NCBI RefSeq assembly: GCF_000210915.2
Contig: NC_016620.1
Coordinates: 310,001-374,000 of the forward strand
From: Halobacteriovorax marinus SJ
GTDB taxonomy: Bacteria > Bdellovibrionota > Bacteriovoracia > Bacteriovoracales > Bacteriovoracaceae
Direction: 5' to 3'
Length of the DNA stretch: 64,000 nt
Positions 1-64,000 of this stretch are shown piece by piece. Position 1 is the stretch's first letter. Each line of letters opens with the position of its first letter. A program made the position numbers and the translations under genes. The notes under the pieces were generated by a model. That model made no database searches and was not told the DNA's origin. It saw nothing but the letters and a program-made list of their open reading frames with translations.

Positions 1-1410
1 ACCAACACCTGAGCTTTGCTCTTGAGAAGCAGTAGCAATCTCATTGGTTGATTCAGTAACTCGTATAAACATTTGATCAATTTCTTTTAGAGTTTGTTCA
101 CATCTCGCAGAAATATCTAAGGTTTGAGTGATGATTTCTTCACTCTTTTTTACAGCACTGCTTACTTCTGATTTAGAGTTCTCGATCATCGAAGAGATAT
201 TCGAAAGACTTCCCTCAAGAAGCTCTGAGATTTCATTCGCAGAGTTACCACTCATGTGAGCAAGGTTCCCAACTTCTTCCGCTACAACAGAGAATCCCTT
301 TCCATGTTCACCAGCTCTTGCGGCCTCAACTGAAGCGTTGAAAGAGAGTAGCTTTGTTTGGAAAACAATATCGTTGATAACACTTGTCTTATCTTGAACG
401 TTATTAAATACTCCTAAGATCTCTTCAAATCTTTTGTGGTTATTATCAACTTTCGTAATAAGCTCTGAAGAAGCTGTGTTCATATCTTTAACTTTTTCAG
501 CTAGGTTTAGAATCATTTGTAGACCCTTATCTAGTTCTCTCTTTCCTGTATTTACTAGGTCAGCACTAGATACTGCCGTTGAAGTATTCTTATTCACCAT
601 TTCTGAAATCTCATGTAGTGAAGAAGATGTCTGAGTTACACTCGCTGACTGCTGCTGAGACGCCGAAGCAAGCTCTGTCGCTCTTTGACCTAGAAGGCCA
701 GAAATATTATTAAGAGTTAAACTCTCATTAGTAACGTTGTTGATTGTACTTTCAATTTTTTGCTTAATGCTTCTGATGAAGTAGAAGCTCAGTCCAATTG
801 TAAAAAGAAGACATCCACCTAGGATTGAGAACATAAGAAGTTCAACTTCCTTATAGTGTTCTCTCGCAACATCAAAGTCTACTTTTGCTTTTGTTTGAAT
901 AACTTCTTGAAGTGCATCGAGCTGGTCTCTACTGCTTTCAAATGCTGGACCAGTTACGTTGAGAGATGTATTCATTAGAGTAGCGTGATCTCCCTCGTAT
1001 CCACTTTCTGTAAGTGGCATTGATGTATCACTGATCGTTACCCAATCTTGATATTTCGTCTTGAATACTTCAATGATTTCTTTCTCTTCTTTAGTTTTTG
1101 CAAGCTTTTCGTATACAGAGAATCTTTCTAGAACTTGCGCTCTATTCTTATAGTATTCTCCAACTTGTTTCTTCTTTTGTTCACTATCAAGACCAGATAG
1201 AAGAAGTGTTCTCTCCGCAACTAGAGATTGTTGAAAATCTCTGTCGGCCTGAACAAGGTTATCAATAGAAGGTAGACTCCTAGAGAATACGCTATCTAGC
1301 TCCTCACTTATGCTGGTTAAGCCAATGTAGCTAATCGCACAGATGATGACCTGAAAAGCAAATAGAAATGAAACCAGTGTAATGATTTGTGTTTGAATTT
1401 TTAATTTCAT
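1..1410 (-). CDS. Methyl-accepting chemotaxis protein, C-terminus cut by window edge
   Basis: This is a transmembrane chemoreceptor that should relay ligand or energy signals to CheA/CheW. The ATG is at 1410 and the frame stays open to base 1, giving about 470 residues without the C-terminal end. One membrane segment lies at about residues 8-30. A helical periplasmic region of the 4HB_MCP type follows at about 31-189, and a second membrane segment at about 190-212. The cytoplasmic part is a long coiled coil with the conserved hairpin tip (motif [20 protein letters not shown]), which is diagnostic of MCP signalling domains. No clear HAMP domain is visible after the second membrane segment. It is transcribed alone, leftwards. 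Family assignment is certain; the ligand is unknown. Confidence 0.95.
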
Positions 1411-1586
1411 GGTTAGCAGCCCTCTCAATTAATTATGAAGCAATCAATAACTCTTCGGTGAAAACGTAATTTATTTTACTAAAAGTTTTCCTTAAGATTT
1501 CTTAAGCTATGGGCAATCTTTTCCATCGAACTCCTCTGGACTCTAAGTTTCTCAACCCTCCTTAGAAGTAAACCGATTCGTAAATT

Positions 1587-2054
1587 ATGATAAACTCTAG
1601 TCGAGAAATATTTATATTCTACTTAAAAAATGACAATCAAATGTCAGAGAATTATTTCTATCTTGCTGATTTATTTAAGAATTATGGGATTTCTCTTGTT
1701 CCTGTAACACTTCGAGAACTGAAGGATATCAAGCATAATAATAGAGAATATATCGTATCTATAAACTCAAGTATCACTAAGTATGCTAATTTTCTTAAGG
1801 CCAGAAAGAACTTCTTAGACCACATGGTTCTTAGTAAGAAGTTCTGCCTCTTTGATCTATCAAGTTTTGCTATGGCCGATATTGCGGCCAAAGGATTTAG
1901 AAATAAGTCCTACCATTATTTCCAACTACCTGTTGAGTTGAAAGAAGTGGTAAAATTAATAGCACTTACTATTTATGAAGATAGAAGAACAAAGTTGACA
2001 TGGCCTGGGGGAATACGTTCAAAGCTTCCGGCAGATGTCGGGAGTAGCATGTGA
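1587..2054 (+). CDS. Hypothetical protein, first gene of a coupled pair
   Basis: I do not recognise this 155-residue protein. It has no signal peptide or membrane segment. The N-terminal half reads like an alternating alpha/beta fold (IFIFYLKND, then YFYLADLFKNYGISLVPV), similar in feel to a receiver or Rossmann-like domain but without a recognisable phosphoacceptor or nucleotide motif. Its last codons overlap the next gene by 4 bases (GTGA), so the two are probably translationally coupled and may work together. The start is the first in-frame ATG; no strong Shine-Dalgarno is visible before it. Confidence 0.6.
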   Translation: MINSSREIFIFYLKNDNQMSENYFYLADLFKNYGISLVPVTLRELKDIKHNNREYIVSINSSITKYANFLKARKNFLDHMVLSKKFCLFDLSSFAMADIAAKGFRNKSYHYFQLPVELKEVVKLIALTIYEDRRTKLTWPGGIRSKLPADVGSSM

Positions 2055-2551
2055 AAATTAGCCAAGAGCAAATTATTTCCAGGCTTATTACTTTGATAAG
2101 ACTTGATGCCAAGAATTTATTTGAAAGAATTAAAACCAGAGAAGTTGAGTATCTAACAATCTTCTCTCTAAAAAGAACCAGATCACATTTTCCATCAGTG
2201 TTTAGATCTCGCTATAAGAAAGTTGGCATTGGAGATCTAAAGTATCTTTCACCCGAGTTAATCGTTGTTCTTAATGACTTCTACGAAACGGTAGATAAAA
2301 TGGAGTGGTATTTAACATCGACTGAAGATATGCCACAGACTGTAGATGATAGAGTTCATTACTTTATTAAAGAACTCACTCGTAAGTATGATCTGCTTAT
2401 GCTCTACTTTGATGGTGAAACAGAAGATGAAACTGAACCTGAAGCACTCTTAGAGGAAATTGATCTTCCTGAAGAATTTGAACTCGAAGAAAGTGAAGAG
2501 TCTTTTGAGGAATTATCTGACGAGGTTTTAAATGATCTAACTTCGAGTTAG
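2051..2551 (+). CDS. Hypothetical protein with acidic C-terminal tail
   Basis: This 166-residue protein starts at GTG, overlapping the stop of the upstream gene by 4 bases. The body (about residues 1-120) is predicted mostly helical and basic. The last 45 residues are strongly acidic (runs of Glu and Asp), a low-complexity tail of the kind often used for protein contacts. There is no signal peptide or known motif. Coupling to the preceding unknown gene is the only functional hint. Confidence 0.6.
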   Translation: MKISQEQIISRLITLIRLDAKNLFERIKTREVEYLTIFSLKRTRSHFPSVFRSRYKKVGIGDLKYLSPELIVVLNDFYETVDKMEWYLTSTEDMPQTVDDRVHYFIKELTRKYDLLMLYFDGETEDETEPEALLEEIDLPEEFELEESEESFEELSDEVLNDLTSS

Positions 2552-2560
2552 AATATTTCT

Positions 2561-3235
2561 ATGTTTAAAACTATTGCTCTTATCTTTTTTATTTCCCTAC
2601 CTACTTTTGCTAGACAAGCAATTTCAGGGAATCGCTATCAACTTCTTTCCGGAGTAAGAAAGCAAAAAGAGAGTATTCAATTTTGGGATAAGAAGTTTGC
2701 TGGTGAAGACTATCTTTATGGGAAAGCTCCTGCAAAATTTCTAGCTGAAAATTATGGCTATATTCCTTTAGCATCAAAAGTCTTAGATGTAGGAATGGGC
2801 GAGGGGAGAAATACCGTTTTCCTAGCTCGCAAGGGATATAATGTTACTGGTGTAGATATCTCTGCAATTGCGGTGAGAAAAGCTCGAAGGCTAGCGGCGG
2901 AACATGGAATTAGAATTAACGCTGTAGTTTCTTCTATGGAAGACTTCAAGGGTGAGAAGAGTTCCTTTGATGCCATACTTGTCTTCTACTATGTCGACCG
3001 TGAGTTAAATAAGAAGCTGATTGAGTGGCTTAAGCCAGGCGGTATTTTAATTTATGAATCTCACACAAAAAAGCAAAAGACTCTTGCTGGAAATGAGAAG
3101 TATGAGGATAAGTACTTACTCAAAGAACTTGAGCTTCTTAGTATGTTTCCAGATCTTCGCGTTCTAAAGTTTGAAGAGCCTCTTCACAGAGGAGAGTTCA
3201 CTAGTTCAATCATTCTTCAAAAGCCTTTGAGATAA
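2561..3235 (+). CDS. SAM-dependent methyltransferase (TehB-like) with N-terminal signal-like segment
   Basis: This is a class I methyltransferase of the TehB/thiopurine-methyltransferase-like group. The SAM-binding motif I is VLDVGMGEGRNT at about residues 75-86, followed by motif II with GVDIS near 98-102 and the post-I acidic region. The FWDKKFAGEDYLYG stretch before motif I is typical of TehB relatives. The unusual feature is the N-terminus: a hydrophobic stretch ending in TFA, which looks like a Sec signal peptide, although SAM is a cytosolic cofactor. No better internal start is evident. It lies 9 bases after the preceding gene, probably in one operon. The substrate is unknown. Confidence 0.8.
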   Translation: MFKTIALIFFISLPTFARQAISGNRYQLLSGVRKQKESIQFWDKKFAGEDYLYGKAPAKFLAENYGYIPLASKVLDVGMGEGRNTVFLARKGYNVTGVDISAIAVRKARRLAAEHGIRINAVVSSMEDFKGEKSSFDAILVFYYVDRELNKKLIEWLKPGGILIYESHTKKQKTLAGNEKYEDKYLLKELELLSMFPDLRVLKFEEPLHRGEFTSSIILQKPLR

Positions 3236-3278
3236 TTTCCTACTTTCTGAAAAAATAAAGATTTGAGACAATAAGAGC

Positions 3279-3965
3279 ATGAAAACTTTTGTTTGGACTT
3301 TATTATTTCTGCTGACGGGTCTCTCTATGGGCGAAACTCGTAAAATGAGTGAGCAGGGTGTGTTCTCTGGTCGAGTGTCCTACTTGCGAGAAGAGGCAAG
3401 TCTAGTGAGAGTTAAAGTCGAATTTGAAAATGTAAAATACGTTAATAAGAAAGATAAAGTTGAATTCTGGGATCAGCACAATCCAAACTTTCACTGTAAG
3501 GCCTATGTGGCAGGAAAGAGTAGTAGCTATCTCTTATTAAAAGTTCCCAATATGAGAGATTGCTCATCTAGAGTTACCTTGGGGGCTGGTCGCTATTTAA
3601 AGTTCTTTAGTGAGGATCTTGAAAATAATATTCGTATGGGTAAGGAGCTGATTGAGATTCTTGTTAAGAAGAAAATGGCGCTTACCAGCAAAATTTTGTC
3701 CCGCAAAAAGCAATTGGACAGTCACATTGAAAAGGCCGACGCTGTGAATAAGAGGTATCAAGTATTACGCGACAAGTTAGAAGCGCAGTGGCGCAATGAG
3801 TTGGCCGCGTTGGAAGAAGACCGCTTGGATGCACTTAGAAATTACAAGGGCTTGGAAGTGAGAATAAATGAAATAGACTTTAAATTACAAAAATATAGAA
3901 TTTCTGATGAAAATTTAACCCTAGATAGATGGTCTCTAGACCCAAGATTATTCTACAAAAAGTAG
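3279..3965 (+). CDS. Secreted protein with coiled-coil C-terminal half
   Basis: The 228 residues begin with a clear Sec signal peptide (MKTFVWTLLFLLTGLSMG). A beta-rich domain of about 90 residues containing two cysteines (HC and DCSS) follows, then a long charged helical segment (about 110-210) that should form a coiled coil. I do not recognise the family. The helical half contains a patch (about 3690-3840) with more CGC arginine and TTG leucine codons than its surroundings, where arginine is mostly AGA. Function is unknown; an envelope location is likely. Confidence 0.75.
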   Translation: MKTFVWTLLFLLTGLSMGETRKMSEQGVFSGRVSYLREEASLVRVKVEFENVKYVNKKDKVEFWDQHNPNFHCKAYVAGKSSSYLLLKVPNMRDCSSRVTLGAGRYLKFFSEDLENNIRMGKELIEILVKKKMALTSKILSRKKQLDSHIEKADAVNKRYQVLRDKLEAQWRNELAALEEDRLDALRNYKGLEVRINEIDFKLQKYRISDENLTLDRWSLDPRLFYKK

Positions 3966-4087
3966 ATTCTCATTGAGCTAAAACCCCATAGAAATTACAT
4001 ATTTAAGTGCAAATTTGACATATGTTCCTTAACATTTCAGTCAAGATTATATATGCTCGTGCAGCCAATTAAAGCAAAGGATAAGAA

Positions 4088-5722
4088 ATGGATACAACAA
4101 AGAAATTTATTGCGGCATTTGCGTTCGCAGTTTTATCATTTTCAGCTCTTGGAGTTGGAAGTCCTAAGGCCATTAAGGGTGGAACATTCAAATATAATCT
4201 AGGACAAGCGCCTACAACTTTGAATCCACTATCATCTACAGATGCTTACGCCTCTTCAGTTCAATCTTATATTATAGAAAGTTTAGCTGATAGAAATCCT
4301 GATACATATGAGTGGCAGCCTCTTCTTGCAAAGAGCTGGGAAGTTTCTAAGGATGGTACAGAGTACACATTCACGCTTAGAGATGGAGTTAAGTGGCACG
4401 ACGGAAAGCCATTAACAATTGAAGACGTTAAGTTTTCTTTCGACGCAATTGTCGATCCTACTAATAAATACAAAACGGCTCAAATTAAGCCATACTACGA
4501 AAATATTGCTTCAGCAGAAGTAATCGGAAAAAATAAAATCAAATTTACAGCAAAGAAAAAGTACTTCGGAAACTTTGATGTTGTTGCCGGACTTTCTATT
4601 GTTCCAAAGCACATCTACGAAAATCCAACAGAGAAACAACAAAAGAAATTAAATAAGACTCTTATTGGAACGGGTCCTTATACTCTTGATGGTTACAGAA
4701 GAGGTAAGCATATAACTCTTTTAAATAATAAGTCTTGGTGGGGAGCTAAAGATCCAGCAAGAAAGTTTGAGCACAACTACGGTAGAATCCTTATGAGGTT
4801 TGTTAAGGATGGAACAGTTGCAATTCAACGTCTTCAAAAAGGTGACCTTGACTTCAACGGTTTAACAGTTGAGGAATTTGAAAGAAAGACAAATGGTCCT
4901 CAGTGGGGAAAATCTGTTTTCAAAGTAAAGACTCAAAATAAAGCACCTACAGGTTACGGTTTCATTGGTTGGAACCTAAAGGACAGAATCTTCAAGTCAA
5001 AAAAGGTAAGAGTTGCTCTTTACCACTTACTAGATAGAGAGAAGATGATTGAGAAATTCCGTTTTGGTATGTCTCTTCCAGCAACAGGTCCTCTTTATAG
5101 ACAATCAATTTATGCAAACGAAAAAGTGAAGCCAGTTCTCTATGATCCAAAGAAAGCTCTTAAGCTTTTAAGAGAAGATGGTTGGGCCGATACTGATAAG
5201 GATGGAATCCTAGATAAAGTTATCGACGGTCAGAAAGTAAATCTTTCATTTACAATCCTTGAGCCAAATCAAGAATTTGTTAAGTACCTCACAATTTATA
5301 AAGAAGATGCCAAGAAAGCTGGTGTAGATATCAATGTTAAATTTGTTGAATGGAACACATTCATTAAGAAGCTTGATGAGAGATCATTCGAAGCCGTAAG
5401 ACTGGCTTGGTCTGGTGGATCGATCAACTGGGATCCTAAGCAAATTTGGCACTCAAGCTCAGCTTCTGCTTCGGGGTCTAACTTCATCTCTTATTCTAAT
5501 CCAAAGGTTGATAAGTTAATTGATGAGGCGAGAGTAACTCTAGATAAAGAAAAGAGAATTGTGCTTTTAAAAGAAGTATATAAGCAAATTGCTGAAGATG
5601 TACCTTATGCATTCTTCTTTAATGAGAAGTATAGATTCTACGGACACACAGACAGACTTAAGCGTGAAAAAGATACGTATCAATTTGATCTAGGTCTAAG
5701 TTACTGGTGGCTTAAAAAGTAA
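4088..5722 (+). CDS. Peptide ABC transporter substrate-binding protein (SBP family 5)
   Basis: This periplasmic binding protein of the DppA/OppA family should capture peptides or related solutes for the downstream permeases. Residues 1-25 form a signal peptide without a lipobox cysteine, so the mature protein is soluble. Family hallmarks are the early LNPLSSTDAYASSVQSYIIE stretch, the DGVKWHDGKPLTIEDVKFSF block (residues about 99-118), LIGTGPYTL, and the W-rich C-terminal segment around YSNPKVDKLIDEAR. The length of 544 is normal. It is the first gene of a three-gene operon with yejB- and yejE-like genes. It resembles generic family 5 proteins more than YejA itself. Confidence 0.93.
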   Translation: MDTTKKFIAAFAFAVLSFSALGVGSPKAIKGGTFKYNLGQAPTTLNPLSSTDAYASSVQSYIIESLADRNPDTYEWQPLLAKSWEVSKDGTEYTFTLRDGVKWHDGKPLTIEDVKFSFDAIVDPTNKYKTAQIKPYYENIASAEVIGKNKIKFTAKKKYFGNFDVVAGLSIVPKHIYENPTEKQQKKLNKTLIGTGPYTLDGYRRGKHITLLNNKSWWGAKDPARKFEHNYGRILMRFVKDGTVAIQRLQKGDLDFNGLTVEEFERKTNGPQWGKSVFKVKTQNKAPTGYGFIGWNLKDRIFKSKKVRVALYHLLDREKMIEKFRFGMSLPATGPLYRQSIYANEKVKPVLYDPKKALKLLREDGWADTDKDGILDKVIDGQKVNLSFTILEPNQEFVKYLTIYKEDAKKAGVDINVKFVEWNTFIKKLDERSFEAVRLAWSGGSINWDPKQIWHSSSASASGSNFISYSNPKVDKLIDEARVTLDKEKRIVLLKEVYKQIAEDVPYAFFFNEKYRFYGHTDRLKREKDTYQFDLGLSYWWLKK

Positions 5723-5755
5723 TACACCAGAAGTTGAAGCTGATAGGAGTTAGAG

Positions 5756-6796
5756 TTGTTTAATTATATTTTAAGAAGAATCCTGCTGATGATCCCTGTT
5801 CTTTTAGGGATCACTGTAGTGACATTTGCCATTATAAATGTTGCGCCAGGTTCGCCAATTGAGCAGAAAATTCAACAAATGCGTTTTGGTGGAGTTGGTT
5901 CAGATGGCGGTGGTAATGCTGGTATGAATAATACCAGTAAAGATAGTGCCATAAGTGAAGAAGTTTTAGAGGCACTTAAAAAGCAATATGGTTTTGATAA
6001 GCCTGTTCATGTTAGATATTGGATTTGGCTTAAGAATATTGCAAAGCTAGACTTTGGAGAGTCATTCACATACGAAGAGCCAGTACTAGACGTTGTCTCT
6101 AGTAAGTTTCCGGTCTCTCTTCAATTTGGTATTGTTTCTCTCTTGTTCTCATATTTGATTTGTATTCCTCTTGGTGTGATTAAGGCCATTAAGAATGGAA
6201 CTAAGTTTGATATGATCTCAAGTGTTGTCTTATCTGGAATGTATTCAATTCCAGGGTTTATGTTAGGTATTATCCTTATTGTATTCCTTGCTGGTGGAGC
6301 TTTCTTTGAGTGGTTTCCTGTGGGTGAGTTATACTCAGACGATTACTATGATTTAGATCTTTGGGGAAAAATCGTAGATAGAACTCATCACTTTATTTTA
6401 CCACTTGTCTCTTACATGATTAGTCAGTTTACAGTTCTAACTCTTCTGATGAAGAACTCACTTATTGAGGAAATTAAAAAGGACTACGTAAGAACTGCTA
6501 GAGCAAAAGGTCTAAGTGAAAAAGTTGTTTATTTAAAGCATGCTCTTAGAAATGCTTTGATTCCAATTGTGACAGGGATCGGTTCTTTCTTGGCAGTGTT
6601 CTTTGCAGGTTCTCTTCTAATTGAAACAATCTTCCAATTAGATGGAATGGGTCTACTAGGTTATCAATCACTTCTCGAGAGAGACTATAATGTTATTATG
6701 GGGCTTGTGTTTATCCAGTCTTTAATAATGCTCGTTGGTAACTTAATAAGTGACCTTTGTTATGTTCTCGTTGATCCAAGGATAGATTTCTCATGA
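5756..6796 (+). CDS. yejB: Peptide ABC transporter permease, YejB type
   Basis: This is an inner-membrane permease of the DppB/OppB family. The N-terminal RRILLMIPVLLGITVVTFAI helix and the following PGSPIEQKIQQMRFGG segment match YejB, including its Gly-rich insertion at about residues 42-58 and the terminal LVDPRIDF. The EAA loop that contacts the ATPase is seen at DYVRTARAKGLSEKVVYLKHALRN. The start is TTG at 5756, preceded by a good Shine-Dalgarno (GATAGGAG). Its stop overlaps the next gene by 4 bases. YejABEF in enterobacteria imports peptides and microcin C; the substrate here is unproven. Confidence 0.93.
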   Translation: MFNYILRRILLMIPVLLGITVVTFAIINVAPGSPIEQKIQQMRFGGVGSDGGGNAGMNNTSKDSAISEEVLEALKKQYGFDKPVHVRYWIWLKNIAKLDFGESFTYEEPVLDVVSSKFPVSLQFGIVSLLFSYLICIPLGVIKAIKNGTKFDMISSVVLSGMYSIPGFMLGIILIVFLAGGAFFEWFPVGELYSDDYYDLDLWGKIVDRTHHFILPLVSYMISQFTVLTLLMKNSLIEEIKKDYVRTARAKGLSEKVVYLKHALRNALIPIVTGIGSFLAVFFAGSLLIETIFQLDGMGLLGYQSLLERDYNVIMGLVFIQSLIMLVGNLISDLCYVLVDPRIDFS

Positions 6797-7818
6797 TTGA
6801 AAAACGAATTAAAAATGAATTAACACTTAAGAGGTGGAGACGTTTTAAGAGAAATAGACCTGCGGTTGTGTCAGCGGTTATTTTTATTATTTGTTTAGTC
6901 TTAACTTTTGCGGCTCCATTGATCGCAAATAGTAGACCTCTTTATTTAAATTATAAGGGAACAAGTTATTTTCCTGTCTTTAAGCAATATCATCCAACAG
7001 AGTTTGGGATAAAGACAACGTTAATAATGAACTACCGAAAACTTGAATTGTCAGATGACGATACAGCTATCTGGCCAATTATTAAGTGGAATCCTAACGA
7101 AAGTAATAGTGAAGTAGATTATTATCCAGCACCACCTACTGAAAATAATATTATGGGAACAGATGATAGAGGACGCGATGTATTCACTAGAGTTCTCTAT
7201 GGTTTCAAATATAGTATTGTTTATGCTGTCGCCGTCTGGTTTATAACATTCTTGTTAGGTGTTGTTGTTGGTGGAATTAGTGGTTTCTTTGGTGGAAGAG
7301 TTGATATTCTCACTCAAAGGGCCATCGAAGTTCTAAGTACTGTTCCGCAATTCTTCTTACTTATTATCTTAATTGATATCTTTAGTCCTTCTCTGGGAAT
7401 GCTTATCATCATTTCATGTCTCTTCTCATGGATTCCGATTAGCTACTATGTTAGAGGGGAGTTCTTAAAGAATAGAAAGAAAGAATTTGTTGAAGCAGCT
7501 AGAGGGATGGGTTCTAAGAATGGAAGAATCATCTTTAAGCATATTCTTCCAAACTCGCTTTCGCCTATAATTACTTTTACGCCTTTTGCAATCTCTGGTC
7601 ATATCATGGGACTGGCTTCTCTTGATTACCTAGGATTTGGTCTTCCGGTTCCAACTCCATCTTGGGGAGAGCTTTTGGCCCAAGCGCAGAAGAATTTTAC
7701 TATTGCATGGTGGTTGGCAGTTTATCCTGGTCTGGCCCTAGCGGCGACACTATTTCTACTAGTTCTTATTGGTGATGGTGTTCGAGATGCAATGGACCCA
7801 AAACTTTCAGAAAATTAA
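6793..7818 (+). CDS. yejE: Peptide ABC transporter permease, YejE type
   Basis: This is the second permease of the importer. It has the YejE layout: a single N-terminal helix, a long periplasmic segment (about residues 45-118) with the GTDDRGRDVFTRVLYG motif, then five more membrane helices. The EAA loop is FVEAARGMGSKNGRIIFKHILPN. The C-terminal DAMDPKLS is typical. It overlaps yejB by 4 bases. No ATPase gene follows; the operon ends at a strong terminator 17 bases downstream, so the ATP-binding subunit must come from elsewhere in the genome. Confidence 0.93.
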   Translation: MIEKRIKNELTLKRWRRFKRNRPAVVSAVIFIICLVLTFAAPLIANSRPLYLNYKGTSYFPVFKQYHPTEFGIKTTLIMNYRKLELSDDDTAIWPIIKWNPNESNSEVDYYPAPPTENNIMGTDDRGRDVFTRVLYGFKYSIVYAVAVWFITFLLGVVVGGISGFFGGRVDILTQRAIEVLSTVPQFFLLIILIDIFSPSLGMLIIISCLFSWIPISYYVRGEFLKNRKKEFVEAARGMGSKNGRIIFKHILPNSLSPIITFTPFAISGHIMGLASLDYLGFGLPVPTPSWGELLAQAQKNFTIAWWLAVYPGLALAATLFLLVLIGDGVRDAMDPKLSEN

Positions 7819-7834
7819 GAGATCTTAATACTTT

Positions 7835-7860
7835 AGCCCTCATTTTGAGGGCTTTTTCTT
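7835..7860 (+). terminator. Rho-independent terminator of the peptide importer operon
   Basis: A perfect 8-bp stem (AGCCCTCA at 7835-7842, TGAGGGCT at 7846-7853) with a 3-base loop is followed by a T-rich tract. It sits 17 bases after the yejE-like stop codon. Confidence 0.9.
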
Positions 7861-7905
7861 TAATAAACAGCTAAATTTTGCTCACAGTAATTCCGATAGG
7901 ATACT

Positions 7906-9969
7906 GTGAGAGTTTATTTATTATCTATACTTCTATTCATTTTTACTTTGCAAGCAGGTGCTATAACCTGCGAAGAAAGGATATTAAATCAATACAATGA
8001 TGACTTTCACCGCTTTCTAGAAGAGAAGTTTTCAGAGAATTCTAACTTAGAGCTATTTAAGACATTTGGCTTTCTTGGTAAACCGACTGAGCATGGCTTT
8101 AAGATGGTTTTAAATACTTCAATTGATGCAATGGCAGGCTCTGAGTCTATGAAGTTATTTGAACAAGCTGCGAGTGAGTTTGTTAAATCAAAGGCCAGGG
8201 GTGGGACAGATTATGAGGTCCTTAGAGGGCACCTTTTCTTTTTTCCTGAGGATTCTAACCTCGTCTGCCAATCAGCTTCTGTGTACCTAGATGAAGCGGC
8301 ACCTATTTGTTCAATAAATGAGATTAAATTTAATAGTGGTCGCATTGGAGAGCTAAAGAGCTTTCTCGATAATATCTTCGAAAATATTCCTCAAATGGAG
8401 TTAGAAGAAGTTGATCCCAATCCATATAAAGTTGAAAAGAGAGTTCGCATCAATATGAAAGATGAGCTCTTTTCAAGTACGAACTTCGAACTAAAAGTCG
8501 TTGGTGGAAATTGCGATCTTGAGGGAGGCCTTAAGAGAGAGTTTAACTGTACAGCAGTACTAGGTGAGAGTATTGAGTTAAACCTTAGGGTTGAAAATTT
8601 AAATGATGACATCGTTTTAGAGGTTTCTTCTAAAGATGGATATTCCCTTAATCCAGTTGAGGGGAAAACTTATGAATATGAAATAGAGAAGAAGTCATTA
8701 AGTAAAGAAGACGAAATCCTCTCAAGTGAGAACTTTGAAATTGTATCTGGAGAGTGTAAGGGGGAAGGGACGAGAATTATCTGTGAAGCACCTTCTGAAA
8801 CATATACTCTAAAAGTTATCCCAGAGGGAAAAACAAGTGAAGAGATGTCTCTAGATCTGAGTCCAAGTCATGGCTTTGAACTTAAGCTTCGACCTGATGA
8901 AAGCGCTCAGTTTAAAATTGTTCAAGCGTTCTTCTATGATTCCAGTGAAAATAGTTTAGAGGAATTGGCCAAGGTGGAGTTCGCCACTAACGACAATTGC
9001 ACTGTCATATCTTCAAAAATAAAAATTTTAAAATGTAAGAAGCTTCTTGAGCCATACTCTGTCGAGGCCACTTATTCAGGTTCAGTTGTTGAGGTTAAAC
9101 GCGTCGAGATTGGCTCGTTCGAAGAATTTTCACTTAAGCTGACAAGAAGTAATGCTGATTCACTTTCTCAGGATGATCAGGTTGTCGTTCTAGGTGATGG
9201 TGAAGAAATTAGTCCATCCTCATTTGATGAATATGGAATTAAATTAAATATCACGACAGATCCAAGTCATGAGTTTACGTATTCTAAATCGCAATCACTT
9301 ATTTCATCAAAGAAAGAAGATGAATCTTATAGCTTGAAGATTGATTTACTTCACAATTCTAAAGTGGTTGATTCAAAAAATATTTCCATTGATAAGTATA
9401 TTGCTGGTGATAATTACTTCTTTGACATCATAAAGGGAAATAGAAGATGTCAGTACCGCTTAATGAAATTTGCAGGTAATGATAACTTTCTTGGAATTGG
9501 TCAAGAAGAGTATATTAGTAAATTGATGAAGGTTGAGGTTGAGGCCAGTAGAGCTAGCTGTTCTGATGTTCAACAGGGGAAAGATTCAATCCAAGGTTTT
9601 TGTACGCTTAGAAGAGATAAGTTACAAGATAGGGTTACTATAAAGTTGATTAGTAATGGAGCAGTCGTCAGAAGTACGAGCTGTCTTATCGTTAATGAAG
9701 ATTATAATGATGATGACGAGGATGAAGACGACGATAGAGTGTTTAGATCTTCTAGTAGTAGCTCTGCCTATGCAGATCAGCTAACTGATTCAATCTCTAA
9801 GGCCATTCCGAATTACTTTAGTTCAAAGTATCAAACTCAACAACCTTCATATTACAACCCGCTTATGTATAACTACGGGTACTATCCTTATTCTAATTAT
9901 TCCCCAGGCTATTATCAAAGCCCGGGGTTATGGAATACGATGTATATGTTTAATCCTGCGACCTATTAA
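7906..9969 (+). CDS. Large secreted protein with Asp-rich linker and Tyr-rich tail
   Basis: This 687-residue exported protein begins with a signal peptide (MRVYLLSILLFIFTLQAGA). The start is GTG. A helical N-terminal domain of about 150 residues is followed by several beta-rich repeats of about 80-90 residues, many carrying a cysteine pair (for example GNCDLEGG...FNCTA and GECKGEGTRIICEA), suggesting stacked Ig-like or bacterial immunoglobulin-type modules. A stretch of Asp and Glu near residue 605, a Ser-rich stretch, and a 45-residue tail dominated by Tyr, Asn, Pro and Ser close the protein. I know no family for it. A surface or periplasmic location is likely. Confidence 0.7.
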   Translation: MRVYLLSILLFIFTLQAGAITCEERILNQYNDDFHRFLEEKFSENSNLELFKTFGFLGKPTEHGFKMVLNTSIDAMAGSESMKLFEQAASEFVKSKARGGTDYEVLRGHLFFFPEDSNLVCQSASVYLDEAAPICSINEIKFNSGRIGELKSFLDNIFENIPQMELEEVDPNPYKVEKRVRINMKDELFSSTNFELKVVGGNCDLEGGLKREFNCTAVLGESIELNLRVENLNDDIVLEVSSKDGYSLNPVEGKTYEYEIEKKSLSKEDEILSSENFEIVSGECKGEGTRIICEAPSETYTLKVIPEGKTSEEMSLDLSPSHGFELKLRPDESAQFKIVQAFFYDSSENSLEELAKVEFATNDNCTVISSKIKILKCKKLLEPYSVEATYSGSVVEVKRVEIGSFEEFSLKLTRSNADSLSQDDQVVVLGDGEEISPSSFDEYGIKLNITTDPSHEFTYSKSQSLISSKKEDESYSLKIDLLHNSKVVDSKNISIDKYIAGDNYFFDIIKGNRRCQYRLMKFAGNDNFLGIGQEEYISKLMKVEVEASRASCSDVQQGKDSIQGFCTLRRDKLQDRVTIKLISNGAVVRSTSCLIVNEDYNDDDEDEDDDRVFRSSSSSSAYADQLTDSISKAIPNYFSSKYQTQQPSYYNPLMYNYGYYPYSNYSPGYYQSPGLWNTMYMFNPATY

Positions 9970-11027
9970 TTATCATTGATCGGAATAAGTTTAATTTCCT
10001 TGGTAATTATCTTACCTTCTCGCAAGATATCAGCTTTAACAATATCTCCAACTTTGTATGCTTCAAGTACGTGGTAGATATCATCAATTGTATTTACGTT
10101 CTTTTTGTCGATCGCCAAAATTATATCTCCCGGATAGTGACGACCATATTGATCTCTTGTGAAACCTTGTAGTCCGGCCTTGCCTGCACCACCTTCTGGG
10201 TCAACATAGAGAACGACAATCCCTTTTTCTATTCCGAGTCTAGCCTTTTGGTATTCACTCGCAGGTCCAATGCCGATACCTGGTCTAGTAACTTTTCCAT
10301 TTTTAATAAGATCGGGAACGACCCTTTTGATGATAGCAACTGGTACAGCAAATCCAATTCCTGCACTTGATCCTGACTTACTATAGATCACAGTATTCAT
10401 ACCAATGAGCTGGCCTCTAGAGTTTAGGAGAGGTCCACCGGAATTACCTGGATTAATTGAGGCATCTGTTTGGATCATTCCGTAGATTCTAACGTTTCCA
10501 ATTCCCATAATCTTTCTATCAAGAGCAGATATAATTCCACTTGTAATTGTATGGTCGAGACCAAATGGATTACCTATGGCCATGGTCTTTTGTCCAACTT
10601 TTAATATTTTTGATTCACCGACTTTAATTGGATAGAGAGTCTTAGGTCTTTCTACTAACTTTAAAACTGCAACGTCTTTATTGCTAACTTTTCCAACAAG
10701 CTTGGCCTTATATTGCTTCTTGTCTCCGTGGAAAGTTATGAGAAAACTATCACCACCTTCTATCACGTGATAATTTGTGATGATATGCCCGTCAGTATCC
10801 CAGACAAAGCCAGTACCTGCACCTACTGGGATTTCTGTAGCATCGTAGTCAAAGAAACCTCTTCGTGCCTTTTTTATATTGGTAACGTTAACAACACTCT
10901 TAACAGTACTCTCAAAAACGGAAACCGTATTTTTCTCGTCTTCAAGTAAGAGGGAACTTTCTGATGACTGTGAGGCCAAGGATAAGAATAAGGAAAAAAT
11001 TAAAATGACTGCTTTAATACTTTTCAA
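9966..11027 (-). CDS. htrA: HtrA/DegP-family serine protease with one PDZ domain
   Basis: This envelope quality-control protease has a signal peptide at residues 1-20 and a trypsin-like domain with the catalytic triad visible as His87 (in TNYHVI), Asp118 (in NKDVAVLKL) and Ser196 (in NPGNSGGPL). One C-terminal PDZ domain follows (about 245-345), with KGIVVLYVDPEGGAGKAGL and PGDIILAIDKKNV. One PDZ and 353 residues resemble DegS or short DegQ. The start is TTG at 11027, chosen because GGAG lies 8 bases upstream; the ATG at 11040 is out of frame and soon stops. It is convergent with the preceding gene, sharing 4 bases at the stops. Confidence 0.95.
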   Translation of the reverse strand: MKSIKAVILIFSLFLSLASQSSESSLLLEDEKNTVSVFESTVKSVVNVTNIKKARRGFFDYDATEIPVGAGTGFVWDTDGHIITNYHVIEGGDSFLITFHGDKKQYKAKLVGKVSNKDVAVLKLVERPKTLYPIKVGESKILKVGQKTMAIGNPFGLDHTITSGIISALDRKIMGIGNVRIYGMIQTDASINPGNSGGPLLNSRGQLIGMNTVIYSKSGSSAGIGFAVPVAIIKRVVPDLIKNGKVTRPGIGIGPASEYQKARLGIEKGIVVLYVDPEGGAGKAGLQGFTRDQYGRHYPGDIILAIDKKNVNTIDDIYHVLEAYKVGDIVKADILREGKIITKEIKLIPINDN

Positions 11028-11145
11028 AATTACACTCCATATCTTTGAGTTTAGTTGATGGACTTCCTTTATATAGATATAATGAATTTCGTTTCTATCT
11101 GCAAGAAAGCTTTGCGTAAAAATACTGTCAACTGGGAGAAAAATC

Positions 11146-12045
11146 TTGGAAATTCAATACTTTAATAGAGGGAATCAAAATGTGGAGGTAGAGAAGGTCT
11201 ACGGTGATGCCGGTGTGAAATGGCTATACCAGTCCAGTTTGGGAAAGTTTCTCTCTGCTCCTTTGGTTAAGGCCCCTATTAGTGTTCTCTACGGTGCGCT
11301 TCAGAGTTTTCCAATAAGTAGGTTAAAAGTCCCAGGCTTTATCAAGAATTTCGATATTAAGATGGAAGAGTTCTTGCCTGAGGAAGGCCAGACGGGTGCA
11401 GATTCTTACTCAAGCTTCAATGCTTTCTTTATACGTAAATTTAGAGAGGGAGCTAGAAGAATCAATATGGCTAAAAATATTATGCCGGCCTTTAGTGAGG
11501 CAAGGTATTTTGGATATGAAAGTATTACTGATGATAAATTAATCCCTGTTAAAGGAAAGTTTCTAAATGCAAAGGAGCTTCTTGCTAACTCAAAGTGGGA
11601 AGGGACATTTACGGATGGTCCTCTTTTATTGGCGAGACTTTGTCCTGTGGACTATCATCGTTTCCACTTTCCAGATGATGGTAAGGTTCTTGATCACTAT
11701 AAAGTTGGTGGTCTTTACCACTCTGTGAATCCAATTGCTTTAAAAGAGAAACAAGATATCTTCTCTACTAATATTCGTGAAGTCACAATCATGGAGACTG
11801 AGAACTTTGGTAAGTTGGCCTATGTTGAGGTAGGCGCCATTTGTGTGGGAAGAATTGAGCAAAGTACTGACTTAACGGACTTTAAAAGAGGAGAGGAGAA
11901 AGGCTATTTTCTCTTTGGAGGTTCAACTGTCATCGTTATTGGCGAAAAAGGAAAGTGGTCTCCAAGCCAGGATATTCTAGAGTATACAGAAAAAGGTATG
12001 GAGACTTATATTCAACTCGGTGATGAAGTCGGGCTTAGTAAGTAA
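11146..12045 (+). CDS. psd: Phosphatidylserine decarboxylase proenzyme
   Basis: This pyruvoyl enzyme converts phosphatidylserine to phosphatidylethanolamine at the inner membrane. The self-cleavage site GGST is at residues 258-261, with Ser260 becoming the pyruvoyl group. The LCPVDYHRFHFP block carries the conserved histidines (171 and 174). The GGST form and the FNAFFIRKF segment fit the type II group. The Asp of the D-H-S triad, usually in a P-x-D-G motif, is not obvious: the aligned stretch is MPAFSEARYF. The start is TTG with GGGAG 7 bases upstream. Its 3' end overlaps the convergent downstream gene by 11 bases. Confidence 0.92.
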   Translation: MEIQYFNRGNQNVEVEKVYGDAGVKWLYQSSLGKFLSAPLVKAPISVLYGALQSFPISRLKVPGFIKNFDIKMEEFLPEEGQTGADSYSSFNAFFIRKFREGARRINMAKNIMPAFSEARYFGYESITDDKLIPVKGKFLNAKELLANSKWEGTFTDGPLLLARLCPVDYHRFHFPDDGKVLDHYKVGGLYHSVNPIALKEKQDIFSTNIREVTIMETENFGKLAYVEVGAICVGRIEQSTDLTDFKRGEEKGYFLFGGSTVIVIGEKGKWSPSQDILEYTEKGMETYIQLGDEVGLSK

Positions 12046-12805
12046 AGCTTGCAAAGACAGGGAAGTGGTCTGATGGATAGATCTCTTCTCTATGTTCTTT
12101 GATAATTTCAATTGATTTCGTTTTAAAGAAACGATCCGTAAGTATCCAATCGATTCTACTTCCCTCGTCGTGAACACCATCAAATTTATGAAAGCTTGTT
12201 TCTTCTTCTTTACCAAGAAATTGCCAAGCATCGTAGAGATTTGTCCACTCTCTATTGATAACTTCCCTGACATCTTCAGCAGGTGATTCGTTAAAGTCTC
12301 CTGTGAGAATAATTGGGAGGCTCTTAGTGTTTATTTTCTTTATCTCTGATATGAGAACTTGAATCTGTGATCTTCTCGTGTGAGATTTTACATGATCAAG
12401 GTGAGTATTAACGTAAATAAACTCTTTCTTTGTATCTTTAAATACTCCATGAATCCAAGTGCAGAGTCTAGGAAATGCAGAGTCAAAAGACTTTGTTCCG
12501 GCTTCGTAAGGTGTTTCACTCAGCCAAATATCTCCGCTTTCTTTTACCTCTACTGTGAGGGGATTAACGAAAATACATGGGTACATTCTCTCTGTTATCC
12601 ACGAGCGGTGACCATCAATCAGAGTGTGGGCAGGTAGAAGTTGATCTAGATCTTTTAATTGAGGCTCTCTTCCTTCCTGTGTTCCGAGTAGATCGGGAGC
12701 AAAGTTATTTATGAGCTCACTGAGTAGAGACTTTCGTCCCGCCCAGTCATTTGGGGCGTCAGCAGGATTATCGAATCTAATATTTGTACTCGCTACTTTT
12801 AACAT
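12035..12805 (-). CDS. Endonuclease/exonuclease/phosphatase family protein
   Basis: This is a metal-dependent phosphoesterase of the DNase I/ExoIII fold. All core motifs are visible: Asn8 in STNIRF, Glu44 in GTQEG, NTHLDH, GDFNES, RIDWILTD and the C-terminal SDHFPVFASF. There is no signal peptide, so it is cytosolic. Substrates in this superfamily range from nucleic acids to phospholipids and sugar phosphates; short bacterial members like this one are often of unknown specificity. It is monocistronic and convergent with psd. Confidence 0.9.
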   Translation of the reverse strand: MLKVASTNIRFDNPADAPNDWAGRKSLLSELINNFAPDLLGTQEGREPQLKDLDQLLPAHTLIDGHRSWITERMYPCIFVNPLTVEVKESGDIWLSETPYEAGTKSFDSAFPRLCTWIHGVFKDTKKEFIYVNTHLDHVKSHTRRSQIQVLISEIKKINTKSLPIILTGDFNESPAEDVREVINREWTNLYDAWQFLGKEEETSFHKFDGVHDEGSRIDWILTDRFFKTKSIEIIKEHREEIYPSDHFPVFASFTY

Positions 12806-12882
12806 TTAGAACCCTGTGTTTCATATTGAGAACGCTTATTTAAAGGTTATTGAATAATCAACGCTTTAGCAAATATTAAAGT

Positions 12883-12898
12883 TGGCACCTCACTTGCT
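12883..12898 (+). promoter_or_regulatory. Sigma-54 (RpoN) promoter
   Basis: The string TTGGCACCTCACTTGCT (12882-12898) fits the -24/-12 consensus with the invariant GG (12884-12885) and GC (12896-12897) exactly ten bases apart. It lies about 60 bases before the first ATG of the downstream HTH gene pair, so transcription should begin near 12909. A cognate enhancer-binding activator would be needed. Confidence 0.85.
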
Positions 12899-12956
12899 TT
12901 ACATCATTAGTAATCGCCCGCAAGGGGCAGAATCAATGTTCAAATAGGGGAGAGCA

Positions 12957-13301
12957 ATGGTCAATGTTGAAGAAATACAGAAAGATTTATTAGAGCAATA
13001 TATGGCGATGTTTAAGAAGCCAACAATAGCAAATCTTTCAAGAGACTCAGGTATTCAAAAAACAAGGTTCTTTAGACTTTTAAATGGAATGGATATGAGA
13101 TTGTCTGAGTTTTTAATTCTAAAGGAGAGGATTCTTACTCTATCGAATACAAACTCATCAGAGAGCTTACAAAGTATTGCTCATGAATGTGAACTTCAGC
13201 TAGAGCAGAGTGAAATTAGCGAATTAGCGCAGATGATGAAGAGAAAAATGAGAAGAGTGAACTTACGAAGAACGATAAAAATTCAAGAAAAAGCAGCATA
13301 A
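12957..13301 (+). CDS. Small helix-turn-helix protein
   Basis: This 114-residue protein has a probable HTH in its first half (PTIANLSRDSGIQKTRFFRLLNG, residues about 22-44, where TRFFRLLNG is the recognition-helix position). A charged helical second half ends in a basic stretch, RKMRRVNLRRT. A good Shine-Dalgarno (AGGGGAG) precedes the ATG. It is expressed from the sigma-54 promoter and followed 11 bases later by a winged-helix-like protein. Together the two resemble the domain order of the single-chain regulators at 30.5 and 31.7 kb. A DNA-binding role is inferred. Confidence 0.65.
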   Translation: MVNVEEIQKDLLEQYMAMFKKPTIANLSRDSGIQKTRFFRLLNGMDMRLSEFLILKERILTLSNTNSSESLQSIAHECELQLEQSEISELAQMMKRKMRRVNLRRTIKIQEKAA

Positions 13302-13312
13302 GGGGAGCGCAT

Positions 13313-13786
13313 ATGGATTTACTAATTGAGCAGAGATATGTACTGGAAGCCATTTCAAAGGGAGCAAAAACTCTCGATAAGATCTTGGAGTCAACAGGTC
13401 TAGATAATTCGATGATTAATAATATTATTCCTGAACTCCTGATTAATAATTTAATACAGTACAAGAATAAAGAATACTCTATTGACTTAAGTAATACTTC
13501 TCTCTGGAAAAATGAAGTTAATAAAAAGGAAAATATAAAACAAGAAATTAGAGATCTACTTTGCTCAAGCGTTGATCTAATGCATAAAGAAAAGGCCCTA
13601 CATCTTAGGAAAGTTTACTTGAGTGAACTTGAAGAGAAGTTATTGAATATTGAACTGGCTAGAGTTGAGAAGCTCATTAATGATATCTATGAAAATAAAA
13701 AAGAAGTGGATAATGTTAAAAATATGAAAGTCGTCTATTGGGGCTACTCAAATTATCGAGATATGATTTCTTTAAAGGGAGCCTAA
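13313..13786 (+). CDS. Winged-helix-like hypothetical protein
   Basis: The N-terminal 60 residues look like a winged helix (LDKILESTGLDNSMINNIIPELLINNLIQ, then a short wing and YSIDLS). The rest is charged and helical, ending in a coiled-coil segment. A second AGGGGAGC Shine-Dalgarno precedes the ATG, 11 bases after the HTH gene, so the two form an operon. It lacks catalytic motifs. It converges with the next gene, overlapping by 4 bases at the stops. Function is unknown; partnership with the HTH protein is inferred. Confidence 0.62.
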   Translation: MDLLIEQRYVLEAISKGAKTLDKILESTGLDNSMINNIIPELLINNLIQYKNKEYSIDLSNTSLWKNEVNKKENIKQEIRDLLCSSVDLMHKEKALHLRKVYLSELEEKLLNIELARVEKLINDIYENKKEVDNVKNMKVVYWGYSNYRDMISLKGA

Positions 13787-14433
13787 CTAATAGCTCTTAG
13801 TAATTCCCTTCTTGTCTCTTGCAGTAGTTCTAAAACCTCTTCGGCCTCTTCTTCTGTGTATCTGGAGAGGCCACAGGCGGGTGCTAGCCAACAATTTAAT
13901 ACATTATCTCTAAGCACCGGCTTCCAATATTCAAAATTGTGGCATAGAGAAATACTCTCATCATGCGTGCTCACCACTCCTACAATTGGCGTAATACCTC
14001 TGGCCAGTAATTCATTGATAAACTCTTTTGGCTCTTCGATTAAGTTCGCATCAAATGAGAGGTGAGTAATATTATTTGAAGTTATATATTCCATAGTCAC
14101 TTTATTGCAGCAGTGTAGAGCAATTGGTGAAGCATGAGATTTCATCTTCATTTGAGGATCATCAATAAAGTGAATTTCCCTTTTCATGAACTCTCTTTTG
14201 GAGTCATGAAAGCATTGTGTTTTAAATGTCCCAACTTCTTTTACTTTTTGGATAAAAAAATCAAAACACTTAAAGTCTTCAATAGTATGAATCTTTAGAG
14301 AAGATTCTATTTTTGTAAGTTCTGGTAGAAAGGGAATATCAAATTTTAGAGAAAAGTTTACAGCACTTTCAATATCTGTGTGAGGAAGGCTTCCAATTCC
14401 AGTGATGGGTAGGAGTTTATCCATCATAGCCAT
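13783..14433 (-). CDS. Compact MetE/UROD-superfamily protein coupled to metH
   Basis: This 216-residue protein resembles the catalytic C-terminal domain of cobalamin-independent methionine synthase. It opens with GIGSLPHTD and DIPFLPEL, as in the stand-alone MetE-like proteins. Zinc-ligand positions appear conserved: His107 and Cys109 (HCC) match the HxC of MetE, and Cys187 in APACGLS matches the CGL cysteine; Asp128 may take the place of the glutamate. Stand-alone relatives are usually about 340 residues, so this one is short. It is the last gene of the metF-metH operon, overlapping the preceding gene by 17 bases. Whether it is an active methyltransferase or an accessory protein is open. Confidence 0.75.
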   Translation of the reverse strand: MAMMDKLLPITGIGSLPHTDIESAVNFSLKFDIPFLPELTKIESSLKIHTIEDFKCFDFFIQKVKEVGTFKTQCFHDSKREFMKREIHFIDDPQMKMKSHASPIALHCCNKVTMEYITSNNITHLSFDANLIEEPKEFINELLARGITPIVGVVSTHDESISLCHNFEYWKPVLRDNVLNCWLAPACGLSRYTEEEAEEVLELLQETRRELLRAIS

Positions 14434-14866
14434 AGGTTTCTAGCATATCTCTTAATAGGTCAACGAGCTCATGGCGCACATCAATTCCCTCTGGAGATTC
14501 ACTACAGCAACATAGATAACCCAACATTGTTGGCCAACTGGTTACTCTCTCTTCTTTCTCTAACCAGTGGTGGAAGAACTCTATGGCCACGGTCCATTCT
14601 TTTAAAGAGTATGTCGATCCATCAACGGAGTTAAAAAGTATTTCAATGGCCTTATGACCATCGGGGTTAGAGCGAGTAAATTTATAAATATACTTTACGA
14701 GAATATTAAAGGACTTTGGAGTTTCACTTGAGAGGGCGAGTTTTACCAACTCATCATCACTTAAATCTCTAGTGTGAATAATTTGTCTAGCAGCTTCAAC
14801 GCTCTTGTACCAAAGTTCTTCATCACTATTCTTTGTTTTTATTGCTGACTCTAACACTTCTTTCAC
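14417..14866 (-). CDS. Hypothetical protein in the metF-metH operon
   Basis: I do not recognise this 149-residue, probably all-helical protein. It has no signal peptide. A cluster GYLCCCSESPEG near residue 120 is notable. It starts at GTG only 2 bases after the metH stop and overlaps the following MetE-like gene, so all three are very likely co-translated. Context suggests a role in methionine or C1 metabolism, but nothing in the sequence proves it. Confidence 0.6.
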   Translation of the reverse strand: MKEVLESAIKTKNSDEELWYKSVEAARQIIHTRDLSDDELVKLALSSETPKSFNILVKYIYKFTRSNPDGHKAIEILFNSVDGSTYSLKEWTVAIEFFHHWLEKEERVTSWPTMLGYLCCCSESPEGIDVRHELVDLLRDMLETYGYDG

Positions 14867-14868
14867 TT

Positions 14869-17800
14869 TTACTCTGGGTTATAGCCAAGATTTGGTGCAA
14901 GCCATCTCTCAACTCTCTTAATTTCCATATCTTTTCTCTTAGAGTAGTTCTCTACTTGATCTCTTGCAATCGGGCCGAGCGTAAAGTACTTAGCACCAGG
15001 GTGACAGAAATACTGTCCTGAGACTGAAGATGGAGGATTCATTGCGCAATTCTCTGTTAGAGAAACACCAATCTCACTCTCTACATTTAGAAGGTCCCAC
15101 ATGATAGGCTTCTCTGTGTGGTCTGGACAAGAAGGGTAGCCTGGTGCAGGTCTTATCCCTCTATACTTCTCTTTGATGAGATCTTCATTGCTGAAATTCT
15201 CTTCTTTTCCATAACCAAACTCATCTCTTATTACTTTGTGCATATATTCGGCAAAGGCTTCAGCAAGACGATCTCCAATGGCCTTAACCATAATGGCGTT
15301 GTAGTCATCGTTTCTTTGCTCATAGATTTTTGCAAACTCCTCAACTTCATGTCCCATTGTTACAACAAAGTTTCCGAGGTAATCTTCTCTTCCAGATTCC
15401 TTTGGCGCAATATAGTCACTAAGGCAGAGGTGAGGCTTATGTTCCGACTTTTCTTTTTGCTGTCTTAGATAATGAAATGTTTCAATCTTCTTTCCATTAT
15501 CATCGTAGACTTCAACATCATCGCCAATAGAGTTGGCTTTGTGAATTGATACAATGGCCTTAGGTGAGAATCTCTTCTCTGCAATAACTTTTTCTAAAAT
15601 AATATTAGCATCTTTAAATAAAGACTTTGCTTGCTCACCATACTTTTCATTATTTAAAATTTTAGGATAGGTACCTTTAAGTTGCCACGTCCAAAAAAGA
15701 GGTGACCAATCGATATAAGGAACAATTTCCTCAAGCGATACATCTAGATACTTCTTTATTCCAGTAAAGCTTGGAGTGGCAATCTCTTGCTTTTCCCAGT
15801 CACAAATGAACTTCCACTCTCTAGATTGCTCTAAAGATACTAATTTACTTTGATCCTGCTTGCCGAGATCAAAACGCTCTTTTAGCTTTGCTTGATGCTC
15901 TTTAAGCTCTTTCGTATAAGCAGGGGCAGTTGTAGGGTTCAAGAGTTTTGAGCATACTTCTACAACGAGAGAAGCATCTCCAACTTGGGCGACTGGTCCA
16001 CTATAGTGTGGAGCAATCTTGATTGCATTGTGGGCCTTACTTGTTGTGGCCCCTCCAATCATAATTGGACAGCTAAAACCGAGCCTTTCAAATTCTTTTA
16101 CGTTATAGATCATCTCATCAAGAGAAGGGGTAATCAGTCCACTCATTCCGATAATACAGGCGTCGTGCTCCTTGGCCTTTTTAATAATTTCTTCGCAGCT
16201 AACCATGACTCCTAGATCAATGACTTCGTAGCCATTACAAGCGAGAACAACTGCAACAATATTCTTTCCGATATCATGAACGTCACCTTTAACAGTAGCG
16301 ATGACAAATGTTCCCTGCTTTCTAGCATTGGCATTCTTCTTTCTCTCTTCTTCCATAAATGGTTCAAGATAAGCGACGGCTGCCTTCATTACCCTGGCGG
16401 ATTTAACAACTTGAGGTAGGAACATTTTCCCTGAGCCAAAAAGCTCTCCCACAACTTTCATTCCTTCCATCAAAGGTCCCTCAATAACATTGAGAGGAAT
16501 TCCTAATTCTTGTCTGGCTTCTTCTGTATCTTCTTCAATATGAGTTGAAATACCTTTAACAAGGGCGTGAGTCATTCTCTCTTGAAGAGTTCCATGTCTC
16601 CACTTGTCATCTTTAACTTCTTTCTTCTTTCCCGAACCTTTAATCTTCTCAGCAAAGTCTACTAGCTTCTCTGTGGCATCTGGATGTCTATTTAACAGAA
16701 CATCTTCCACCAATTGTAGGAGATTAGGTTCAATATCTTCGTAAACACCAAGCATCCCGGCGTTTACAATTCCCATATCTAATCCGGCCTTGATCGCGTG
16801 ATAGAGAAATGATGAGTGAATTGCTTCTCTTACGACATTATTGCCTCGAAATGAAAAAGAAACGTTTGAAACTCCACCACTTGTTAGAACTCCTGGACAA
16901 GTTTCCTTAATTTCTTTTACCGCTTCGATAAAATCAAGAGCGTAATTATTATGCTCTTCAATTCCGGTGGCCACGGTTAGAATATTTGGGTCAAAAATAA
17001 TATCTCTAGGGTCAAAGTTAACTTTTTCAACCAATATCTTATAGGCCCTTTGGCAAATTCTAACTTTATCTGCTTTATCAGCGGCTTGCCCCTCTTCATC
17101 GAAGGCCATGACTACAGTGGCCGCACCATAGGATTTGATAAGCTTTGCTTGCTCAATAAACTTCTCTTCCCCCTCTTTCAAAGAAATGGAATTTACGATT
17201 CCCTTTCCTTGCATACACTTAAGACCTTCTTCGATAACTTCCCATTTTGAACTATCAATCATTATGGGAACCTTACAAATCTCAGGCTCTGATGCTACGA
17301 GATTCATAAATTTGATCATACATGCTTTGGAGTCGAGGAGACCTTCATCAAAGTTGATATCAATAATGTTGGCACCATTCTCAACCTGTTGCCTCGCTAC
17401 TTCAAGAGCTGTGTCAAAGTCACCATTTTTAATAAGCTTTGCAAACCTTGGAGAGCCCGTGACATTAGTTCTTTCTCCAACCATATAAAATGGGCGAGAC
17501 TGATCTTCTCTATCAATATAGAGAGGCTCAAGACCAGAGAGGTTCATCACTTCTTTAAGAGTTGGCTTAACTCTTGGCTTTTTCTCTTCAAGCTTTTCTC
17601 TAATCGCCTTAATGTGAGAAGGTGTTGTCCCACAACATCCTCCTACAAGATTTAAGAAGCCAGAGTCTGCGTAATCTTCTAAGAATGTTGCTGTATCAAT
17701 AGGTAGTTCGTCATACCCTGTATCACTCAGCGGATTGGGAAGACCTGCATTTGGATAACAACTTGTATAGCAGTCCGCAATTTGCGAAAGACGATCCATA

Positions 17801-18588
17801 TAAGGACGCATTTCTTTAGCACCAAGAGCACAATTGATACCCACACTAAGTGGATTTGCATGTCTAACTGAATTCCAGAAGGCCTCAATTGTTTGACCAG
17901 ATAGAGTTCTTCCTGATGCATCAGTAATTGTTACTGATAACATTACTGGTACTCTGTAATCTAGTTCATTAAATAATTTATCAATAGCAAAGATCGCACA
18001 CTTAATATTCAAAGTGTCGAAAGTTGTTTCTGGAAGTAGGATATCAGCTCCACCTTCTAAAAGAGCTTTGGCCTGCTGATAGTAATTTTCAACTAACTCA
18101 TCAAATGTAACTGCTCTGTAAGCAGGGTTGTTTACGTCTGGTGACATGGAAGCCGTCTTATTCGTTGGGCCGAGAGCTCCGGCAACAAAGCATTTTCTTG
18201 TAGGATCTTTTTGCATCATCTTTTCACATGCTCTTTTAGCAATGCGAGCGGACTCAACATTTATTTCATAAGCAAGATCCTCTAGATGGTAATCCGCCTG
18301 CCCAATTCTTGTCGCACTAAACGTATTTGTCTCGATAATATCAGAACCGGCCTCGAGGTACTTGAAGTGAACTTCTTCAATAATATCGGCGCGTGTAAGA
18401 GAGAGAAGATCATTATTTCCTTTTAGTGGACTAGCGTGATCTTTAAATCTCTCTCCTCTAAAGTCTTCTTCTTCTAACTTATATTGCTGAATCATTGTTC
18501 CCATAGCTCCATCCATGAAAACAATTCTTTTATTCAATAGCTCGAGTAATTCATTACCCATTGTTGTATATGGTTTTAATTCTGACAT
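14869..18588 (-). CDS. metH: Cobalamin-dependent methionine synthase
   Basis: This enzyme transfers the methyl group of 5-methyltetrahydrofolate to homocysteine through methylcobalamin. All four modules are present in 1239 residues, close to the E. coli length. The homocysteine domain has the zinc site (GINCALG and GGCCGT near residue 325). The folate domain begins at GERTNVTGS. The B12 domain has DVHDIGKN with the axial-ligand histidine, followed by GGATTS. The C-terminal reactivation domain has [15 protein letters not shown], which binds SAM. It lies 6 bases after metF and is followed immediately by two small coupled genes. The full-length activation domain implies flavodoxin-dependent repair. 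Confidence 0.97.
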
Positions 18589-18594
18589 TTATAC

Positions 18595-19545
18595 TTACCT
18601 AAATTTTTTAACAACCTTAATGACCGATTCAGTATCATTCATAATATAGAAGTGAAGGCAAGGAACTCCAAAGTCAGCAAGACCTTCACATTGCTTTATG
18701 GCCCACTCTAGACCAATATCTTTTACGTGGTCTTGATTAGACATAACTTCATCTACAAATTCATTTGGAAAATCCACGTAGAAATGTTTTGGAATAGAGG
18801 CCAGTTGTCTTACACTCTTAATAATCTTTATTCCTGGAATTATTGGAACAGTTATACCAGCGTCGCGGCACTCTTTAACAAAACTGAAATACTTTTCATT
18901 ATCAAAGAACATCTGCGTTGTAATATACTCTGCTCCCGCATCAACTTTTGCTTTGAGCATCTGTATATCAAACTTCATATTCGGAGCTTCAAAATGTTTT
19001 TCAGGGTATCCTGCAACACCGGTACAGAAGTCTAGAGGTCTTGCTCCTGAGATATCAGAAATATATTCGCCTTTTTTGATACCATCAATTTGTCTAACAA
19101 GATCAATTGCATAATTATTTGTATGCCTTCCAGTATCAATCTTCTTATTGTAGTTGGGGGCGTCACCTCTAAGTGCGAGGACATTGTGAATACCAAGAAA
19201 GTTTAGTTCAATAAGAGCATCTTCTGTTTCTTCTTTAGTGAAACCAAGTGAGAGAAGATGAACGCAAGTATCGATATTGAATCTATTTTGAATAATTCCA
19301 CAAATACCAATTGTTCCAGGTCTCTTCTTGAAAACTTTTCTCTCAATCGAACCATCAGCTTTTTCATTATAAAAAGCTCCAGCCGCATGACTTGTGACAT
19401 CAATCCAAGGTGGGTTGTAGGGCTGAAGGGCCTCAACGATATCAATAATATCTTGAACTGAGCGTCCTCTTGGCGGAGGAACAATCTCATAGCTACAAAG
19501 TAATTCTTTATTTTTTGCACGATCTAAATGTTCGATGATTTTCAT
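18595..19545 (-). CDS. metF: Methylenetetrahydrofolate reductase
   Basis: This flavoprotein reduces 5,10-methylenetetrahydrofolate to the 5-methyl form used by MetH. The TIM-barrel signatures are visible: CSYEIVPPPRGR at the N-terminus, a substrate-binding glutamate there, LGIHNVLALRGDAPN, and AGAEYITTQMFFDNEKYFSF. The length of 316 is normal for bacterial MetF. It is the promoter-proximal gene of the metF-metH operon. No SAM riboswitch or MetJ box is seen upstream, but a pair of direct repeats is. Confidence 0.96.
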   Translation of the reverse strand: MKIIEHLDRAKNKELLCSYEIVPPPRGRSVQDIIDIVEALQPYNPPWIDVTSHAAGAFYNEKADGSIERKVFKKRPGTIGICGIIQNRFNIDTCVHLLSLGFTKEETEDALIELNFLGIHNVLALRGDAPNYNKKIDTGRHTNNYAIDLVRQIDGIKKGEYISDISGARPLDFCTGVAGYPEKHFEAPNMKFDIQMLKAKVDAGAEYITTQMFFDNEKYFSFVKECRDAGITVPIIPGIKIIKSVRQLASIPKHFYVDFPNEFVDEVMSNQDHVKDIGLEWAIKQCEGLADFGVPCLHFYIMNDTESVIKVVKKFR

Positions 19546-19557
19546 TTCTTGAATACC

Positions 19558-19593
19558 TATTCTATAGAAGTAATTTAAGCTTCTATTCTATAG
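19558..19593. repeat. Direct repeats upstream of metF
   Basis: Two exact copies of TATTCTATAG (19558-19567 and 19584-19593) lie 26 bases apart in the short region upstream of metF. On the minus strand each reads CTATAGAATA, which contains a -10 like TATAGAAT. They may be overlapping promoters or an operator; this is inference. Confidence 0.4.
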
Positions 19594-19646
19594 CTGATAG
19601 GACATTTTTGATAGGTGTATATTCAAAAAAAGTAGGATAGGAAAGG

Positions 19647-19679
19647 GCCTGGAGTAGCTTAAATATTAGCTACCCAGGC
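19647..19679 (-). terminator. Hairpin downstream of histidine kinase gene, probable terminator
   Basis: A 12-bp stem with one bulged base (GCCTGG...TAGCT pairing with AGCTA...CAGGC) has an 8-base AT loop. On the minus strand it follows the histidine kinase stop and is followed by a pyrimidine-rich stretch and a T-run further on. The U-tract is not immediate, so termination strength is uncertain. Confidence 0.55.
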
Positions 19680-19692
19680 GATGGTGAGATCT

Positions 19693-20337
19693 TTAGGCAC
19701 AAAGTGTGTTTATAGAAGGTGATATAGGAATAATCAGTGAGACCTTAGTCCCAAGATTAAAGATTGAACTTATTTTTAACTTACCTCTCCACTTTGTTAT
19801 AACTTTCTTAGCGTGGTAGAGGCCTAGGCCACTAGAGTCTTTTGAGCTAAAGCCCAACTCTGATACTTTTGAAATTTGCTCAGGTGAAATTCCATGTCCA
19901 TTATCAGTAATGGATATAATGAGTCTATTATTCTTGATAATGCCTTTGACTCTGATAAAGCCCTGGTCTGAAATCGCGCTGACTGAATTATTTAAAATAT
20001 TAGAAATAACGCGCTTAAATTCTTCGGCCTGAATATTACAAAGAGAATTTTTAGCATTGCTTGCAAAGGAAATTTTGTAAGATATATTTTGCTTTTGATA
20101 CTCGACTTCTTTTTCCTTAATAATTTGGTCAATTAATTTATATGGTGAAATCTGCTTTGTTTCTTCGTGAGAGTCCAAATTCGATACGAGCTTCTCAAGC
20201 CTTTTCATCGTCATGGAGATAATCTCTTTTTGATCTTCGCTCCATCCGTCATTGGTCTCAAAAACTGTCTTTAATACGCTCATTGGTGAGGCCATATCGT
20301 GCTTGAATTGTTGAATGTGTAAATTCTGTGGTTGCAT
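19693..20337 (-). CDS. Short sensorless histidine kinase
   Basis: The 214 residues hold only the transmitter core. The phosphoacceptor His13 is in FKHDMASPM (H-D-x-x-S-P type). The ATPase domain has an N-box at NILNNSVSAI, G1 at DNGHGI and G2 at GLGLYHAKKV. There is no input domain, signal peptide or membrane segment, so it must take its signal from a partner protein. No response regulator gene is adjacent. It is transcribed alone towards metF. Confidence 0.88.
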   Translation of the reverse strand: MQPQNLHIQQFKHDMASPMSVLKTVFETNDGWSEDQKEIISMTMKRLEKLVSNLDSHEETKQISPYKLIDQIIKEKEVEYQKQNISYKISFASNAKNSLCNIQAEEFKRVISNILNNSVSAISDQGFIRVKGIIKNNRLIISITDNGHGISPEQISKVSELGFSSKDSSGLGLYHAKKVITKWRGKLKISSIFNLGTKVSLIIPISPSINTLCA

Positions 20338-20636
20338 TGTCTCTCCCTATTTTATTTTCTGAGACAATAAATAAAGTAAGTGTTGCTGGAGGGCAATAAA
20401 ATACCTCGCTGAGTCAAACGCCTCCTGTCATGCTGGGATGCGTCCCATGGTGATATGGGTTAAGTATTTAAAAATGCGTTGATTTGTATGTGAAATATGC
20501 ATCTATTGTGGGACAGGATCTTTGTATATGGCGGGAAAATATATCCATTCTCTCATCGTGAGAGGAGCAAAATTGGAGTTTGGCCAAGGGCTAGCCGATT
20601 TGAAGTTATAGAAATCTATTTTCAAAGAGGCTTATA
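20338..20636. other. Divergent intergenic region of 299 bases
   Basis: This region separates the histidine kinase and 5'-nucleotidase genes, which diverge. It should hold promoters for both; I see no convincing -35/-10 pair. Two short inverted repeats share the same TCCC: GGGA(20435-20438)/TCCC(20443-20446) and CCCAT(20444-20448)/ATGGG(20455-20459), so only one hairpin could form at a time. No ORF or RNA gene was recognised. Confidence 0.4.
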
Positions 20637-22214
20637 ATGACTCAGAAACTACTCCTAGTTCTTCTGGCCACTGTTTTTACCTTTGCGGCCAAGGCTACCA
20701 AGATTCAAATCCTTCATACAAATGATTTGCACTCACATCTAGACCACACTGATCACTTAGAAGAGCAAGGTGGTTACGCCAGATTAAAGACTTTAATCTC
20801 TTCTGAGAAAAAGAAGGCAAGTGATGCGGGAGTTTTCAATCTCACAATGGATGCCGGAGATTTTCTAGAGGGGAATATCTACTACCTGGCGGACAAGGGA
20901 AGAAAAGTTTTTGAGCTACACGATATGATTGGCTTTGATGTCGTCACGATTGGTAATCACGATTACTTGATGGGGACAGATGACTTGGACTCGATCCTCG
21001 GTGATGTGAAGCCTAGTTTTTCATTCTTAGGCGCAAACCTCTTCACAACAGATAGGTTTCAAAATATTAGAGAACAACTAAGGCCATATACTGAGTACGA
21101 ATATAACGGAGTGAAGATTGCTATTTTAGGACTTACGACAAACGATATTCTTTATAAGTGGAGAATTAATGAAGGTGGAATTCGTGATGAATACGATACA
21201 TGCAAGGAGTATACAGAAATTCTTAGAGAAAGAGGTAATGATGTCATCATCGCTCTTACTCACATGGGACTTAGTAAGGATAAGAAATTAGCAAAGAAGT
21301 GCCCTGAGGTTGATGCTATTGTTGGTGGGCATTCTCACCATATTTTAGAGGAAGTTTTATACGTAGAGAATAAGCTTGGAAAAAATATTCCTATTGTCCA
21401 AACAGGTTTTCATGGACGTTTCTTAGGGAAGCTAAATCTCGATTGGAATGCAGAAGATAAGAAATTATCTGTTGATAACTATGAGCTCTTACCTGTTGTC
21501 GCTGAGCCAGACTTAGAAGTATTGGCAAAAATAGAAGAGGCCAATGAAGATCTCTATGAAGAGTATGGAGAAGATTGGCTTCAAGAAGTCGTTGGGCGAA
21601 GTGAATTAAAGTCACCTCTAGAAGGTGGTAATAAGCATATATGGGGACACTTTATTAACGACTCTATGAAAGAGCAGACTGGAGTAGACTTCTCAATTCA
21701 CGTGGAGCCTCTCTCTGGACTCAATTATCCAACACACTCAAATATTACGAGACGTGATCTTTATAATGGAAACCCAAGAACGTTTGAATTTGATCATAAG
21801 TATGGATACAACGTTTATACTGCAAACTTAAATGGTGCTCTTGTTAAAACTCTGTTTAAAATTGTTATGAGAACAGGTCTTCCGCTCTATGTTTCAGGGA
21901 TTACTTTTGACGTTAAGAGAGAGACTGACAAAGGTTACGTAATTGAAAACCTTCGCTACAAAGGTGAGAAGATAAGCTCATTTAGAGATTACTCTGTAAG
22001 TTTCACAGAAGCCATTGTTAGAGGAGGACACTCCATCAGCAAGTTAACAAAGTTAATTCTAAAGGATGGTGAAGATTCTGGAATTTCAATGTGGGAAACT
22101 ATGGAAAATAAATTGGAGAGAATTAAAATATTAGATGAGAATTACCTCGATGATTATGGCCGTAAAAGTAATGGCGAAAAAATCGATCGAGGTTATATCC
22201 CAGGTATAAAATAA
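20637..22214 (+). CDS. Secreted 5'-nucleotidase / metallophosphoesterase (UshA-like)
   Basis: This periplasmic nucleotidase carries a signal peptide (residues 1-20). The dinuclear metal site is complete: Asp30 and His32 in TNDLHSH, Asp75 in DAGDF, Asn107-His108 in GNHDY, His209 in THMG, and His232/His234 in GGHSHH. A 5'-nucleotidase C-terminal domain follows (from about residue 325). At 525 residues the length matches UshA. It would dephosphorylate extracellular nucleotides for nucleoside uptake, useful to an organism feeding on cell contents. It is monocistronic with a strong terminator overlapping its stop. Confidence 0.93.
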   Translation: MTQKLLLVLLATVFTFAAKATKIQILHTNDLHSHLDHTDHLEEQGGYARLKTLISSEKKKASDAGVFNLTMDAGDFLEGNIYYLADKGRKVFELHDMIGFDVVTIGNHDYLMGTDDLDSILGDVKPSFSFLGANLFTTDRFQNIREQLRPYTEYEYNGVKIAILGLTTNDILYKWRINEGGIRDEYDTCKEYTEILRERGNDVIIALTHMGLSKDKKLAKKCPEVDAIVGGHSHHILEEVLYVENKLGKNIPIVQTGFHGRFLGKLNLDWNAEDKKLSVDNYELLPVVAEPDLEVLAKIEEANEDLYEEYGEDWLQEVVGRSELKSPLEGGNKHIWGHFINDSMKEQTGVDFSIHVEPLSGLNYPTHSNITRRDLYNGNPRTFEFDHKYGYNVYTANLNGALVKTLFKIVMRTGLPLYVSGITFDVKRETDKGYVIENLRYKGEKISSFRDYSVSFTEAIVRGGHSISKLTKLILKDGEDSGISMWETMENKLERIKILDENYLDDYGRKSNGEKIDRGYIPGIK

Positions 22215-22240
22215 GAGCGGCCTAGAGCTGCTCTTTTTCT
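22214..22240 (+). terminator. Rho-independent terminator after the 5'-nucleotidase gene
   Basis: An 8-bp stem with one G-T pair (AGAGCGGC at 22214-22221, GCTGCTCT at 22227-22234) has a 5-base loop and is followed by TTTTCTT. It overlaps the end of the convergent nhaC gene. Confidence 0.88.
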
Positions 22241-23676
22241 TCAATCTTCTTGATAATTGTCCAGTTCATCGTCGCCAATAAAAGTGAGATAACTGGAGAG
22301 AGTAAATTGAAAAAACAATATGGAAGATAAGTCAGCGTCGCGACTCCTAGTGTTGCTGAATTATAGGCACCACCACTATTCCAAGGAATCAGAACAGAAG
22401 TCACAGTTCCTGCATCTTCAAGTGCTCTAGAGAGATTTCTCCTATCTAGTCCATATTTATCATAAGCATCGCTAAACATTTTCCCCGGAACAACAATCGC
22501 AAGATATTGATCAGATGCAGTTGCGTTTAGAACTAAACAACTTCCAAGAGTTGCACCAATTAGTGATCCCGTTCCTCTTACCATCTTTAAAATCGCACTA
22601 GAGATTTTCTCTAGCATTCCTGTCGCATCTAGTGACCCACCAAAGACCATTGCTGAAAAGATAAGCCAAACAGTAGAGAGCATTCCACTCATTCCACCAC
22701 GATTAAGAAGAGAGTTAATCGTCTCGTGTCCTGTATCAATGATAAAACCTTCGTAAGTAACTTTTGTTATAAGAGTGTAGTAGGCCTGAAGACTGCTATC
22801 ACCTCCAGCTAACTCAACCATCATATCTCTTTGAAAAATGAGGGCCGTAATAATCCCAATGAAAACACCAATCGTAATGGCCGGTAGTGCAGAAACTTTC
22901 TTTCTAACAAGAATAAGTACGATTATAGGTGGAATGAAGAGCCAAAGAGAAATATCAAACTTCTCTTGAATGGTTGAAAGCATAAGGTCAACAGTTTCAG
23001 TATTTAAGCTATGAGTCTCGTAGCTGAATCCAAGAATTGTGAAGCCAATAACTGCGAGAATAATAGCAGGTCCCGAGGTGTAAACCATGTGTCTAATATG
23101 ATCAAAGAGATTTACCCCAGCAACTGCAGGGGCGAGGTTTGTAGTATCAGAAAGAGGGGACATTTTATCTCCAAAGTATGATCCCGATATAACAGCGCCA
23201 GCAACTGCCCCTGACGGAAGACCTAGAGTTTCTCCAATACCAATTAGGGCAATTCCCACTGTTCCGGTCGTGGACCAACTGGACCCTGTGGAGAGTGAGA
23301 CAATGGCACAAATAATACAGGCCACAGGAAGAAAGACTGCAGGGTTAATGAGCTTTAGACCGAAGTAGATCATGGCCGGAACTGTTCCACAGAGAATCCA
23401 AATACCAATGAGCGTACCAACAACAAAGAGTATAATCAGTGCTGAAAGGGAAGTCGTAATGGAGTGAATAATTCTTTTTTCTATGTGATCGTATGTAACT
23501 TTTAGGTGGAAAATTCCAATGAGGGCGGTAATGAAGGCGGTGGTTAGTAGGGCGATTTGGTTGGCTCCGCCGGTAGCATCATCTTTAAATATAATTACAT
23601 TGATAACGAGTAGAAAGATGAGGATGATTACGGGGATGAGTGACACCATGAGACCTGGCTTCTTAGCACTTTGCAT
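22222..23676 (-). CDS. nhaC: Na+/H+ antiporter, NhaC family
   Basis: This polytopic inner-membrane protein has about 11-12 hydrophobic helices and should exchange sodium for protons. It shows NhaC hallmarks: ISGSYFGDKMSPLSDTTNLA in the middle and GTVTSVLIPWNSGGAYNSATLGV near the C-terminus. The length of 484 is typical. Some NhaC relatives are malate-lactate or amino-acid antiporters, so the exact ions are not certain. It is monocistronic and would suit a marine or osmotically exposed cell. Confidence 0.93.
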   Translation of the reverse strand: MQSAKKPGLMVSLIPVIILIFLLVINVIIFKDDATGGANQIALLTTAFITALIGIFHLKVTYDHIEKRIIHSITTSLSALIILFVVGTLIGIWILCGTVPAMIYFGLKLINPAVFLPVACIICAIVSLSTGSSWSTTGTVGIALIGIGETLGLPSGAVAGAVISGSYFGDKMSPLSDTTNLAPAVAGVNLFDHIRHMVYTSGPAIILAVIGFTILGFSYETHSLNTETVDLMLSTIQEKFDISLWLFIPPIIVLILVRKKVSALPAITIGVFIGIITALIFQRDMMVELAGGDSSLQAYYTLITKVTYEGFIIDTGHETINSLLNRGGMSGMLSTVWLIFSAMVFGGSLDATGMLEKISSAILKMVRGTGSLIGATLGSCLVLNATASDQYLAIVVPGKMFSDAYDKYGLDRRNLSRALEDAGTVTSVLIPWNSGGAYNSATLGVATLTYLPYCFFNLLSPVISLLLATMNWTIIKKIEEKEQL

Positions 23677-23817
23677 TTAAATTCCTTGTTTTTTATTTAT
23701 TCCATCTTAGAGGGAATGACACTCTTTGGCAAAAATCAAATATATAAAAGATCGTGGAATGAATTTTAATTCTTTGCTAAAATGGAGGAATATTTGATGT
23801 TAGCTTAGGAGTGAGCT

Positions 23818-24699
23818 TTGTCAGAATTAGTCGAAATTTCAAGTGAATACATACAAGCAAAAATCTCTACCTCTGGGGCAGAGCTCAAGAGCTTACTGGA
23901 TACAGAGTCATATAAAGAATACCTTTGGCAATCTGATGAGAAGTGGTGGAAGCGCTCGGCTCCCATTCTCTTTCCTATTGTAGGAAAGTTATTAGATGAT
24001 AAGTACCGCATGGGGAATAAGTATTACTCAATGTCTCAACATGGCTTTGCTAGAGATATGGAATTTCAAGTTGTCAGAGCGGAGAAGGACTCAGCACACT
24101 TCAAGCTTGAGTATACTGAAGAAACTTTGAAGGTTTTCCCTTTTAAGTTTGTTCTAGAAGTGAAGTTTAAAGTTTATGGGCCAAAGCTCTTTGTCGACTA
24201 CGAAGTGAGAAATGTAGATCGAAGAGATATGCTCTTCTCAATAGGATCGCACCCAGCTTTTAATGTACCTCTAGATGAAGGGGATAAGGCTTCTGATTAT
24301 TATATTGAATTTGAAGAAGAGGAGTATGGTGGAGCTTACTATCTAGAAAATGGGTTAGTTAATTTTCATGGGGCTCCAGATAGAAGAATGTTTAAAGGAA
24401 AAAAGATTCCTTTAACTGAGAAGTTATTTAAGCATGATGCTCTAATCTTTAAGGATATTGCCTCTTCTAAGGTAAGCTTAAAGAATACATCAAACTCAAG
24501 ATCTGTCGTCGTCGAGTTTGAGCACTGTCCCTATCTCGGTCTATGGGCCCCTGATGGAGCGCCATTTGTTTCAATTGAGCCGTGGAGTGGTGTTGCCGAT
24601 GGAGTAGACTCTAAGAATGATTTCTTTGAGAAAGAGGGATTAATCACCTTAGAGTCGGGAAAATGTTTTCAGAGTAGTTATTCGATTTTTGTAAATTAA
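23818..24699 (+). CDS. Aldose 1-epimerase family protein (LacX-like)
   Basis: This cytosolic galactose-mutarotase-fold protein has the LacX/YeaD-like layout: GAELKSL near the N-terminus, FPIVGKL, SQHGFARDMEF, the SIGSHPAFNVP histidine motif and YLGLWAPDGAPFVSIEPW close to the C-terminus. The length of 293 is normal. It probably interconverts anomers of a hexose or hexose phosphate. The start is TTG at 23818, preceded by AGGAGTGAG. It ends 4 bases inside the convergent coiled-coil gene. Confidence 0.9.
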   Translation: MSELVEISSEYIQAKISTSGAELKSLLDTESYKEYLWQSDEKWWKRSAPILFPIVGKLLDDKYRMGNKYYSMSQHGFARDMEFQVVRAEKDSAHFKLEYTEETLKVFPFKFVLEVKFKVYGPKLFVDYEVRNVDRRDMLFSIGSHPAFNVPLDEGDKASDYYIEFEEEEYGGAYYLENGLVNFHGAPDRRMFKGKKIPLTEKLFKHDALIFKDIASSKVSLKNTSNSRSVVVEFEHCPYLGLWAPDGAPFVSIEPWSGVADGVDSKNDFFEKEGLITLESGKCFQSSYSIFVN

Positions 24700-25223
24700 A
24701 CTTTCATGATTGTTGTCGCCAAGCCAAAGAGGATAATCATAAGTGCTCCGAGCTTATTAACAACTTTTGACTCTAAACGCTCAACTTTATCATCGAGGCG
24801 TTCAATCTTATCCTCGACACGCTCAAATCTTAAATCGACATCATCAAATCTTTTAGAGAGTTGATCACAGCGCTTATCGAATTTATCTTCAAGTTGATCG
24901 CAGCGTTTATCGAATTTATCTTCGATTTGATCACAACGCTTATCAAATTTATCTTCGATTTGATCACAGCGTTTATCGAATTTATCTTCGATTTGATCAC
25001 AACGTTTATCGAATTTATCTTCAAGTTGATCGCATCTCTTATCAATAAAGTGACTCATATCTTTGAGCTGCGCAGAAGTTACGTATTGATGATCTTTAAG
25101 GTCTTCTCTTGTTGCAAAGTTTGCATTCATAAGATCCATCCAAGTTTTGACAGAAACTTTAGCCTGCTCTGAAGTAAAGCCGGCCTTCTCTAGTTCTTCA
25201 GTATACCTTAATGCGTTAATCAT
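24696..25223 (-). CDS. Coiled-coil protein with C-terminal membrane anchor
   Basis: The ATG at 25223 is preferred over an in-frame GTG at 25256 because AAGGAG lies 5 bases before it, giving 175 residues. The N-terminus resembles DUF1640/CCDC90-type proteins (MINALRYTEELEKAGFTSEQA), the bacterial relatives of mitochondrial MCU regulator proteins. The middle holds six tandem 11-residue units (DKRCDQIEDKF) that should form one long coiled coil, each with a cysteine. The protein ends with a single membrane helix (LGALMIILFGLATTIM). The role is unknown. Confidence 0.8.
   Translation of the reverse strand: MINALRYTEELEKAGFTSEQAKVSVKTWMDLMNANFATREDLKDHQYVTSAQLKDMSHFIDKRCDQLEDKFDKRCDQIEDKFDKRCDQIEDKFDKRCDQIEDKFDKRCDQLEDKFDKRCDQLSKRFDDVDLRFERVEDKIERLDDKVERLESKVVNKLGALMIILFGLATTIMKV
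24846..25043 (-). repeat. Six tandem 33-bp coding repeats
   Basis: Six consecutive 33-bp units encode DKRCDQ(I/L)EDKF without spacers; the last unit diverges (SKRF). Eleven residues equal three turns of an undistorted helix, and copy number could change by slippage or recombination. Confidence 0.85.
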
Positions 25224-25305
25224 TTCATCTCCTTGTGTAAGTATTGGATACTTCACAGCTCTTATGCAGACATGGTGACAAACGCACTTTTTTAAGTGTT
25301 TGATA

Positions 25306-26688
25306 TTATTGTGAACAATGATTGAGTGCCCATATATTTGAGCGATCTCTCCATTTAAAAAAGTTATACTCTAGAACCCATTCAGGATAGGAAAGGTATT
25401 TAAGCTCACAGTTATAACTTCTTCGAAGTTGTTCTAGGTCGCTATACTTTGTTGTAAAAGTGTAGAAGCTTCCCGCTGTAGGGATTTGATCCTTTGTTAG
25501 GGTGAGCTGCTTTCTCTTGTATACTTCCATTTCAAGTTCAGGGTAGCGGCCTTTTCTATCTTTAAAAATATGCACAGTAAGGGGAGAGCCCTCTTTAAAG
25601 TGATAGAGAAATTTATAAAACTTTAAGGGTGTATAGGCCGGCTTAAAGCTAACGATTGCAACACCTATTAAGTTAATGGAAAAGAGAAATATAAATACTC
25701 TCTTATAATTTTTAAAATTTATAATCCTAAAGCACATATACAAGGAGATCCAAAGCAGTGGGTAAATAAACCTCAGCTCCTTGTGTCCAATCATACTGTG
25801 GAAAATAAAGAATGCGATAAAGAGTGTCGCCTCTAAGCTTTTAGGGAACTTTTTAATGAAGACTAATGAACTAGCAATAAAGAGAAGTCCAAAAATATTT
25901 AATTTCTTTAAAGTAAGTGAGAAGTATCCCCACCAAGGGCTAACGCCAAAAGAGCTTATCTTATCTTTTATAAGGTTTTCTGTAAGGTAGTTAATAGGTG
26001 TTAGAGTAAAATGAGAGTAACCTAGAAAGTCAAAACCAAGACCAATGAGAACTCCTATTGTTATTGAGCTCGCGAAATACTTAAGCCATGTGATGGGACA
26101 CATTTTTTCTCTGATGAGTATCCATAGTCCAAAGGCCAGAGAAAGAATTCCCGTTTGGTGCCTGAGTGAGAAAGCAAGTCCTAGGAGAAGCCCTCCTTGT
26201 AAAAGACTCTTCTTTGAAATTTCCTTTTGAATTGTTAAGAATCCGAGTAGTAGAACACACGTCGAAATATTATCGGAAGAGGTCCTTGAACTCATAAAGA
26301 CGATTGGCCAAAAGAAAAGGGCAAATATTTCAAAGAGTGTGCTCTGTACTTTTGGAAGCTTCTCTTTATAGATTTGTATAAATTTGAACAGAGTAAAAAA
26401 TCCTAGGCATGCTGAAAATAATCTTGCGATAGTTGCAAGCGCGAATGGATTTTCTAGTCCTAAAAACTTAAAAGGTGCGAGTAGAGCAACGTAGAGGTAG
26501 GGAAGTGTCCATGGGCGAATTTTTGTCTCTAGCTCCCAAGTCTGTAGCTGATCAAGGATGCCGAGTTTGTAAAATGCGAAGTCTAGGGTGTAGTACTGCT
26601 CATCTGGATGAAGAAAGCCGATGGATAAGAGTGATGTTAAAATAAAAACAAAAAAGGACAATAAGTAAATTCTCTTTTGATCTGTCAT
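25306..26688 (-). CDS. GT22-type mannosyltransferase (ALG9/PIG-B-like membrane glycosyltransferase)
   Basis: This GT-C fold glycosyltransferase has about ten membrane helices in 460 residues. It shows the features of family GT22: HPDE at residues 27-30 in the first luminal loop, TWELETKIRPW at about 50-60, FGVSPWWGYF near 247-256, and HKELRF at 302-307, the signature of GPI and ALG mannosyltransferases. Bacterial members use polyprenyl-phosphate sugars and act on the periplasmic side. No other glycan gene is adjacent, so the acceptor is unknown. It is transcribed leftwards. Confidence 0.82.
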   Translation of the reverse strand: MTDQKRIYLLSFFVFILTSLLSIGFLHPDEQYYTLDFAFYKLGILDQLQTWELETKIRPWTLPYLYVALLAPFKFLGLENPFALATIARLFSACLGFFTLFKFIQIYKEKLPKVQSTLFEIFALFFWPIVFMSSRTSSDNISTCVLLLGFLTIQKEISKKSLLQGGLLLGLAFSLRHQTGILSLAFGLWILIREKMCPITWLKYFASSITIGVLIGLGFDFLGYSHFTLTPINYLTENLIKDKISSFGVSPWWGYFSLTLKKLNIFGLLFIASSLVFIKKFPKSLEATLFIAFFIFHSMIGHKELRFIYPLLWISLYMCFRIINFKNYKRVFIFLFSINLIGVAIVSFKPAYTPLKFYKFLYHFKEGSPLTVHIFKDRKGRYPELEMEVYKRKQLTLTKDQIPTAGSFYTFTTKYSDLEQLRRSYNCELKYLSYPEWVLEYNFFKWRDRSNIWALNHCSQ

Positions 26689-26718
26689 AGCTTAATCCAA
26701 TTACCTTCATTGAGAATT

Positions 26719-28656
26719 TTAAAACCATTTAGAAGAAATTATACGTTTTATGAGCGTCTGTAAATCTTGGTGTTGTTTAAAATTGGAGATTTCAGTATTA
26801 ATAAACTCTTTCAACTCGGAATCTTTGAGATCATTAATTTGGGTAATTGAGATATCCTTACCAGTGAGGAATTTGAAGTAGCGTGTTGTAGCACAGGCGT
26901 AGAAATCTCTTGTTTTAGAAATTTGTGAGCCAAGTTGATCTAGGTTATTAACTTTAGTGTTTATGAAGTTATTTTCGATATCTCTATAAACAAAGGAGCC
27001 GCTTGCCTTAGTGAGATGATAGTCTTTAATTGTATCAAAGAGCATCGCGTTCTTTGGTGCACTCTTTGTCCCTTGGTGATACTTGATATGGGAGCTTCCT
27101 TGTTCTGAGACATCATTAATAATTAATTCTGCATTTCTAAGCAATCCGGCCATAGTATCCATTGTCGCATGACAGGACATACAGTTCTTATCTTGGCTCC
27201 AGCTTAGCTTTGATTTCTTATTTATAAAGCCAATAGAATCTTCGGGAGAAATTACTGGAAGGTCTCTACAAAGTAAGTCTCTAATTAGGTTCTTTGAATA
27301 GGCCCTCATGAGCACTTTTTTTCCATCTGAAATATTTCCGTGAGGCCTACCATTATTAAAAAGAATATATGAATTACTTCCAAGAATTCCTCCTCCAATA
27401 CTTTTATGAATATCTACCGGAGTAGATGAGAAAACAGGAAAGAATAGTTGGTTACTATGGGCGGGAAGAATGTCCTTCGTTTTAACCTCTGTTACACCAA
27501 TAAGAGTTCCTCTATCTAGATGTGTGGGAGACCATGTCGTTGAATCAGTTTTTGAGAGCATGACTTTATACTCTTCTCTCTTCTTTATTTTCTCATCGCT
27601 TCCTGCTGTGATTAAGAAGTCTGAGTTGTGATCTGATTCTCTGATACCTTTTAATGTGTCACTTCCTTGAACAATAGTTGAATAGGAGAAGTTAGAGTTA
27701 AATAATGCTCTGGTTAAGAAAAAAGCAGGCTCCTCAAGCTCTACAATATCGTAGAGAATAGGAGAGTCATCCGCCATGTAGGCCATATAATTGGGAAACC
27801 AAGAGTTATGGAAAGATTGAAATGTTCTTAATACTTTTTGGCCTTCAAGGTTTTTTAAAGGAGTTGCTATTTTACTCTCTTTTCCTAGTTTGGCTGTCTC
27901 GATTAATTCTTGGCAGGCCATCTCTGCGCTCATCTCTTTCTCTTTAATTGCAATAAGTCTCTTATTGTCGTTCTTTGGAGATGTTCCGGTGAAGATTTTG
28001 TGGCATTTAATATACTTTTGAAGATCATTATCTGATTTTGAAATTTTCTGCCATTTCTCTGAGACACAGAGAAGATGAGATGCTTTTTCTACTATACTCT
28101 TTGAGTTTAAATTATAGAATAGGCCCTTTGTGAGAGAATACTTTTTAAGGAAATTAAATCTTAATGTATTTGAGTTTAGAAGTTGTGTTTTAATTTGATT
28201 CGCAAAATTAGAGGAGTTTCTCATATCTGGGTAGAATTTGAGAATGAGCTTCGAGATCTTGTCTTCGATGCTATTTGCACTTGAAAGAGAATTGTACAAG
28301 TAATTTGATACATCTTTATTTTCTGCTAATTGATCACAGGCCTTCTTTGTCAGTGCAAATCTTGATTGAAAGTCTGTGGAAAATGGAGAGATCTTAGATT
28401 CTGAAATACCATTTCTACAATAGAATCGACTCGACTTATTTATAAGTTGATCCTCTTTTTGAACTTCAATTTTCTCCATTAAAGAACAGGGACCGCCAAA
28501 TGAATTTGGCCTAGAGAGAATATTGTCCTCTATAATATCTTTAGAACTCGGCCCATAGATTCCCTCTAGAATAGATGCTGTTAGAAATCTATTTGAATAC
28601 AATTCTTCTGAGTGAGTAGATGAAATAAGAATCAGACAAAGGAGTACTCTCTTCAT
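26719..28656 (-). CDS. Exported DUF1592-like protein with c-type heme motif
   Basis: This 645-residue protein has a signal peptide (residues 1-16). A single CxxCH heme-attachment motif, CMSCH, is at residues 492-496 in a context (SWSQDKNCMSCHATMDTMAG) like that of the DUF1588/DUF1592 proteins of planctomycetes and myxobacteria. A C-terminal region with FYACATTRYFKFLTG resembles DUF1585. The rest is helical with scattered cysteines. It overlaps the upstream DUF1501-like gene by 4 bases. The two families regularly occur as pairs. The biochemical role is unknown; periplasmic redox or polymer degradation has been proposed for the family. Confidence 0.7.
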   Translation of the reverse strand: MKRVLLCLILISSTHSEELYSNRFLTASILEGIYGPSSKDIIEDNILSRPNSFGGPCSLMEKIEVQKEDQLINKSSRFYCRNGISESKISPFSTDFQSRFALTKKACDQLAENKDVSNYLYNSLSSANSIEDKISKLILKFYPDMRNSSNFANQIKTQLLNSNTLRFNFLKKYSLTKGLFYNLNSKSIVEKASHLLCVSEKWQKISKSDNDLQKYIKCHKIFTGTSPKNDNKRLIAIKEKEMSAEMACQELIETAKLGKESKIATPLKNLEGQKVLRTFQSFHNSWFPNYMAYMADDSPILYDIVELEEPAFFLTRALFNSNFSYSTIVQGSDTLKGIRESDHNSDFLITAGSDEKIKKREEYKVMLSKTDSTTWSPTHLDRGTLIGVTEVKTKDILPAHSNQLFFPVFSSTPVDIHKSIGGGILGSNSYILFNNGRPHGNISDGKKVLMRAYSKNLIRDLLCRDLPVISPEDSIGFINKKSKLSWSQDKNCMSCHATMDTMAGLLRNAELIINDVSEQGSSHIKYHQGTKSAPKNAMLFDTIKDYHLTKASGSFVYRDIENNFINTKVNNLDQLGSQISKTRDFYACATTRYFKFLTGKDISITQINDLKDSELKEFINTEISNFKQHQDLQTLIKRIISSKWF

Positions 28657-30329
28657 ATATCCTCCTTGAATTTAGGAAGGATATTTCCTTTGGGGTCCTC
28701 TTTTACTAGACTGATTCCTCCTTCTGTAGATTTTACTTTGAAAATATCAGCGATAGTCGTGATTATGTCTCCATATCGCATCTCTCTGTGAAGTCCTGGG
28801 TGATAATTTGCTTCTCCCCAAGTGCAGAAGTGATCCTTTAATATATTGCTAGAACTCTCTTTTATGGATCCAATAATATTGAAGTTATTAATCTTTCCAC
28901 TTATTAGGGTAGAGGTGTGACCTTGCCAGCCATGATCACTTCCCGCTTGATTCTTCTGAGGGGAGCGCTCAAATTCACTCGTAATATGCATTAAAGTTTT
29001 GTTAAATTCCCCAGAGATTTTTAAAGTGTTTTGAAGCTCAAAGAGGCACGTAGAAAAGAGGTGATAGATTTTACTATAGCCAATGAGGGCCGGAAGAGTT
29101 CCGATATAGTGAGCATCATTTGTAAATTCTAAATTCTTCTTTTTACTACTAGTGAAGCCTAGAGACTTATTAGCGGAGAAAGTAATTTTATCCCCATCTA
29201 TTTTATGAGTAATGGAGTTTAGTGGTGCCGCTTGTGATATTTTAAGATTATCAAATGGATCAATATTTATAATTAGAACATTTGTAAGTTTAAACTTTAG
29301 TGAAATTTCAATCAGCGCAAATCTCTGTGCAAGCAATTCGTAGTTTATCTCTTTGAAAATATTGTTTAGATCATTGTCTGTTAGAATGTGATCTAAGAAT
29401 TGGTACGCTCCCAAGTAGTCTAGTGGGTCAGTGGACTTATCTTCATTAATTTGAAATGTTGCGGGAAACTTAACACCTTTAATTTCTGTGTCTGTTATAT
29501 TTTTTAATTTAAAATTCTTGTGAGCAGCTTTAATAAGCTTGTTGTACTTCGCATTTAGGGTTTCAAATTCTTTATAGATTTTTTCAAATGGAAGTTTGCT
29601 GATTTTATTAATTTTTTGATAGTGAAAACTATCTCTTGTCTTAAGTTTCTCACTTAAAGAGCTAAGGAAAGTTTTAATAGTTTCTTCGCTATTTATTTCT
29701 TTATCATTTTTAAAAAGATCGAGTATTTGCTTAATATAATTCTGGTCATCGACACAATTTGTAGCGCTAATCCCACTTGGTGTTTTGAAGGATGAAATGA
29801 CTCCCTTATATAGGTCAGCATGATTTCCATTTACTGCAATGGCCTTAAATGGTCTCTGACTTGTGCTAGCAATTTGACCACCAAGACTAACCTGTCCTTC
29901 ACTTGAGGACTCTAAAACTTTAGAGTTCGTATCGTGGCCATCTTTATTCATATTACAACCACGGATTACGAGGGCATTATTTAAAACCTCTTTCATTTTA
30001 ACTGCTGGGCCATTACTTGTAGGAATCTCATTACCAAGTAGTGATGAAAGATAGAAACCGTGGTGCTGTATGGTCTTGTATTGAACTTGCTCATCGATAA
30101 ACTCAGTTCCAATCATAGGAGAGCTTTTAAACTTTGATTTATCTGTTGGTTTAAGCGGGAGATCAAAGAGCCACCTTGGAGGAGACTCATAGAGGCTAAA
30201 TAGAATGTAATTCATCTCTGAAGAAGTAGCGGATGGCCGCTTCGGATTGTCTTGGTCCTCATAGTTGGCCAAGGACTTTGGTGTAGCTGCGCACAGTAGG
30301 AGCAGGGAGAGGAATTCTTTTCTATTCAT
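28653..30329 (-). CDS. Exported DUF1501-like protein
   Basis: This 558-residue protein starts with a signal-like segment (KEFLSLLLLCAATPKSLA). Near the C-terminus it has SEFERSP...GSDHGWQGHTSTLISG, which follows the DUF1501 pattern (EFGR-x-P ... RDHW ... GG), a family in the alkaline phosphatase/sulfatase superfamily. It is the first gene of a two-gene operon with the c-heme protein and overlaps it by 4 bases. Several canonical DUF1501 residues are changed (Arg to Glu in EFER). Function is unknown; envelope location is inferred. Confidence 0.65.
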   Translation of the reverse strand: MNRKEFLSLLLLCAATPKSLANYEDQDNPKRPSATSSEMNYILFSLYESPPRWLFDLPLKPTDKSKFKSSPMIGTEFIDEQVQYKTIQHHGFYLSSLLGNEIPTSNGPAVKMKEVLNNALVIRGCNMNKDGHDTNSKVLESSSEGQVSLGGQIASTSQRPFKAIAVNGNHADLYKGVISSFKTPSGISATNCVDDQNYIKQILDLFKNDKEINSEETIKTFLSSLSEKLKTRDSFHYQKINKISKLPFEKIYKEFETLNAKYNKLIKAAHKNFKLKNITDTEIKGVKFPATFQINEDKSTDPLDYLGAYQFLDHILTDNDLNNIFKEINYELLAQRFALIEISLKFKLTNVLIINIDPFDNLKISQAAPLNSITHKIDGDKITFSANKSLGFTSSKKKNLEFTNDAHYIGTLPALIGYSKIYHLFSTCLFELQNTLKISGEFNKTLMHITSEFERSPQKNQAGSDHGWQGHTSTLISGKINNFNIIGSIKESSSNILKDHFCTWGEANYHPGLHREMRYGDIITTIADIFKVKSTEGGISLVKEDPKGNILPKFKEDI

Positions 30330-30501
30330 ATACTTAGTATATACGATATTGAGAGAATAATTCGATATTTTTCCTGTTTTCAGTAGGTTGTCTGCCTAAC
30401 ATTAAAATCTCTTGATAAATATATAATATTTTCAAATTCTATTCGGTCAATTTCGGTTATTTGCTATGTATATACCCAACAACGATATACGTGAGGGCAA
30501 A

Positions 30502-31308
30502 ATGCTTATGGAAACAGCAGTATCTAACAATGAGACAATTGTTGATGCGCTTGCACTGAGAATTCGGACCTATAAAAAGGAGCACCCGAACTTAAGTGGA
30601 GCGCAAATAGCAAGACGTTTCAATATGACGTCATCGTCATTGAACCGAATTGAGAATGGGGATGTAAGAGTTCCTACAATTGATCAAGTTTTAAAAGTTC
30701 TTAGAGGAACAGGCGCATCGGGTGATATCTTAAAATATCTCGATGCCAACTATCCTTCAATTGCTGAGACTTATAGAGAAGTCTACGACACAAGAAACAC
30801 GGAGTTCATTTCCCAGGACCTCGAATGTCACCTAAACGATAAGGACAAGTTCCTTATTATCTTGTTGGCACTAACAGGTGATGGAACTACTAGAGAAGAA
30901 GTTCTCTGTGAGTTCGGTCGCAAGGGTCTTTCTGAATTAGAATACCTTCTTGAAAAGGGCCACCTCGTTGAGGAAGATGGTGTGATTGGGAAGAATGATA
31001 AGATTTTGAATACTTCGTTTGAGACGTTGAAGAATTTGTTATCTTACTCTGTTGATCAGTGTTTTGACAGTTCAAACATGTTATCAGGTGAAAACTATAT
31101 CGCTTATAGCTCAATCGGAATTAATAAAGAGAAAGCGTTGAAGCGTATTATTGGCGTAATGAAAGAAGCTCAGAGAGAAATATCAGAAATTTTGAGTGAC
31201 CCTGATCTAGAAGGAAACGATAAATTCTTCTATGGTCTTGCTGTCGATTCTTTAATTGCTACGGGCGCTGGAAAACAGCATTCTATTAATGTTGGAGGTT
31301 TACAGTGA
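30502..31308 (+). CDS. XRE-type HTH / winged-helix regulator (copy 1)
   Basis: A GTGAGGG sequence lies 5 bases before the ATG at 30502, so this start is preferred to the in-frame ATG at 30466, which has no Shine-Dalgarno; the product is 268 residues. An XRE helix-turn-helix spans about residues 10-65 (NLSGAQIARRFNMTSSSLNRIENGD, shown in the text as a continuous HTH). A winged-helix-like part around 120-165 (TREEVLCEFGRKGLSELEYLL) and a C-terminal helical block follow. The layout recalls TIGR02147 proteins. It overlaps the next gene, a small secreted protein, by 4 bases. The gene at 31.7 kb is a clear paralogue. Confidence 0.8.
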   Translation: MLMETAVSNNETIVDALALRIRTYKKEHPNLSGAQIARRFNMTSSSLNRIENGDVRVPTIDQVLKVLRGTGASGDILKYLDANYPSIAETYREVYDTRNTEFISQDLECHLNDKDKFLIILLALTGDGTTREEVLCEFGRKGLSELEYLLEKGHLVEEDGVIGKNDKILNTSFETLKNLLSYSVDQCFDSSNMLSGENYIAYSSIGINKEKALKRIIGVMKEAQREISEILSDPDLEGNDKFFYGLAVDSLIATGAGKQHSINVGGLQ

Positions 31309-31622
31309 AACAAATTATAGCAGTGACCTTTTTATTATTCTTTTCAGCTTCTAACGTTGTGGCAAAAGGAGGAGTCGGCAGTTCAGGCGGTGGCGGAGGA
31401 GTCAAGCCTGAGCAAAGACAGTCTTTAGAGGAACAGATGAGGCTAAGGCAAAATGGAGACGTTAGAATTGTCGCTGAAGCTATGTCCGGGAATGGAACTG
31501 GTGGTGGAAAAATCACTCAGGCAGATCCAGTAGAAGTTAAAATCTCTGACCTTTATGAGCTGACTCTAAAAGACGGAACAGTTATTAAGGCCGACGAAAT
31601 TAAAGAATTCTTTAAGAAATAA
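31305..31622 (+). CDS. Small secreted glycine-rich protein
   Basis: The 105 residues start with a signal peptide (MKQIIAVTFLLFFSASNVVA), leaving a mature protein of about 85 residues. It opens with a Gly/Ser-rich stretch (GGVGSSGGGGGVK), has a second Gly patch in the middle, and ends with a short charged domain. The GTG start overlaps the stop of the HTH regulator, so the two are translationally coupled. I know no family. A regulator directly coupled to a tiny exported protein suggests a signalling or autoregulatory unit, but this is speculation. Confidence 0.7.
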   Translation: MKQIIAVTFLLFFSASNVVAKGGVGSSGGGGGVKPEQRQSLEEQMRLRQNGDVRIVAEAMSGNGTGGGKITQADPVEVKISDLYELTLKDGTVIKADEIKEFFKK

Positions 31623-31633
31623 AAAATAATTGG

Positions 31634-31675
31634 CAAGTCTGGAGCATATTCTTTGCTGCAGGCTTGTTTATTTTC
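31634..31675 (+). terminator. Terminator hairpin after the secreted small protein
   Basis: A 13-bp stem with one mismatch and one G-T pair (31634-31646 with 31654-31666) has a 7-base loop. It is followed by TTTATTTT. It separates the HTH/small-protein unit from the second HTH gene. Confidence 0.8.
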
Positions 31676-31698
31676 CCATCGATAATTAAAATTTAGTA

Positions 31699-32448
31699 AT
31701 GGAAAATAAAACTATTGCTAATATTTTAGCCGAACATATTGCAACCTATAAAAAATCTCATCCTAATTTAAGTAGTCAGCAAATTGCTAAGAAATTTGGT
31801 GTGACCAGTTCTTCCTTCAACAGAATTGAAAAAGGAGACGTATCAAATCCTACGATTGACCAAGTCGTAAAGATTCTTGGTGGGGTTGGGAGGCATGCTG
31901 AGATTGTGGGTTATCTGAGTAAGCATTATCCTATTGTAAGTAAAACATTTAGAGACTTTTACACAACTGAAGATGGAGTCAACTCAGGGGATAAGCTAAG
32001 TATATATATTCAAAAAAGAGAATTTGCACTTCTCATTTTGTATACTCTTGTTTGTAAAGATGTCACAAAGAGTGAAATAAAGAGAGTTTTTGGAGAGATA
32101 GGGGAGTTGAGACTAGAAAAGCTGATTGAGGAAAATGTTATAAGTGTTGATATGAAAGGTTTTGTGGGAGAAGTAAATCACTTTATTAAACTAGATCCTC
32201 AGGCAGCAATAAGTATAAGTAAAACTTTGTTGGACGAATGCTTTGAAGTATATGTTGATGGGGATTGGAATAGTATGCTTTGGGTTGACTGTAAAAGAGT
32301 GAAGAAGGATGTTGTTCCAGAGGTAATTAACATTTTAAATCAAGCATATAAAGACATAGACAATATCTTGAGTGATGAGAAAAATGAAGGTGATCATCCT
32401 ATGTTTTACCTTCTCTGCACCGACAGCTTGTACCCAAAAATAAAATAA
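31699..32448 (+). CDS. XRE-type HTH / winged-helix regulator (copy 2)
   Basis: This 249-residue protein is a paralogue of the regulator at 30.5 kb. The HTH block TYKKSHPNLSSQQIAKKFG is nearly the same and continues with TSSSFNRIEKGD and NPTIDQVVKIL; the C-terminal block with DNILSDEKNEGD corresponds to EILSDPDLEGND. The middle is more divergent. It stands behind a terminator and so should have its own promoter. There is no small secreted partner after it; instead a decayed Hsp70-like gene follows. DNA binding is inferred from the HTH. Confidence 0.8.
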   Translation: MENKTIANILAEHIATYKKSHPNLSSQQIAKKFGVTSSSFNRIEKGDVSNPTIDQVVKILGGVGRHAEIVGYLSKHYPIVSKTFRDFYTTEDGVNSGDKLSIYIQKREFALLILYTLVCKDVTKSEIKRVFGEIGELRLEKLIEENVISVDMKGFVGEVNHFIKLDPQAAISISKTLLDECFEVYVDGDWNSMLWVDCKRVKKDVVPEVINILNQAYKDIDNILSDEKNEGDHPMFYLLCTDSLYPKIK

Positions 32449-32576
32449 TTCATCTTAATGAATAAGATTCTCAGCGTATTTGGACTCAAGCTAACTGCGA
32501 GAAGAGTGTAAATAATATTTGAAATAAATGGATACTATAATCGCGTCCTTTTTTTGTTCTAAGTCGAGAGCAAAAA

Positions 32577-32594
32577 GTTGCCATCTCGCTTGCC
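32577..32594 (+). promoter_or_regulatory. Degenerate sigma-54-like site upstream of the Hsp70 pseudogene
   Basis: GTTGCCATCTCGCTTGCC aligns base for base with the sigma-54 promoter at 12.88 kb (GTTGGCACCTCACTTGCT) and keeps the -12 TTGC with correct spacing. The invariant GG of the -24 box is GC here. It may be a dead promoter of the downstream pseudogene or a chance match. Confidence 0.35.
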
Positions 32595-32627
32595 TTGTTA
32601 GTCATGTTTTTTATTCAAGGGAAAAAT

Positions 32628-33513
32628 ATGGCAAAGGTCTTAAAATACACATTAGATTTTGGAACGAGTAATACTCTCTTGGGAGCTGTTACTGAGTTTG
32701 GGAAGGCTTTTGCGCATGGCGGGCTTTAATGAGGTGAGCTTTACTTATGAGCCTGAAGCAGCAGCTAAAAGTGTAAAGATAAAGACTGATAAAGGATTAA
32801 ATGTGCTAGTCGCCGATCTGGGAGCGGGAACAAGTGACTTTAGTGCCATTAGAATGAATAACGGAAAATTCGACTCTTCTGATATCTTGTCCGTATGTGG
32901 AATAAATGTAGCAGGGGATAGCTTCGACTATTCACTGATGAAGAATTTTATATTACCAGAGTTAGGATCGAGGGTTAAATTCAAGAAGCCCGGTAGTCAA
33001 ATTGAGCATGGAATATCTAAGAAGCTTTTGAGCCAATTATGTAGTCCTGCAATTTTCTCCCTTATTAATGGCAAAGAAATCTCTCGCTATACTGAAGATG
33101 CTTTGGAATTTTTGGAGGATGAGGAAGATATAAGAAAGGTGATGAATTTGGAAAATCTATTTGATTCAAAGTTAGGATTTGATCTTATGAAGGAAGTTGA
33201 ACTCTCAAAAATTGAGCTTTCAAAATTTATGGAAAAAAAGCTTTTCTATAGTAGGAGTGGAGTTAAGTTCGGATCAAAGCTAAGTAGATTGAAGTTTCAT
33301 GAATCAGCACAAGACCCATTAGATAAAATCATGGACACTATTGATGAAGCATTGCTCCTCGCAGAACTGAAGGAGATGGATATTGATCAAGTTCTCTGCA
33401 CTGGTGGAAGTGTTCAAAATCCTCAAATTCTAAAGCTCATCAATGGAAAGTTTGGAGAGGAGAAAGTCGTTCTTTCTAAGAATCAAGATGATGTTGTTGG
33501 GGGTGTGGAGTGA
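32628..33513 (+). pseudogene. Hsp70/YegD-like gene with internal deletion and frameshift
   Basis: An ATG at 32628 with AAGGGAAAAAT before it begins MAKVLKYTLDFGTSNTLLGA, the N-terminal phosphate-1 motif of Hsp70/YegD-like ATPases, but this frame stops at 32729 after 33 codons. A second frame then supplies the middle of the same fold: MAGFNEVSFTYEPEAAAKS, the phosphate-2 motif VADLGAGTSDFSA, and the adenosine motif CTGGSVQNP, to 33513. About 130 residues that normally separate these parts are missing, and the junction near 32695-32705 changes frame. The second part has an open frame from 32659 but could only give a truncated protein. The end may also be frameshifted at a G-run. Confidence 0.75.
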
Positions 33514-33581
33514 AGGATTTTTTAAAATAGCCGAATAACGTCTTGTTGGTTATAATCTTAATAATTTTAGAATGAGGTTGA

Positions 33582-34616
33582 ATGAATACTTTGTATGGCT
33601 TCACATTTATGAAGGACGGCGTCCGCTACGACTATCCCTTTAGGGAAATGCTCAACTGTATGGAGTCGCTTGTGGACAAGTGTTATGTTGCTCTCGGTGA
33701 AAATGATGATGGTACCAGTGCAGAGGTTGAGAAGTTCTCTAAGGTTGAAGTTATCCCGACTATTTGGGATATGAGTAAAATGGGTGATGGTGGTTTAGTC
33801 TTTTCTGAGCAAACCAATATTGCATTGTCAAAGTTACGTGAGAATCATGCGTCTGAAGAAGGTGCGTGGGCAATTTATCTTCAAAGCGATGAAATTATTC
33901 ATGAAGATGACTTTGAGCAGCTTAGAAAAGATATTGATGAGGCTGAAAGAAGTGGATGTGATGCTATTCGTTTTAGGTATTTTCACTTTTGGATGAGCCA
34001 TTATAGAATTGCAATTAATAAACGATGGTACCCATGTGAGATTCGAGCAGTAAAAGTTAATTCGAATGTTGTTAATCACGGAGACGCACAAGGGTTTTCA
34101 GGTTTTACTAAGGTCTATGAAAGTGATGTTCATATTTATCACTACGGCCATGTCAGAGATGCCGCTAAGAGAGAAGAGAAGCAAAAGGATCTAATTCAGA
34201 GAATTCGACCTGGAATGAAGTTTTCAAAGTACTTAAATAGAGAAAAGAGAGCATTCGCTAAGACAAAATCAATTCCAATAAGAGTTAAGCACTCTAAGGT
34301 TATGCAAAGTCGAATTGAAAGAATGGGAGAAAATTATAACCTCTCCAAAGTTTCAAAATATTATATTGTTGGAGACAAGGATGACTTCCCTAGAAATATT
34401 GCAGAAAAAACTTTTATTTCAGAGGTAATCTTTAGGGAGTCAGTCTCAGAGGTTCCTTTTGAATTTAGAAAAGAGAGAATGTTTATAGTAAACCCCACAT
34501 TGTTTGAGCGTATCCAGTGGGGAAGTTGCTCATATGTCTCTATGGAAAGTAAGCTTTCTAGAGAATGGAAAGTGGATACTCAGTTAATGATTGATCTTGG
34601 GGGGAAGACGCTTTGA
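33582..34616 (+). CDS. Glycosyltransferase-like protein (GT2-like fold)
   Basis: This cytosolic protein of 344 residues has an N-terminal nucleotide-sugar-binding-like domain. FREMLNCMESLVDKCYVALGENDDGT and IYLQSDEIIHEDD (about residues 103-115, with the acidic metal-binding motif) match family 2-like enzymes that glycosylate surface glycans. The C-terminal 120 residues have no match I know. It is the first gene of a plus-strand run with a GT4 enzyme and galE, overlapping the next gene by 4 bases. It marks the left end of the polysaccharide locus. The sugar is unknown. Confidence 0.72.
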   Translation: MNTLYGFTFMKDGVRYDYPFREMLNCMESLVDKCYVALGENDDGTSAEVEKFSKVEVIPTIWDMSKMGDGGLVFSEQTNIALSKLRENHASEEGAWAIYLQSDEIIHEDDFEQLRKDIDEAERSGCDAIRFRYFHFWMSHYRIAINKRWYPCEIRAVKVNSNVVNHGDAQGFSGFTKVYESDVHIYHYGHVRDAAKREEKQKDLIQRIRPGMKFSKYLNREKRAFAKTKSIPIRVKHSKVMQSRIERMGENYNLSKVSKYYIVGDKDDFPRNIAEKTFISEVIFRESVSEVPFEFRKERMFIVNPTLFERIQWGSCSYVSMESKLSREWKVDTQLMIDLGGKTL

Positions 34617-35719
34617 AAGTCGTATTACTTCATGATTGGTTAACTGGCTTTAGAGGTGGAGAGCGCGTTCTTGAAGTATTTTGTGAGATTTTTCCGGATG
34701 CTCCACTATACACTTTGATATATGACAAGGGTTCTACTAGTCCTATAATTGAAAATAGAAAAATCAAGTCATCATTTTTAAACTATATACCTGGAGTAAA
34801 AAAACACTACAGAAAATTTCTTCCCTTGTTTCCTCTTGCTGCACAAAGTTTAAAGATTATTGAAGATGCCGATTTAGTTATAAGTTCTTCTCATTGTGTA
34901 ATAAAGGGAGTTCGCAAGCCAAGTGGGGCAAAGCATATTAGCTATATCCATAGTCCAATGAGGTATTTGTATGATCAGTTTGATGTTTATTTTGGTAAGG
35001 AAGCACCTTTTTATCAAAGACTTGGAGCAATGATATTTAAAAACTACTTAATTAAATGGGATTTGCAAAGTAATTCAAATGTTGATGTTCCAATTGCAAA
35101 TGCTAATTTTGTTCAAGAAAGAATTCGTAAATATTATCAATTAGATTGTGATGTCATTCATCCATTTGTAGACCTAAAAGACTTTAAAGAGAACCAAGAA
35201 AGCCCGGCAGAAAAAGAAGATTATTATTTAATGGTAACGGCTTTTGCTCCAAACAAGAGAGTAGACTTGGCGATAAGTGCATTTAACAAACTAGGTAAGA
35301 AATTAAAAATTATTGGCTCAGGCCAACAAGAGGATTATCTTAAAGAAATTGCTAATGAAAATATTGAATTTTTAGGAAATTTGTCACGAGAAGAAGTAGT
35401 AACACACTTTTCAAGAGCTAAGGCCCTAGTCTTTCCTGGTACTGAGGATTTTGGGATAACTCCGTTAGAGGCGTTGGCCAGTGGGACACCAGTTATCGCA
35501 TATCGGTTTGGTGGTGTACTTGAAACATTGAATGATGATGTTGCTGTATTTTTTGATAAGCAAGATAAAGCAGGCTTAATTGGTGCAGTCGCAGATTTCG
35601 AGAAAAAAGTCTTCGTAAGGTCTAATCTTTATTCTAGAGCGGAAGAGTTTTCGAGAGAAAAATTCATAGAGAAAATAAAACATTTAGTAGAAAAGACTAT
35701 GGAAAGTAAAAATGGCTAA
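34613..35719 (+). CDS. GT4 glycosyltransferase (WbaZ-like)
   Basis: This retaining glycosyltransferase of family 4 has a GT-B fold. The start HDWLTGFRGGERVLEVFCEI and IFPDAPLYTLIYD are typical of WbaZ-type mannosyltransferases. The C-terminal donor site shows VFPGTEDFGITPLEALASG with the E-x7-E motif and KRVDLAI. The length of 368 fits. The start is TTG (TTGAAAGTC) with a strong GGGGGGAAG before it, overlapping the preceding stop. It also overlaps galE by 8 bases. It probably adds a mannose-type sugar to a lipid-linked glycan. Confidence 0.9.
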   Translation: MKVVLLHDWLTGFRGGERVLEVFCEIFPDAPLYTLIYDKGSTSPIIENRKIKSSFLNYIPGVKKHYRKFLPLFPLAAQSLKIIEDADLVISSSHCVIKGVRKPSGAKHISYIHSPMRYLYDQFDVYFGKEAPFYQRLGAMIFKNYLIKWDLQSNSNVDVPIANANFVQERIRKYYQLDCDVIHPFVDLKDFKENQESPAEKEDYYLMVTAFAPNKRVDLAISAFNKLGKKLKIIGSGQQEDYLKEIANENIEFLGNLSREEVVTHFSRAKALVFPGTEDFGITPLEALASGTPVIAYRFGGVLETLNDDVAVFFDKQDKAGLIGAVADFEKKVFVRSNLYSRAEEFSREKFIEKIKHLVEKTMESKNG

Positions 35720-36686
35720 GATTTTGGTTACCGGAGGAGCAGGGTATATTGGCTCACATATTGTAAATTTACTTCGATCAACCGAGCATGAAGTCGTTGT
35801 TTACGATGATTTATCTACAGGAAGAAGGGAGAGTGTAACCTTTGGGCGCTTAGTTGTCGGTGAGCTAGAGGATATTGAGAAACTAGAGGGATTGATTCAA
35901 GAAGAAAGATTTGATGCTTGTTTTCATTTTGCTGGGTCTATAATTGTTCCAGAGAGTGTTGAAAATCCTTTAAAGTATTATAATAATAATACTCAAAATA
36001 CTTTAGACCTAATTAATCTCTGTGTAGAAAATAATATTAATAAATTTATATTCTCATCAACTGCTGCTGTTTATGGGGAGCCTGCGGGTGGAGTTTGTAC
36101 TGAAGAAACTTCAACAAATCCGATTAACCCATATGGACGAACTAAGTTGATGACAGAATGGATGTTACAAGATGTAGCAAAAGCTCATAAGGACTTTGAA
36201 TATATTGCTTTAAGATACTTCAATGTTGCAGGTGCAAGTGTTGACGGAAGAGTTGGGCAATGTTCCCCTCTTTCAACTCATCTTATAAAACTTGCTTGTG
36301 AAGCGGCGCTTGGAAAAAGAGAAGAACTTTTAATCTTTGGAGACGACTATGAGACGAGAGATGGAACCTGTATAAGGGACTATATTCATACTGATGATTT
36401 GGCTCGGGCCCACTTAGATGCTCTTGATTATCTTCTTGGTGGTGGTAAGTCTGAAGTAATGAATTGTGGATATGGTAATGGATTTACCGTTAAAGAGGTT
36501 ATTGATGTTGTAAAGAGGGTGTCAGGAGTGAACTTTAGAGTTAAAGTTGCTCCAAGAAGGGATGGTGATCCTCCTGTGTTAATGTCAAAAACGGAAAAGA
36601 TTTCAAAAAAGCTTAGGTGGAAACCTAAATATAATGATCTAAGTGTAATTGTAAAAACTGCACTAGATTGGGAAAGAGAATTGTAG
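35712..36686 (+). CDS. galE: UDP-glucose 4-epimerase
   Basis: This is an extended short-chain dehydrogenase. The NAD-binding motif is TGGAGYIGSH at residues 7-16. The catalytic pair is in SSTAAVYG and the YGRTK motif (Tyr-x-x-x-Lys). LRYFNVAGA and DGTCIRDYIHTDDLA are GalE signatures. At 324 residues it is standard. It supplies UDP-galactose or UDP-GalNAc for the neighbouring glycosyltransferases, and overlaps the GT4 gene by 8 bases. Confidence 0.95.
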   Translation: MAKILVTGGAGYIGSHIVNLLRSTEHEVVVYDDLSTGRRESVTFGRLVVGELEDIEKLEGLIQEERFDACFHFAGSIIVPESVENPLKYYNNNTQNTLDLINLCVENNINKFIFSSTAAVYGEPAGGVCTEETSTNPINPYGRTKLMTEWMLQDVAKAHKDFEYIALRYFNVAGASVDGRVGQCSPLSTHLIKLACEAALGKREELLIFGDDYETRDGTCIRDYIHTDDLARAHLDALDYLLGGGKSEVMNCGYGNGFTVKEVIDVVKRVSGVNFRVKVAPRRDGDPPVLMSKTEKISKKLRWKPKYNDLSVIVKTALDWEREL

Positions 36687-36698
36687 GGAAATTATATC

Positions 36699-37895
36699 AT
36701 GCACAAAATCTCACTTAAACTTACCTATGCATCTTTATTTATTCTTGCTGTTGGAATCTTTACTTCGGTAAGTATAAGTGCGATCAGTCATGTACTCTTA
36801 ATTATTCCGGGTGTTTACTTTTTTTATAAAGACTTTATTAAGAAAGAAAAACCAATTGAATTATCTGGAAGTTCAGTTTTTCTACTTCTTATGATTGGGT
36901 CTATTATTCTCTCAGTAATCTTTAATTTAGATATCCTAGAGAATCCTTTAAAGAATCTCTTTAAAATTAAATACTTCATTATTCCATGGCTTGGAGTCTT
37001 TGCAGTGCAAAGACTCATTGATGAAGACCTATCTCCAAAAAAGAAGAATATTCTCATCAATACTTTCTTGATTGCAACAACGGTAGCTACTATCTCAGGC
37101 CTAATTGGTCTCTATACTGGCTTTAATCCAATAAAGATGAAGTCAGCTTGTCATTCGACAAGAGCATGTGGTCTGTACGGAATGTATATGACTTATGGTT
37201 ATGGAGTAAGTCTTTTTGCTGTTCTTATGACTTCACTTGTATTTCTAAAGAAAAATATTGTGAACAGACCCCTTTTATATATCGCCACACTCTTTGGATT
37301 AGTTGGTACTGTGCTTTCTTTCGCTAGAGGAGGATGGCTTGGCTATATCGCAGGTGTTGGGGCCTTCTTTTTTAAGAAAAATATTAAGGTCTTCCTAGTT
37401 TCAATTGTAGTTTTAATAACTCTAGTCACAACTGCATTTTTTACAAGTAGCACAGTAAAAGACATGGTGAGCAATAGATCTACTTCCAATGATCAGAGAA
37501 TTGCCTTCTATCTGACGGCGTACGCTGCTTTCAAGGAGAGACCACTCTTTGGTTGGGGTTATAGAAACTTTGAGCCAAATGTAAAAGAAATAAAAAAGAA
37601 GTATAATATAGCTTATCCAGATTTTGGGGGACATGCCCACAATAATATTCTGGAGCATTTAGCGTCAACGGGAATTGTAGGGTTTATTTGTACTCTCGGC
37701 TTCTTTGTTACGTGGTTAATGGAGTCATATAAAAGAAAAGATCTTACAGGCATTCTAACATTTCCATTTGTGGTAAGCTTTCTTACTTCTGGATTATTTC
37801 AGTACACCTTTGGAGATGGAGAGAACTTATTTTTGCTTATGGGAGTTTGGACAATTTTTAGACTTAAGAAGTGTAGTAGTGAGGGGACTCCTTGA
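36699..37895 (+). CDS. O-antigen ligase/polymerase family membrane protein (WaaL-like)
   Basis: This polytopic inner-membrane protein has about ten to twelve helices. It shows the Wzy_C features SFARGGWLG (about residue 207) and, after a large periplasmic loop, PLFGWGYRNF and HAHNNILEHLASTGIVG with the functionally important His. These fit WaaL ligases, which join the finished O-antigen to lipid A-core, though Wzy polymerases look alike. It lies 12 bases after galE. Two further Wzy-like proteins are encoded in this locus, so this is the best candidate for the ligase. Confidence 0.82.
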   Translation: MHKISLKLTYASLFILAVGIFTSVSISAISHVLLIIPGVYFFYKDFIKKEKPIELSGSSVFLLLMIGSIILSVIFNLDILENPLKNLFKIKYFIIPWLGVFAVQRLIDEDLSPKKKNILINTFLIATTVATISGLIGLYTGFNPIKMKSACHSTRACGLYGMYMTYGYGVSLFAVLMTSLVFLKKNIVNRPLLYIATLFGLVGTVLSFARGGWLGYIAGVGAFFFKKNIKVFLVSIVVLITLVTTAFFTSSTVKDMVSNRSTSNDQRIAFYLTAYAAFKERPLFGWGYRNFEPNVKEIKKKYNIAYPDFGGHAHNNILEHLASTGIVGFICTLGFFVTWLMESYKRKDLTGILTFPFVVSFLTSGLFQYTFGDGENLFLLMGVWTIFRLKKCSSEGTP

Positions 37896-37928
37896 GTTGT
37901 GCTTCATGTTATGTACACTTAATTGATA

Positions 37929-38939
37929 TTATATGATCCTTGCTTGTGCTAGCTGTACCCATTTCTGATTTTCTTTGTACCACTCAATAGTTTTGTCTAT
38001 TCCTTCGGGGAAAGAAGTTTTCGGCTTCCAACTAAGTTCCTCTTGAGATTTTTTAATGTCAACAGCATAGCGCCAATCGTGTCCAAGTCTATCTTCGGTG
38101 TATATAATTAAATCTTCACTTCTATTTATTCTTTTTAAAATATTCTTAGCAATCTCTATATTTCTTTTTTCACATTCTCCTCCTAGGTTGTAAGTTTCTC
38201 CAGATTTTCCCTTGGTGTATGCAGCCCAAACTCCTCTATTATGATCATCTACATAAATCCAGTCACGTATATTCATTCCGTTTCCATAAATAGGTATTGG
38301 CATACCGCTTAGTCCATTGATTATAGTTTTAGGAATAAGTTTTTCCGGAAACTGAAAAGGGCCATAGTTGTTGGAACAGCGAGTAATAACAGTATTGAGT
38401 GAGTATGTATGAAAATATGATTTTACTAAAAGGTCGGAGCCTGCTTTTGAGGAACTGTAGGGGCTGCTTGGTTTGATTTGATGATTTTCTGTAAAAGCAT
38501 TTTCAAGTTCTCTTAGGGAGCCGTAGACCTCATCAGTGCTTATGTGTAGGAATCGAAAGTTGGAATTTGTTTCTCTGAGTTTTAGTGATAAGTTGAGTAG
38601 ATTTAACGTTCCGATTATGTTTGTTTCAATAAATATATTGGGATTTTTGATTGAGTTGTCAACATGGGATTCAGCTGCAAAATGTATAATTCCATGAGGG
38701 TTTTTAATCTTTTTAAGTTCAGCGACTTCAGATGGGTTTCTGATGTCGATCCTTTTGAAGGAAAGGTGTTCATTGTTATCAATAGACTCTTTAATTGATT
38801 CATATATTCCGCAATAGGTAAGGTTGTCTATAATTAAGAAGTTGTATGCTTTCCTTATCTCATTTATTTGGGCAATTGAGTTGACAAAGTTACTTCCTAT
38901 AAAGCCTGCACATCCTGTAAGTATAATTGTTGGTTTCAT
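37929..38939 (-). CDS. rfbB: dTDP-glucose 4,6-dehydratase
   Basis: This enzyme makes dTDP-4-keto-6-deoxyglucose. Family features are TGCAGFIGSNFV at the N-terminus, FAAESHVDNSI, STDEVYGS and YSSSKAGSDLLV (Tyr-x-x-x-Lys), and NNYGPFQFPEKLIP. The length of 336 is normal. It follows rfbA with a 1-base gap and has the Shine-Dalgarno AAGGAA. No rfbC or rfbD lies in the window, so the keto sugar has another fate here or those genes are elsewhere. Confidence 0.96.
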   Translation of the reverse strand: MKPTIILTGCAGFIGSNFVNSIAQINEIRKAYNFLIIDNLTYCGIYESIKESIDNNEHLSFKRIDIRNPSEVAELKKIKNPHGIIHFAAESHVDNSIKNPNIFIETNIIGTLNLLNLSLKLRETNSNFRFLHISTDEVYGSLRELENAFTENHQIKPSSPYSSSKAGSDLLVKSYFHTYSLNTVITRCSNNYGPFQFPEKLIPKTIINGLSGMPIPIYGNGMNIRDWIYVDDHNRGVWAAYTKGKSGETYNLGGECEKRNIEIAKNILKRINRSEDLIIYTEDRLGHDWRYAVDIKKSQEELSWKPKTSFPEGIDKTIEWYKENQKWVQLAQARII

Positions 38940-38940
38940 A

Positions 38941-39810
38941 TTATTCCTTAACTAGGTTTAGAATGTATTGCCCATACTGACTCTTTGAAAGTTTTTCACC
39001 AAGAGTCTTTAGTTTTTGTTTAGAGATGTAGCCTTTGTTGTAGGCAATCTCTTCTGGACAAGAAATCTTGAGACCTTGCCTTTTTTCAATTGTTGAAATA
39101 AAGGTGGACGCCTCAAGCATGCTTTCGTGTGTACCAGTATCAAACCAGGCTATTCCCCTGCCGAGTAGTTCAACTGAAAGTGCCCCTCTCTTCATGTACT
39201 CCTTATTTATGTCAGTTATTTCTAGCTCTCCTCGCGGAGAGGGTTTAATAGTTTTAGCTATTTCTATAACGCTATTGTCGTAAAAGTAGATTCCTGTAAC
39301 TGCATAGTTTGATTTAGGGTGATGAGGCTTTTCTTCAATGCTTACTACCTGTTTGTCTTTTGAGAACTCAACTACTCCATATCTCTTGGGATCTTGAACG
39401 TGGTATGCCATGATTACTGCGGAGGTATTATTGAGCTTTACTGCCTTTTGGAGCTTTTCGGATAAATCTGTTCCGTAGAACACGTTGTCTCCAAGTACTA
39501 GGCATACCTTGTCGTTGCCAACAAAGCTTTCTCCAATGATAAACGCCTGAGCGAGTCCATCTGGTTTTTTTTGCTCGGCGTATGATAGCTTAAGTCCCCA
39601 TCTTTCTCCACAACCAAGTAATTTTTTGTATAAGGGGAGATCTTCAGGGGTAGATATGATTAGTATCTCTCTAATACCACTTAACATAAGTATTGACAAT
39701 GGGTAGTAGATCATTGGTTTATCGTAGATTGGAAGAAGTTGTTTTGTTATGGGGAGGGTTGCAGGATAAAGTCTTGTACCTGTTCCTCCGGCTAAAATTA
39801 TTCCCTTCAT
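38941..39810 (-). CDS. rfbA: Glucose-1-phosphate thymidylyltransferase
   Basis: This enzyme activates glucose-1-phosphate to dTDP-glucose. It shows [16 protein letters not shown] with the nucleotide-binding loop, [27 protein letters not shown] and [16 protein letters not shown]. The length of 289 is standard. It overlaps the upstream GT-C gene by 4 bases and is followed by rfbB, forming a three-gene minus-strand operon. Confidence 0.96.
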
Positions 39811-41375
39811 ATATTTACCTTTGTCGATTTCTTTATAACTAACTGATCTTTTGAGAGCTTGTAAAGTCGATATCCATTACTTTCAAACACTGGCTTGCTC
39901 TCGATCGTGTAGGGGGTGGTTTTTGTATTGTATGAAGTTTGAGTGATGTACACATTTTTTCCAATGTATTTATTGGTAATTTCTTTTAGGTTTTCAGGGG
40001 ATAGCATCTTTAAAAAAACAATCCTTTTGTCTAGGTTTCCATAGGAGAGGTACATATAAAATAAAATTTCGTCATTAATTAAGTATAGATCAGTCTGTAA
40101 AAGGTGGTTGTCAATGTGTTTAATGAATTCTGTTGACTGCTGGTAGTTATGTCTATCGATTCTTTTATTCATTGATAGAAAGTAAGTCTTGGTATCAGTA
40201 ATCATTAAAATTGAAAAGTATACAAGAACAGGACTTATTACGATTCCTTTGATTGTGTTTTCTAGAGGCTTACTGAAGGTCCTTGGAATATAGCTTATGA
40301 TGAATTGGGCTAGGAGTAAGATCCAGGCGTATTTTAAAAATCTAAAAATAAGTTCAACTCTATTAAATAGCTCGAGAGGGTACCTTGGGAGGTTATGAAA
40401 AAGAGAGAGAAAAACAAGTAAAATAATACCGTAGCTAAAGAGAAGGGAGGGTCTTGTTATGAGGTTTTTCTTGTGAAAGTAATTAGCCGTAAGGACTATA
40501 AGTAGGGTTAAGCTACATTGAAGTATGCTAGAGGCACTATTAAGTTTCCCGAAAGCCATTGAGAGGTTATTAAGGAAAATTGTAAAGATGTCCTTGTTGT
40601 CTGCAGTGGGGAGGCTGAAGCTAAGTGGAACGTCTTTTACTAAGATAGGGATAAGTAGGGCTGCGGCCGTGATAAGAATGAATAAAGAATTTCTCAGGAG
40701 GCTTTTTAAGAGCTTTTCCTCACTGTTGAAAACTGTAAGCATTATTGTAACAAGACTATATAGTTTTCCCATTGGGTGGCACAACATAGATAGTGCAGAA
40801 ATTATTATAATTAGTATAATGCTTTTTCTTTTGATTGCTAGCGCCCATGAGACTGCAGAAATTCCTAGAGCTAGATTTGAGGGAACCATTATATGTATCC
40901 CCTGGGCCTTGAAAATTGCAGGGCTTGTTATAATAAGTAGACAGCTTGCAATAAACTTAGGGAATAGGAGGTAAATTAAGTATGCAATTGCACTAGATAT
41001 AAAGATCACAGAAAGTATTCTAAATACTTTGTATGTCTTTGTTATGTCACTAGAGAAAGTATTGAGTGCTTTTAGTAGTAGGGTGTAAAGAGGCTTGTAG
41101 ACTACTAGTACGCCTGCTCGGTCAACTGCTTTTCTAAATGCTATTTCTTCTGAGTTGGATCTTGAATTAATATCAGACTTGATGCCCTCAATGCTGTTGC
41201 AGGCATTTTTTGCACATTTGTTGAGAATATTAACTCTCGAGGTATACATGTATGCATCATCTGCCTCGGTGGGAAGTTTTCTTGAAAGCTCAACAGTTGA
41301 TACGAAAAGAAATTTTGAAAATATAAAGATAGCAACACTTGATATAAAAAAGTAGTTTTTGTGTTTCTCTATCAT
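39807..41375 (-). CDS. GT-C-like polytopic membrane protein
   Basis: The 522 residues hold about ten membrane helices. Soon after the first helix, in the expected periplasmic loop, is [11 protein letters not shown], an Asp-Asp motif like the catalytic acidic pair of GT-C glycosyltransferases. The C-terminal 100 residues are soluble. It is the first gene of the operon with rfbA and rfbB. A lipid-linked sugar transferase role fits both topology and location, but I cannot name a family, and no donor is identifiable. Confidence 0.6.
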
Positions 41376-41479
41376 AGAGGATCATTTTATATTGGTAATT
41401 TCTAATTTACAAGTGTTTAATCTGTGCTGTGGTTTAGAAGTGAAGAGATGTAAATCTCAGAAAATATTTAAGGATTGCA

Positions 41480-42166
41480 ATGAAAAAGAAGAATGTTTTT
41501 GATGAGTCTCCTAGCACTTATGAGGATATTGTTAATGAAAATATTTCTATGTCTGGTTTGGATATTACTTTTTTTACAAAATTAAAAATAGATGAATTTA
41601 GGCGTAGATTACCGTCCTTGGGAATTGGAGATAATCCTCGAATCTTGGACTTTGGTTGTGGGGTTGGAGAGACTCTAAAGTACCTGAAGGATCTTAGTAA
41701 TGATGTGTGTGGTTTTGATATTAGTTTGGAAAGTGCAGACCTTGCTGCGAAACGAAATCCTGAGGTCTCCATTTTCTCAAGTTTGAAGGAATTGAAAAAG
41801 GAAAAAGAATTCGATATTATTGTGATTGTAAATGTTCTTCATCATGTGCCTCCGGAAGAGAGGGAGGAGTTTTCGACTCAATGTAGAAACTTACTTCGTA
41901 GTGGTGGATGGATCTTTGTATTTGAGCATAACCCCTTGAATCCTGCGACAAGATATATTGTTTCGAACTGTGAAGAGGATAAAGACGCGTCTCTTTTAAA
42001 TCGTAGAGCGCTAGATAGTGTTTTCAGTAGTAGAGATTTTCAGTGCTCTAGTGTATCTTATATTGGTTTTTTTCCGTTTCGACCCAAGTTGTTTCGTGTT
42101 TTCGAGAGGTTTATGTTCTGGATACCATTTGGAGCACAATTTTGCTATCTCGTTCAAAAGAAGTAG
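41480..42166 (+). CDS. Class I SAM-dependent methyltransferase
   Basis: This 228-residue cytosolic protein has SAM motif I as ILDFGCGVGETLKYL (about residues 55-69), motif II GFDIS, and the post-motif VNVLHHVPPEER. Its end (VFERFMFWIPFGAQFCYLV) is hydrophobic, suggesting membrane association, as seen in methyltransferases that sit beside polyprenol-linked sugar genes. A second methyltransferase follows 24 bases later. It may methylate a sugar of the glycan. AT-rich codon usage with many GGT and TTT codons matches its neighbours. Confidence 0.88.
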   Translation: MKKKNVFDESPSTYEDIVNENISMSGLDITFFTKLKIDEFRRRLPSLGIGDNPRILDFGCGVGETLKYLKDLSNDVCGFDISLESADLAAKRNPEVSIFSSLKELKKEKEFDIIVIVNVLHHVPPEEREEFSTQCRNLLRSGGWIFVFEHNPLNPATRYIVSNCEEDKDASLLNRRALDSVFSSRDFQCSSVSYIGFFPFRPKLFRVFERFMFWIPFGAQFCYLVQKK

Positions 42167-42190
42167 TTTAGTTTTTAAGATGGGGGTTTT

Positions 42191-42820
42191 GTGAGAATTA
42201 ATCAATCTACATTTTCTAATTTATGGCGATTGTTTCAAATTACTATTGGTGCGACTTTCGCTAAAAGAAGGCTGTTGAGAAGGTACTATAATAATGAAAG
42301 TTCTGTGCTTGAGGTGGGGTGCTCTTTGGGGAATCTTACTCCTGCTTTTGCTCCGTATCATAATATGACGTATTTAGGGGTTGATATTGATAGTAGGGTG
42401 ATAGGGTATGCAAAGAAGTCGTTTCGAAATATAGAGAATGTCAGCTTTGTTTGTGCTGATCTGAGGAAAATGAGCAGGGAGGAGAAGTTTGACCTAGTTA
42501 TGTTGCCAGGAATGTTGCATCATGTTTCTGATGAGTTATTGGTGGAGCTTTTAAGGTCTGCATGTGAACTTGTTTCTGTTGGCGGTAGACTTTTAATAAC
42601 CGATCCTTTGGAGACTAGTTCTTCGGATCCTTTGATGTATAGAATTTTTATGAAGCTGGAGCAGGGTAAGTTTCTTAGGAGTAAGGAGGAGTTAGATAAG
42701 CTGGTCTCTTCTGCCGTTGATCTTGAGCTTTTATCTTCGGAAGTTGTGCCAGTTTATCCTACATTTATTAAAGTCCCTAAAGTCTGTGACTTTAGGGTTT
42801 ATTATTTTCAGAAAAGTTAA
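42191..42820 (+). CDS. Class I SAM-dependent methyltransferase
   Basis: A second methyltransferase of 209 residues, with motif I as VLEVGCSLGNLTPAF (about residues 39-53), GVDIDSRVIGYAK and MLPGMLHHVSDELL. The start is GTG. It has no membrane segment. It converges with the GT2 gene, overlapping it by 29 bases at the 3' ends, so one of the two was probably inserted or shuffled in. The acceptor is unknown; an O-methyl sugar or lipid modification is the simple guess. Confidence 0.86.
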   Translation: MRINQSTFSNLWRLFQITIGATFAKRRLLRRYYNNESSVLEVGCSLGNLTPAFAPYHNMTYLGVDIDSRVIGYAKKSFRNIENVSFVCADLRKMSREEKFDLVMLPGMLHHVSDELLVELLRSACELVSVGGRLLITDPLETSSSDPLMYRIFMKLEQGKFLRSKEELDKLVSSAVDLELLSSEVVPVYPTFIKVPKVCDFRVYYFQKS

Positions 42821-43766
42821 GCCTATGGCAGTTGATGGTTTCACTTATTATTGAAGTTGGTCTTCTTTTTATTTCGGAGTAGATTCTTGTGATATACTCT
42901 GAGATTGTGCCTAGGCATATTAGAAGGAGGCTTCCTAGGATCAAGTTGAGAGATATAAGCATTAGGTAGCCCTCTGGTCCTTTAATGTTGAAGATATACA
43001 TTAAGAGGAGGCTCAGAAACCAGAGAATATTAATCCCTGCTGTGACAACTGCAATTAGTGATAGAAACCTTAGTGGTTTGTGGGAGAAGGATGTTATAGC
43101 GAAAATAGCCCAGGACAGATAGTTATATAATGATTGGGTGGTTGTGCCGGAAAATCGTTTGTCTCTGTGGAATGGGACACATGTTTGCTTAAAGCCTACC
43201 CATGCTCTAAGTCCTCTGAAAAACCTCTCTTTTTCTTGGAGCTGGTTGATTACATCCACAACTTTTCGGTCTATGAGGGAGAAGTCTCCTGAGTCGTGAG
43301 GGATTTCGAAGTTTGAAAGTTTGTCCCAGAGTCTGTAAAAGAGCCAATAGCCGATTTTTCTTAGGAGCTTTTCGTCTCTACTTATTGCTTGGCCGTATAC
43401 AACGTCGTAACCCTCTCTCCATTTGTCTATAAACTTTGGAATTACCTCTGGAGGGTCCTGAAGGTCTCCATCCATAAAGATGACACAGTCTCCAAGAGAT
43501 TGTTTTGCACCTGTGTCATAGACACTCATTAATCCAAAGTTTCTACTGTGGTGTATTACTGTAAGCTCTGGGTGTTTATCAGCTAGAGAGTTCAGAACTT
43601 CTTTGGAGTTGTCTGGGCTTCCGTCGTTGATATAAATAACTTCATAGGTAAGTTGCTTGTCTTTAAGTGTTGACGATAGTCTGGCGTAAAGCTCTAGTAT
43701 GTTTCCTTCATCCTTGTAGCATGGGACCACAACAGAAACGTCATAATGGGCTCTATTCATTGTCAA
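42792..43766 (-). CDS. GT2 glycosyltransferase, polyprenyl-phosphate type (GtrB/ArnC-like)
   Basis: This family 2 enzyme opens with VSVVVPCYKDEGNI and has the catalytic DGDLQDPP motif at about residues 97-104. The SGDFSLIDRKV and RGLRAWVGF blocks follow, and two C-terminal membrane helices (about 235-255 and 270-290). This layout matches DPM1/GtrB/ArnC, which make undecaprenyl-phosphate-sugar for transfer by a periplasmic GT-C enzyme. It is the last gene of the split-transketolase operon, overlapping by 14 bases. Confidence 0.93.
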   Translation of the reverse strand: MTMNRAHYDVSVVVPCYKDEGNILELYARLSSTLKDKQLTYEVIYINDGSPDNSKEVLNSLADKHPELTVIHHSRNFGLMSVYDTGAKQSLGDCVIFMDGDLQDPPEVIPKFIDKWREGYDVVYGQAISRDEKLLRKIGYWLFYRLWDKLSNFEIPHDSGDFSLIDRKVVDVINQLQEKERFFRGLRAWVGFKQTCVPFHRDKRFSGTTTQSLYNYLSWAIFAITSFSHKPLRFLSLIAVVTAGINILWFLSLLLMYIFNIKGPEGYLMLISLNLILGSLLLICLGTISEYITRIYSEIKRRPTSIISETINCHRLNFSENNKP

Positions 43767-44688
43767 TCTCTCGAATTTTTTTAGCTATGGATAGTTCATC
43801 AATTGCCGCAAGTCTCATTAGGTCTTTTTCTGATCCAGCTTTTTTTATAAACTCATCAGGTAGATTAAGTGAATTAAAAGATTTTATTTTTAATTGATTT
43901 TGTAGTACTTGATTTGCAATTAGTGATGATAGTCCTCCATTGAGAATGTTTTGCTCAAGGGTTAGTATTTTTGAGTTCTCTCCTATGGCTTTTAGTAAGC
44001 ACTCTGTCGGAAATGGCTTAAGCTGGGTTATGTTGTATATTGATAACTTGCTATTTAATTCTGAAGATATGGATTCAAATGCTTTTGTGGCATAGTTGGT
44101 CATTGAGCCTGTTGTAAAAACTTGAATATGGTCATTCTGTGTCGATTTGTTTGTTAGGATCAAGTCAATTTCAATGATCTTGGAGTTAGAATTTTTGAGT
44201 GCGAACGGCTCAGATCGACCAATTCTTATGTATGAGGGTTTTTTATATTTTGCTTGATGTTTTACGGTTCTTTCTAGGTCAGACGGAGACATAATGGAGT
44301 ATATGTTAATGCCTGCCATGGATAGCATCACGCCGAGATCTTCTACTGAGTGGTGCGAGCACCCTTGTGGTCCATATGCATATCCGGCACCTACACCAAT
44401 TAGGGTAATGTCTTGTTGTCCGATAGATAAATGCATTCGCACCTGTTCTAGGCATCTTAATGTTACGAAGGGGCTCATAGAGTAGCATATGACGGACTTT
44501 CCTGTTCTAGCAAGGCCTCCTGCTATGCCAATCATATTTGCTTCAGAGATTCCTACGTTGAAAAATTGATCTGGAAAGTTTTCCTGTAGTTCTTCAAGGA
44601 GCATGAAGCCAAGATCTGCAGTTAGGAAAATTGCATCTTTATCATTTTTAAGTCTGTTGGAGATTGAGTTTAGGAGTGCATTTTTCAT
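43753..44688 (-). CDS. Transketolase, C-terminal subunit
   Basis: This is the pyrimidine-binding and C-terminal part of a split transketolase. The catalytic glutamate of the ThDP site is in NVGISEANMIGIAGG, followed by SMSPFVTLRCLEQVR and the histidine pair in GCSHHSVEDLGV. It overlaps the N-terminal subunit gene by 4 bases. Together the two halves (about 567 residues) should form a working ThDP enzyme that moves two-carbon ketol units. Placement between sugar-nucleotide genes suggests a specialised sugar reaction rather than the pentose phosphate pathway. Confidence 0.92.
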   Translation of the reverse strand: MKNALLNSISNRLKNDKDAIFLTADLGFMLLEELQENFPDQFFNVGISEANMIGIAGGLARTGKSVICYSMSPFVTLRCLEQVRMHLSIGQQDITLIGVGAGYAYGPQGCSHHSVEDLGVMLSMAGINIYSIMSPSDLERTVKHQAKYKKPSYIRIGRSEPFALKNSNSKIIEIDLILTNKSTQNDHIQVFTTGSMTNYATKAFESISSELNSKLSIYNITQLKPFPTECLLKAIGENSKILTLEQNILNGGLSSLIANQVLQNQLKIKSFNSLNLPDEFIKKAGSEKDLMRLAAIDELSIAKKIREIDNE

Positions 44689-45455
44689 AGTCCAATCTCC
44701 TTTTTTACTACTTTTTCCAGCTCTTCAGTTATTGGTAGGTAGTGCCAGCTTAAAGAGTTTTCCATGAAGCTGATCCCTTTTCCTTTTGTTGTGTTTGCTA
44801 TAATTGCAAGTGGTTTGTCAAAAGTGTTTGTTTCTAGGGCAAGGTTTATCGCATTTGTATCATGGCCATCAATGGAGATTGAGTGGAAACCAAAGCTTGT
44901 AAATTTTTGAGCGATATCTCCCATTGGTACAACGTCATCAGTTTCTCCAAAAGCTTGGAGCTTATTGTTGTCTATAATTACTGTAAGGCTGTTAAGTTTG
45001 TTCGCTCCTGCATATAGTGCTGCTTCCCATATGCTTCCTTCTTGAAGTTCTCCGTCTGAAACTACACAAATCGTTCTGTAGTTGTTTCCATTTAGGCGAT
45101 CAGAGAGTGCCGAGCCGACAGCTACTGATAGCCCATGTCCTAGAGAGCCAGAGGTGAAAAAAACACCCTCTGGGAAGGGGTCACTGATAAAGGATGTAAA
45201 ACTAAATTCTTTGTTGTGGTATTTCATGATGTCAGAGTCAGTCATATACTCAAAATATTTCAATGTTGCGTAAAGGCATAGTGCACCATGTCCTTTGCTA
45301 AGTATGAACTTATCTTTTCCACTTCTCATGTTGAAAAAAGAGCAAACGAGAATCTCAACCATTGATAATGCTGAGCTTATGTGTCCTGTCTTGCTCTGTA
45401 GGGCCATTCGGACGATGTCTTTACGAACTTGTTTGCAAGCGCTATTCTTATTCAT
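44685..45455 (-). CDS. Transketolase, N-terminal (ThDP-binding) subunit
   Basis: This is the pyrophosphate-binding half of a split transketolase. FILSKGHGALCLYATL, TSGSLGHGLSVAVG, and the ThDP/metal motif SDGELQEGSIWEAALYAGAN ... IIDNNK are all present. The ATG at 45455 is preferred over an in-frame TTG at 45479 because AGG lies before it and no Shine-Dalgarno precedes the TTG; the product is 256 residues. First gene of the operon with the C-terminal subunit and a GT2 enzyme. Divergent from the AlkP-like gene. Confidence 0.92.
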   Translation of the reverse strand: MNKNSACKQVRKDIVRMALQSKTGHISSALSMVEILVCSFFNMRSGKDKFILSKGHGALCLYATLKYFEYMTDSDIMKYHNKEFSFTSFISDPFPEGVFFTSGSLGHGLSVAVGSALSDRLNGNNYRTICVVSDGELQEGSIWEAALYAGANKLNSLTVIIDNNKLQAFGETDDVVPMGDIAQKFTSFGFHSISIDGHDTNAINLALETNTFDKPLAIIANTTKGKGISFMENSLSWHYLPITEELEKVVKKEIGL

Positions 45456-45727
45456 TATAAAATACCTAGTTATGGACAATGGGTTAAAGATATCATTTTA
45501 TTACAATAATAAAATGATTTTTTTTTAACTGATTGTATGGAAACTCTAAAAAATAGTTATGTTTAATGAGGGCTATCCGTCTAGTTGGAAAATAAGTTGC
45601 TAAATCTAGATTTTATTCTCGTTTCGAGTATTTTTACTTTGGTCGAAGTGAGAGTCCTAGGTTGGGGAAGCAGTGAGGATAGCTGGCTTGAAGGTCTAGT
45701 TTTGTAAACTTAAGTTGGTGGGGATTT

Positions 45728-47026
45728 ATGAAGAGATTACTTTTTATAGAGCTAAATGAGGTCAATTTCTCATACGTAGAAAAATATATTGCTCTTGGGA
45801 AACTTGAAGGGTTTAAAAAAATTTTAAGTAAATATAGGCTTTCAAAAACTAGTGTTGAGGTGGATTATAGTGCTTGTGAGCCTTGGATTCAGTGGGTGTC
45901 TGCAAGAACAGGGAAGGCGTTCGAGGAGCACAGAGTCTTTCGCTTGGGAGATATTGTCAATACAAGCGAGGTTCAGGTATGGGAAAAGCTCGAGCGCGAT
46001 AGGGGTTTAAGGGTGGGAGCAATTTCTCCAATAAATGGAAGGAACTCTTTAAGAAATCCTCTTTATTTTATTCCAGACCCTTGGACAAAAACCAAAGTAA
46101 GTGGAGGCTTTCTGGACCGAAAGCTTTCAGCTTCAATTGCTCAAATTGTAAATGACAATGCTCATCATCGTGTAGAATTGAGATCTTTATTCTTTCTTTT
46201 CGTTGGTTTTTTAAAGTATTCAAGATTTATAAACTATATAGAATACTTTAAAATTTTATCTTGCCTTAGGTCTAAAAAGTGGAATAAAGCGATGTTTTTG
46301 GACTTACTGTTAGCGGATATGCATATTTGCAAGGTAAAGAAATTGAGACCGGACTTTTCAACGTTATTTTTGAATTCAGCTGCACATATTCAACATCACT
46401 ATTTATTCTCATCAGAGGTCTATGAAGGGAAAAATTATAATCCTGAGTGGTATGTACCAAGAGGGAAAGATCCGCTCTTAGATGTTTATAAGTTGTATGA
46501 GAGAATTATTTGTCAAACTTTGAGAGAATTAGAAAAAGGGGGGGATCTGATGCTTGCAACTGGGTTGCATCAGGATCCATGCTGTGAAAATATTTTTTAT
46601 TATAGACTTAAGGATTATGAGTCTTTCTTTGAAGAGGTTAAGGTAGATTTCTTGCGTATTGAAGCAAGAATGTCGCGTGATTTTCTGATGGTATTTAAAG
46701 ATTCCGCAAGGGCATTGGACGCTGAAAGAGCTATATCATCATTAGTTGCAAGCGCTTCGGGAGACCAAGTCTTCTCTGTTGACAATAGGGGAGATAGTTT
46801 ATTCGTCACACTTGTATATGGAAAAGAGATTGTAGAGAATTTTAAAATTCATAACGATGAGAGTACTGTCTATAACTTTGAAAAATACTGTAGTTTTGTT
46901 GCGATTAAAAATGGCATTCATAATTCAGAGGGCTACTTTTTGGATACCACTTGTCAGGGAGGGGACTGCAGCGATTCCTTTCCGCTTGAACACGTATCAG
47001 AAAAAATACTTAACTACTTTTCTTAA
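45728..47026 (+). CDS. Alkaline-phosphatase-fold protein of the polysaccharide locus
   Basis: This 432-residue protein has features of the alkaline phosphatase superfamily rather than of glycosyltransferases. LLFIELNEVNF at the start places an acidic residue and Asn at the metal site. ACEPWIQWVSARTG resembles the nucleophile region. Further down are SAAHIQHHYLF and ATGLHQDP, candidate His metal ligands. Similar proteins occur in O-antigen loci with no proven role; phosphate or phospho-alcohol transfer or removal is possible. A good GGTGGGGA Shine-Dalgarno precedes the ATG. It is followed 9 bases later by a GT4 gene. Confidence 0.6.
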   Translation: MKRLLFIELNEVNFSYVEKYIALGKLEGFKKILSKYRLSKTSVEVDYSACEPWIQWVSARTGKAFEEHRVFRLGDIVNTSEVQVWEKLERDRGLRVGAISPINGRNSLRNPLYFIPDPWTKTKVSGGFLDRKLSASIAQIVNDNAHHRVELRSLFFLFVGFLKYSRFINYIEYFKILSCLRSKKWNKAMFLDLLLADMHICKVKKLRPDFSTLFLNSAAHIQHHYLFSSEVYEGKNYNPEWYVPRGKDPLLDVYKLYERIICQTLRELEKGGDLMLATGLHQDPCCENIFYYRLKDYESFFEEVKVDFLRIEARMSRDFLMVFKDSARALDAERAISSLVASASGDQVFSVDNRGDSLFVTLVYGKEIVENFKIHNDESTVYNFEKYCSFVAIKNGIHNSEGYFLDTTCQGGDCSDSFPLEHVSEKILNYFS

Positions 47027-47035
47027 TAGGCAGTT

Positions 47036-48166
47036 ATGAAAAAAATACTTTTCTTTGTTAATCCTCTAGCATTTTTTATCTCTCATCGGCTGCCAATAGC
47101 AAGAAAGGCTATTGAGCTCGGTTATGAGGTTCATGTTGCTTCAGGAACTACTGAAGGAAAAGACTTATTGTTAGAGGAAGGAATAGGTTTTCACTATATT
47201 CCTCTTTCCAGAAGTGGTATGCATATGCTTGAAGAGCTTAAATCTATATTTAGCATTTTTAGGCTCTATAAGAGATTATCCCCTGATATTGTTCATCATG
47301 TAACGATTAAGCCAATATTGTATGGAACTCTTGCTGCCAGAATGAATCGTATTCCTCTTATTGTTAATGCATTCACAGGTCTTGGCTATATCTTCACGCA
47401 AAAAGGATTTATATCATATGTTAGAAGATTAATCGTTATTGGGCTTTATAAACTTATACTTAAGAAAGATGGAATACTGAGTATCTTTCAGAATATGGAT
47501 GACATGAGGTATATGTCTAGTTTGAATATTATTAAGAAGAAGAATTCATTTCTAATTAGAGGTTCAGGCGTTGATCTTGAGAAATTTTCTTATGTTGAAG
47601 AAGACAATAATGGCCCGTGTAGGGTTATTTTAGCATCAAGGCTTTTACGAGATAAAGGAGTTTTAGAGTTTGTTGAAGCTGCTTTATTGCTTAAAAACAA
47701 GAGGGCTGATGTTCGTATGATTCTAGTGGGAGAAGTGGATGAAGGAAACCCTTCAGCTATTTCAAGGACTGAGCTTGAATCATGGGTGAAAGAAGGAAGG
47801 GTCGAGTGGTGGGGTTACCGATCGGACATGAATACAGTCTTAGCTTCCGCAAATATAGTTTGCTTACCATCATATAGAGAGGGGTTGCCTAAGGTTTTAA
47901 TTGAAGCTTGCGCCATTGGGAGGGCTATAGTTACTACGGACGTTCCTGGGTGTAGAGAAATTCTTTCTAATAATCATTCTAATGCTTTGCTTGTTGAGTC
48001 TCGGAGGGTGCTCCCGTTACTGGATGCGATTGAGGTATTGGTAGATGACTTTAACTTAAGGGTTAGTATGGGCCTTGCTGGACGTAAGCTTGCTGAGGAA
48101 GAATTTTCTATTTGCAAGGTCGTATCTGAAACAGTGAAAATTTATCAATCATCTAACAGTATTTAA
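47036..48166 (+). CDS. GT4 glycosyltransferase
   Basis: This retaining GT-B enzyme of 376 residues has the acceptor-side start FFVNPLAFFISHRLPIARKA and HHVTIKPILYGTLAARM. The donor-side motifs are ILASRLLRDKGVLEFVEA, and CLPSYREGLPKVLIEACAIGR with the E-x7-E pattern. This matches the PglA/CapM-type group that uses UDP-HexNAc or related donors. It forms a two-gene unit with the AlkP-like gene and converges with the dioxygenase gene (4-base overlap). Confidence 0.92.
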   Translation: MKKILFFVNPLAFFISHRLPIARKAIELGYEVHVASGTTEGKDLLLEEGIGFHYIPLSRSGMHMLEELKSIFSIFRLYKRLSPDIVHHVTIKPILYGTLAARMNRIPLIVNAFTGLGYIFTQKGFISYVRRLIVIGLYKLILKKDGILSIFQNMDDMRYMSSLNIIKKKNSFLIRGSGVDLEKFSYVEEDNNGPCRVILASRLLRDKGVLEFVEAALLLKNKRADVRMILVGEVDEGNPSAISRTELESWVKEGRVEWWGYRSDMNTVLASANIVCLPSYREGLPKVLIEACAIGRAIVTTDVPGCREILSNNHSNALLVESRRVLPLLDAIEVLVDDFNLRVSMGLAGRKLAEEEFSICKVVSETVKIYQSSNSI

Positions 48167-48939
48167 GTTAAAGTTATTTTCTTTCTTAGAGTATTTTTAA
48201 TGAAGGCAAGCGTAGGTTCTCTTTGGTACTGCATGTTAAATAAGTCTTCTCTGTAAGACCAGTTTTTTGCTGGGTTCAGTTGTATCATTAGTTGATCTCT
48301 GTGTTCGTTTGCATTTGGAATTCCAGCCTTGTGCATGCAGAGATTTGGTCGTACAAATAAAACTTTAGACTCTTTACCGTCAAATACAAGAGAAGGATTT
48401 TCTTGTAATTGTATGTTTGGTAAATTCTCTCCTCTCATGAATCCGTTACTTGTTAGACAAAGTGTTTCTTTGAGGGAAAGAGCTTGAAAAGGGCCTTTTG
48501 CGCTATTGATTGAACTTGGTAGACAAAGAATTTTTACACTGTTCTCTGTTAGAAGGGTGTCAGTGTGCCAATGATTTGCGTAAAATGATTTGTTCTGTAG
48601 TTTTTCGGGTAGAGAGTAAGTTCTGTAGTATGTTATAAAGTCGATGCTAAAAGGGCTGTTAAAAAAGCCTAAGAGCTCATTTTGGATCTGGCTATCTTTT
48701 AAAATAGATTTAACAAATGCCTTTAATGATTCTTCTTCGATAATTAATTTCGAAGAGTAATTTGAAAGTTTAAATTCTTCTTTTATCTTAAGTTTGTTTA
48801 AATTTATGTTTTCATTATAATGGAGGACAAATCCATTTTTTAGAAGAGGGCTGTTGGATTGATTTGAACTATTTTTAAGAAAATACAGTCGTTCAAGTTT
48901 ACTAACTAGTGTGATGATATAAGAAATTAGTTTATACAT
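48163..48939 (-). CDS. Phytanoyl-CoA dioxygenase-like Fe(II)/2-oxoglutarate oxygenase
   Basis: This protein shows the iron-binding facial triad of the PhyH family: the HxD of HWHTDTL in the middle and the distal His in MHKAGIP, followed by HRDQLMIQL whose Arg would bind 2-oxoglutarate. The ATG at 48939 has AAAAGG before it and is preferred to the in-frame ATG at 48975; the product is 258 residues. It stands alone on the minus strand among glycan genes. It may hydroxylate a sugar or lipid of the polysaccharide; this is inferred from family and position. Confidence 0.72.
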   Translation of the reverse strand: MYKLISYIITLVSKLERLYFLKNSSNQSNSPLLKNGFVLHYNENINLNKLKIKEEFKLSNYSSKLIIEEESLKAFVKSILKDSQIQNELLGFFNSPFSIDFITYYRTYSLPEKLQNKSFYANHWHTDTLLTENSVKILCLPSSINSAKGPFQALSLKETLCLTSNGFMRGENLPNIQLQENPSLVFDGKESKVLFVRPNLCMHKAGIPNANEHRDQLMIQLNPAKNWSYREDLFNMQYQREPTLAFIKNTLRKKITLT

Positions 48940-49021
48940 ATTTAACCTTTTAGTTATAGATAAATGTTTAAACATTGTCGCTGTTGTGTCAAGATTAGAG
49001 AGGCATTCACTCTATAAGGCT

Positions 49022-50206
49022 ATGATGGAGAAGACAAAGTTAAAGTTTTTACTTTTATTTTTTTTACTTTTTATACTGTTAAACATTCTTGTTAATCAGC
49101 CATTTTTGGCAATTTCATATTTTCCTCGAACTGAAAGGTTAATTCTTGAGGGTGGTATACTGTTGGTGCTGTTTTTTGTGGGGGTCTGGGATAGGTCTTA
49201 TACAGAGTTATTGCTAACGGTCTGTGGTTTTGTTTTAATGTTAGCGACTTGCTATATTTATAGTGAAGACCCTTTTAGGTATATAGGATCTGCAAATAAG
49301 TTAGCTTTTGGTCTTCTGTTTTTTTCATTTGTTGGGTCTAGAGTGTGCCTTTTGAAGTGGTTCAGTGGGTTGTGGATTGTTGTCTGGATTGCTATTGGTT
49401 TTTGGACCATTTTTGGGAGCTGGTATTATTTTTTTGATCCTCAACAGTTGCCAGTTGTCAACTTTTCTAGTGTAGATAAATTTGCGAATTATCCGTATAA
49501 AGTCTCTAGGTTTGGTCATTTTATAATTGAAAATAAAGTATTTGGCTTGTTCATTGGTCGGAATACTGGAGTTTTTTTTGAACCAAATCAGCTTGGTTTC
49601 TTTGCGTGGCTAAATTTCTTTTTTGCTGAGTCTGCTTGTAAGAGTAAAAAGTGGAAACTGAGATATCAGCTATTGAGTTTAGTAATAGGTCTGTTGTCAT
49701 TTTCTCTTGCTTTTTATGGAATGGTATTTTTGGCTATCGTCTCTTTTCTTGTGTTGAAGATCAAGAGGAGGGAGCTTAGGGGGTATGTCTTTTTAGTATT
49801 AATCCTTATTGTTCTGCTTTGCCTTAATCTGTATCAATTTGAAGAAACTCTTATCGGATCTGTTGGGAATCGAATCGATCGCTTTCGTGGGGGGGTGTCA
49901 GTATTGAGGGGGAACTCTATTGTTAGTTTCTTTTTAGGAAATGGCTTTAATGCTCCATATTTGTATATGCCATTTTCTTTTTCGAGTGGATATTTCGACT
50001 TACTTGCAATTAAAGGCTTTTTATTCTTCTCTCTTGTTTTTTATTTTATATTGAGAGTCACCTGGGGTGATCTTGGCTTGATGCTTTCTTTGTTTTTATA
50101 TTTTTTAGTAACTAATCCATTTCAATATTTGCTGTTCTATTTTTTGATCGTACTTATACATTGCCTTAAGAGTAGTAAGAATACTTACTTTAAGCAAAAG
50201 TTATAG
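49022..50206 (+). CDS. Wzy-like O-antigen polymerase/ligase family membrane protein
   Basis: This polytopic protein (about ten to twelve helices) is part of the Wzy/WaaL group, with RNTGVFFEPNQLGFFAW, the G-x-F-x-x-P-N motif typical of the family. AAGG just before 49022/49025 supports a start there rather than at the GTG at 48986. It is divergent from the dioxygenase gene. It is one of two candidates for the O-antigen polymerase; the other is at 58.1 kb. Confidence 0.75.
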   Translation: MMEKTKLKFLLLFFLLFILLNILVNQPFLAISYFPRTERLILEGGILLVLFFVGVWDRSYTELLLTVCGFVLMLATCYIYSEDPFRYIGSANKLAFGLLFFSFVGSRVCLLKWFSGLWIVVWIAIGFWTIFGSWYYFFDPQQLPVVNFSSVDKFANYPYKVSRFGHFIIENKVFGLFIGRNTGVFFEPNQLGFFAWLNFFFAESACKSKKWKLRYQLLSLVIGLLSFSLAFYGMVFLAIVSFLVLKIKRRELRGYVFLVLILIVLLCLNLYQFEETLIGSVGNRIDRFRGGVSVLRGNSIVSFFLGNGFNAPYLYMPFSFSSGYFDLLAIKGFLFFSLVFYFILRVTWGDLGLMLSLFLYFLVTNPFQYLLFYFLIVLIHCLKSSKNTYFKQKL

Positions 50207-50289
50207 ACAATATTTTCGTATAAAGTATTTGTCACTCCTGTAGATTCTTGAGATTATATAAATAATTAATAATAGTTAAAGGTTTAGTG

Positions 50290-51567
50290 ATGCGTAAAGT
50301 TTCCGTTATTGGTTTAGGTTATGTTGGTTTCCCCGTGGCTGTTGCTTTTAGTCGTTTTGGGCAAGTTATTGGATTTGATATTAATGAAACTCGGCTTAAA
50401 GAGTTGAGGGCTGGATTTGATAGTACTAAAGAGCTGACGTCTAAAGAGTTAGAAAGTTTAAATATTAAGTATACTTCTGATGTGAATGAGATTTCTGAAG
50501 CAAATTTTCATATTATTGCTGTACCTACTCCTGTAAATAAGGCTAAGCAGCCTGATCTGTCTCCTTTGATATCTGCCTCCAACCTAGTTGGTGGAGTTTT
50601 GAAGGCTGGAGATATTGTCGTTTATGAATCAACGGTTTATCCAGGAGCAACTGAGGAAGACTGTATTCCCGTTCTTGAGAAGGCATCTGGATTAAAAGCT
50701 GGACATGATTTCAAAGTAGGGTATAGCCCTGAGAGGATAAACCCCGGAGATAAGAAGCATACCCTTGAATCTATTGTTAAGGTTGTTTCTGCACAGGATA
50801 GAGACTCATTAAAGGTTCTTTCTGAAATGTATTCCAAAGTAGTAAGTGCAGGTGTTTATGAGGCAAGTTCGATAAAAGTGGCAGAAGCGGCTAAGGTGAT
50901 TGAGAATTCTCAGAGAGATATAAATATTGCATTTGTTAATGAGTTGGCTATTATTTTTGAAAAAATGGGTATTAACACTCTAGATGTTTTAGAGGCTGCA
51001 GGAACAAAATGGAACTTTTTGAACTTTAGGCCTGGCCTTGTCGGTGGCCACTGTATAGGAGTTGATCCTTATTATCTTACTCATAAGGCTGAGCAGCTGG
51101 GGTTACACCCTGAGATAATTCTTTCGGGAAGGAGGATCAATGATAGTGTGGGGAAGTTTGTTGCAGAAAAAGTTGTTAAACAACTTATTCATGCGGGAGT
51201 TCCCATTAAGAATTCTCTTGTGACAATCCTAGGGTTGACCTTTAAGGAGGATTGCCCTGATTTGAGAAATACTAGGGTTGTAGATATTATTGACGAGCTG
51301 AGGGATTATGGAGTGAAGATACAGGTGCATGATCCTGAGTGTTATGTTGATGAAGCTTTTCGGCTTTATAAAACTCCTGTCGTGAGCAAAGAGCAACTTT
51401 CTGAATCTAATGCTCTTATTGTTGCAGTGGCTCACTCTGAATATACAAAGTGGCAGAGACTGGACATTGAAAAGCTTGCTGGGAATAGTGGTATTATTTT
51501 GGACTTAAAAGGTGTTTGGAGGAATAGTACTATTTCTACTTCTTTTGAAAACTATTGGAACTTGTAA
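50290..51567 (+). CDS. tviB: UDP-HexNAc 6-dehydrogenase (TviB/WbpO type)
   Basis: This NAD-dependent dehydrogenase oxidises C6 of UDP-GlcNAc or UDP-GalNAc to the uronic acid. The NAD site is IGLGYVGFPVA at residues 7-17. KVGYSPERINPGD and the active-site cysteine in GGHCIGVDPYYL (about residue 257) define the UDP-sugar dehydrogenase family, and the length of 425 with PERINPG fits the TviB/WbpO branch. ATG at 50290 is preferred over the GTG at 50287, as AAAGG lies 7 bases before it. The stop overlaps the next start (TAATG). Confidence 0.94.
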   Translation: MRKVSVIGLGYVGFPVAVAFSRFGQVIGFDINETRLKELRAGFDSTKELTSKELESLNIKYTSDVNEISEANFHIIAVPTPVNKAKQPDLSPLISASNLVGGVLKAGDIVVYESTVYPGATEEDCIPVLEKASGLKAGHDFKVGYSPERINPGDKKHTLESIVKVVSAQDRDSLKVLSEMYSKVVSAGVYEASSIKVAEAAKVIENSQRDINIAFVNELAIIFEKMGINTLDVLEAAGTKWNFLNFRPGLVGGHCIGVDPYYLTHKAEQLGLHPEIILSGRRINDSVGKFVAEKVVKQLIHAGVPIKNSLVTILGLTFKEDCPDLRNTRVVDIIDELRDYGVKIQVHDPECYVDEAFRLYKTPVVSKEQLSESNALIVAVAHSEYTKWQRLDIEKLAGNSGIILDLKGVWRNSTISTSFENYWNL

Positions 51568-52595
51568 TGAGTGAATTGACAAAAATTTCAAAGCTCTTAA
51601 GTCAGAAAGAGAAAACATGGCTGGTGACGGGCTGCGCTGGATTTATAGGTTCGAATTTGATTGAGTTTTTGCTTTCTTCTGGACAGCGGGTAGTAGGGCT
51701 GGATAATTTTTCAACTGGCCGGAGAGAGAACCTGAGTGATGTTGAGAAAAGTGTTGGGAGTGAAGCCTGGTCTTGTTTCAGCTTTATTGAGGGGGATATT
51801 TTAGATCTTGAGACTTGCAAGAGGGCTGTTGCTGGAGTGGATTATGTTTTGCATCAGGCTGCATTGGGGTCAGTCCCAAGGTCAATCAAGGATCCGTTGA
51901 ATTCTCATAACTCTAATGTTAACGGTCAGTTGAATATGCTTTGGGCTTCAAAGTTATCAGGGGTTAAGAGTTTTGTCTTTGCTTCAAGTAGTTCCGTGTA
52001 TGGTGATCATCCAGCTTTGCCGAAGGTTGAGTCTGAGATTGGAATGCAACTTTCTCCTTATGCTGTGACAAAGCATGTAAATGAGTTGTATGCAAATGTG
52101 TTTTTTAAAAACTATGGATTGAATACTGTAGGGATTAGGTATTTTAATGTTTTTGGTAAAAGGCAGGATCCTAATTCTGTTTATGCTGCAGTAATTCCTC
52201 GGTGGGTGAAGGCAATGTTAAGCGATGAGAAGGTCGTTATTTTTGGTGATGGAGAGACGAGTAGAGACTTTTGTTATATAGATAATGTTGTTCAGATGAA
52301 TATCCTTTCTGCTTTGTCTCAAGAAAAAGCTGTTTTTGGAACAGTCTTTAATTGCGCTTGTCATGATAGAACAACTTTAAATAAACTATTTTTTCTAATA
52401 AAGAGGGAACTAGTTAAGTATGATAGTTCCTTGGCTGATATAGATGTGGGATATGGGGACTTTAGGGATGGGGATATTAGACATTCTCATGCAGATATAT
52501 CTAAAGCAGCCGATCTACTTGGTTATTCTCCTTCTCACATGGTTGAGGAGGGCCTTATAGAGTCTATTGATTGGTACTATAAAAATTTAAAATAG
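51567..52595 (+). CDS. tviC: UDP-HexNAc(A) 4-epimerase (TviC/WbpP type)
   Basis: This SDR epimerase has LVTGCAGFIGSNLIEFLL at the N-terminus, HQAALGSVPRSIKDP and SSSSVYG with SPYAVTKHVNE as the catalytic Tyr/Lys, and RYFNVFGKRQDPNS; the last and the SVPRS motif are typical of WbpP/TviC. The start at 51567 overlaps the tviB stop as TAATG. The length of 342 is normal. It converts the gluco to the galacto form, giving UDP-GalNAcA together with TviB. Confidence 0.93.
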   Translation: MSELTKISKLLSQKEKTWLVTGCAGFIGSNLIEFLLSSGQRVVGLDNFSTGRRENLSDVEKSVGSEAWSCFSFIEGDILDLETCKRAVAGVDYVLHQAALGSVPRSIKDPLNSHNSNVNGQLNMLWASKLSGVKSFVFASSSSVYGDHPALPKVESEIGMQLSPYAVTKHVNELYANVFFKNYGLNTVGIRYFNVFGKRQDPNSVYAAVIPRWVKAMLSDEKVVIFGDGETSRDFCYIDNVVQMNILSALSQEKAVFGTVFNCACHDRTTLNKLFFLIKRELVKYDSSLADIDVGYGDFRDGDIRHSHADISKAADLLGYSPSHMVEEGLIESIDWYYKNLK

Positions 52596-52606
52596 TGAGT
52601 TAGTTG

Positions 52607-54529
52607 ATGTGTGGAATTCTGGGCGTATTTTCTCCAAAGTTTGAAAAGTTTGAATATGAAAAAGCAGTATTTGAGAAAGCTCTAGCTTCTATGTCTCATC
52701 GCGGTCCAGATGGGAGTGGTATAGAGTATTTTAAAAGCGCCATTATGGGTCACAGTAGATTGAAAATTTTAGATTTGTCATCAGCTTCATCTCAGCCAAT
52801 GCTCTCTTTTGATAAGAGGTTTTGCCTAGTGTTTAACGGAGAAATTTATAACTACATTGAGTTAAGAGATGAGTTATGTCGAAAATATAGTGTCAAGTTT
52901 AGGTCAACTGGTGATACTGAAGTTTTACTGCTGGGGTTAATTCATGAAGGAGTACGTTTCTTAGATAAGTGTAATGGTATGTTTGCATTCTCTTTTTATG
53001 ACATTGTAAAGGAAGAGATGATTATTGCTAGGGATCGATTTGGAATTAAGCCCCTTTATTACTCACAAGAGGGGGACATCTTGAAGTTCAGTTCAGAAGT
53101 CCCACCATTGTTAGAAATATTAAAGAAAAGAAAGAGCGTGAATATGAGCGCTGTATCTTCTTACTTATCTTTTCGTTATCCGATTTGTAATGATACGTTC
53201 TTTGAGGGAGTAAGTTCTTTAGCTCCTGGGCATTTTATGCTTATTAATAAAAAAGAAATTAAAATTAAAAAATACTATGAATTTGAAAGTTGTTACTTTT
53301 TACAAGATGAAGATCGTGGAGAAGACTTTTACCTTAACGAAGTATTAAGGCTACTCTCTGACGCTGTCTCCCTTCGGATGAGAAGCGATGTTCCTTATGG
53401 TGCTTTTTTGTCTGGAGGAGTTGATTCCAGTTTAATTGTTGCATTGATGTCTAAGTTATTGAGAGAAAATAAGGGTCGTATTAATACTTATACAATAGGT
53501 TTTCCTGAAGAAGGTTATAATGAGCATAGGGAGGCTAATCTTACGGCATCCAAGTATCAGACAAATCACCATGCCTTACATATGGGGGATGAGGAGTACT
53601 TTAGTATAACGAAGGAGCTTATAAAGAAGAAGGGCTCCCCTTTGTCTGTCCCTAATGAAATTCCACTTTTTATGATGTCTAAAGAGTTGAAAAAAGAGAT
53701 AACTGTTGTTCTTTCAGGAGAAGGTGCAGATGAAATATTTATGGGTTATGGAAGAATTTTTAGAAGCCCGTTAGATTTCAATAGGTATAATAGTGAAGGT
53801 AATGATGGGCTTAAGCAGAGCCTTCTTATGAAATTTAGGAAAGAAGACTTTGAGACTAAAGCGAAGTTTTTTTACGAAAACTATTGTTACATAAAAGCTA
53901 GAGAGAAGAAAAAGATTTTCAACCTTGATAATGTAGATGTTGAATTGATTGAAGAAGAGCTCTTTTCTCAGTTTGAGCCATTCTTTAGGGATAATGGTCT
54001 CTCTTTTGAGAACCAGATTTCATACACTTTTTCTCAGAAGCACCTGCAGGGGTTATTGATGAGGGTGGATAGTTCAACGATGCAGGCTTCTGTTGAGGCA
54101 AGGGTGCCATTTGTTGATCATAGGCTTGTGGAGTTCGTTGCTCAAATTCCATTGAAATATAAATTGAGGTGGATAAGTGATGAGAGTGAGTTAAAGGCTC
54201 AAAATAGGCCTTCATGGGATATTTCTGAAAAGCTCGATCGCCCGAAGCATATTCTTAAAGAATTAGGTAAAGGTCTGGTTGTGGATGAAGTTTTAAATAG
54301 AGTTAAACAAGGGTTCCCTGTTCCTCTTCATAAGTGGCTGGGGGGGGATATGAATGGTTTTGCTAGAGATATTTTACTGAGTGAGTGCTCTGAAAGAATG
54401 GGAGTTTGGGATATGAGTTATCTTAAAAAAAACCTGGATAAATCATCTATAGAGTCAAATCATTCTGAAGGTTTGAAGATTTGGATGATGCTAAATTTTA
54501 ATATCTTCTATGAGAGCTTTTTAGGCTAA
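52607..54529 (+). CDS. asnB: Asparagine synthetase-type amidotransferase (AsnB/WbpS-like)
   Basis: This two-domain amidotransferase has the catalytic N-terminal Cys2 (MCGILGVF), so the ATG at 52607 is required as start. The glutaminase domain shows HRGPDGSG and NGEIYNYIEL. The synthetase domain has the PP-loop FLSGGVDSSLIV and VLSGEGADEIFMGYGR. It has 640 residues. In P. aeruginosa O6 and Francisella, such a gene beside wbpO/wbpP-type genes amidates GalNAcA to GalNAcAN, and that role is inferred here. Confidence 0.93.
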   Translation: MCGILGVFSPKFEKFEYEKAVFEKALASMSHRGPDGSGIEYFKSAIMGHSRLKILDLSSASSQPMLSFDKRFCLVFNGEIYNYIELRDELCRKYSVKFRSTGDTEVLLLGLIHEGVRFLDKCNGMFAFSFYDIVKEEMIIARDRFGIKPLYYSQEGDILKFSSEVPPLLEILKKRKSVNMSAVSSYLSFRYPICNDTFFEGVSSLAPGHFMLINKKEIKIKKYYEFESCYFLQDEDRGEDFYLNEVLRLLSDAVSLRMRSDVPYGAFLSGGVDSSLIVALMSKLLRENKGRINTYTIGFPEEGYNEHREANLTASKYQTNHHALHMGDEEYFSITKELIKKKGSPLSVPNEIPLFMMSKELKKEITVVLSGEGADEIFMGYGRIFRSPLDFNRYNSEGNDGLKQSLLMKFRKEDFETKAKFFYENYCYIKAREKKKIFNLDNVDVELIEEELFSQFEPFFRDNGLSFENQISYTFSQKHLQGLLMRVDSSTMQASVEARVPFVDHRLVEFVAQIPLKYKLRWISDESELKAQNRPSWDISEKLDRPKHILKELGKGLVVDEVLNRVKQGFPVPLHKWLGGDMNGFARDILLSECSERMGVWDMSYLKKNLDKSSIESNHSEGLKIWMMLNFNIFYESFLG

Positions 54530-54550
54530 TGGATAATAAGGAGCTTTTTC

Positions 54551-55675
54551 ATTAGGAAAATCTTACGTATTAGTACTTATCCAACCAGCCTGTTTCCCGG
54601 AGCAGGTTACCATCCCTATAAAATAACTAAGTTGGATTCTAAATCATTTGTACATTATGTTTCTCCTCGTTTAGATGGTGAAAAATTTAGTGTGCCTTTA
54701 AACTGTAGTCATGTGTCGGTTTGGCAGTGGATGAGGGCGAGGCCCAGAGGTCGAGGCTTTCTAGACTCTGTATTACATTCCTTCTTGAGATCTTTATCTA
54801 TCTTATGGATAAGTATTGTATCTATTACTATCTTAATAAGATACAGAATTAGAGTCGTTCATGTTCACTCGCCAATGTATTTAATAGTTGCATTATTCAA
54901 TAAGGCTGTAGGAGGGGTAAACTATATTACATTTCATGGAAGTGACTATTATCGAGTTAAGAATAAATGTTGGTTTAGGCTTTTTTCAAAGTGTATTTGT
55001 AGAGTATTTTGTATCTCTCCTCAGATGATCGATGGTATGAGTAATATATTTGGAGAGTCAAGGGTACATATAGTACCAAACGGTATTGATTCAAATCTGA
55101 AAAACAATGAAGTAGTAAAAGATAGAGAAGGTTTTTTGGGTGTCGGTTTTCTTAAAAATGAAAAAGGGTTTTCATTTCTTATTGAAGGGTATGCGAAGTT
55201 TGTTGGGGAGATGAAGTCTTTAAAGAAAGAATACCCCAGACTAAGGATTGCTGGCGAAGGTTACTTAAGAGGTGATCTCGAAGAATTGATTAAAAAGCTT
55301 GGACTCTGTGGAGATGTTCTTCTTTTAGGGCATTTGGACATAGATAAAATGAGTGCTGAGTATCTGAAGTCAGAGTTCTTTATTTTATCTTCTGTATCTG
55401 AAGGTTTTCCTAAGGTTGTTCTTGAGGCATTTAAGAGTGGGTGTAAGGTAGTTTTGACAAATGTTGGGTCTTGTTCAACTATTGTAGGCGATGAATATCC
55501 ATTTTTAATTAATCATAGTAGCAGTGATGAGATATCTAAGGCTTTGGTCTCAATAGTTGATGATCGATCTTTTGACTTTAGGGGTTTAAGAAGAGATGTT
55601 TTGTTTAAATATAGTTGGGAGAATGTAATGAGTAAGTATGATGATCAGTGGAGTAATGATGTATTCGATGCATGA
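54551..55675 (+). CDS. GT4 glycosyltransferase with apparent ATT start
   Basis: This GT-B enzyme has the donor motifs IDSNLKN, GVGFLKNEKGFSFLIEGY, RIAGEGYLRGDL, and LSSVSEGFPKVVLEAFKSG with the E-x7-E signature. The usual family start (KILRISTYPTSLFPGAGYH) lies upstream of the first TTG (54632) and is in frame, so the true gene begins earlier. No ATG, GTG or TTG exists between the asnB stop and that block. AAGGAG (54538-54543) is 7 bases from ATT at 54551, the likely start. Alternatively the ATG at 54529 starts the gene and the T-run at 54545-54549 carries a one-base frameshift. The length would be 374. Confidence 0.85.
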   Translation: MRKILRISTYPTSLFPGAGYHPYKITKLDSKSFVHYVSPRLDGEKFSVPLNCSHVSVWQWMRARPRGRGFLDSVLHSFLRSLSILWISIVSITILIRYRIRVVHVHSPMYLIVALFNKAVGGVNYITFHGSDYYRVKNKCWFRLFSKCICRVFCISPQMIDGMSNIFGESRVHIVPNGIDSNLKNNEVVKDREGFLGVGFLKNEKGFSFLIEGYAKFVGEMKSLKKEYPRLRIAGEGYLRGDLEELIKKLGLCGDVLLLGHLDIDKMSAEYLKSEFFILSSVSEGFPKVVLEAFKSGCKVVLTNVGSCSTIVGDEYPFLINHSSSDEISKALVSIVDDRSFDFRGLRRDVLFKYSWENVMSKYDDQWSNDVFDA

Positions 55676-56393
55676 GGTTAAATCAAGATCTCGACGTGAA
55701 AACTATAAAGATAATGCAATTTTGCACTTTTTTAGTGCACACGTTTCAATTTATTTTACATTTATTTTTGTAAACTTAAAAATGTCTGCAAATGCAGTTA
55801 CAGTCCTTTTTTTTCTAACAGGGTTTTCAGGTATTCTTTTTTTAAGTAGTTTTGAGGGAAAGGTTGCTTCTTTATTTTATTTAGCCTGGAGGTTACACAT
55901 AATCTTCGATATTTGCGACGGAGAAGTTGCTAGATTTTTTAAAAAATTCACTCTTAATGGTGTGTATTGGGACTATATGATACATAGTTTACTATACCCC
56001 CTTTATGGAATAGGTATCTGCATTCACTATTATATGTCTTTTTCAGATGTTCAGTTTTTGTATCTTGCGATAGGTTATAGTGTGACAGGAAGCTTTTTGA
56101 GTGGAGTTAAGAATAATTATAGTCGCGCCCTGCATGAGAAAGGGATAACTAAAGAGAGTTCTAAGGTTCGAAATACAGCAAGGGGTAAAAAGCTTTATAT
56201 ATTTAACTTGGTATCTGCTAGTGTTGGTTTTGAAGGCTTCTTATTAGTAAACTTTGTATTGATATTTTTTAGTTATAGCTCTGCAGGCATTATTAAGTAT
56301 ACCCTTTTCACTTATTTACTTACGCATGCAATGATTATCGCAGTTAAATTTTTGTCTCTCTCTAAGAAGGGACAGTACCTTGCTCGTAACTAG
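55659..56393 (+). CDS. CDP-alcohol phosphatidyltransferase family protein
   Basis: This membrane enzyme (about six helices) would transfer an alcohol phosphate from a CDP-alcohol. The family motif D-x2-D-G-x2-A-R-x8-G-x3-D-x3-D is seen as DICDGEVAR then G and D in NGVYWDYMIH, with the fourth Asp, the proposed base, replaced by His. The ATG at 55659 is placed 5 bases after GGAG, overlapping the end of the preceding GT gene. Directly followed by a cytidylyltransferase that would supply the CDP-alcohol. Substrate unknown. Confidence 0.85.
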   Translation: MYSMHEVKSRSRRENYKDNAILHFFSAHVSIYFTFIFVNLKMSANAVTVLFFLTGFSGILFLSSFEGKVASLFYLAWRLHIIFDICDGEVARFFKKFTLNGVYWDYMIHSLLYPLYGIGICIHYYMSFSDVQFLYLAIGYSVTGSFLSGVKNNYSRALHEKGITKESSKVRNTARGKKLYIFNLVSASVGFEGFLLVNFVLIFFSYSSAGIIKYTLFTYLLTHAMIIAVKFLSLSKKGQYLARN

Positions 56394-56412
56394 TCAGCCT
56401 TGGGGAGGAAGT

Positions 56413-56841
56413 ATGAAGAAGGAAGTTGTAGGATATACTACAGGTGTTTTTGACTTGTTTCATGTTGGACATGTTAACCTACTTAGGAATGCAAAGTCGA
56501 TGTGTGACAAACTTATAGTGGGGGTTTCTGTTGATGAGCTTGTCAGTTATAAGAATAAAACCTCCGTAATTAAGTATCCAGAAAGAGCTGAAATCGTAAG
56601 GTCTGTAAGATACGTTGATTTAGTTGTTCCTCAGATTGATATGAATAAGCTTGATGCATGGGAAAAGTATAAGTTTGATATTATGTTTGTAGGAAGTGAT
56701 TGGCAGAATACCGATAAATGGAATGAAATTGAGAAGGCTCTTGGAGAGAAGGGTGTGAGAGTAATTTATTTCCCTTATACCAGGGGAGTTTCTTCAACAC
56801 TTATTAACGAGATATTAAAGGAAAGACGTGAAGACAAATAA
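56413..56841 (+). CDS. Glycerol-3-phosphate cytidylyltransferase-like (TagD family)
   Basis: This 142-residue nucleotidyltransferase has the TagD features TGVFDLFHVGHVNLL (the HxGH motif), IVGVSVDELVSYK and YPERAEIVRSVRYVD, FVGSDWQ, and RGVSSTLINE as the ISSS/T-like motif. The ATG at 56413 follows GGGGAGGA and is preferred over an upstream in-frame ATG at 56380. It should make CDP-glycerol or another CDP-alcohol. Position next to the CDP-alcohol transferase supports a joint pathway. It overlaps the following gene by 14 bases. Confidence 0.92.
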   Translation: MKKEVVGYTTGVFDLFHVGHVNLLRNAKSMCDKLIVGVSVDELVSYKNKTSVIKYPERAEIVRSVRYVDLVVPQIDMNKLDAWEKYKFDIMFVGSDWQNTDKWNEIEKALGEKGVRVIYFPYTRGVSSTLINEILKERREDK

Positions 56842-58075
56842 AAATAGAATCATTTCCTACTTACTTATAGCTTCTCCATTTGTATTGTTTTGTAGTTTGG
56901 GAATATATTCTTCTTTTATTCAAAAAAAAACTGAGGCTAATAAGCAAAAAATAGTTGAGATTGGATATGGAGGTTCTCGGAAGATAGATTTGATAAACTT
57001 CTTAAGATCGAGAGATGTTTTTGATGAAGTTTACTTTAGTGAGTTTGGAAAAAAAGCAGGCATTACAGATTATAGAAACTTTATTAATAATATTTCATTT
57101 GAAGAGTCATTACTTGCAGAGTCAGATACTTTAAGAGTGGTTTGGAAGAAAAATAGCCTATTAAAAGATAATTTTTTTAAGTCATATTTAAACCTACTTT
57201 ATAAACATGGTGAGGTTACAAATAGACCTTATCAGCAGGTATATTTTAAAATAGATCAAGACCTGTATAATTTTGATAATCAATACCCTTATTGGTTGCT
57301 TGCTTACTTAAAGTCTTCCCAGTTTAAAAAATGTATCCTTAGACATGGTGATCATTCAATAGTCGAGGCATTATTGAGAATGATTTCCTTTATGGAGATA
57401 TCTGGAGCTGTGGGAACTACTGGAACGATTAACACTTCAAGCTTTGATATTCCTAAAACTAGTGAAGCAATGAGGATGCTGACTGAGATGCAGAATTGTA
57501 TTCAGTTAGAATTCTTAGCGTGGGGGGAGAAGTTCTCTATAAAAAGAATCGTGGGGATAAAAATAGACGAGCATGCTGTTACCTTGGAGCCATCGTATGG
57601 AGAAGTTGTTGATTTTCAAATTGGTCGGAATAGTTTAAACTCTCTTGATAACTTCCTATCGGTCAATAGTCGAAGGAAGTTTAGATGTGTAAGGCAACTT
57701 GGGAGCAAAAAAACTTTTTCTCAAATAAAGATACAATATCTAAAGAAAGGAATTGCTCTTTATTCAACTCGTTACTTATCTCCTCAGGGGATGGAATTCT
57801 TGAAGAAGGTGGCAGAGAAGTGTCCTGGAGATGTGACTTTCTCACTTGATACTAAGGCGATTTTCTTAGGTTATGAAGGAATTGAAAAAATAGTCTTTGG
57901 GCACTTCATAAAATCTAGTCGAGGATTGTATTACATATCGGAAATTAGCACATCGGAACGAGAGATCGTTAAAAGTAAGAAATTTAATTTGAGGAAATTC
58001 TTTTTATTTTCCTTGTTTGGGATACTTATTAGTTTTATTGTAGGACTCCTCCGTGCTAGAAAAATTCACAGATAA
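56828..58075 (+). CDS. Two-TM protein with large periplasmic domain, possible chain-length regulator
   Basis: I do not recognise this 415-residue protein by sequence. It has one membrane helix near each end (about residues 9-29 and 392-411) and a periplasmic domain of about 360 residues between them, the topology of Wzz/PCP chain-length determinants. The proline-rich motif next to the second helix in Wzz is not obvious. The GTG start is preceded by AAAGGAAAG and overlaps the cytidylyltransferase gene by 14 bases; its end overlaps the Wzy-like gene by 23. The location just before wzy and wzx supports a polymer export role. Confidence 0.55.
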   Translation: MKTNKNRIISYLLIASPFVLFCSLGIYSSFIQKKTEANKQKIVEIGYGGSRKIDLINFLRSRDVFDEVYFSEFGKKAGITDYRNFINNISFEESLLAESDTLRVVWKKNSLLKDNFFKSYLNLLYKHGEVTNRPYQQVYFKIDQDLYNFDNQYPYWLLAYLKSSQFKKCILRHGDHSIVEALLRMISFMEISGAVGTTGTINTSSFDIPKTSEAMRMLTEMQNCIQLEFLAWGEKFSIKRIVGIKIDEHAVTLEPSYGEVVDFQIGRNSLNSLDNFLSVNSRRKFRCVRQLGSKKTFSQIKIQYLKKGIALYSTRYLSPQGMEFLKKVAEKCPGDVTFSLDTKAIFLGYEGIEKIVFGHFIKSSRGLYYISEISTSEREIVKSKKFNLRKFFLFSLFGILISFIVGLLRARKIHR

Positions 58076-59471
58076 TAAAATCGATCATATCGGATTTATT
58101 ATTTATCTTGTCACTGTATTGGCCAGTTTGCTCTTTGATCAGTATGATTTGTTGCCGATTGTAAATTTTATTTTTTTTGTATGTTTTTTAGTACGCTTTT
58201 ATCGTGTCTCAAGTGGTTTTTTCTCATTTGAATTTATTTCGTCAATTGCTTTCTTTTTCTACATTGTTACTTCTCCTTTTGGGAAGAAGGTTTCTTTTAG
58301 TTATTTTTCAGAAGAAGTATATTATAGTTCCTATGTGACTGCGACCTTGGCAATTGCTTCTTTCATCTTTTTTATGCTGATATATAAATTCAAGTATCTT
58401 TTTTATAAGCAAAGCAAGCCTAGTATATCATTAAAGTTGTCGAGTCTTTATATTGCATATTTTGCAGTTCTTAGTGTGGGCTATTTATTTTTATATCTGC
58501 AGTATAATAAATATGGAGGGGTTGAAGCGTCTTTCTCTTTGGTAAGGGCAAGCAAAGTAGGTTTTGCAATGAAGAAGTCTAGTAATTATCCATATGATTT
58601 ATTTTTCTATTGGGGAACATCTGTTTCAATGGCAATCTTAATAAGTGTTTGTAATAAAAAAAAATCACTTAAGTCACAGTTTTTTCATCTACTCCATGTT
58701 TTTTTTCTACTTCCTGTGTTGGGATTATGGCTAGCTGAAGGCGAACGTTCATCACTTATGTATGTAGGTATTATTAGTGTTGTTATGTTTGGAGCTCTTG
58801 TGAAGCAGATTTTGTTGAAGCTACATCATGTTGTAGTGTTACTTTTTTGTTTTTGTACTTTTTCAATTCTTGGACATTATAGGTACTGGTTAACTAGAGC
58901 AGTCGCAAATAAAGATTTTAGTGAGTTAATCAAAGGGTTTTCACATATTAAGTTGGGGTGGATATTTCCTGCTGAGTTTTCAGCAATAAACTTCTCATTA
59001 ACTGGAAGTATCTTTTTAGATAGGCCTTTGTTATTGGGCGAGTCCTATGTGCAGTCGTTGTATCAGTTAGTTCCTCGTTTTTTATATTTTGGGGTAAAAA
59101 AGCCATTGGCTTTGTCTCAGTCTTTTGGAGGAGAGGTTAGAGCTCTTACGGAGTTTCCTCAAAACTTTGGTGTGGGAATGTCTCCACTTGCTGAAGCATT
59201 TATTAATTTTGATGTCTTGGGTGTAGTCTTTGTGATTTCTCTTTGGTGTTTATTGATTCGTTTCTATAGGGAGGCAATGTCAAAACCTGGAAACCCAATT
59301 GTTACATTGTTTGTTTTTGTGCTCGCTCCTATGTCATGGTTTTTTTATAGGATCCCATTCTCTACATTACTGAACTACTTTTTTAGAAATTTTTGTATAA
59401 TGATATTCGTTTTTCTTGTTGTAAAAGTGGGAGAGCACCTTCTGGAAAAGAGTGAAAAAACTCATGTTTGA
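58053..59471 (+). CDS. wzy: Oligosaccharide repeat unit polymerase, Wzy-like
   Basis: This 472-residue protein has about twelve hydrophobic helices with little sequence conservation, as usual for Wzy. Residues such as AEGERSSLMYVGIISV, LGHYRYWLTRA, and the loop near PRFLYFGVKKPLALSQSF resemble O-antigen polymerases of the OTase/Wzy group. The GTG start overlaps the preceding gene by 23 bases, and the end overlaps wzx by 20. It joins repeat units in the periplasm. It is the best polymerase candidate here because it sits next to wzx. Confidence 0.78.
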   Translation: MLEKFTDNKIDHIGFIIYLVTVLASLLFDQYDLLPIVNFIFFVCFLVRFYRVSSGFFSFEFISSIAFFFYIVTSPFGKKVSFSYFSEEVYYSSYVTATLAIASFIFFMLIYKFKYLFYKQSKPSISLKLSSLYIAYFAVLSVGYLFLYLQYNKYGGVEASFSLVRASKVGFAMKKSSNYPYDLFFYWGTSVSMAILISVCNKKKSLKSQFFHLLHVFFLLPVLGLWLAEGERSSLMYVGIISVVMFGALVKQILLKLHHVVVLLFCFCTFSILGHYRYWLTRAVANKDFSELIKGFSHIKLGWIFPAEFSAINFSLTGSIFLDRPLLLGESYVQSLYQLVPRFLYFGVKKPLALSQSFGGEVRALTEFPQNFGVGMSPLAEAFINFDVLGVVFVISLWCLLIRFYREAMSKPGNPIVTLFVFVLAPMSWFFYRIPFSTLLNYFFRNFCIMIFVFLVVKVGEHLLEKSEKTHV

Positions 59472-60699
59472 AAAAGTAAGTACTAATTTCTTGTGGTCTC
59501 TTTTTGGGCGGGTTTTATATGCTATATCGCAATGGTGTCTTGTCGTTATAATTCTAAAGTTAGGAAGTATTAAGATCCTAGGTTTGTTCGGGATTGTTAT
59601 GGGAATATCGTCTCCTATTTTTGCCTTTGCAAATCTAAATATACGATCTCTATTAGCTACAGATTTTAAAAAAAATAATAGCCTTGAGGACTATTATAAA
59701 ACTCGTTTGTTAACTTCAATCTTTGGAATTTTACTTTTAATAATTTTGACTATTTTTTATGATACTTCGTTAATGGAGCTTATGTTTGTTGCTGCAATTG
59801 TTAAGTTGTTTGATGCTATAAGTGATTTAAATCAAGGTGTTTTTCAAAAAGTTGAACGATTAGATAAATCTGCGTATTCTCTCATAATAGCAACAGTGTT
59901 ATCCGTAAGTATTAGTTCTTTGAGTTTATATTACTTTAAGTCATTGTTACTATTCTTACTTAGTTTAGCTTTGGTAAAGCTAATTGTTATCGTTGTTGAA
60001 TTTTTCATGATGAGTGAATTAGGTATTAATATTTCTTTTAAAGAGGTGTTGAGGCAACCTTTCTTAGAGTGTAGACAGAAAAAAATAATTTTGAGTTCTG
60101 TTCCTCTGGGGATAACAGCGTGTCTGGTCTCATTAAACTCGAACATACCTAGATATTTGATAGACAAATTTCTAGGGGCATCCCATTTGGGAGTTTATGT
60201 AGGTATTGGATACTTCTTAGTTGGTGCAGCAGTTATTACTGTGGCAGTAAAGCAGGCTGTTATCTCTAGACTTGCTGAACTTTGGCATACAAATACAGAT
60301 AAGTTTGTAAGCTTTGTTTTAACCTTATGCTTTTTATCTGTTTTTGTAGGTTTTGTCGCGATTGTTTTGAGTATCACATTTGGAGATATGGTTCTAAAGG
60401 TAATTTATGATGACAGCTTTGTTGGTAATTCGAATCTTGTGGCACTAATGTTTTCAGCAGCAACTCTAATGGCCGTATATTCCTTTGTAAACGCTTCTTT
60501 AACTGTAATGAGAGTTTTAAAGCCGCAAGCATTTATATCAATGATAAGTATATTTCTAAGTTTCTCAGTAGGTGTGATCTTAATTCCTAAGTTTGGAATT
60601 ATTGGGGCTGGCGTATCTGTTAATATTGGTAGTTTTGTTTTCTCGCTGAGTTCAGTAGTTATTTTTTATAAAAATTTACAGAGGACGGTGACTTCATAG
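59452..60699 (+). CDS. wzx: Oligosaccharide flippase, Wzx-like
   Basis: This MATE/MVF-type membrane protein (415 residues, about twelve helices) flips undecaprenyl-linked repeat units across the inner membrane. The order of hydrophobic helices and motifs such as NFLWSLFGRVLYAISQW, GLFGIVMGISSPIFAF and DAISDLNQGVFQ near residue 130 fit the RfbX/Wzx group. It starts at GTG, overlapping wzy by 20 bases. It is convergent with wecA (6-base overlap). Confidence 0.9.
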   Translation: MKKLMFEKVSTNFLWSLFGRVLYAISQWCLVVIILKLGSIKILGLFGIVMGISSPIFAFANLNIRSLLATDFKKNNSLEDYYKTRLLTSIFGILLLIILTIFYDTSLMELMFVAAIVKLFDAISDLNQGVFQKVERLDKSAYSLIIATVLSVSISSLSLYYFKSLLLFLLSLALVKLIVIVVEFFMMSELGINISFKEVLRQPFLECRQKKIILSSVPLGITACLVSLNSNIPRYLIDKFLGASHLGVYVGIGYFLVGAAVITVAVKQAVISRLAELWHTNTDKFVSFVLTLCFLSVFVGFVAIVLSITFGDMVLKVIYDDSFVGNSNLVALMFSAATLMAVYSFVNASLTVMRVLKPQAFISMISIFLSFSVGVILIPKFGIIGAGVSVNIGSFVFSLSSVVIFYKNLQRTVTS

Positions 60700-61767
60700 T
60701 GCTGAGCTCGCCTTTCGATGAACACCTTTTTTTTTTATTTTAGAAAAAAAGCGGGTAAGTAAGGCAATGTATAAGATATTTAATGTTATCAAAATATTAA
60801 CTGAAGTATCTTGGAAGTAATATGTCATTAACAATGAGATAGCACTTATTGTAACCAGTAGAGCTGTTGATTGATGGTGGCTTAAGCCACAATCTGTTAA
60901 AATGTGGTGAAAATGATTTCTGTCAGGGGAGAATGGAGATACTCCCTTGGTAAGCCGTATAATAAGTACTCTCAAAGTGTCAGCTATTGGAACAATTAAA
61001 ATTGAAATCACAATTGCCGGTGAAGATAAAAAGTTGACCTGAATTTCTGTATTTATTGCAGATAACTCAATCGCTTTAATTGAAAAAATTGAAGTCATCA
61101 TCCCAAGGATCAATGACCCTGTGTCGCCCATGAAAATTCTCGCTGGTGTTCTGTTGTAATAAAGAAAGGCTAATAAAGAACCAAGAAGTGAGAATGCAAA
61201 AGTTGAGTAGTGGTAGCTTTTAATAATTAAGAAGAATGACCCAAAGGTCAATGTTGAAAAAATTCCTATTGAGGCTGCTAGAGTATCTATTCCATCAATT
61301 AAATTTAATGCATTTGTGATACCGATTATTGTTATAAGTGTTATTATTACACTTATTGAGTAAGGGATCTCGTATATGTTGAAGACTCCGTGAAGACTAG
61401 ATAGTCTAATGTCTGCAAAAAATATTAGGATTAGCGAAGATATTATTTGTGCGACTAGTTTTTTGCGAGCACGTGTATTCAAAATGTCGTCTTCTATTCC
61501 AATAAAGAACAGAATAGCAAGAGATGAAAAAATATATTGCTGGTTAAAGAAACTGATATTTATGGGGTTAAGGTTAGTTGAAAGTAGAAATGATGCAAAA
61601 ATTGCTATTCCGCCGAGTGTAGGTATTGATGATTTGTGTTTTTTGCGGCCATCGGGTTCATCAAAAAGATGCTTTAATTTTGCAATTTTAATAATTGATG
61701 GAATCATAATATAACATATCAAAAAACTTAGTAAGAATGAGATAATTATACTTGTTAACGGTTTCAT
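60694..61767 (-). CDS. wecA: Undecaprenyl-phosphate HexNAc-1-phosphate transferase (WecA/MraY family)
   Basis: This polytopic glycosyl-1-phosphate transferase starts the lipid-linked glycan. Family motifs are FDEPDGRKKHKSSIPTLGG at residues about 36-54, NLIDGIDTLA (metal-binding Asp), FMGDTGSLILG and PDRNHFHHIL (the HxHH type motif). The length of 357 is standard for WecA/WbpL. It probably loads GlcNAc-, QuiNAc- or FucNAc-1-phosphate. It is the only minus-strand gene at this end and ends inside wzx. Confidence 0.93.
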   Translation of the reverse strand: MKPLTSIIISFLLSFLICYIMIPSIIKIAKLKHLFDEPDGRKKHKSSIPTLGGIAIFASFLLSTNLNPINISFFNQQYIFSSLAILFFIGIEDDILNTRARKKLVAQIISSLILIFFADIRLSSLHGVFNIYEIPYSISVIITLITIIGITNALNLIDGIDTLAASIGIFSTLTFGSFFLIIKSYHYSTFAFSLLGSLLAFLYYNRTPARIFMGDTGSLILGMMTSIFSIKAIELSAINTEIQVNFLSSPAIVISILIVPIADTLRVLIIRLTKGVSPFSPDRNHFHHILTDCGLSHHQSTALLVTISAISLLMTYYFQDTSVNILITLNILYIALLTRFFSKIKKKGVHRKASSAL

Positions 61768-61835
61768 TTTTCCTCTATTGATCCCTGAATTCTATGTGCG
61801 AATGCGTCATTTTGGGAAGTTGTAAAAAAGACACC

Positions 61836-61876
61836 TTTATTTATAGTATAAGAAGTAAAGGTTATCTATAAATAAA
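61836..61876. repeat. Perfect 11-bp inverted repeat between wecA and pseB
   Basis: TTTATTTATAG (61836-61846) and CTATAAATAAA (61866-61876) are perfect inverted copies with a 19-base spacer. They lie in the 219-base divergent region that should hold the promoters of wecA and pseB. An operator for a dimeric regulator is possible. Confidence 0.6.
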
Positions 61877-61986
61877 TTAAAATATATATTCACAACCGGC
61901 TATTGGGTTTAGTGTATTTGACTCAAGAGACTTCGACAATTCATGCAAAGAAAGATAGTCTCTAGTGATAACTTTTCGGAGAAGTA

Positions 61987-62997
61987 ATGTTGAATAATAA
62001 AGCAATTTTAATAACTGGTGGAACAGGCTCGTTTGGTAAAGAGTTTGTTAAAACAATTCTTAGGAATTACCCTGGGGTGAAAAGGCTCGTAGTATATTCA
62101 CGCGATGAGCTAAAACAGTCGGAAATGGCTCAAGAGTTCTCTGCGGAGAAGTATAAGGCAATTAGGTACTTTATTGGCGATGTAAGAGATGCTGAAAGGC
62201 TTAAGATGGCTTGCGAAGGAATCGATGTGATTATACATGCAGCGGCAATGAAGCAGGTCGTTGCTGCGGAGTATAACCCAATGGAGTGTATTAAGACGAA
62301 TGTACTTGGAGCGGAAAATGTTATTAATGCGGCTTTAGCAACAAACGTTTCTGATGTTGTTGCGCTCTCTACTGATAAGGCCGCTGCACCTATTAACTTG
62401 TATGGTGCAACAAAATTATGCTCAGATAAGCTTTTCGTTGCTGCCAATAACATGAAAGGTTCTCGAGAGTTAAAGTTCTCAGTTGTCAGGTATGGAAATG
62501 TTCTTGGTTCTAGGGGCTCTGTAATTCCTTATTTTTTGAAAATGAGAGAGACTGGAGAGTTGAGTATAACTCATGAAGAGATGACTCGTTTTAGTATCAG
62601 TCTTCAAGATGGTGTTCAGTTGGTTTTAAATGCAATAGATAAGCACTGGGGTGGAGAGATTTTCATTCCTAAAATTCCTTCTTATAGAATCACTGATGTT
62701 GCTAAGGCTATAGCGCCGGACGCAAAGATTAATATTATAGGTATTAGGCCAGGTGAAAAACTTCATGAGGAGATGATCACTGAAACGGATTCAATCAACA
62801 CGGTTGAGTTTGATGATCATTACGTAATACTGCCTTCCACTCCAATTTGGGATGTCGATGAATTCGAGAAGTTGAAAAAGGGGAAGAGGCTTGATTATGG
62901 GTTTAAATATAACTCAGGAACTAATGATGAATGGCTTACTGTTGCGCAGATTAGAGAAGAGATTAGACTTCATGTAGACCCATCTTTTGAGGTTTAA
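61987..62997 (+). CDS. pseB: UDP-N-acetylglucosamine 4,6-dehydratase (inverting)
   Basis: This is the first enzyme of the CMP-pseudaminic acid pathway, converting UDP-GlcNAc to the 4-keto-L-arabino sugar. The features are ITGGTGSFGKEFV at residues 8-20, HAAAMKQVVAAEYNP, STDKAAAPINLYGATK as active site, RYGNVLGSRGSVIP and RPGEKLHEEM. The length of 336 matches PseB. It has its own promoter region and is followed by pseC after 3 bases. Confidence 0.96.
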   Translation: MLNNKAILITGGTGSFGKEFVKTILRNYPGVKRLVVYSRDELKQSEMAQEFSAEKYKAIRYFIGDVRDAERLKMACEGIDVIIHAAAMKQVVAAEYNPMECIKTNVLGAENVINAALATNVSDVVALSTDKAAAPINLYGATKLCSDKLFVAANNMKGSRELKFSVVRYGNVLGSRGSVIPYFLKMRETGELSITHEEMTRFSISLQDGVQLVLNAIDKHWGGEIFIPKIPSYRITDVAKAIAPDAKINIIGIRPGEKLHEEMITETDSINTVEFDDHYVILPSTPIWDVDEFEKLKKGKRLDYGFKYNSGTNDEWLTVAQIREEIRLHVDPSFEV

Positions 62998-63000
62998 CAA

Positions 63001-64000
63001 ATGGACAAAAAGATTCCTTATGGCAGGCAAGAAATTTCTAAAGAAGACATAGATCTAGTTGTTTCTACTTTAAAATCAGACTTTTTAACTCAAGGGCCAA
63101 GGGTTGTTGAATTTGAAAACGCTTTTGCCTCCCAAGTAAAAGCAGAGTATGCACTATCCTGTTCGAATGGAACAGCCGCTCTCCATCTCGCAATGATGGC
63201 TTTAGATTTAAAGCCTGGGGAAAAAGTTTTAACCACATCTATTACTTTTGCAGCCTCCGCTAACTGTGTTTTGTATCAGGGAGGAGTCGTCGAGTTTATT
63301 GATATTTCATTAGATGATTATCTATTAGACTTGGACTTACTTGAGAGGCATCTCTCTGGCTCTGATGATAAGTATGCCGGAATTATAGTGGTGGATTTTG
63401 CTGGCTTTCCTGTAGATCTTGAGAGGTTGAGAAAAATAGCTGATCAGTACGGAATGTGGATTGTTGAAGATGCATGTCATGCTCCTGGAGCAAGTTTTAC
63501 TGATTCAAAAGGTGAAGTTCAACCAGTTGGCGGCTCTAGATATGCGGACTTAACTCTATTCTCTTTTCACCCTGTTAAGCATATTGCTTGTGGTGAAGGT
63601 GGTATGATCACGACACATAGGAATGATTTATTTAAAAGACTCGAAATGCTTCGTTCACATGGAATTACAAAGAATAAGAAAGACTTATTGAATCAGTCGA
63701 TGCCTGCATGGTTTCACGAGATGCAGGAGCTTGGTTATAACTATAGAATTTCCGATATTCAGGCCGCACTTGGACTATCACAACTTACAAAGCTAGAAAG
63801 TTCAGTGAGAAGGAGAAATGAGATAGCTAAGATCTATCTTAAAGAACTAGCAAGCCTTCCTCTAGTGTTGCCAAATATTCCAGATGAGATTGTTCATGCC
63901 CTACACCTTTTTGTTGTAAGGACTTCAAGAAGAGATGAGCTATATTCATATTTATCGTCTAAAGGAATATTTACTCAAGTTCACTATATACCCGTTTACC
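63001..64000 (+). CDS. pseC: UDP-4-amino-sugar transaminase PseC, cut by right window edge
   Basis: This PLP-dependent aminotransferase of the DegT/DnrJ/EryC1 family takes the PseB product to UDP-4-amino-4,6-dideoxy-N-acetyl-altrosamine. The frame starts at ATG 63001 and is open to the last base (333 residues, of about 385 expected). The start IPYGRQEISKEDI, SCSNGTAALHLA, VEDACHAPGA and the PLP lysine in FSFHPVKHIACGEGG are all present. The rest of the pathway (pseH, pseG, pseI, pseF) would lie beyond the window. Confidence 0.95.
   Translation, partial: MDKKIPYGRQEISKEDIDLVVSTLKSDFLTQGPRVVEFENAFASQVKAEYALSCSNGTAALHLAMMALDLKPGEKVLTTSITFAASANCVLYQGGVVEFIDISLDDYLLDLDLLERHLSGSDDKYAGIIVVDFAGFPVDLERLRKIADQYGMWIVEDACHAPGASFTDSKGEVQPVGGSRYADLTLFSFHPVKHIACGEGGMITTHRNDLFKRLEMLRSHGITKNKKDLLNQSMPAWFHEMQELGYNYRISDIQAALGLSQLTKLESSVRRRNEIAKIYLKELASLPLVLPNIPDEIVHALHLFVVRTSRRDELYSYLSSKGIFTQVHYIPVY

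Follow-up and report, generated by a model that had tools for sequence, protein, structure and literature searches.

Transketolase genes inside a surface-polysaccharide locus raise the question of what such an enzyme contributes to a glycan. In the window (the whole 64,000-nucleotide stretch of the Halobacteriovorax marinus SJ genome analysed here), the two halves of a transketolase are encoded in a region whose genes read as a surface-polysaccharide locus, with Wzx/Wzy-like, WecA-like, UGD and glycosyltransferase genes. Judged from sequence comparison, the most likely function of the pair would be the two-carbon branching of a nucleotide-linked 4-keto sugar, which would supply a polyprenyl-linked sugar for a surface glycan.

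The split transketolase pair and its operon

The pair shows the arrangement expected of a split gene, with Transketolase_N (PF00456, 96.8 bits) on one chain (TKN), Transket_pyr (PF02779, 79.7 bits) and Transketolase_C (PF02780, 40.4 bits) on the other (TKC), and the genes adjacent (Table 1). The closest solved structure to TKN is 6yak, the N chain of the Carboxydothermus split transketolase (E 7.8e-43), and the TKC profile matches structure 6yaj (E 1.7e-60). A TTG at 45479 would give TKN a longer reading. By its domains the pair is a member of the transketolase family, an assignment made at the level of the family and not of EC 2.2.1.1; the family profile matches of the locus genes are far beyond chance. 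Two other classes of ThDP enzyme were considered and rejected. Models of the E1 component of pyruvate dehydrogenase, which would indicate an aldgarose-type alpha-keto-acid dehydrogenase with E1 alpha and beta chains, reach 28-39 bits, whereas transketolase models score 207 and 118, and a YerE-like, decarboxylase-type single-chain enzyme is set aside by the fact that the best matches of the pair are transketolase models.

TKN and TKC overlap by 4 nt (ATGA) and TKC overlaps the GT2 gene by 8 nt (ATGAATAG), so that the three genes form one overlapping minus-strand set, ending at a terminator-like stem of a kind whose total across the region is no higher than in shuffled sequence. The earlier note had described two overlapping genes for both transketolase halves, in an operon with a polyprenyl-phosphate type GT2, and both descriptions hold. 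The interval 44685-45455 to which it assigned the pair covers the TKN half; the TKC half, at 43753-44688, lies outside it.

Table 1. Features of the split transketolase locus (positions in the window)
Feature	Position	Strand or placement	Basis
RmlB, dTDP-glucose 4,6-dehydratase	37929-38939	-	TIGR01181 415.9 bits, cutoff 365
RmlA, glucose-1-phosphate thymidylyltransferase	38941-39810	-	TIGR01207 485 bits, cutoff 361
Membrane protein, 522 aa, about 8 TM segments, EADDAY motif in first loop	39807-41375	-	Hydropathy TM count
SAM methyltransferase 1	41480-42166	+	Pfam Methyltransf_23 60 bits
SAM methyltransferase 2	42191-42820	+	Pfam Methyltransf_25 60 bits
Terminator-like 10-bp stem, T-rich tail	42775-42797	Between convergent GT2 and methyltransferase genes	Consensus scan
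GT2, PgfS/ArnC/GtrB type, two C-terminal TM segments	42792-43760	-	PgfS and ArnC models
TKC, pyrimidine-binding and C-terminal half of split transketolase, 311 aa	43753-44688	-	Pfam PF02779/PF02780
TKN, N-terminal ThDP-diphosphate-binding half of split transketolase, 256 aa	44685-45455	-	ATG at 45455

The GT2 scores 229.5 bits with the PgfS model (curated cutoff 500) and 138.8 bits with the ArnC model, also below cutoff. It is a probable polyprenyl-phosphate sugar transferase, in the sense that it would work like these enzymes. About 1.4 kb past this operon lies a second minus-strand set (37929-41375), comprising the 522-aa membrane protein, RmlA and RmlB, which places RmlA and RmlB 4-6 kb from the transketolase pair in an operon of their own. 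Both are true members of their NCBIfam families, as the earlier note had supposed in naming RfbA and RfbB, and neither RmlC nor RmlD occurs in the window, in agreement with the absence of RfbC and RfbD that it reported. The two plus-strand methyltransferase genes separate the sets; their association with the transketolase operon is weak given the opposite strand, and methyltransferases recur beside related split-transketolase modules. The 522-aa membrane protein has no Pfam match, no homolog among the collected split-transketolase loci and a predicted structure of mean pLDDT 42. It may tentatively be regarded as a GT-C glycosyltransferase, a weak assignment by analogy with comparably sized PMT_2-like proteins encoded in related modules.

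Elsewhere in the polysaccharide region, proteins of 432 and 270 aa (45728-47026 and 48163-48975) have no Pfam or NCBIfam match. At 55638-56841, a CDP-alcohol phosphatidyltransferase-like membrane protein is followed by what reads as a glycerol-phosphate cytidylyltransferase-like protein, which suggests a phosphodiester-linked residue in the polymer.

Active site of the pair

The cofactor site is retained, with the ThDP motifs GHxS, SKGH and DGE..N in TKN and E411, H473 and R520 (E. coli transketolase numbering) in TKC. The canonical substrate residues of TKC are gone, being replaced by S385G, H461G and D469Q, and the usual His of the LxxHP motif in TKN is replaced as well. Mutation at R358, S385, D469 and R520 alters the acceptor range of transketolases (PMC7661550). 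Across 155 TKCs, at least two sugar-gene neighbours were found for 77 of the 121 that do not keep both His461 and Asp469, compared with 2 of the 34 that keep both, and loss of one or both residues is associated with a sugar-gene neighbourhood (p 5e-10). Both residues are also missing from AptB, the other split transketolase with a known ketone partner. Because common descent may account for part of the loss, the pattern fits a ketone acceptor but falls short of proof.

Related split-transketolase loci

Comparison drew on 40 loci from the same class, at least 80 from bacterial genomes and at least 80 from contigs catalogued as viral; outside Bdellovibrionota, sampling came mainly from one scan of at least 80 loci. 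Two types (their loci numbered with L) could be distinguished. In type 1, TKN-TKC accompanies a fusion of about 610-710 aa between an SDR (an NAD-dependent sugar epimerase/reductase) and a GT2 domain, often together with a methyltransferase and a multi-TM protein of 500-700 aa; two of these multi-TM proteins touch the PMT_2 model. Type 1 spans at least seven phyla, namely Bdellovibrionota, Bacillota, Pseudomonadota (one also on a Methylobacterium plasmid), Bacteroidota, Lentisphaerota, Moraniibacteriota and Berkelbacteria, the last two belonging to the CPR. In the sister type, type 2, RfbG-RfbH lies directly upstream of TKN-TKC (L096, L102, L113, L161), with RfbF also present where the contig reaches.

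The most informative type-1 operons hold RmlA and RmlB without RmlC or RmlD: GT-C, methyltransferase, RmlA, RmlB, TKN, TKC, SDR::GT2 and methyltransferase in L100; GT-C, RmlA, RmlB, SDR, TKN, TKC and methyltransferase in L283; and SDR, TKN, TKC, methyltransferase, GT2, RmlB and RmlA in L281. In L280 and L281 the SDR and GT2 are unfused, as separate genes around the transketolase. In Dyadobacter (L137, L120, L142), the fusion gene separates TKN from TKC. Split transketolase halves also occur on the viral-catalogued contigs (L169-L248), often with sugar-nucleotide genes, and L170 and L172 carry a type-1-family SDR directly upstream of TKN.

The two types differ in the sugar-nucleotide genes with which they are associated. 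RmlB lies within 10 kb of the transketolase in seven separate loci counted with type 1 (the window, L051, L087, L091, L100, L281, L283), compared with one of about 130 other split-transketolase loci (L124, which also has RfbF/G), and neither RfbG nor RfbH lies within 10 kb in any SDR::GT2 fusion locus. L091 is weak evidence for a dTDP sugar, as it holds the whole RmlABCD set, and in many type-1 members RmlB is absent within this distance. At the level of whole genomes, with type-1 members chosen by transketolase and SDR::GT2 profile rather than by RmlB, genome lists compiled by hand and kinship ignored, RmlB occurs, among 369 Bdellovibrionota genomes, in 18 of the 21 that carry type 1 and in 175 of the remaining 348 (p 0.001), or in 15 of 17 type-1 genera against 100 of 165 others (p 0.02). 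RfbG is not enriched there, its frequency in type-1 genomes (6 of 21) not differing from that in the rest. Type-2 genomes have RfbG in 9 of 9 cases against 26% elsewhere (p 9e-6, kinship again ignored), a result that is partly expected because RfbG near the transketolase was already known in several of them, and RmlB in 2 of 9.

The window has a TKN-TKC pair beside a PgfS/ArnC-like GT2, as related loci do. Its GT2 stands alone, however, with no SDR fused to it or beside it. FastTree placed the window transketolase within the type-1 clade (support 0.847), a placement that was not upheld by the better model: under an IQ-TREE mixture model it falls in a clade of type 1 and part of type 2 (support 95), on a long branch whose side, with the dTDP-type or the CDP-type clade, has a support of 10. 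The window GT2 branches at the base of the SDR-fused, transketolase-adjacent type-1 GT2 domains (SH-aLRT 90); given this position and the unfused relatives L280 and L281, its interpretation as a decayed fusion is disfavoured. No ortholog of the type-1 SDR was found in the host genome (best 117 bits, where clear type-1 SDRs mostly exceed 400 bits against a similar profile). Because of this and the lone GT2, the window locus is better described as a divergent relative of type 1, unfused, than as a full member, and its assignment to dTDP sugars rests on gene order, the nearby RmlA-RmlB and the GT2. Its transketolase is patchily distributed, with a best identity elsewhere of at most 46% in 129 genomes of the class.

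Candidate partners of the pair in the host genome

The 3.44-Mb genome holds three Transketolase_N matches: a full-length enzyme of 673 aa (genome 1078736-1080755), the window pair, and a second split pair unrelated to it (genome 3149607-3151318; L016:1107-2818). This second pair adjoins a 463-aa HAD/kinase-like protein, two epimerases and an RfaE-like cytidylyltransferase near aroA, aroB and aroC, a neighbourhood found again in L071 and partially in L070.

The genome lacks the RmlC and RmlD that would complete a dTDP-rhamnose pathway. Genome-wide, RmlD has no TIGR01214 match above cutoff (best 91 of 224 bits), and RmlC gives one weak, short PF00908 match, a 145-aa protein at genome 386005-386439 (48.5 bits). 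This protein opens a gene set at genome 386005-397616 (L013:12005 to L014:4616) in which it is followed by an SDR and, some kb on, by RfbH, SDR, RfbF, RfbG and a further SDR, a probable CDP-3,6-dideoxyhexose set. RfbF and RfbG lie at genome 394923-396796, and the protein at 392607-393896 is one that we take to be RfbH from its iron-sulfur cysteine motif; these genes are about 40 kb to the right of the window transketolase. Close relatives of the RmlC-like protein have RfbG within about 1 kb in 20 of 34 genomes and RmlB in 3 (a hand count), for which reason it is most likely a member of the CDP route. With canonical RmlC and RmlD missing as well, a rhamnose role for RmlA-RmlB is unlikely, and the two are left with no known partner apart from the transketolase.

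The earlier note had proposed a genome search for rfbC, rfbD and a second transketolase as a check on its branching hypothesis. The outcome leaves that hypothesis standing, since the combination named against it, rfbC and rfbD elsewhere with the window pair as sole transketolase, was not found.

Proposed function and alternative explanations

On balance we favour, by a modest degree of belief, the reading that the pair is a dedicated sugar-branching transketolase, which would add a C2 ketol unit to dTDP-4-keto-6-deoxyglucose, the branched sugar then passing by way of polyprenyl phosphate to a glycan. As we infer it, in acceptor, donor, product, order of steps and final glycan, the route would run as follows. 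RmlA and RmlB would produce dTDP-4-keto-6-deoxyglucose, while TKN and TKC would jointly bind ThDP and accept a two-carbon ketol unit from a donor. Addition of this unit to C4 of the keto sugar would give a tertiary alcohol with a branch that is expected to be hydroxyacetyl, not acetyl. In most relatives the SDR, often fused to the GT2, probably reduces or epimerises the branched product. The GT2 would then shift the sugar from dTDP onto polyprenyl phosphate. From there a membrane enzyme of GT-C type would pass it on to the surface glycan; methyltransferases may decorate it. The idea of a branched-sugar pathway ending on a glycan, put forward in the earlier note, thus gains from the comparative link to RmlA-RmlB and GT2, and its suggestion of yersiniose- or aldgarose-type chemistry does not stand, as those branches are made by other ThDP classes (PMC12247030).

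A dTDP-linked acceptor is more likely than a CDP-linked one. That the same chemistry acts instead on a CDP-linked 3,6-dideoxy-4-keto sugar from RfbF, RfbG and RfbH (genome 392607-396796) is an unlikely yet credible alternative: all three enzymes are encoded in the host, and the separation of the window transketolase from the sister clade, in which they stand directly upstream of TKN-TKC, is without support. The fusion loci nevertheless keep no RfbG or RfbH near the transketolase, and RmlA-RmlB would be left with no clear use. Moreover, the order RfbH-SDR-RfbF-RfbG-SDR looks like a complete set already, presumably of the tyvelose/paratose type. Compatible with this alternative, and uninformative on the transketolase, is the rather unlikely proposal that the 145-aa RmlC-like protein and the adjoining SDR work with RmlA-RmlB towards a rhamnose-like sugar. 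The PF00908 match, at about 47-48.5 bits, does exceed the Pfam cutoff, but the company kept by the relatives of this protein makes CDP sugars the likelier destination.

The remaining alternatives concern the reaction itself. It is distinctly unlikely that the pair acts on sugars in free or phosphorylated form, producing or remodelling one (such as a ketose phosphate precursor) that later enters the glycan, and leaves the nucleotide keto sugar untouched. This would match what known transketolases do, and the HAD-like and cytidylyltransferase-like neighbours of the second split pair, as read, would fit such a route; it is countered by the conserved link of the family to RmlB or RfbG and to SDR::GT2, by the loss of the substrate contacts Ser385, His461 and Asp469, and by the absence of a kinase, isomerase or phosphatase among the genes seen to recur beside GT2-linked pairs. 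It is very improbable that the pair works in reverse, detaching a C2 unit from a sugar in the manner of the apulose-phosphate enzyme. Transketolases are reversible, and AptB also lacks His461 and Asp469, but the neighbouring genes point to synthesis (NDP-sugar formation, GT2, methyltransferases), and none for uptake or catabolism was seen among them. A central-metabolism transketolase lying in the locus by chance is barely credible; only homology speaks for it, against the patchy distribution and altered active site of the pair, and such a role is unlikely because the genome has a full-length transketolase elsewhere as well as another split pair.

Beyond the window, there is an even chance that there exists a widespread, hitherto undescribed family of split transketolases whose products, tertiary-branched deoxysugars with a hydroxyacetyl or dihydroxyethyl group, go into bacterial surface glycans. 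It would comprise a dTDP branch, marked by RmlA/B, SDR::GT2 and a polyprenyl carrier, and a CDP branch, marked by RfbF/G/H, with the window locus as a divergent, unfused member and relatives in viral-catalogued contigs. If true, this would amount to another broadly distributed way of making branched surface sugars, add a class of enzymes for chiral tertiary alcohols and aid the prediction of unusual sugars from genomes. The operons of L100, L281 and L283 name substrate, carrier enzyme and partners, which would make the proposal of a ketone acceptor for transketolases directly testable.

Comparison with known systems

In the GtrA/GtrB, ArnC-ArnT and PgfS systems, a GT2 loads a sugar onto polyprenyl phosphate and a multi-TM transferase uses it outside. 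The window resembles them in its GT2, a probable enzyme of polyprenyl phosphate loading; to our knowledge, none of these systems includes a transketolase or a GT2-fused SDR. The two-chain enzyme AptA/AptB (apulose-4-phosphate transketolase) makes or cleaves a bond at a ketone carbon in the apiose pathway. AptB of E. coli SE15, named an apiose-pathway transketolase (PMC13001218), has Asn and Leu at the positions of His461 and Asp469; AptA/AptB differs from the window pair in being catabolic, in its sugar phosphate substrate and in its nearby kinase and transporter genes. The split transketolase of Carboxydothermus hydrogenoformans (6YAK/6YAJ, PMC7661550) has the same two-chain architecture and is the nearest structure for both halves, but it keeps the canonical substrate residues and uses aldehydes.

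Among enzymes that branch nucleotide sugars, YerE, of yersiniose A biosynthesis, is a ThDP enzyme that branches a deoxysugar of the CDP-4-keto kind, destined for a surface glycan (PMC12247030). It is, however, a single chain of the pyruvate decarboxylase type that introduces an acetyl branch, unlike the two-chain transketolase of the window. The branches of yersiniose and aldgarose come from YerE-type decarboxylases and alpha-keto-acid dehydrogenases, respectively, and ThDP-made branched LPS sugars have been attributed to YerE-like enzymes, sugar-branching transketolases being credited, untested, only with a few Streptomyces products (PMC12247030). In the open-licence papers searched, nothing direct was found on transketolases in O-antigen or polyprenyl-linked pathways, nor on this gene set in surface-glycan loci, its breadth or the SDR::GT2 fusion.

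The present proposal is not new in kind. For miharamycin and amipurimycin of Streptomyces, split-gene transketolases have been proposed, untested in vitro, to attach a hydroxyacetyl group to a keto sugar, and a review counts 13 further sequences of this type, all from Streptomycetes (PMC12247030). These pairs resemble the window pair in the two-gene transketolase, the keto sugar acceptor and the proposed tertiary alcohol. By their published description they are set apart in serving soluble antibiotics. The window pair and its relatives, by contrast, go with RmlA/B and a polyprenyl-phosphate type GT2, and their surface-glycan loci are spread over at least seven phyla.
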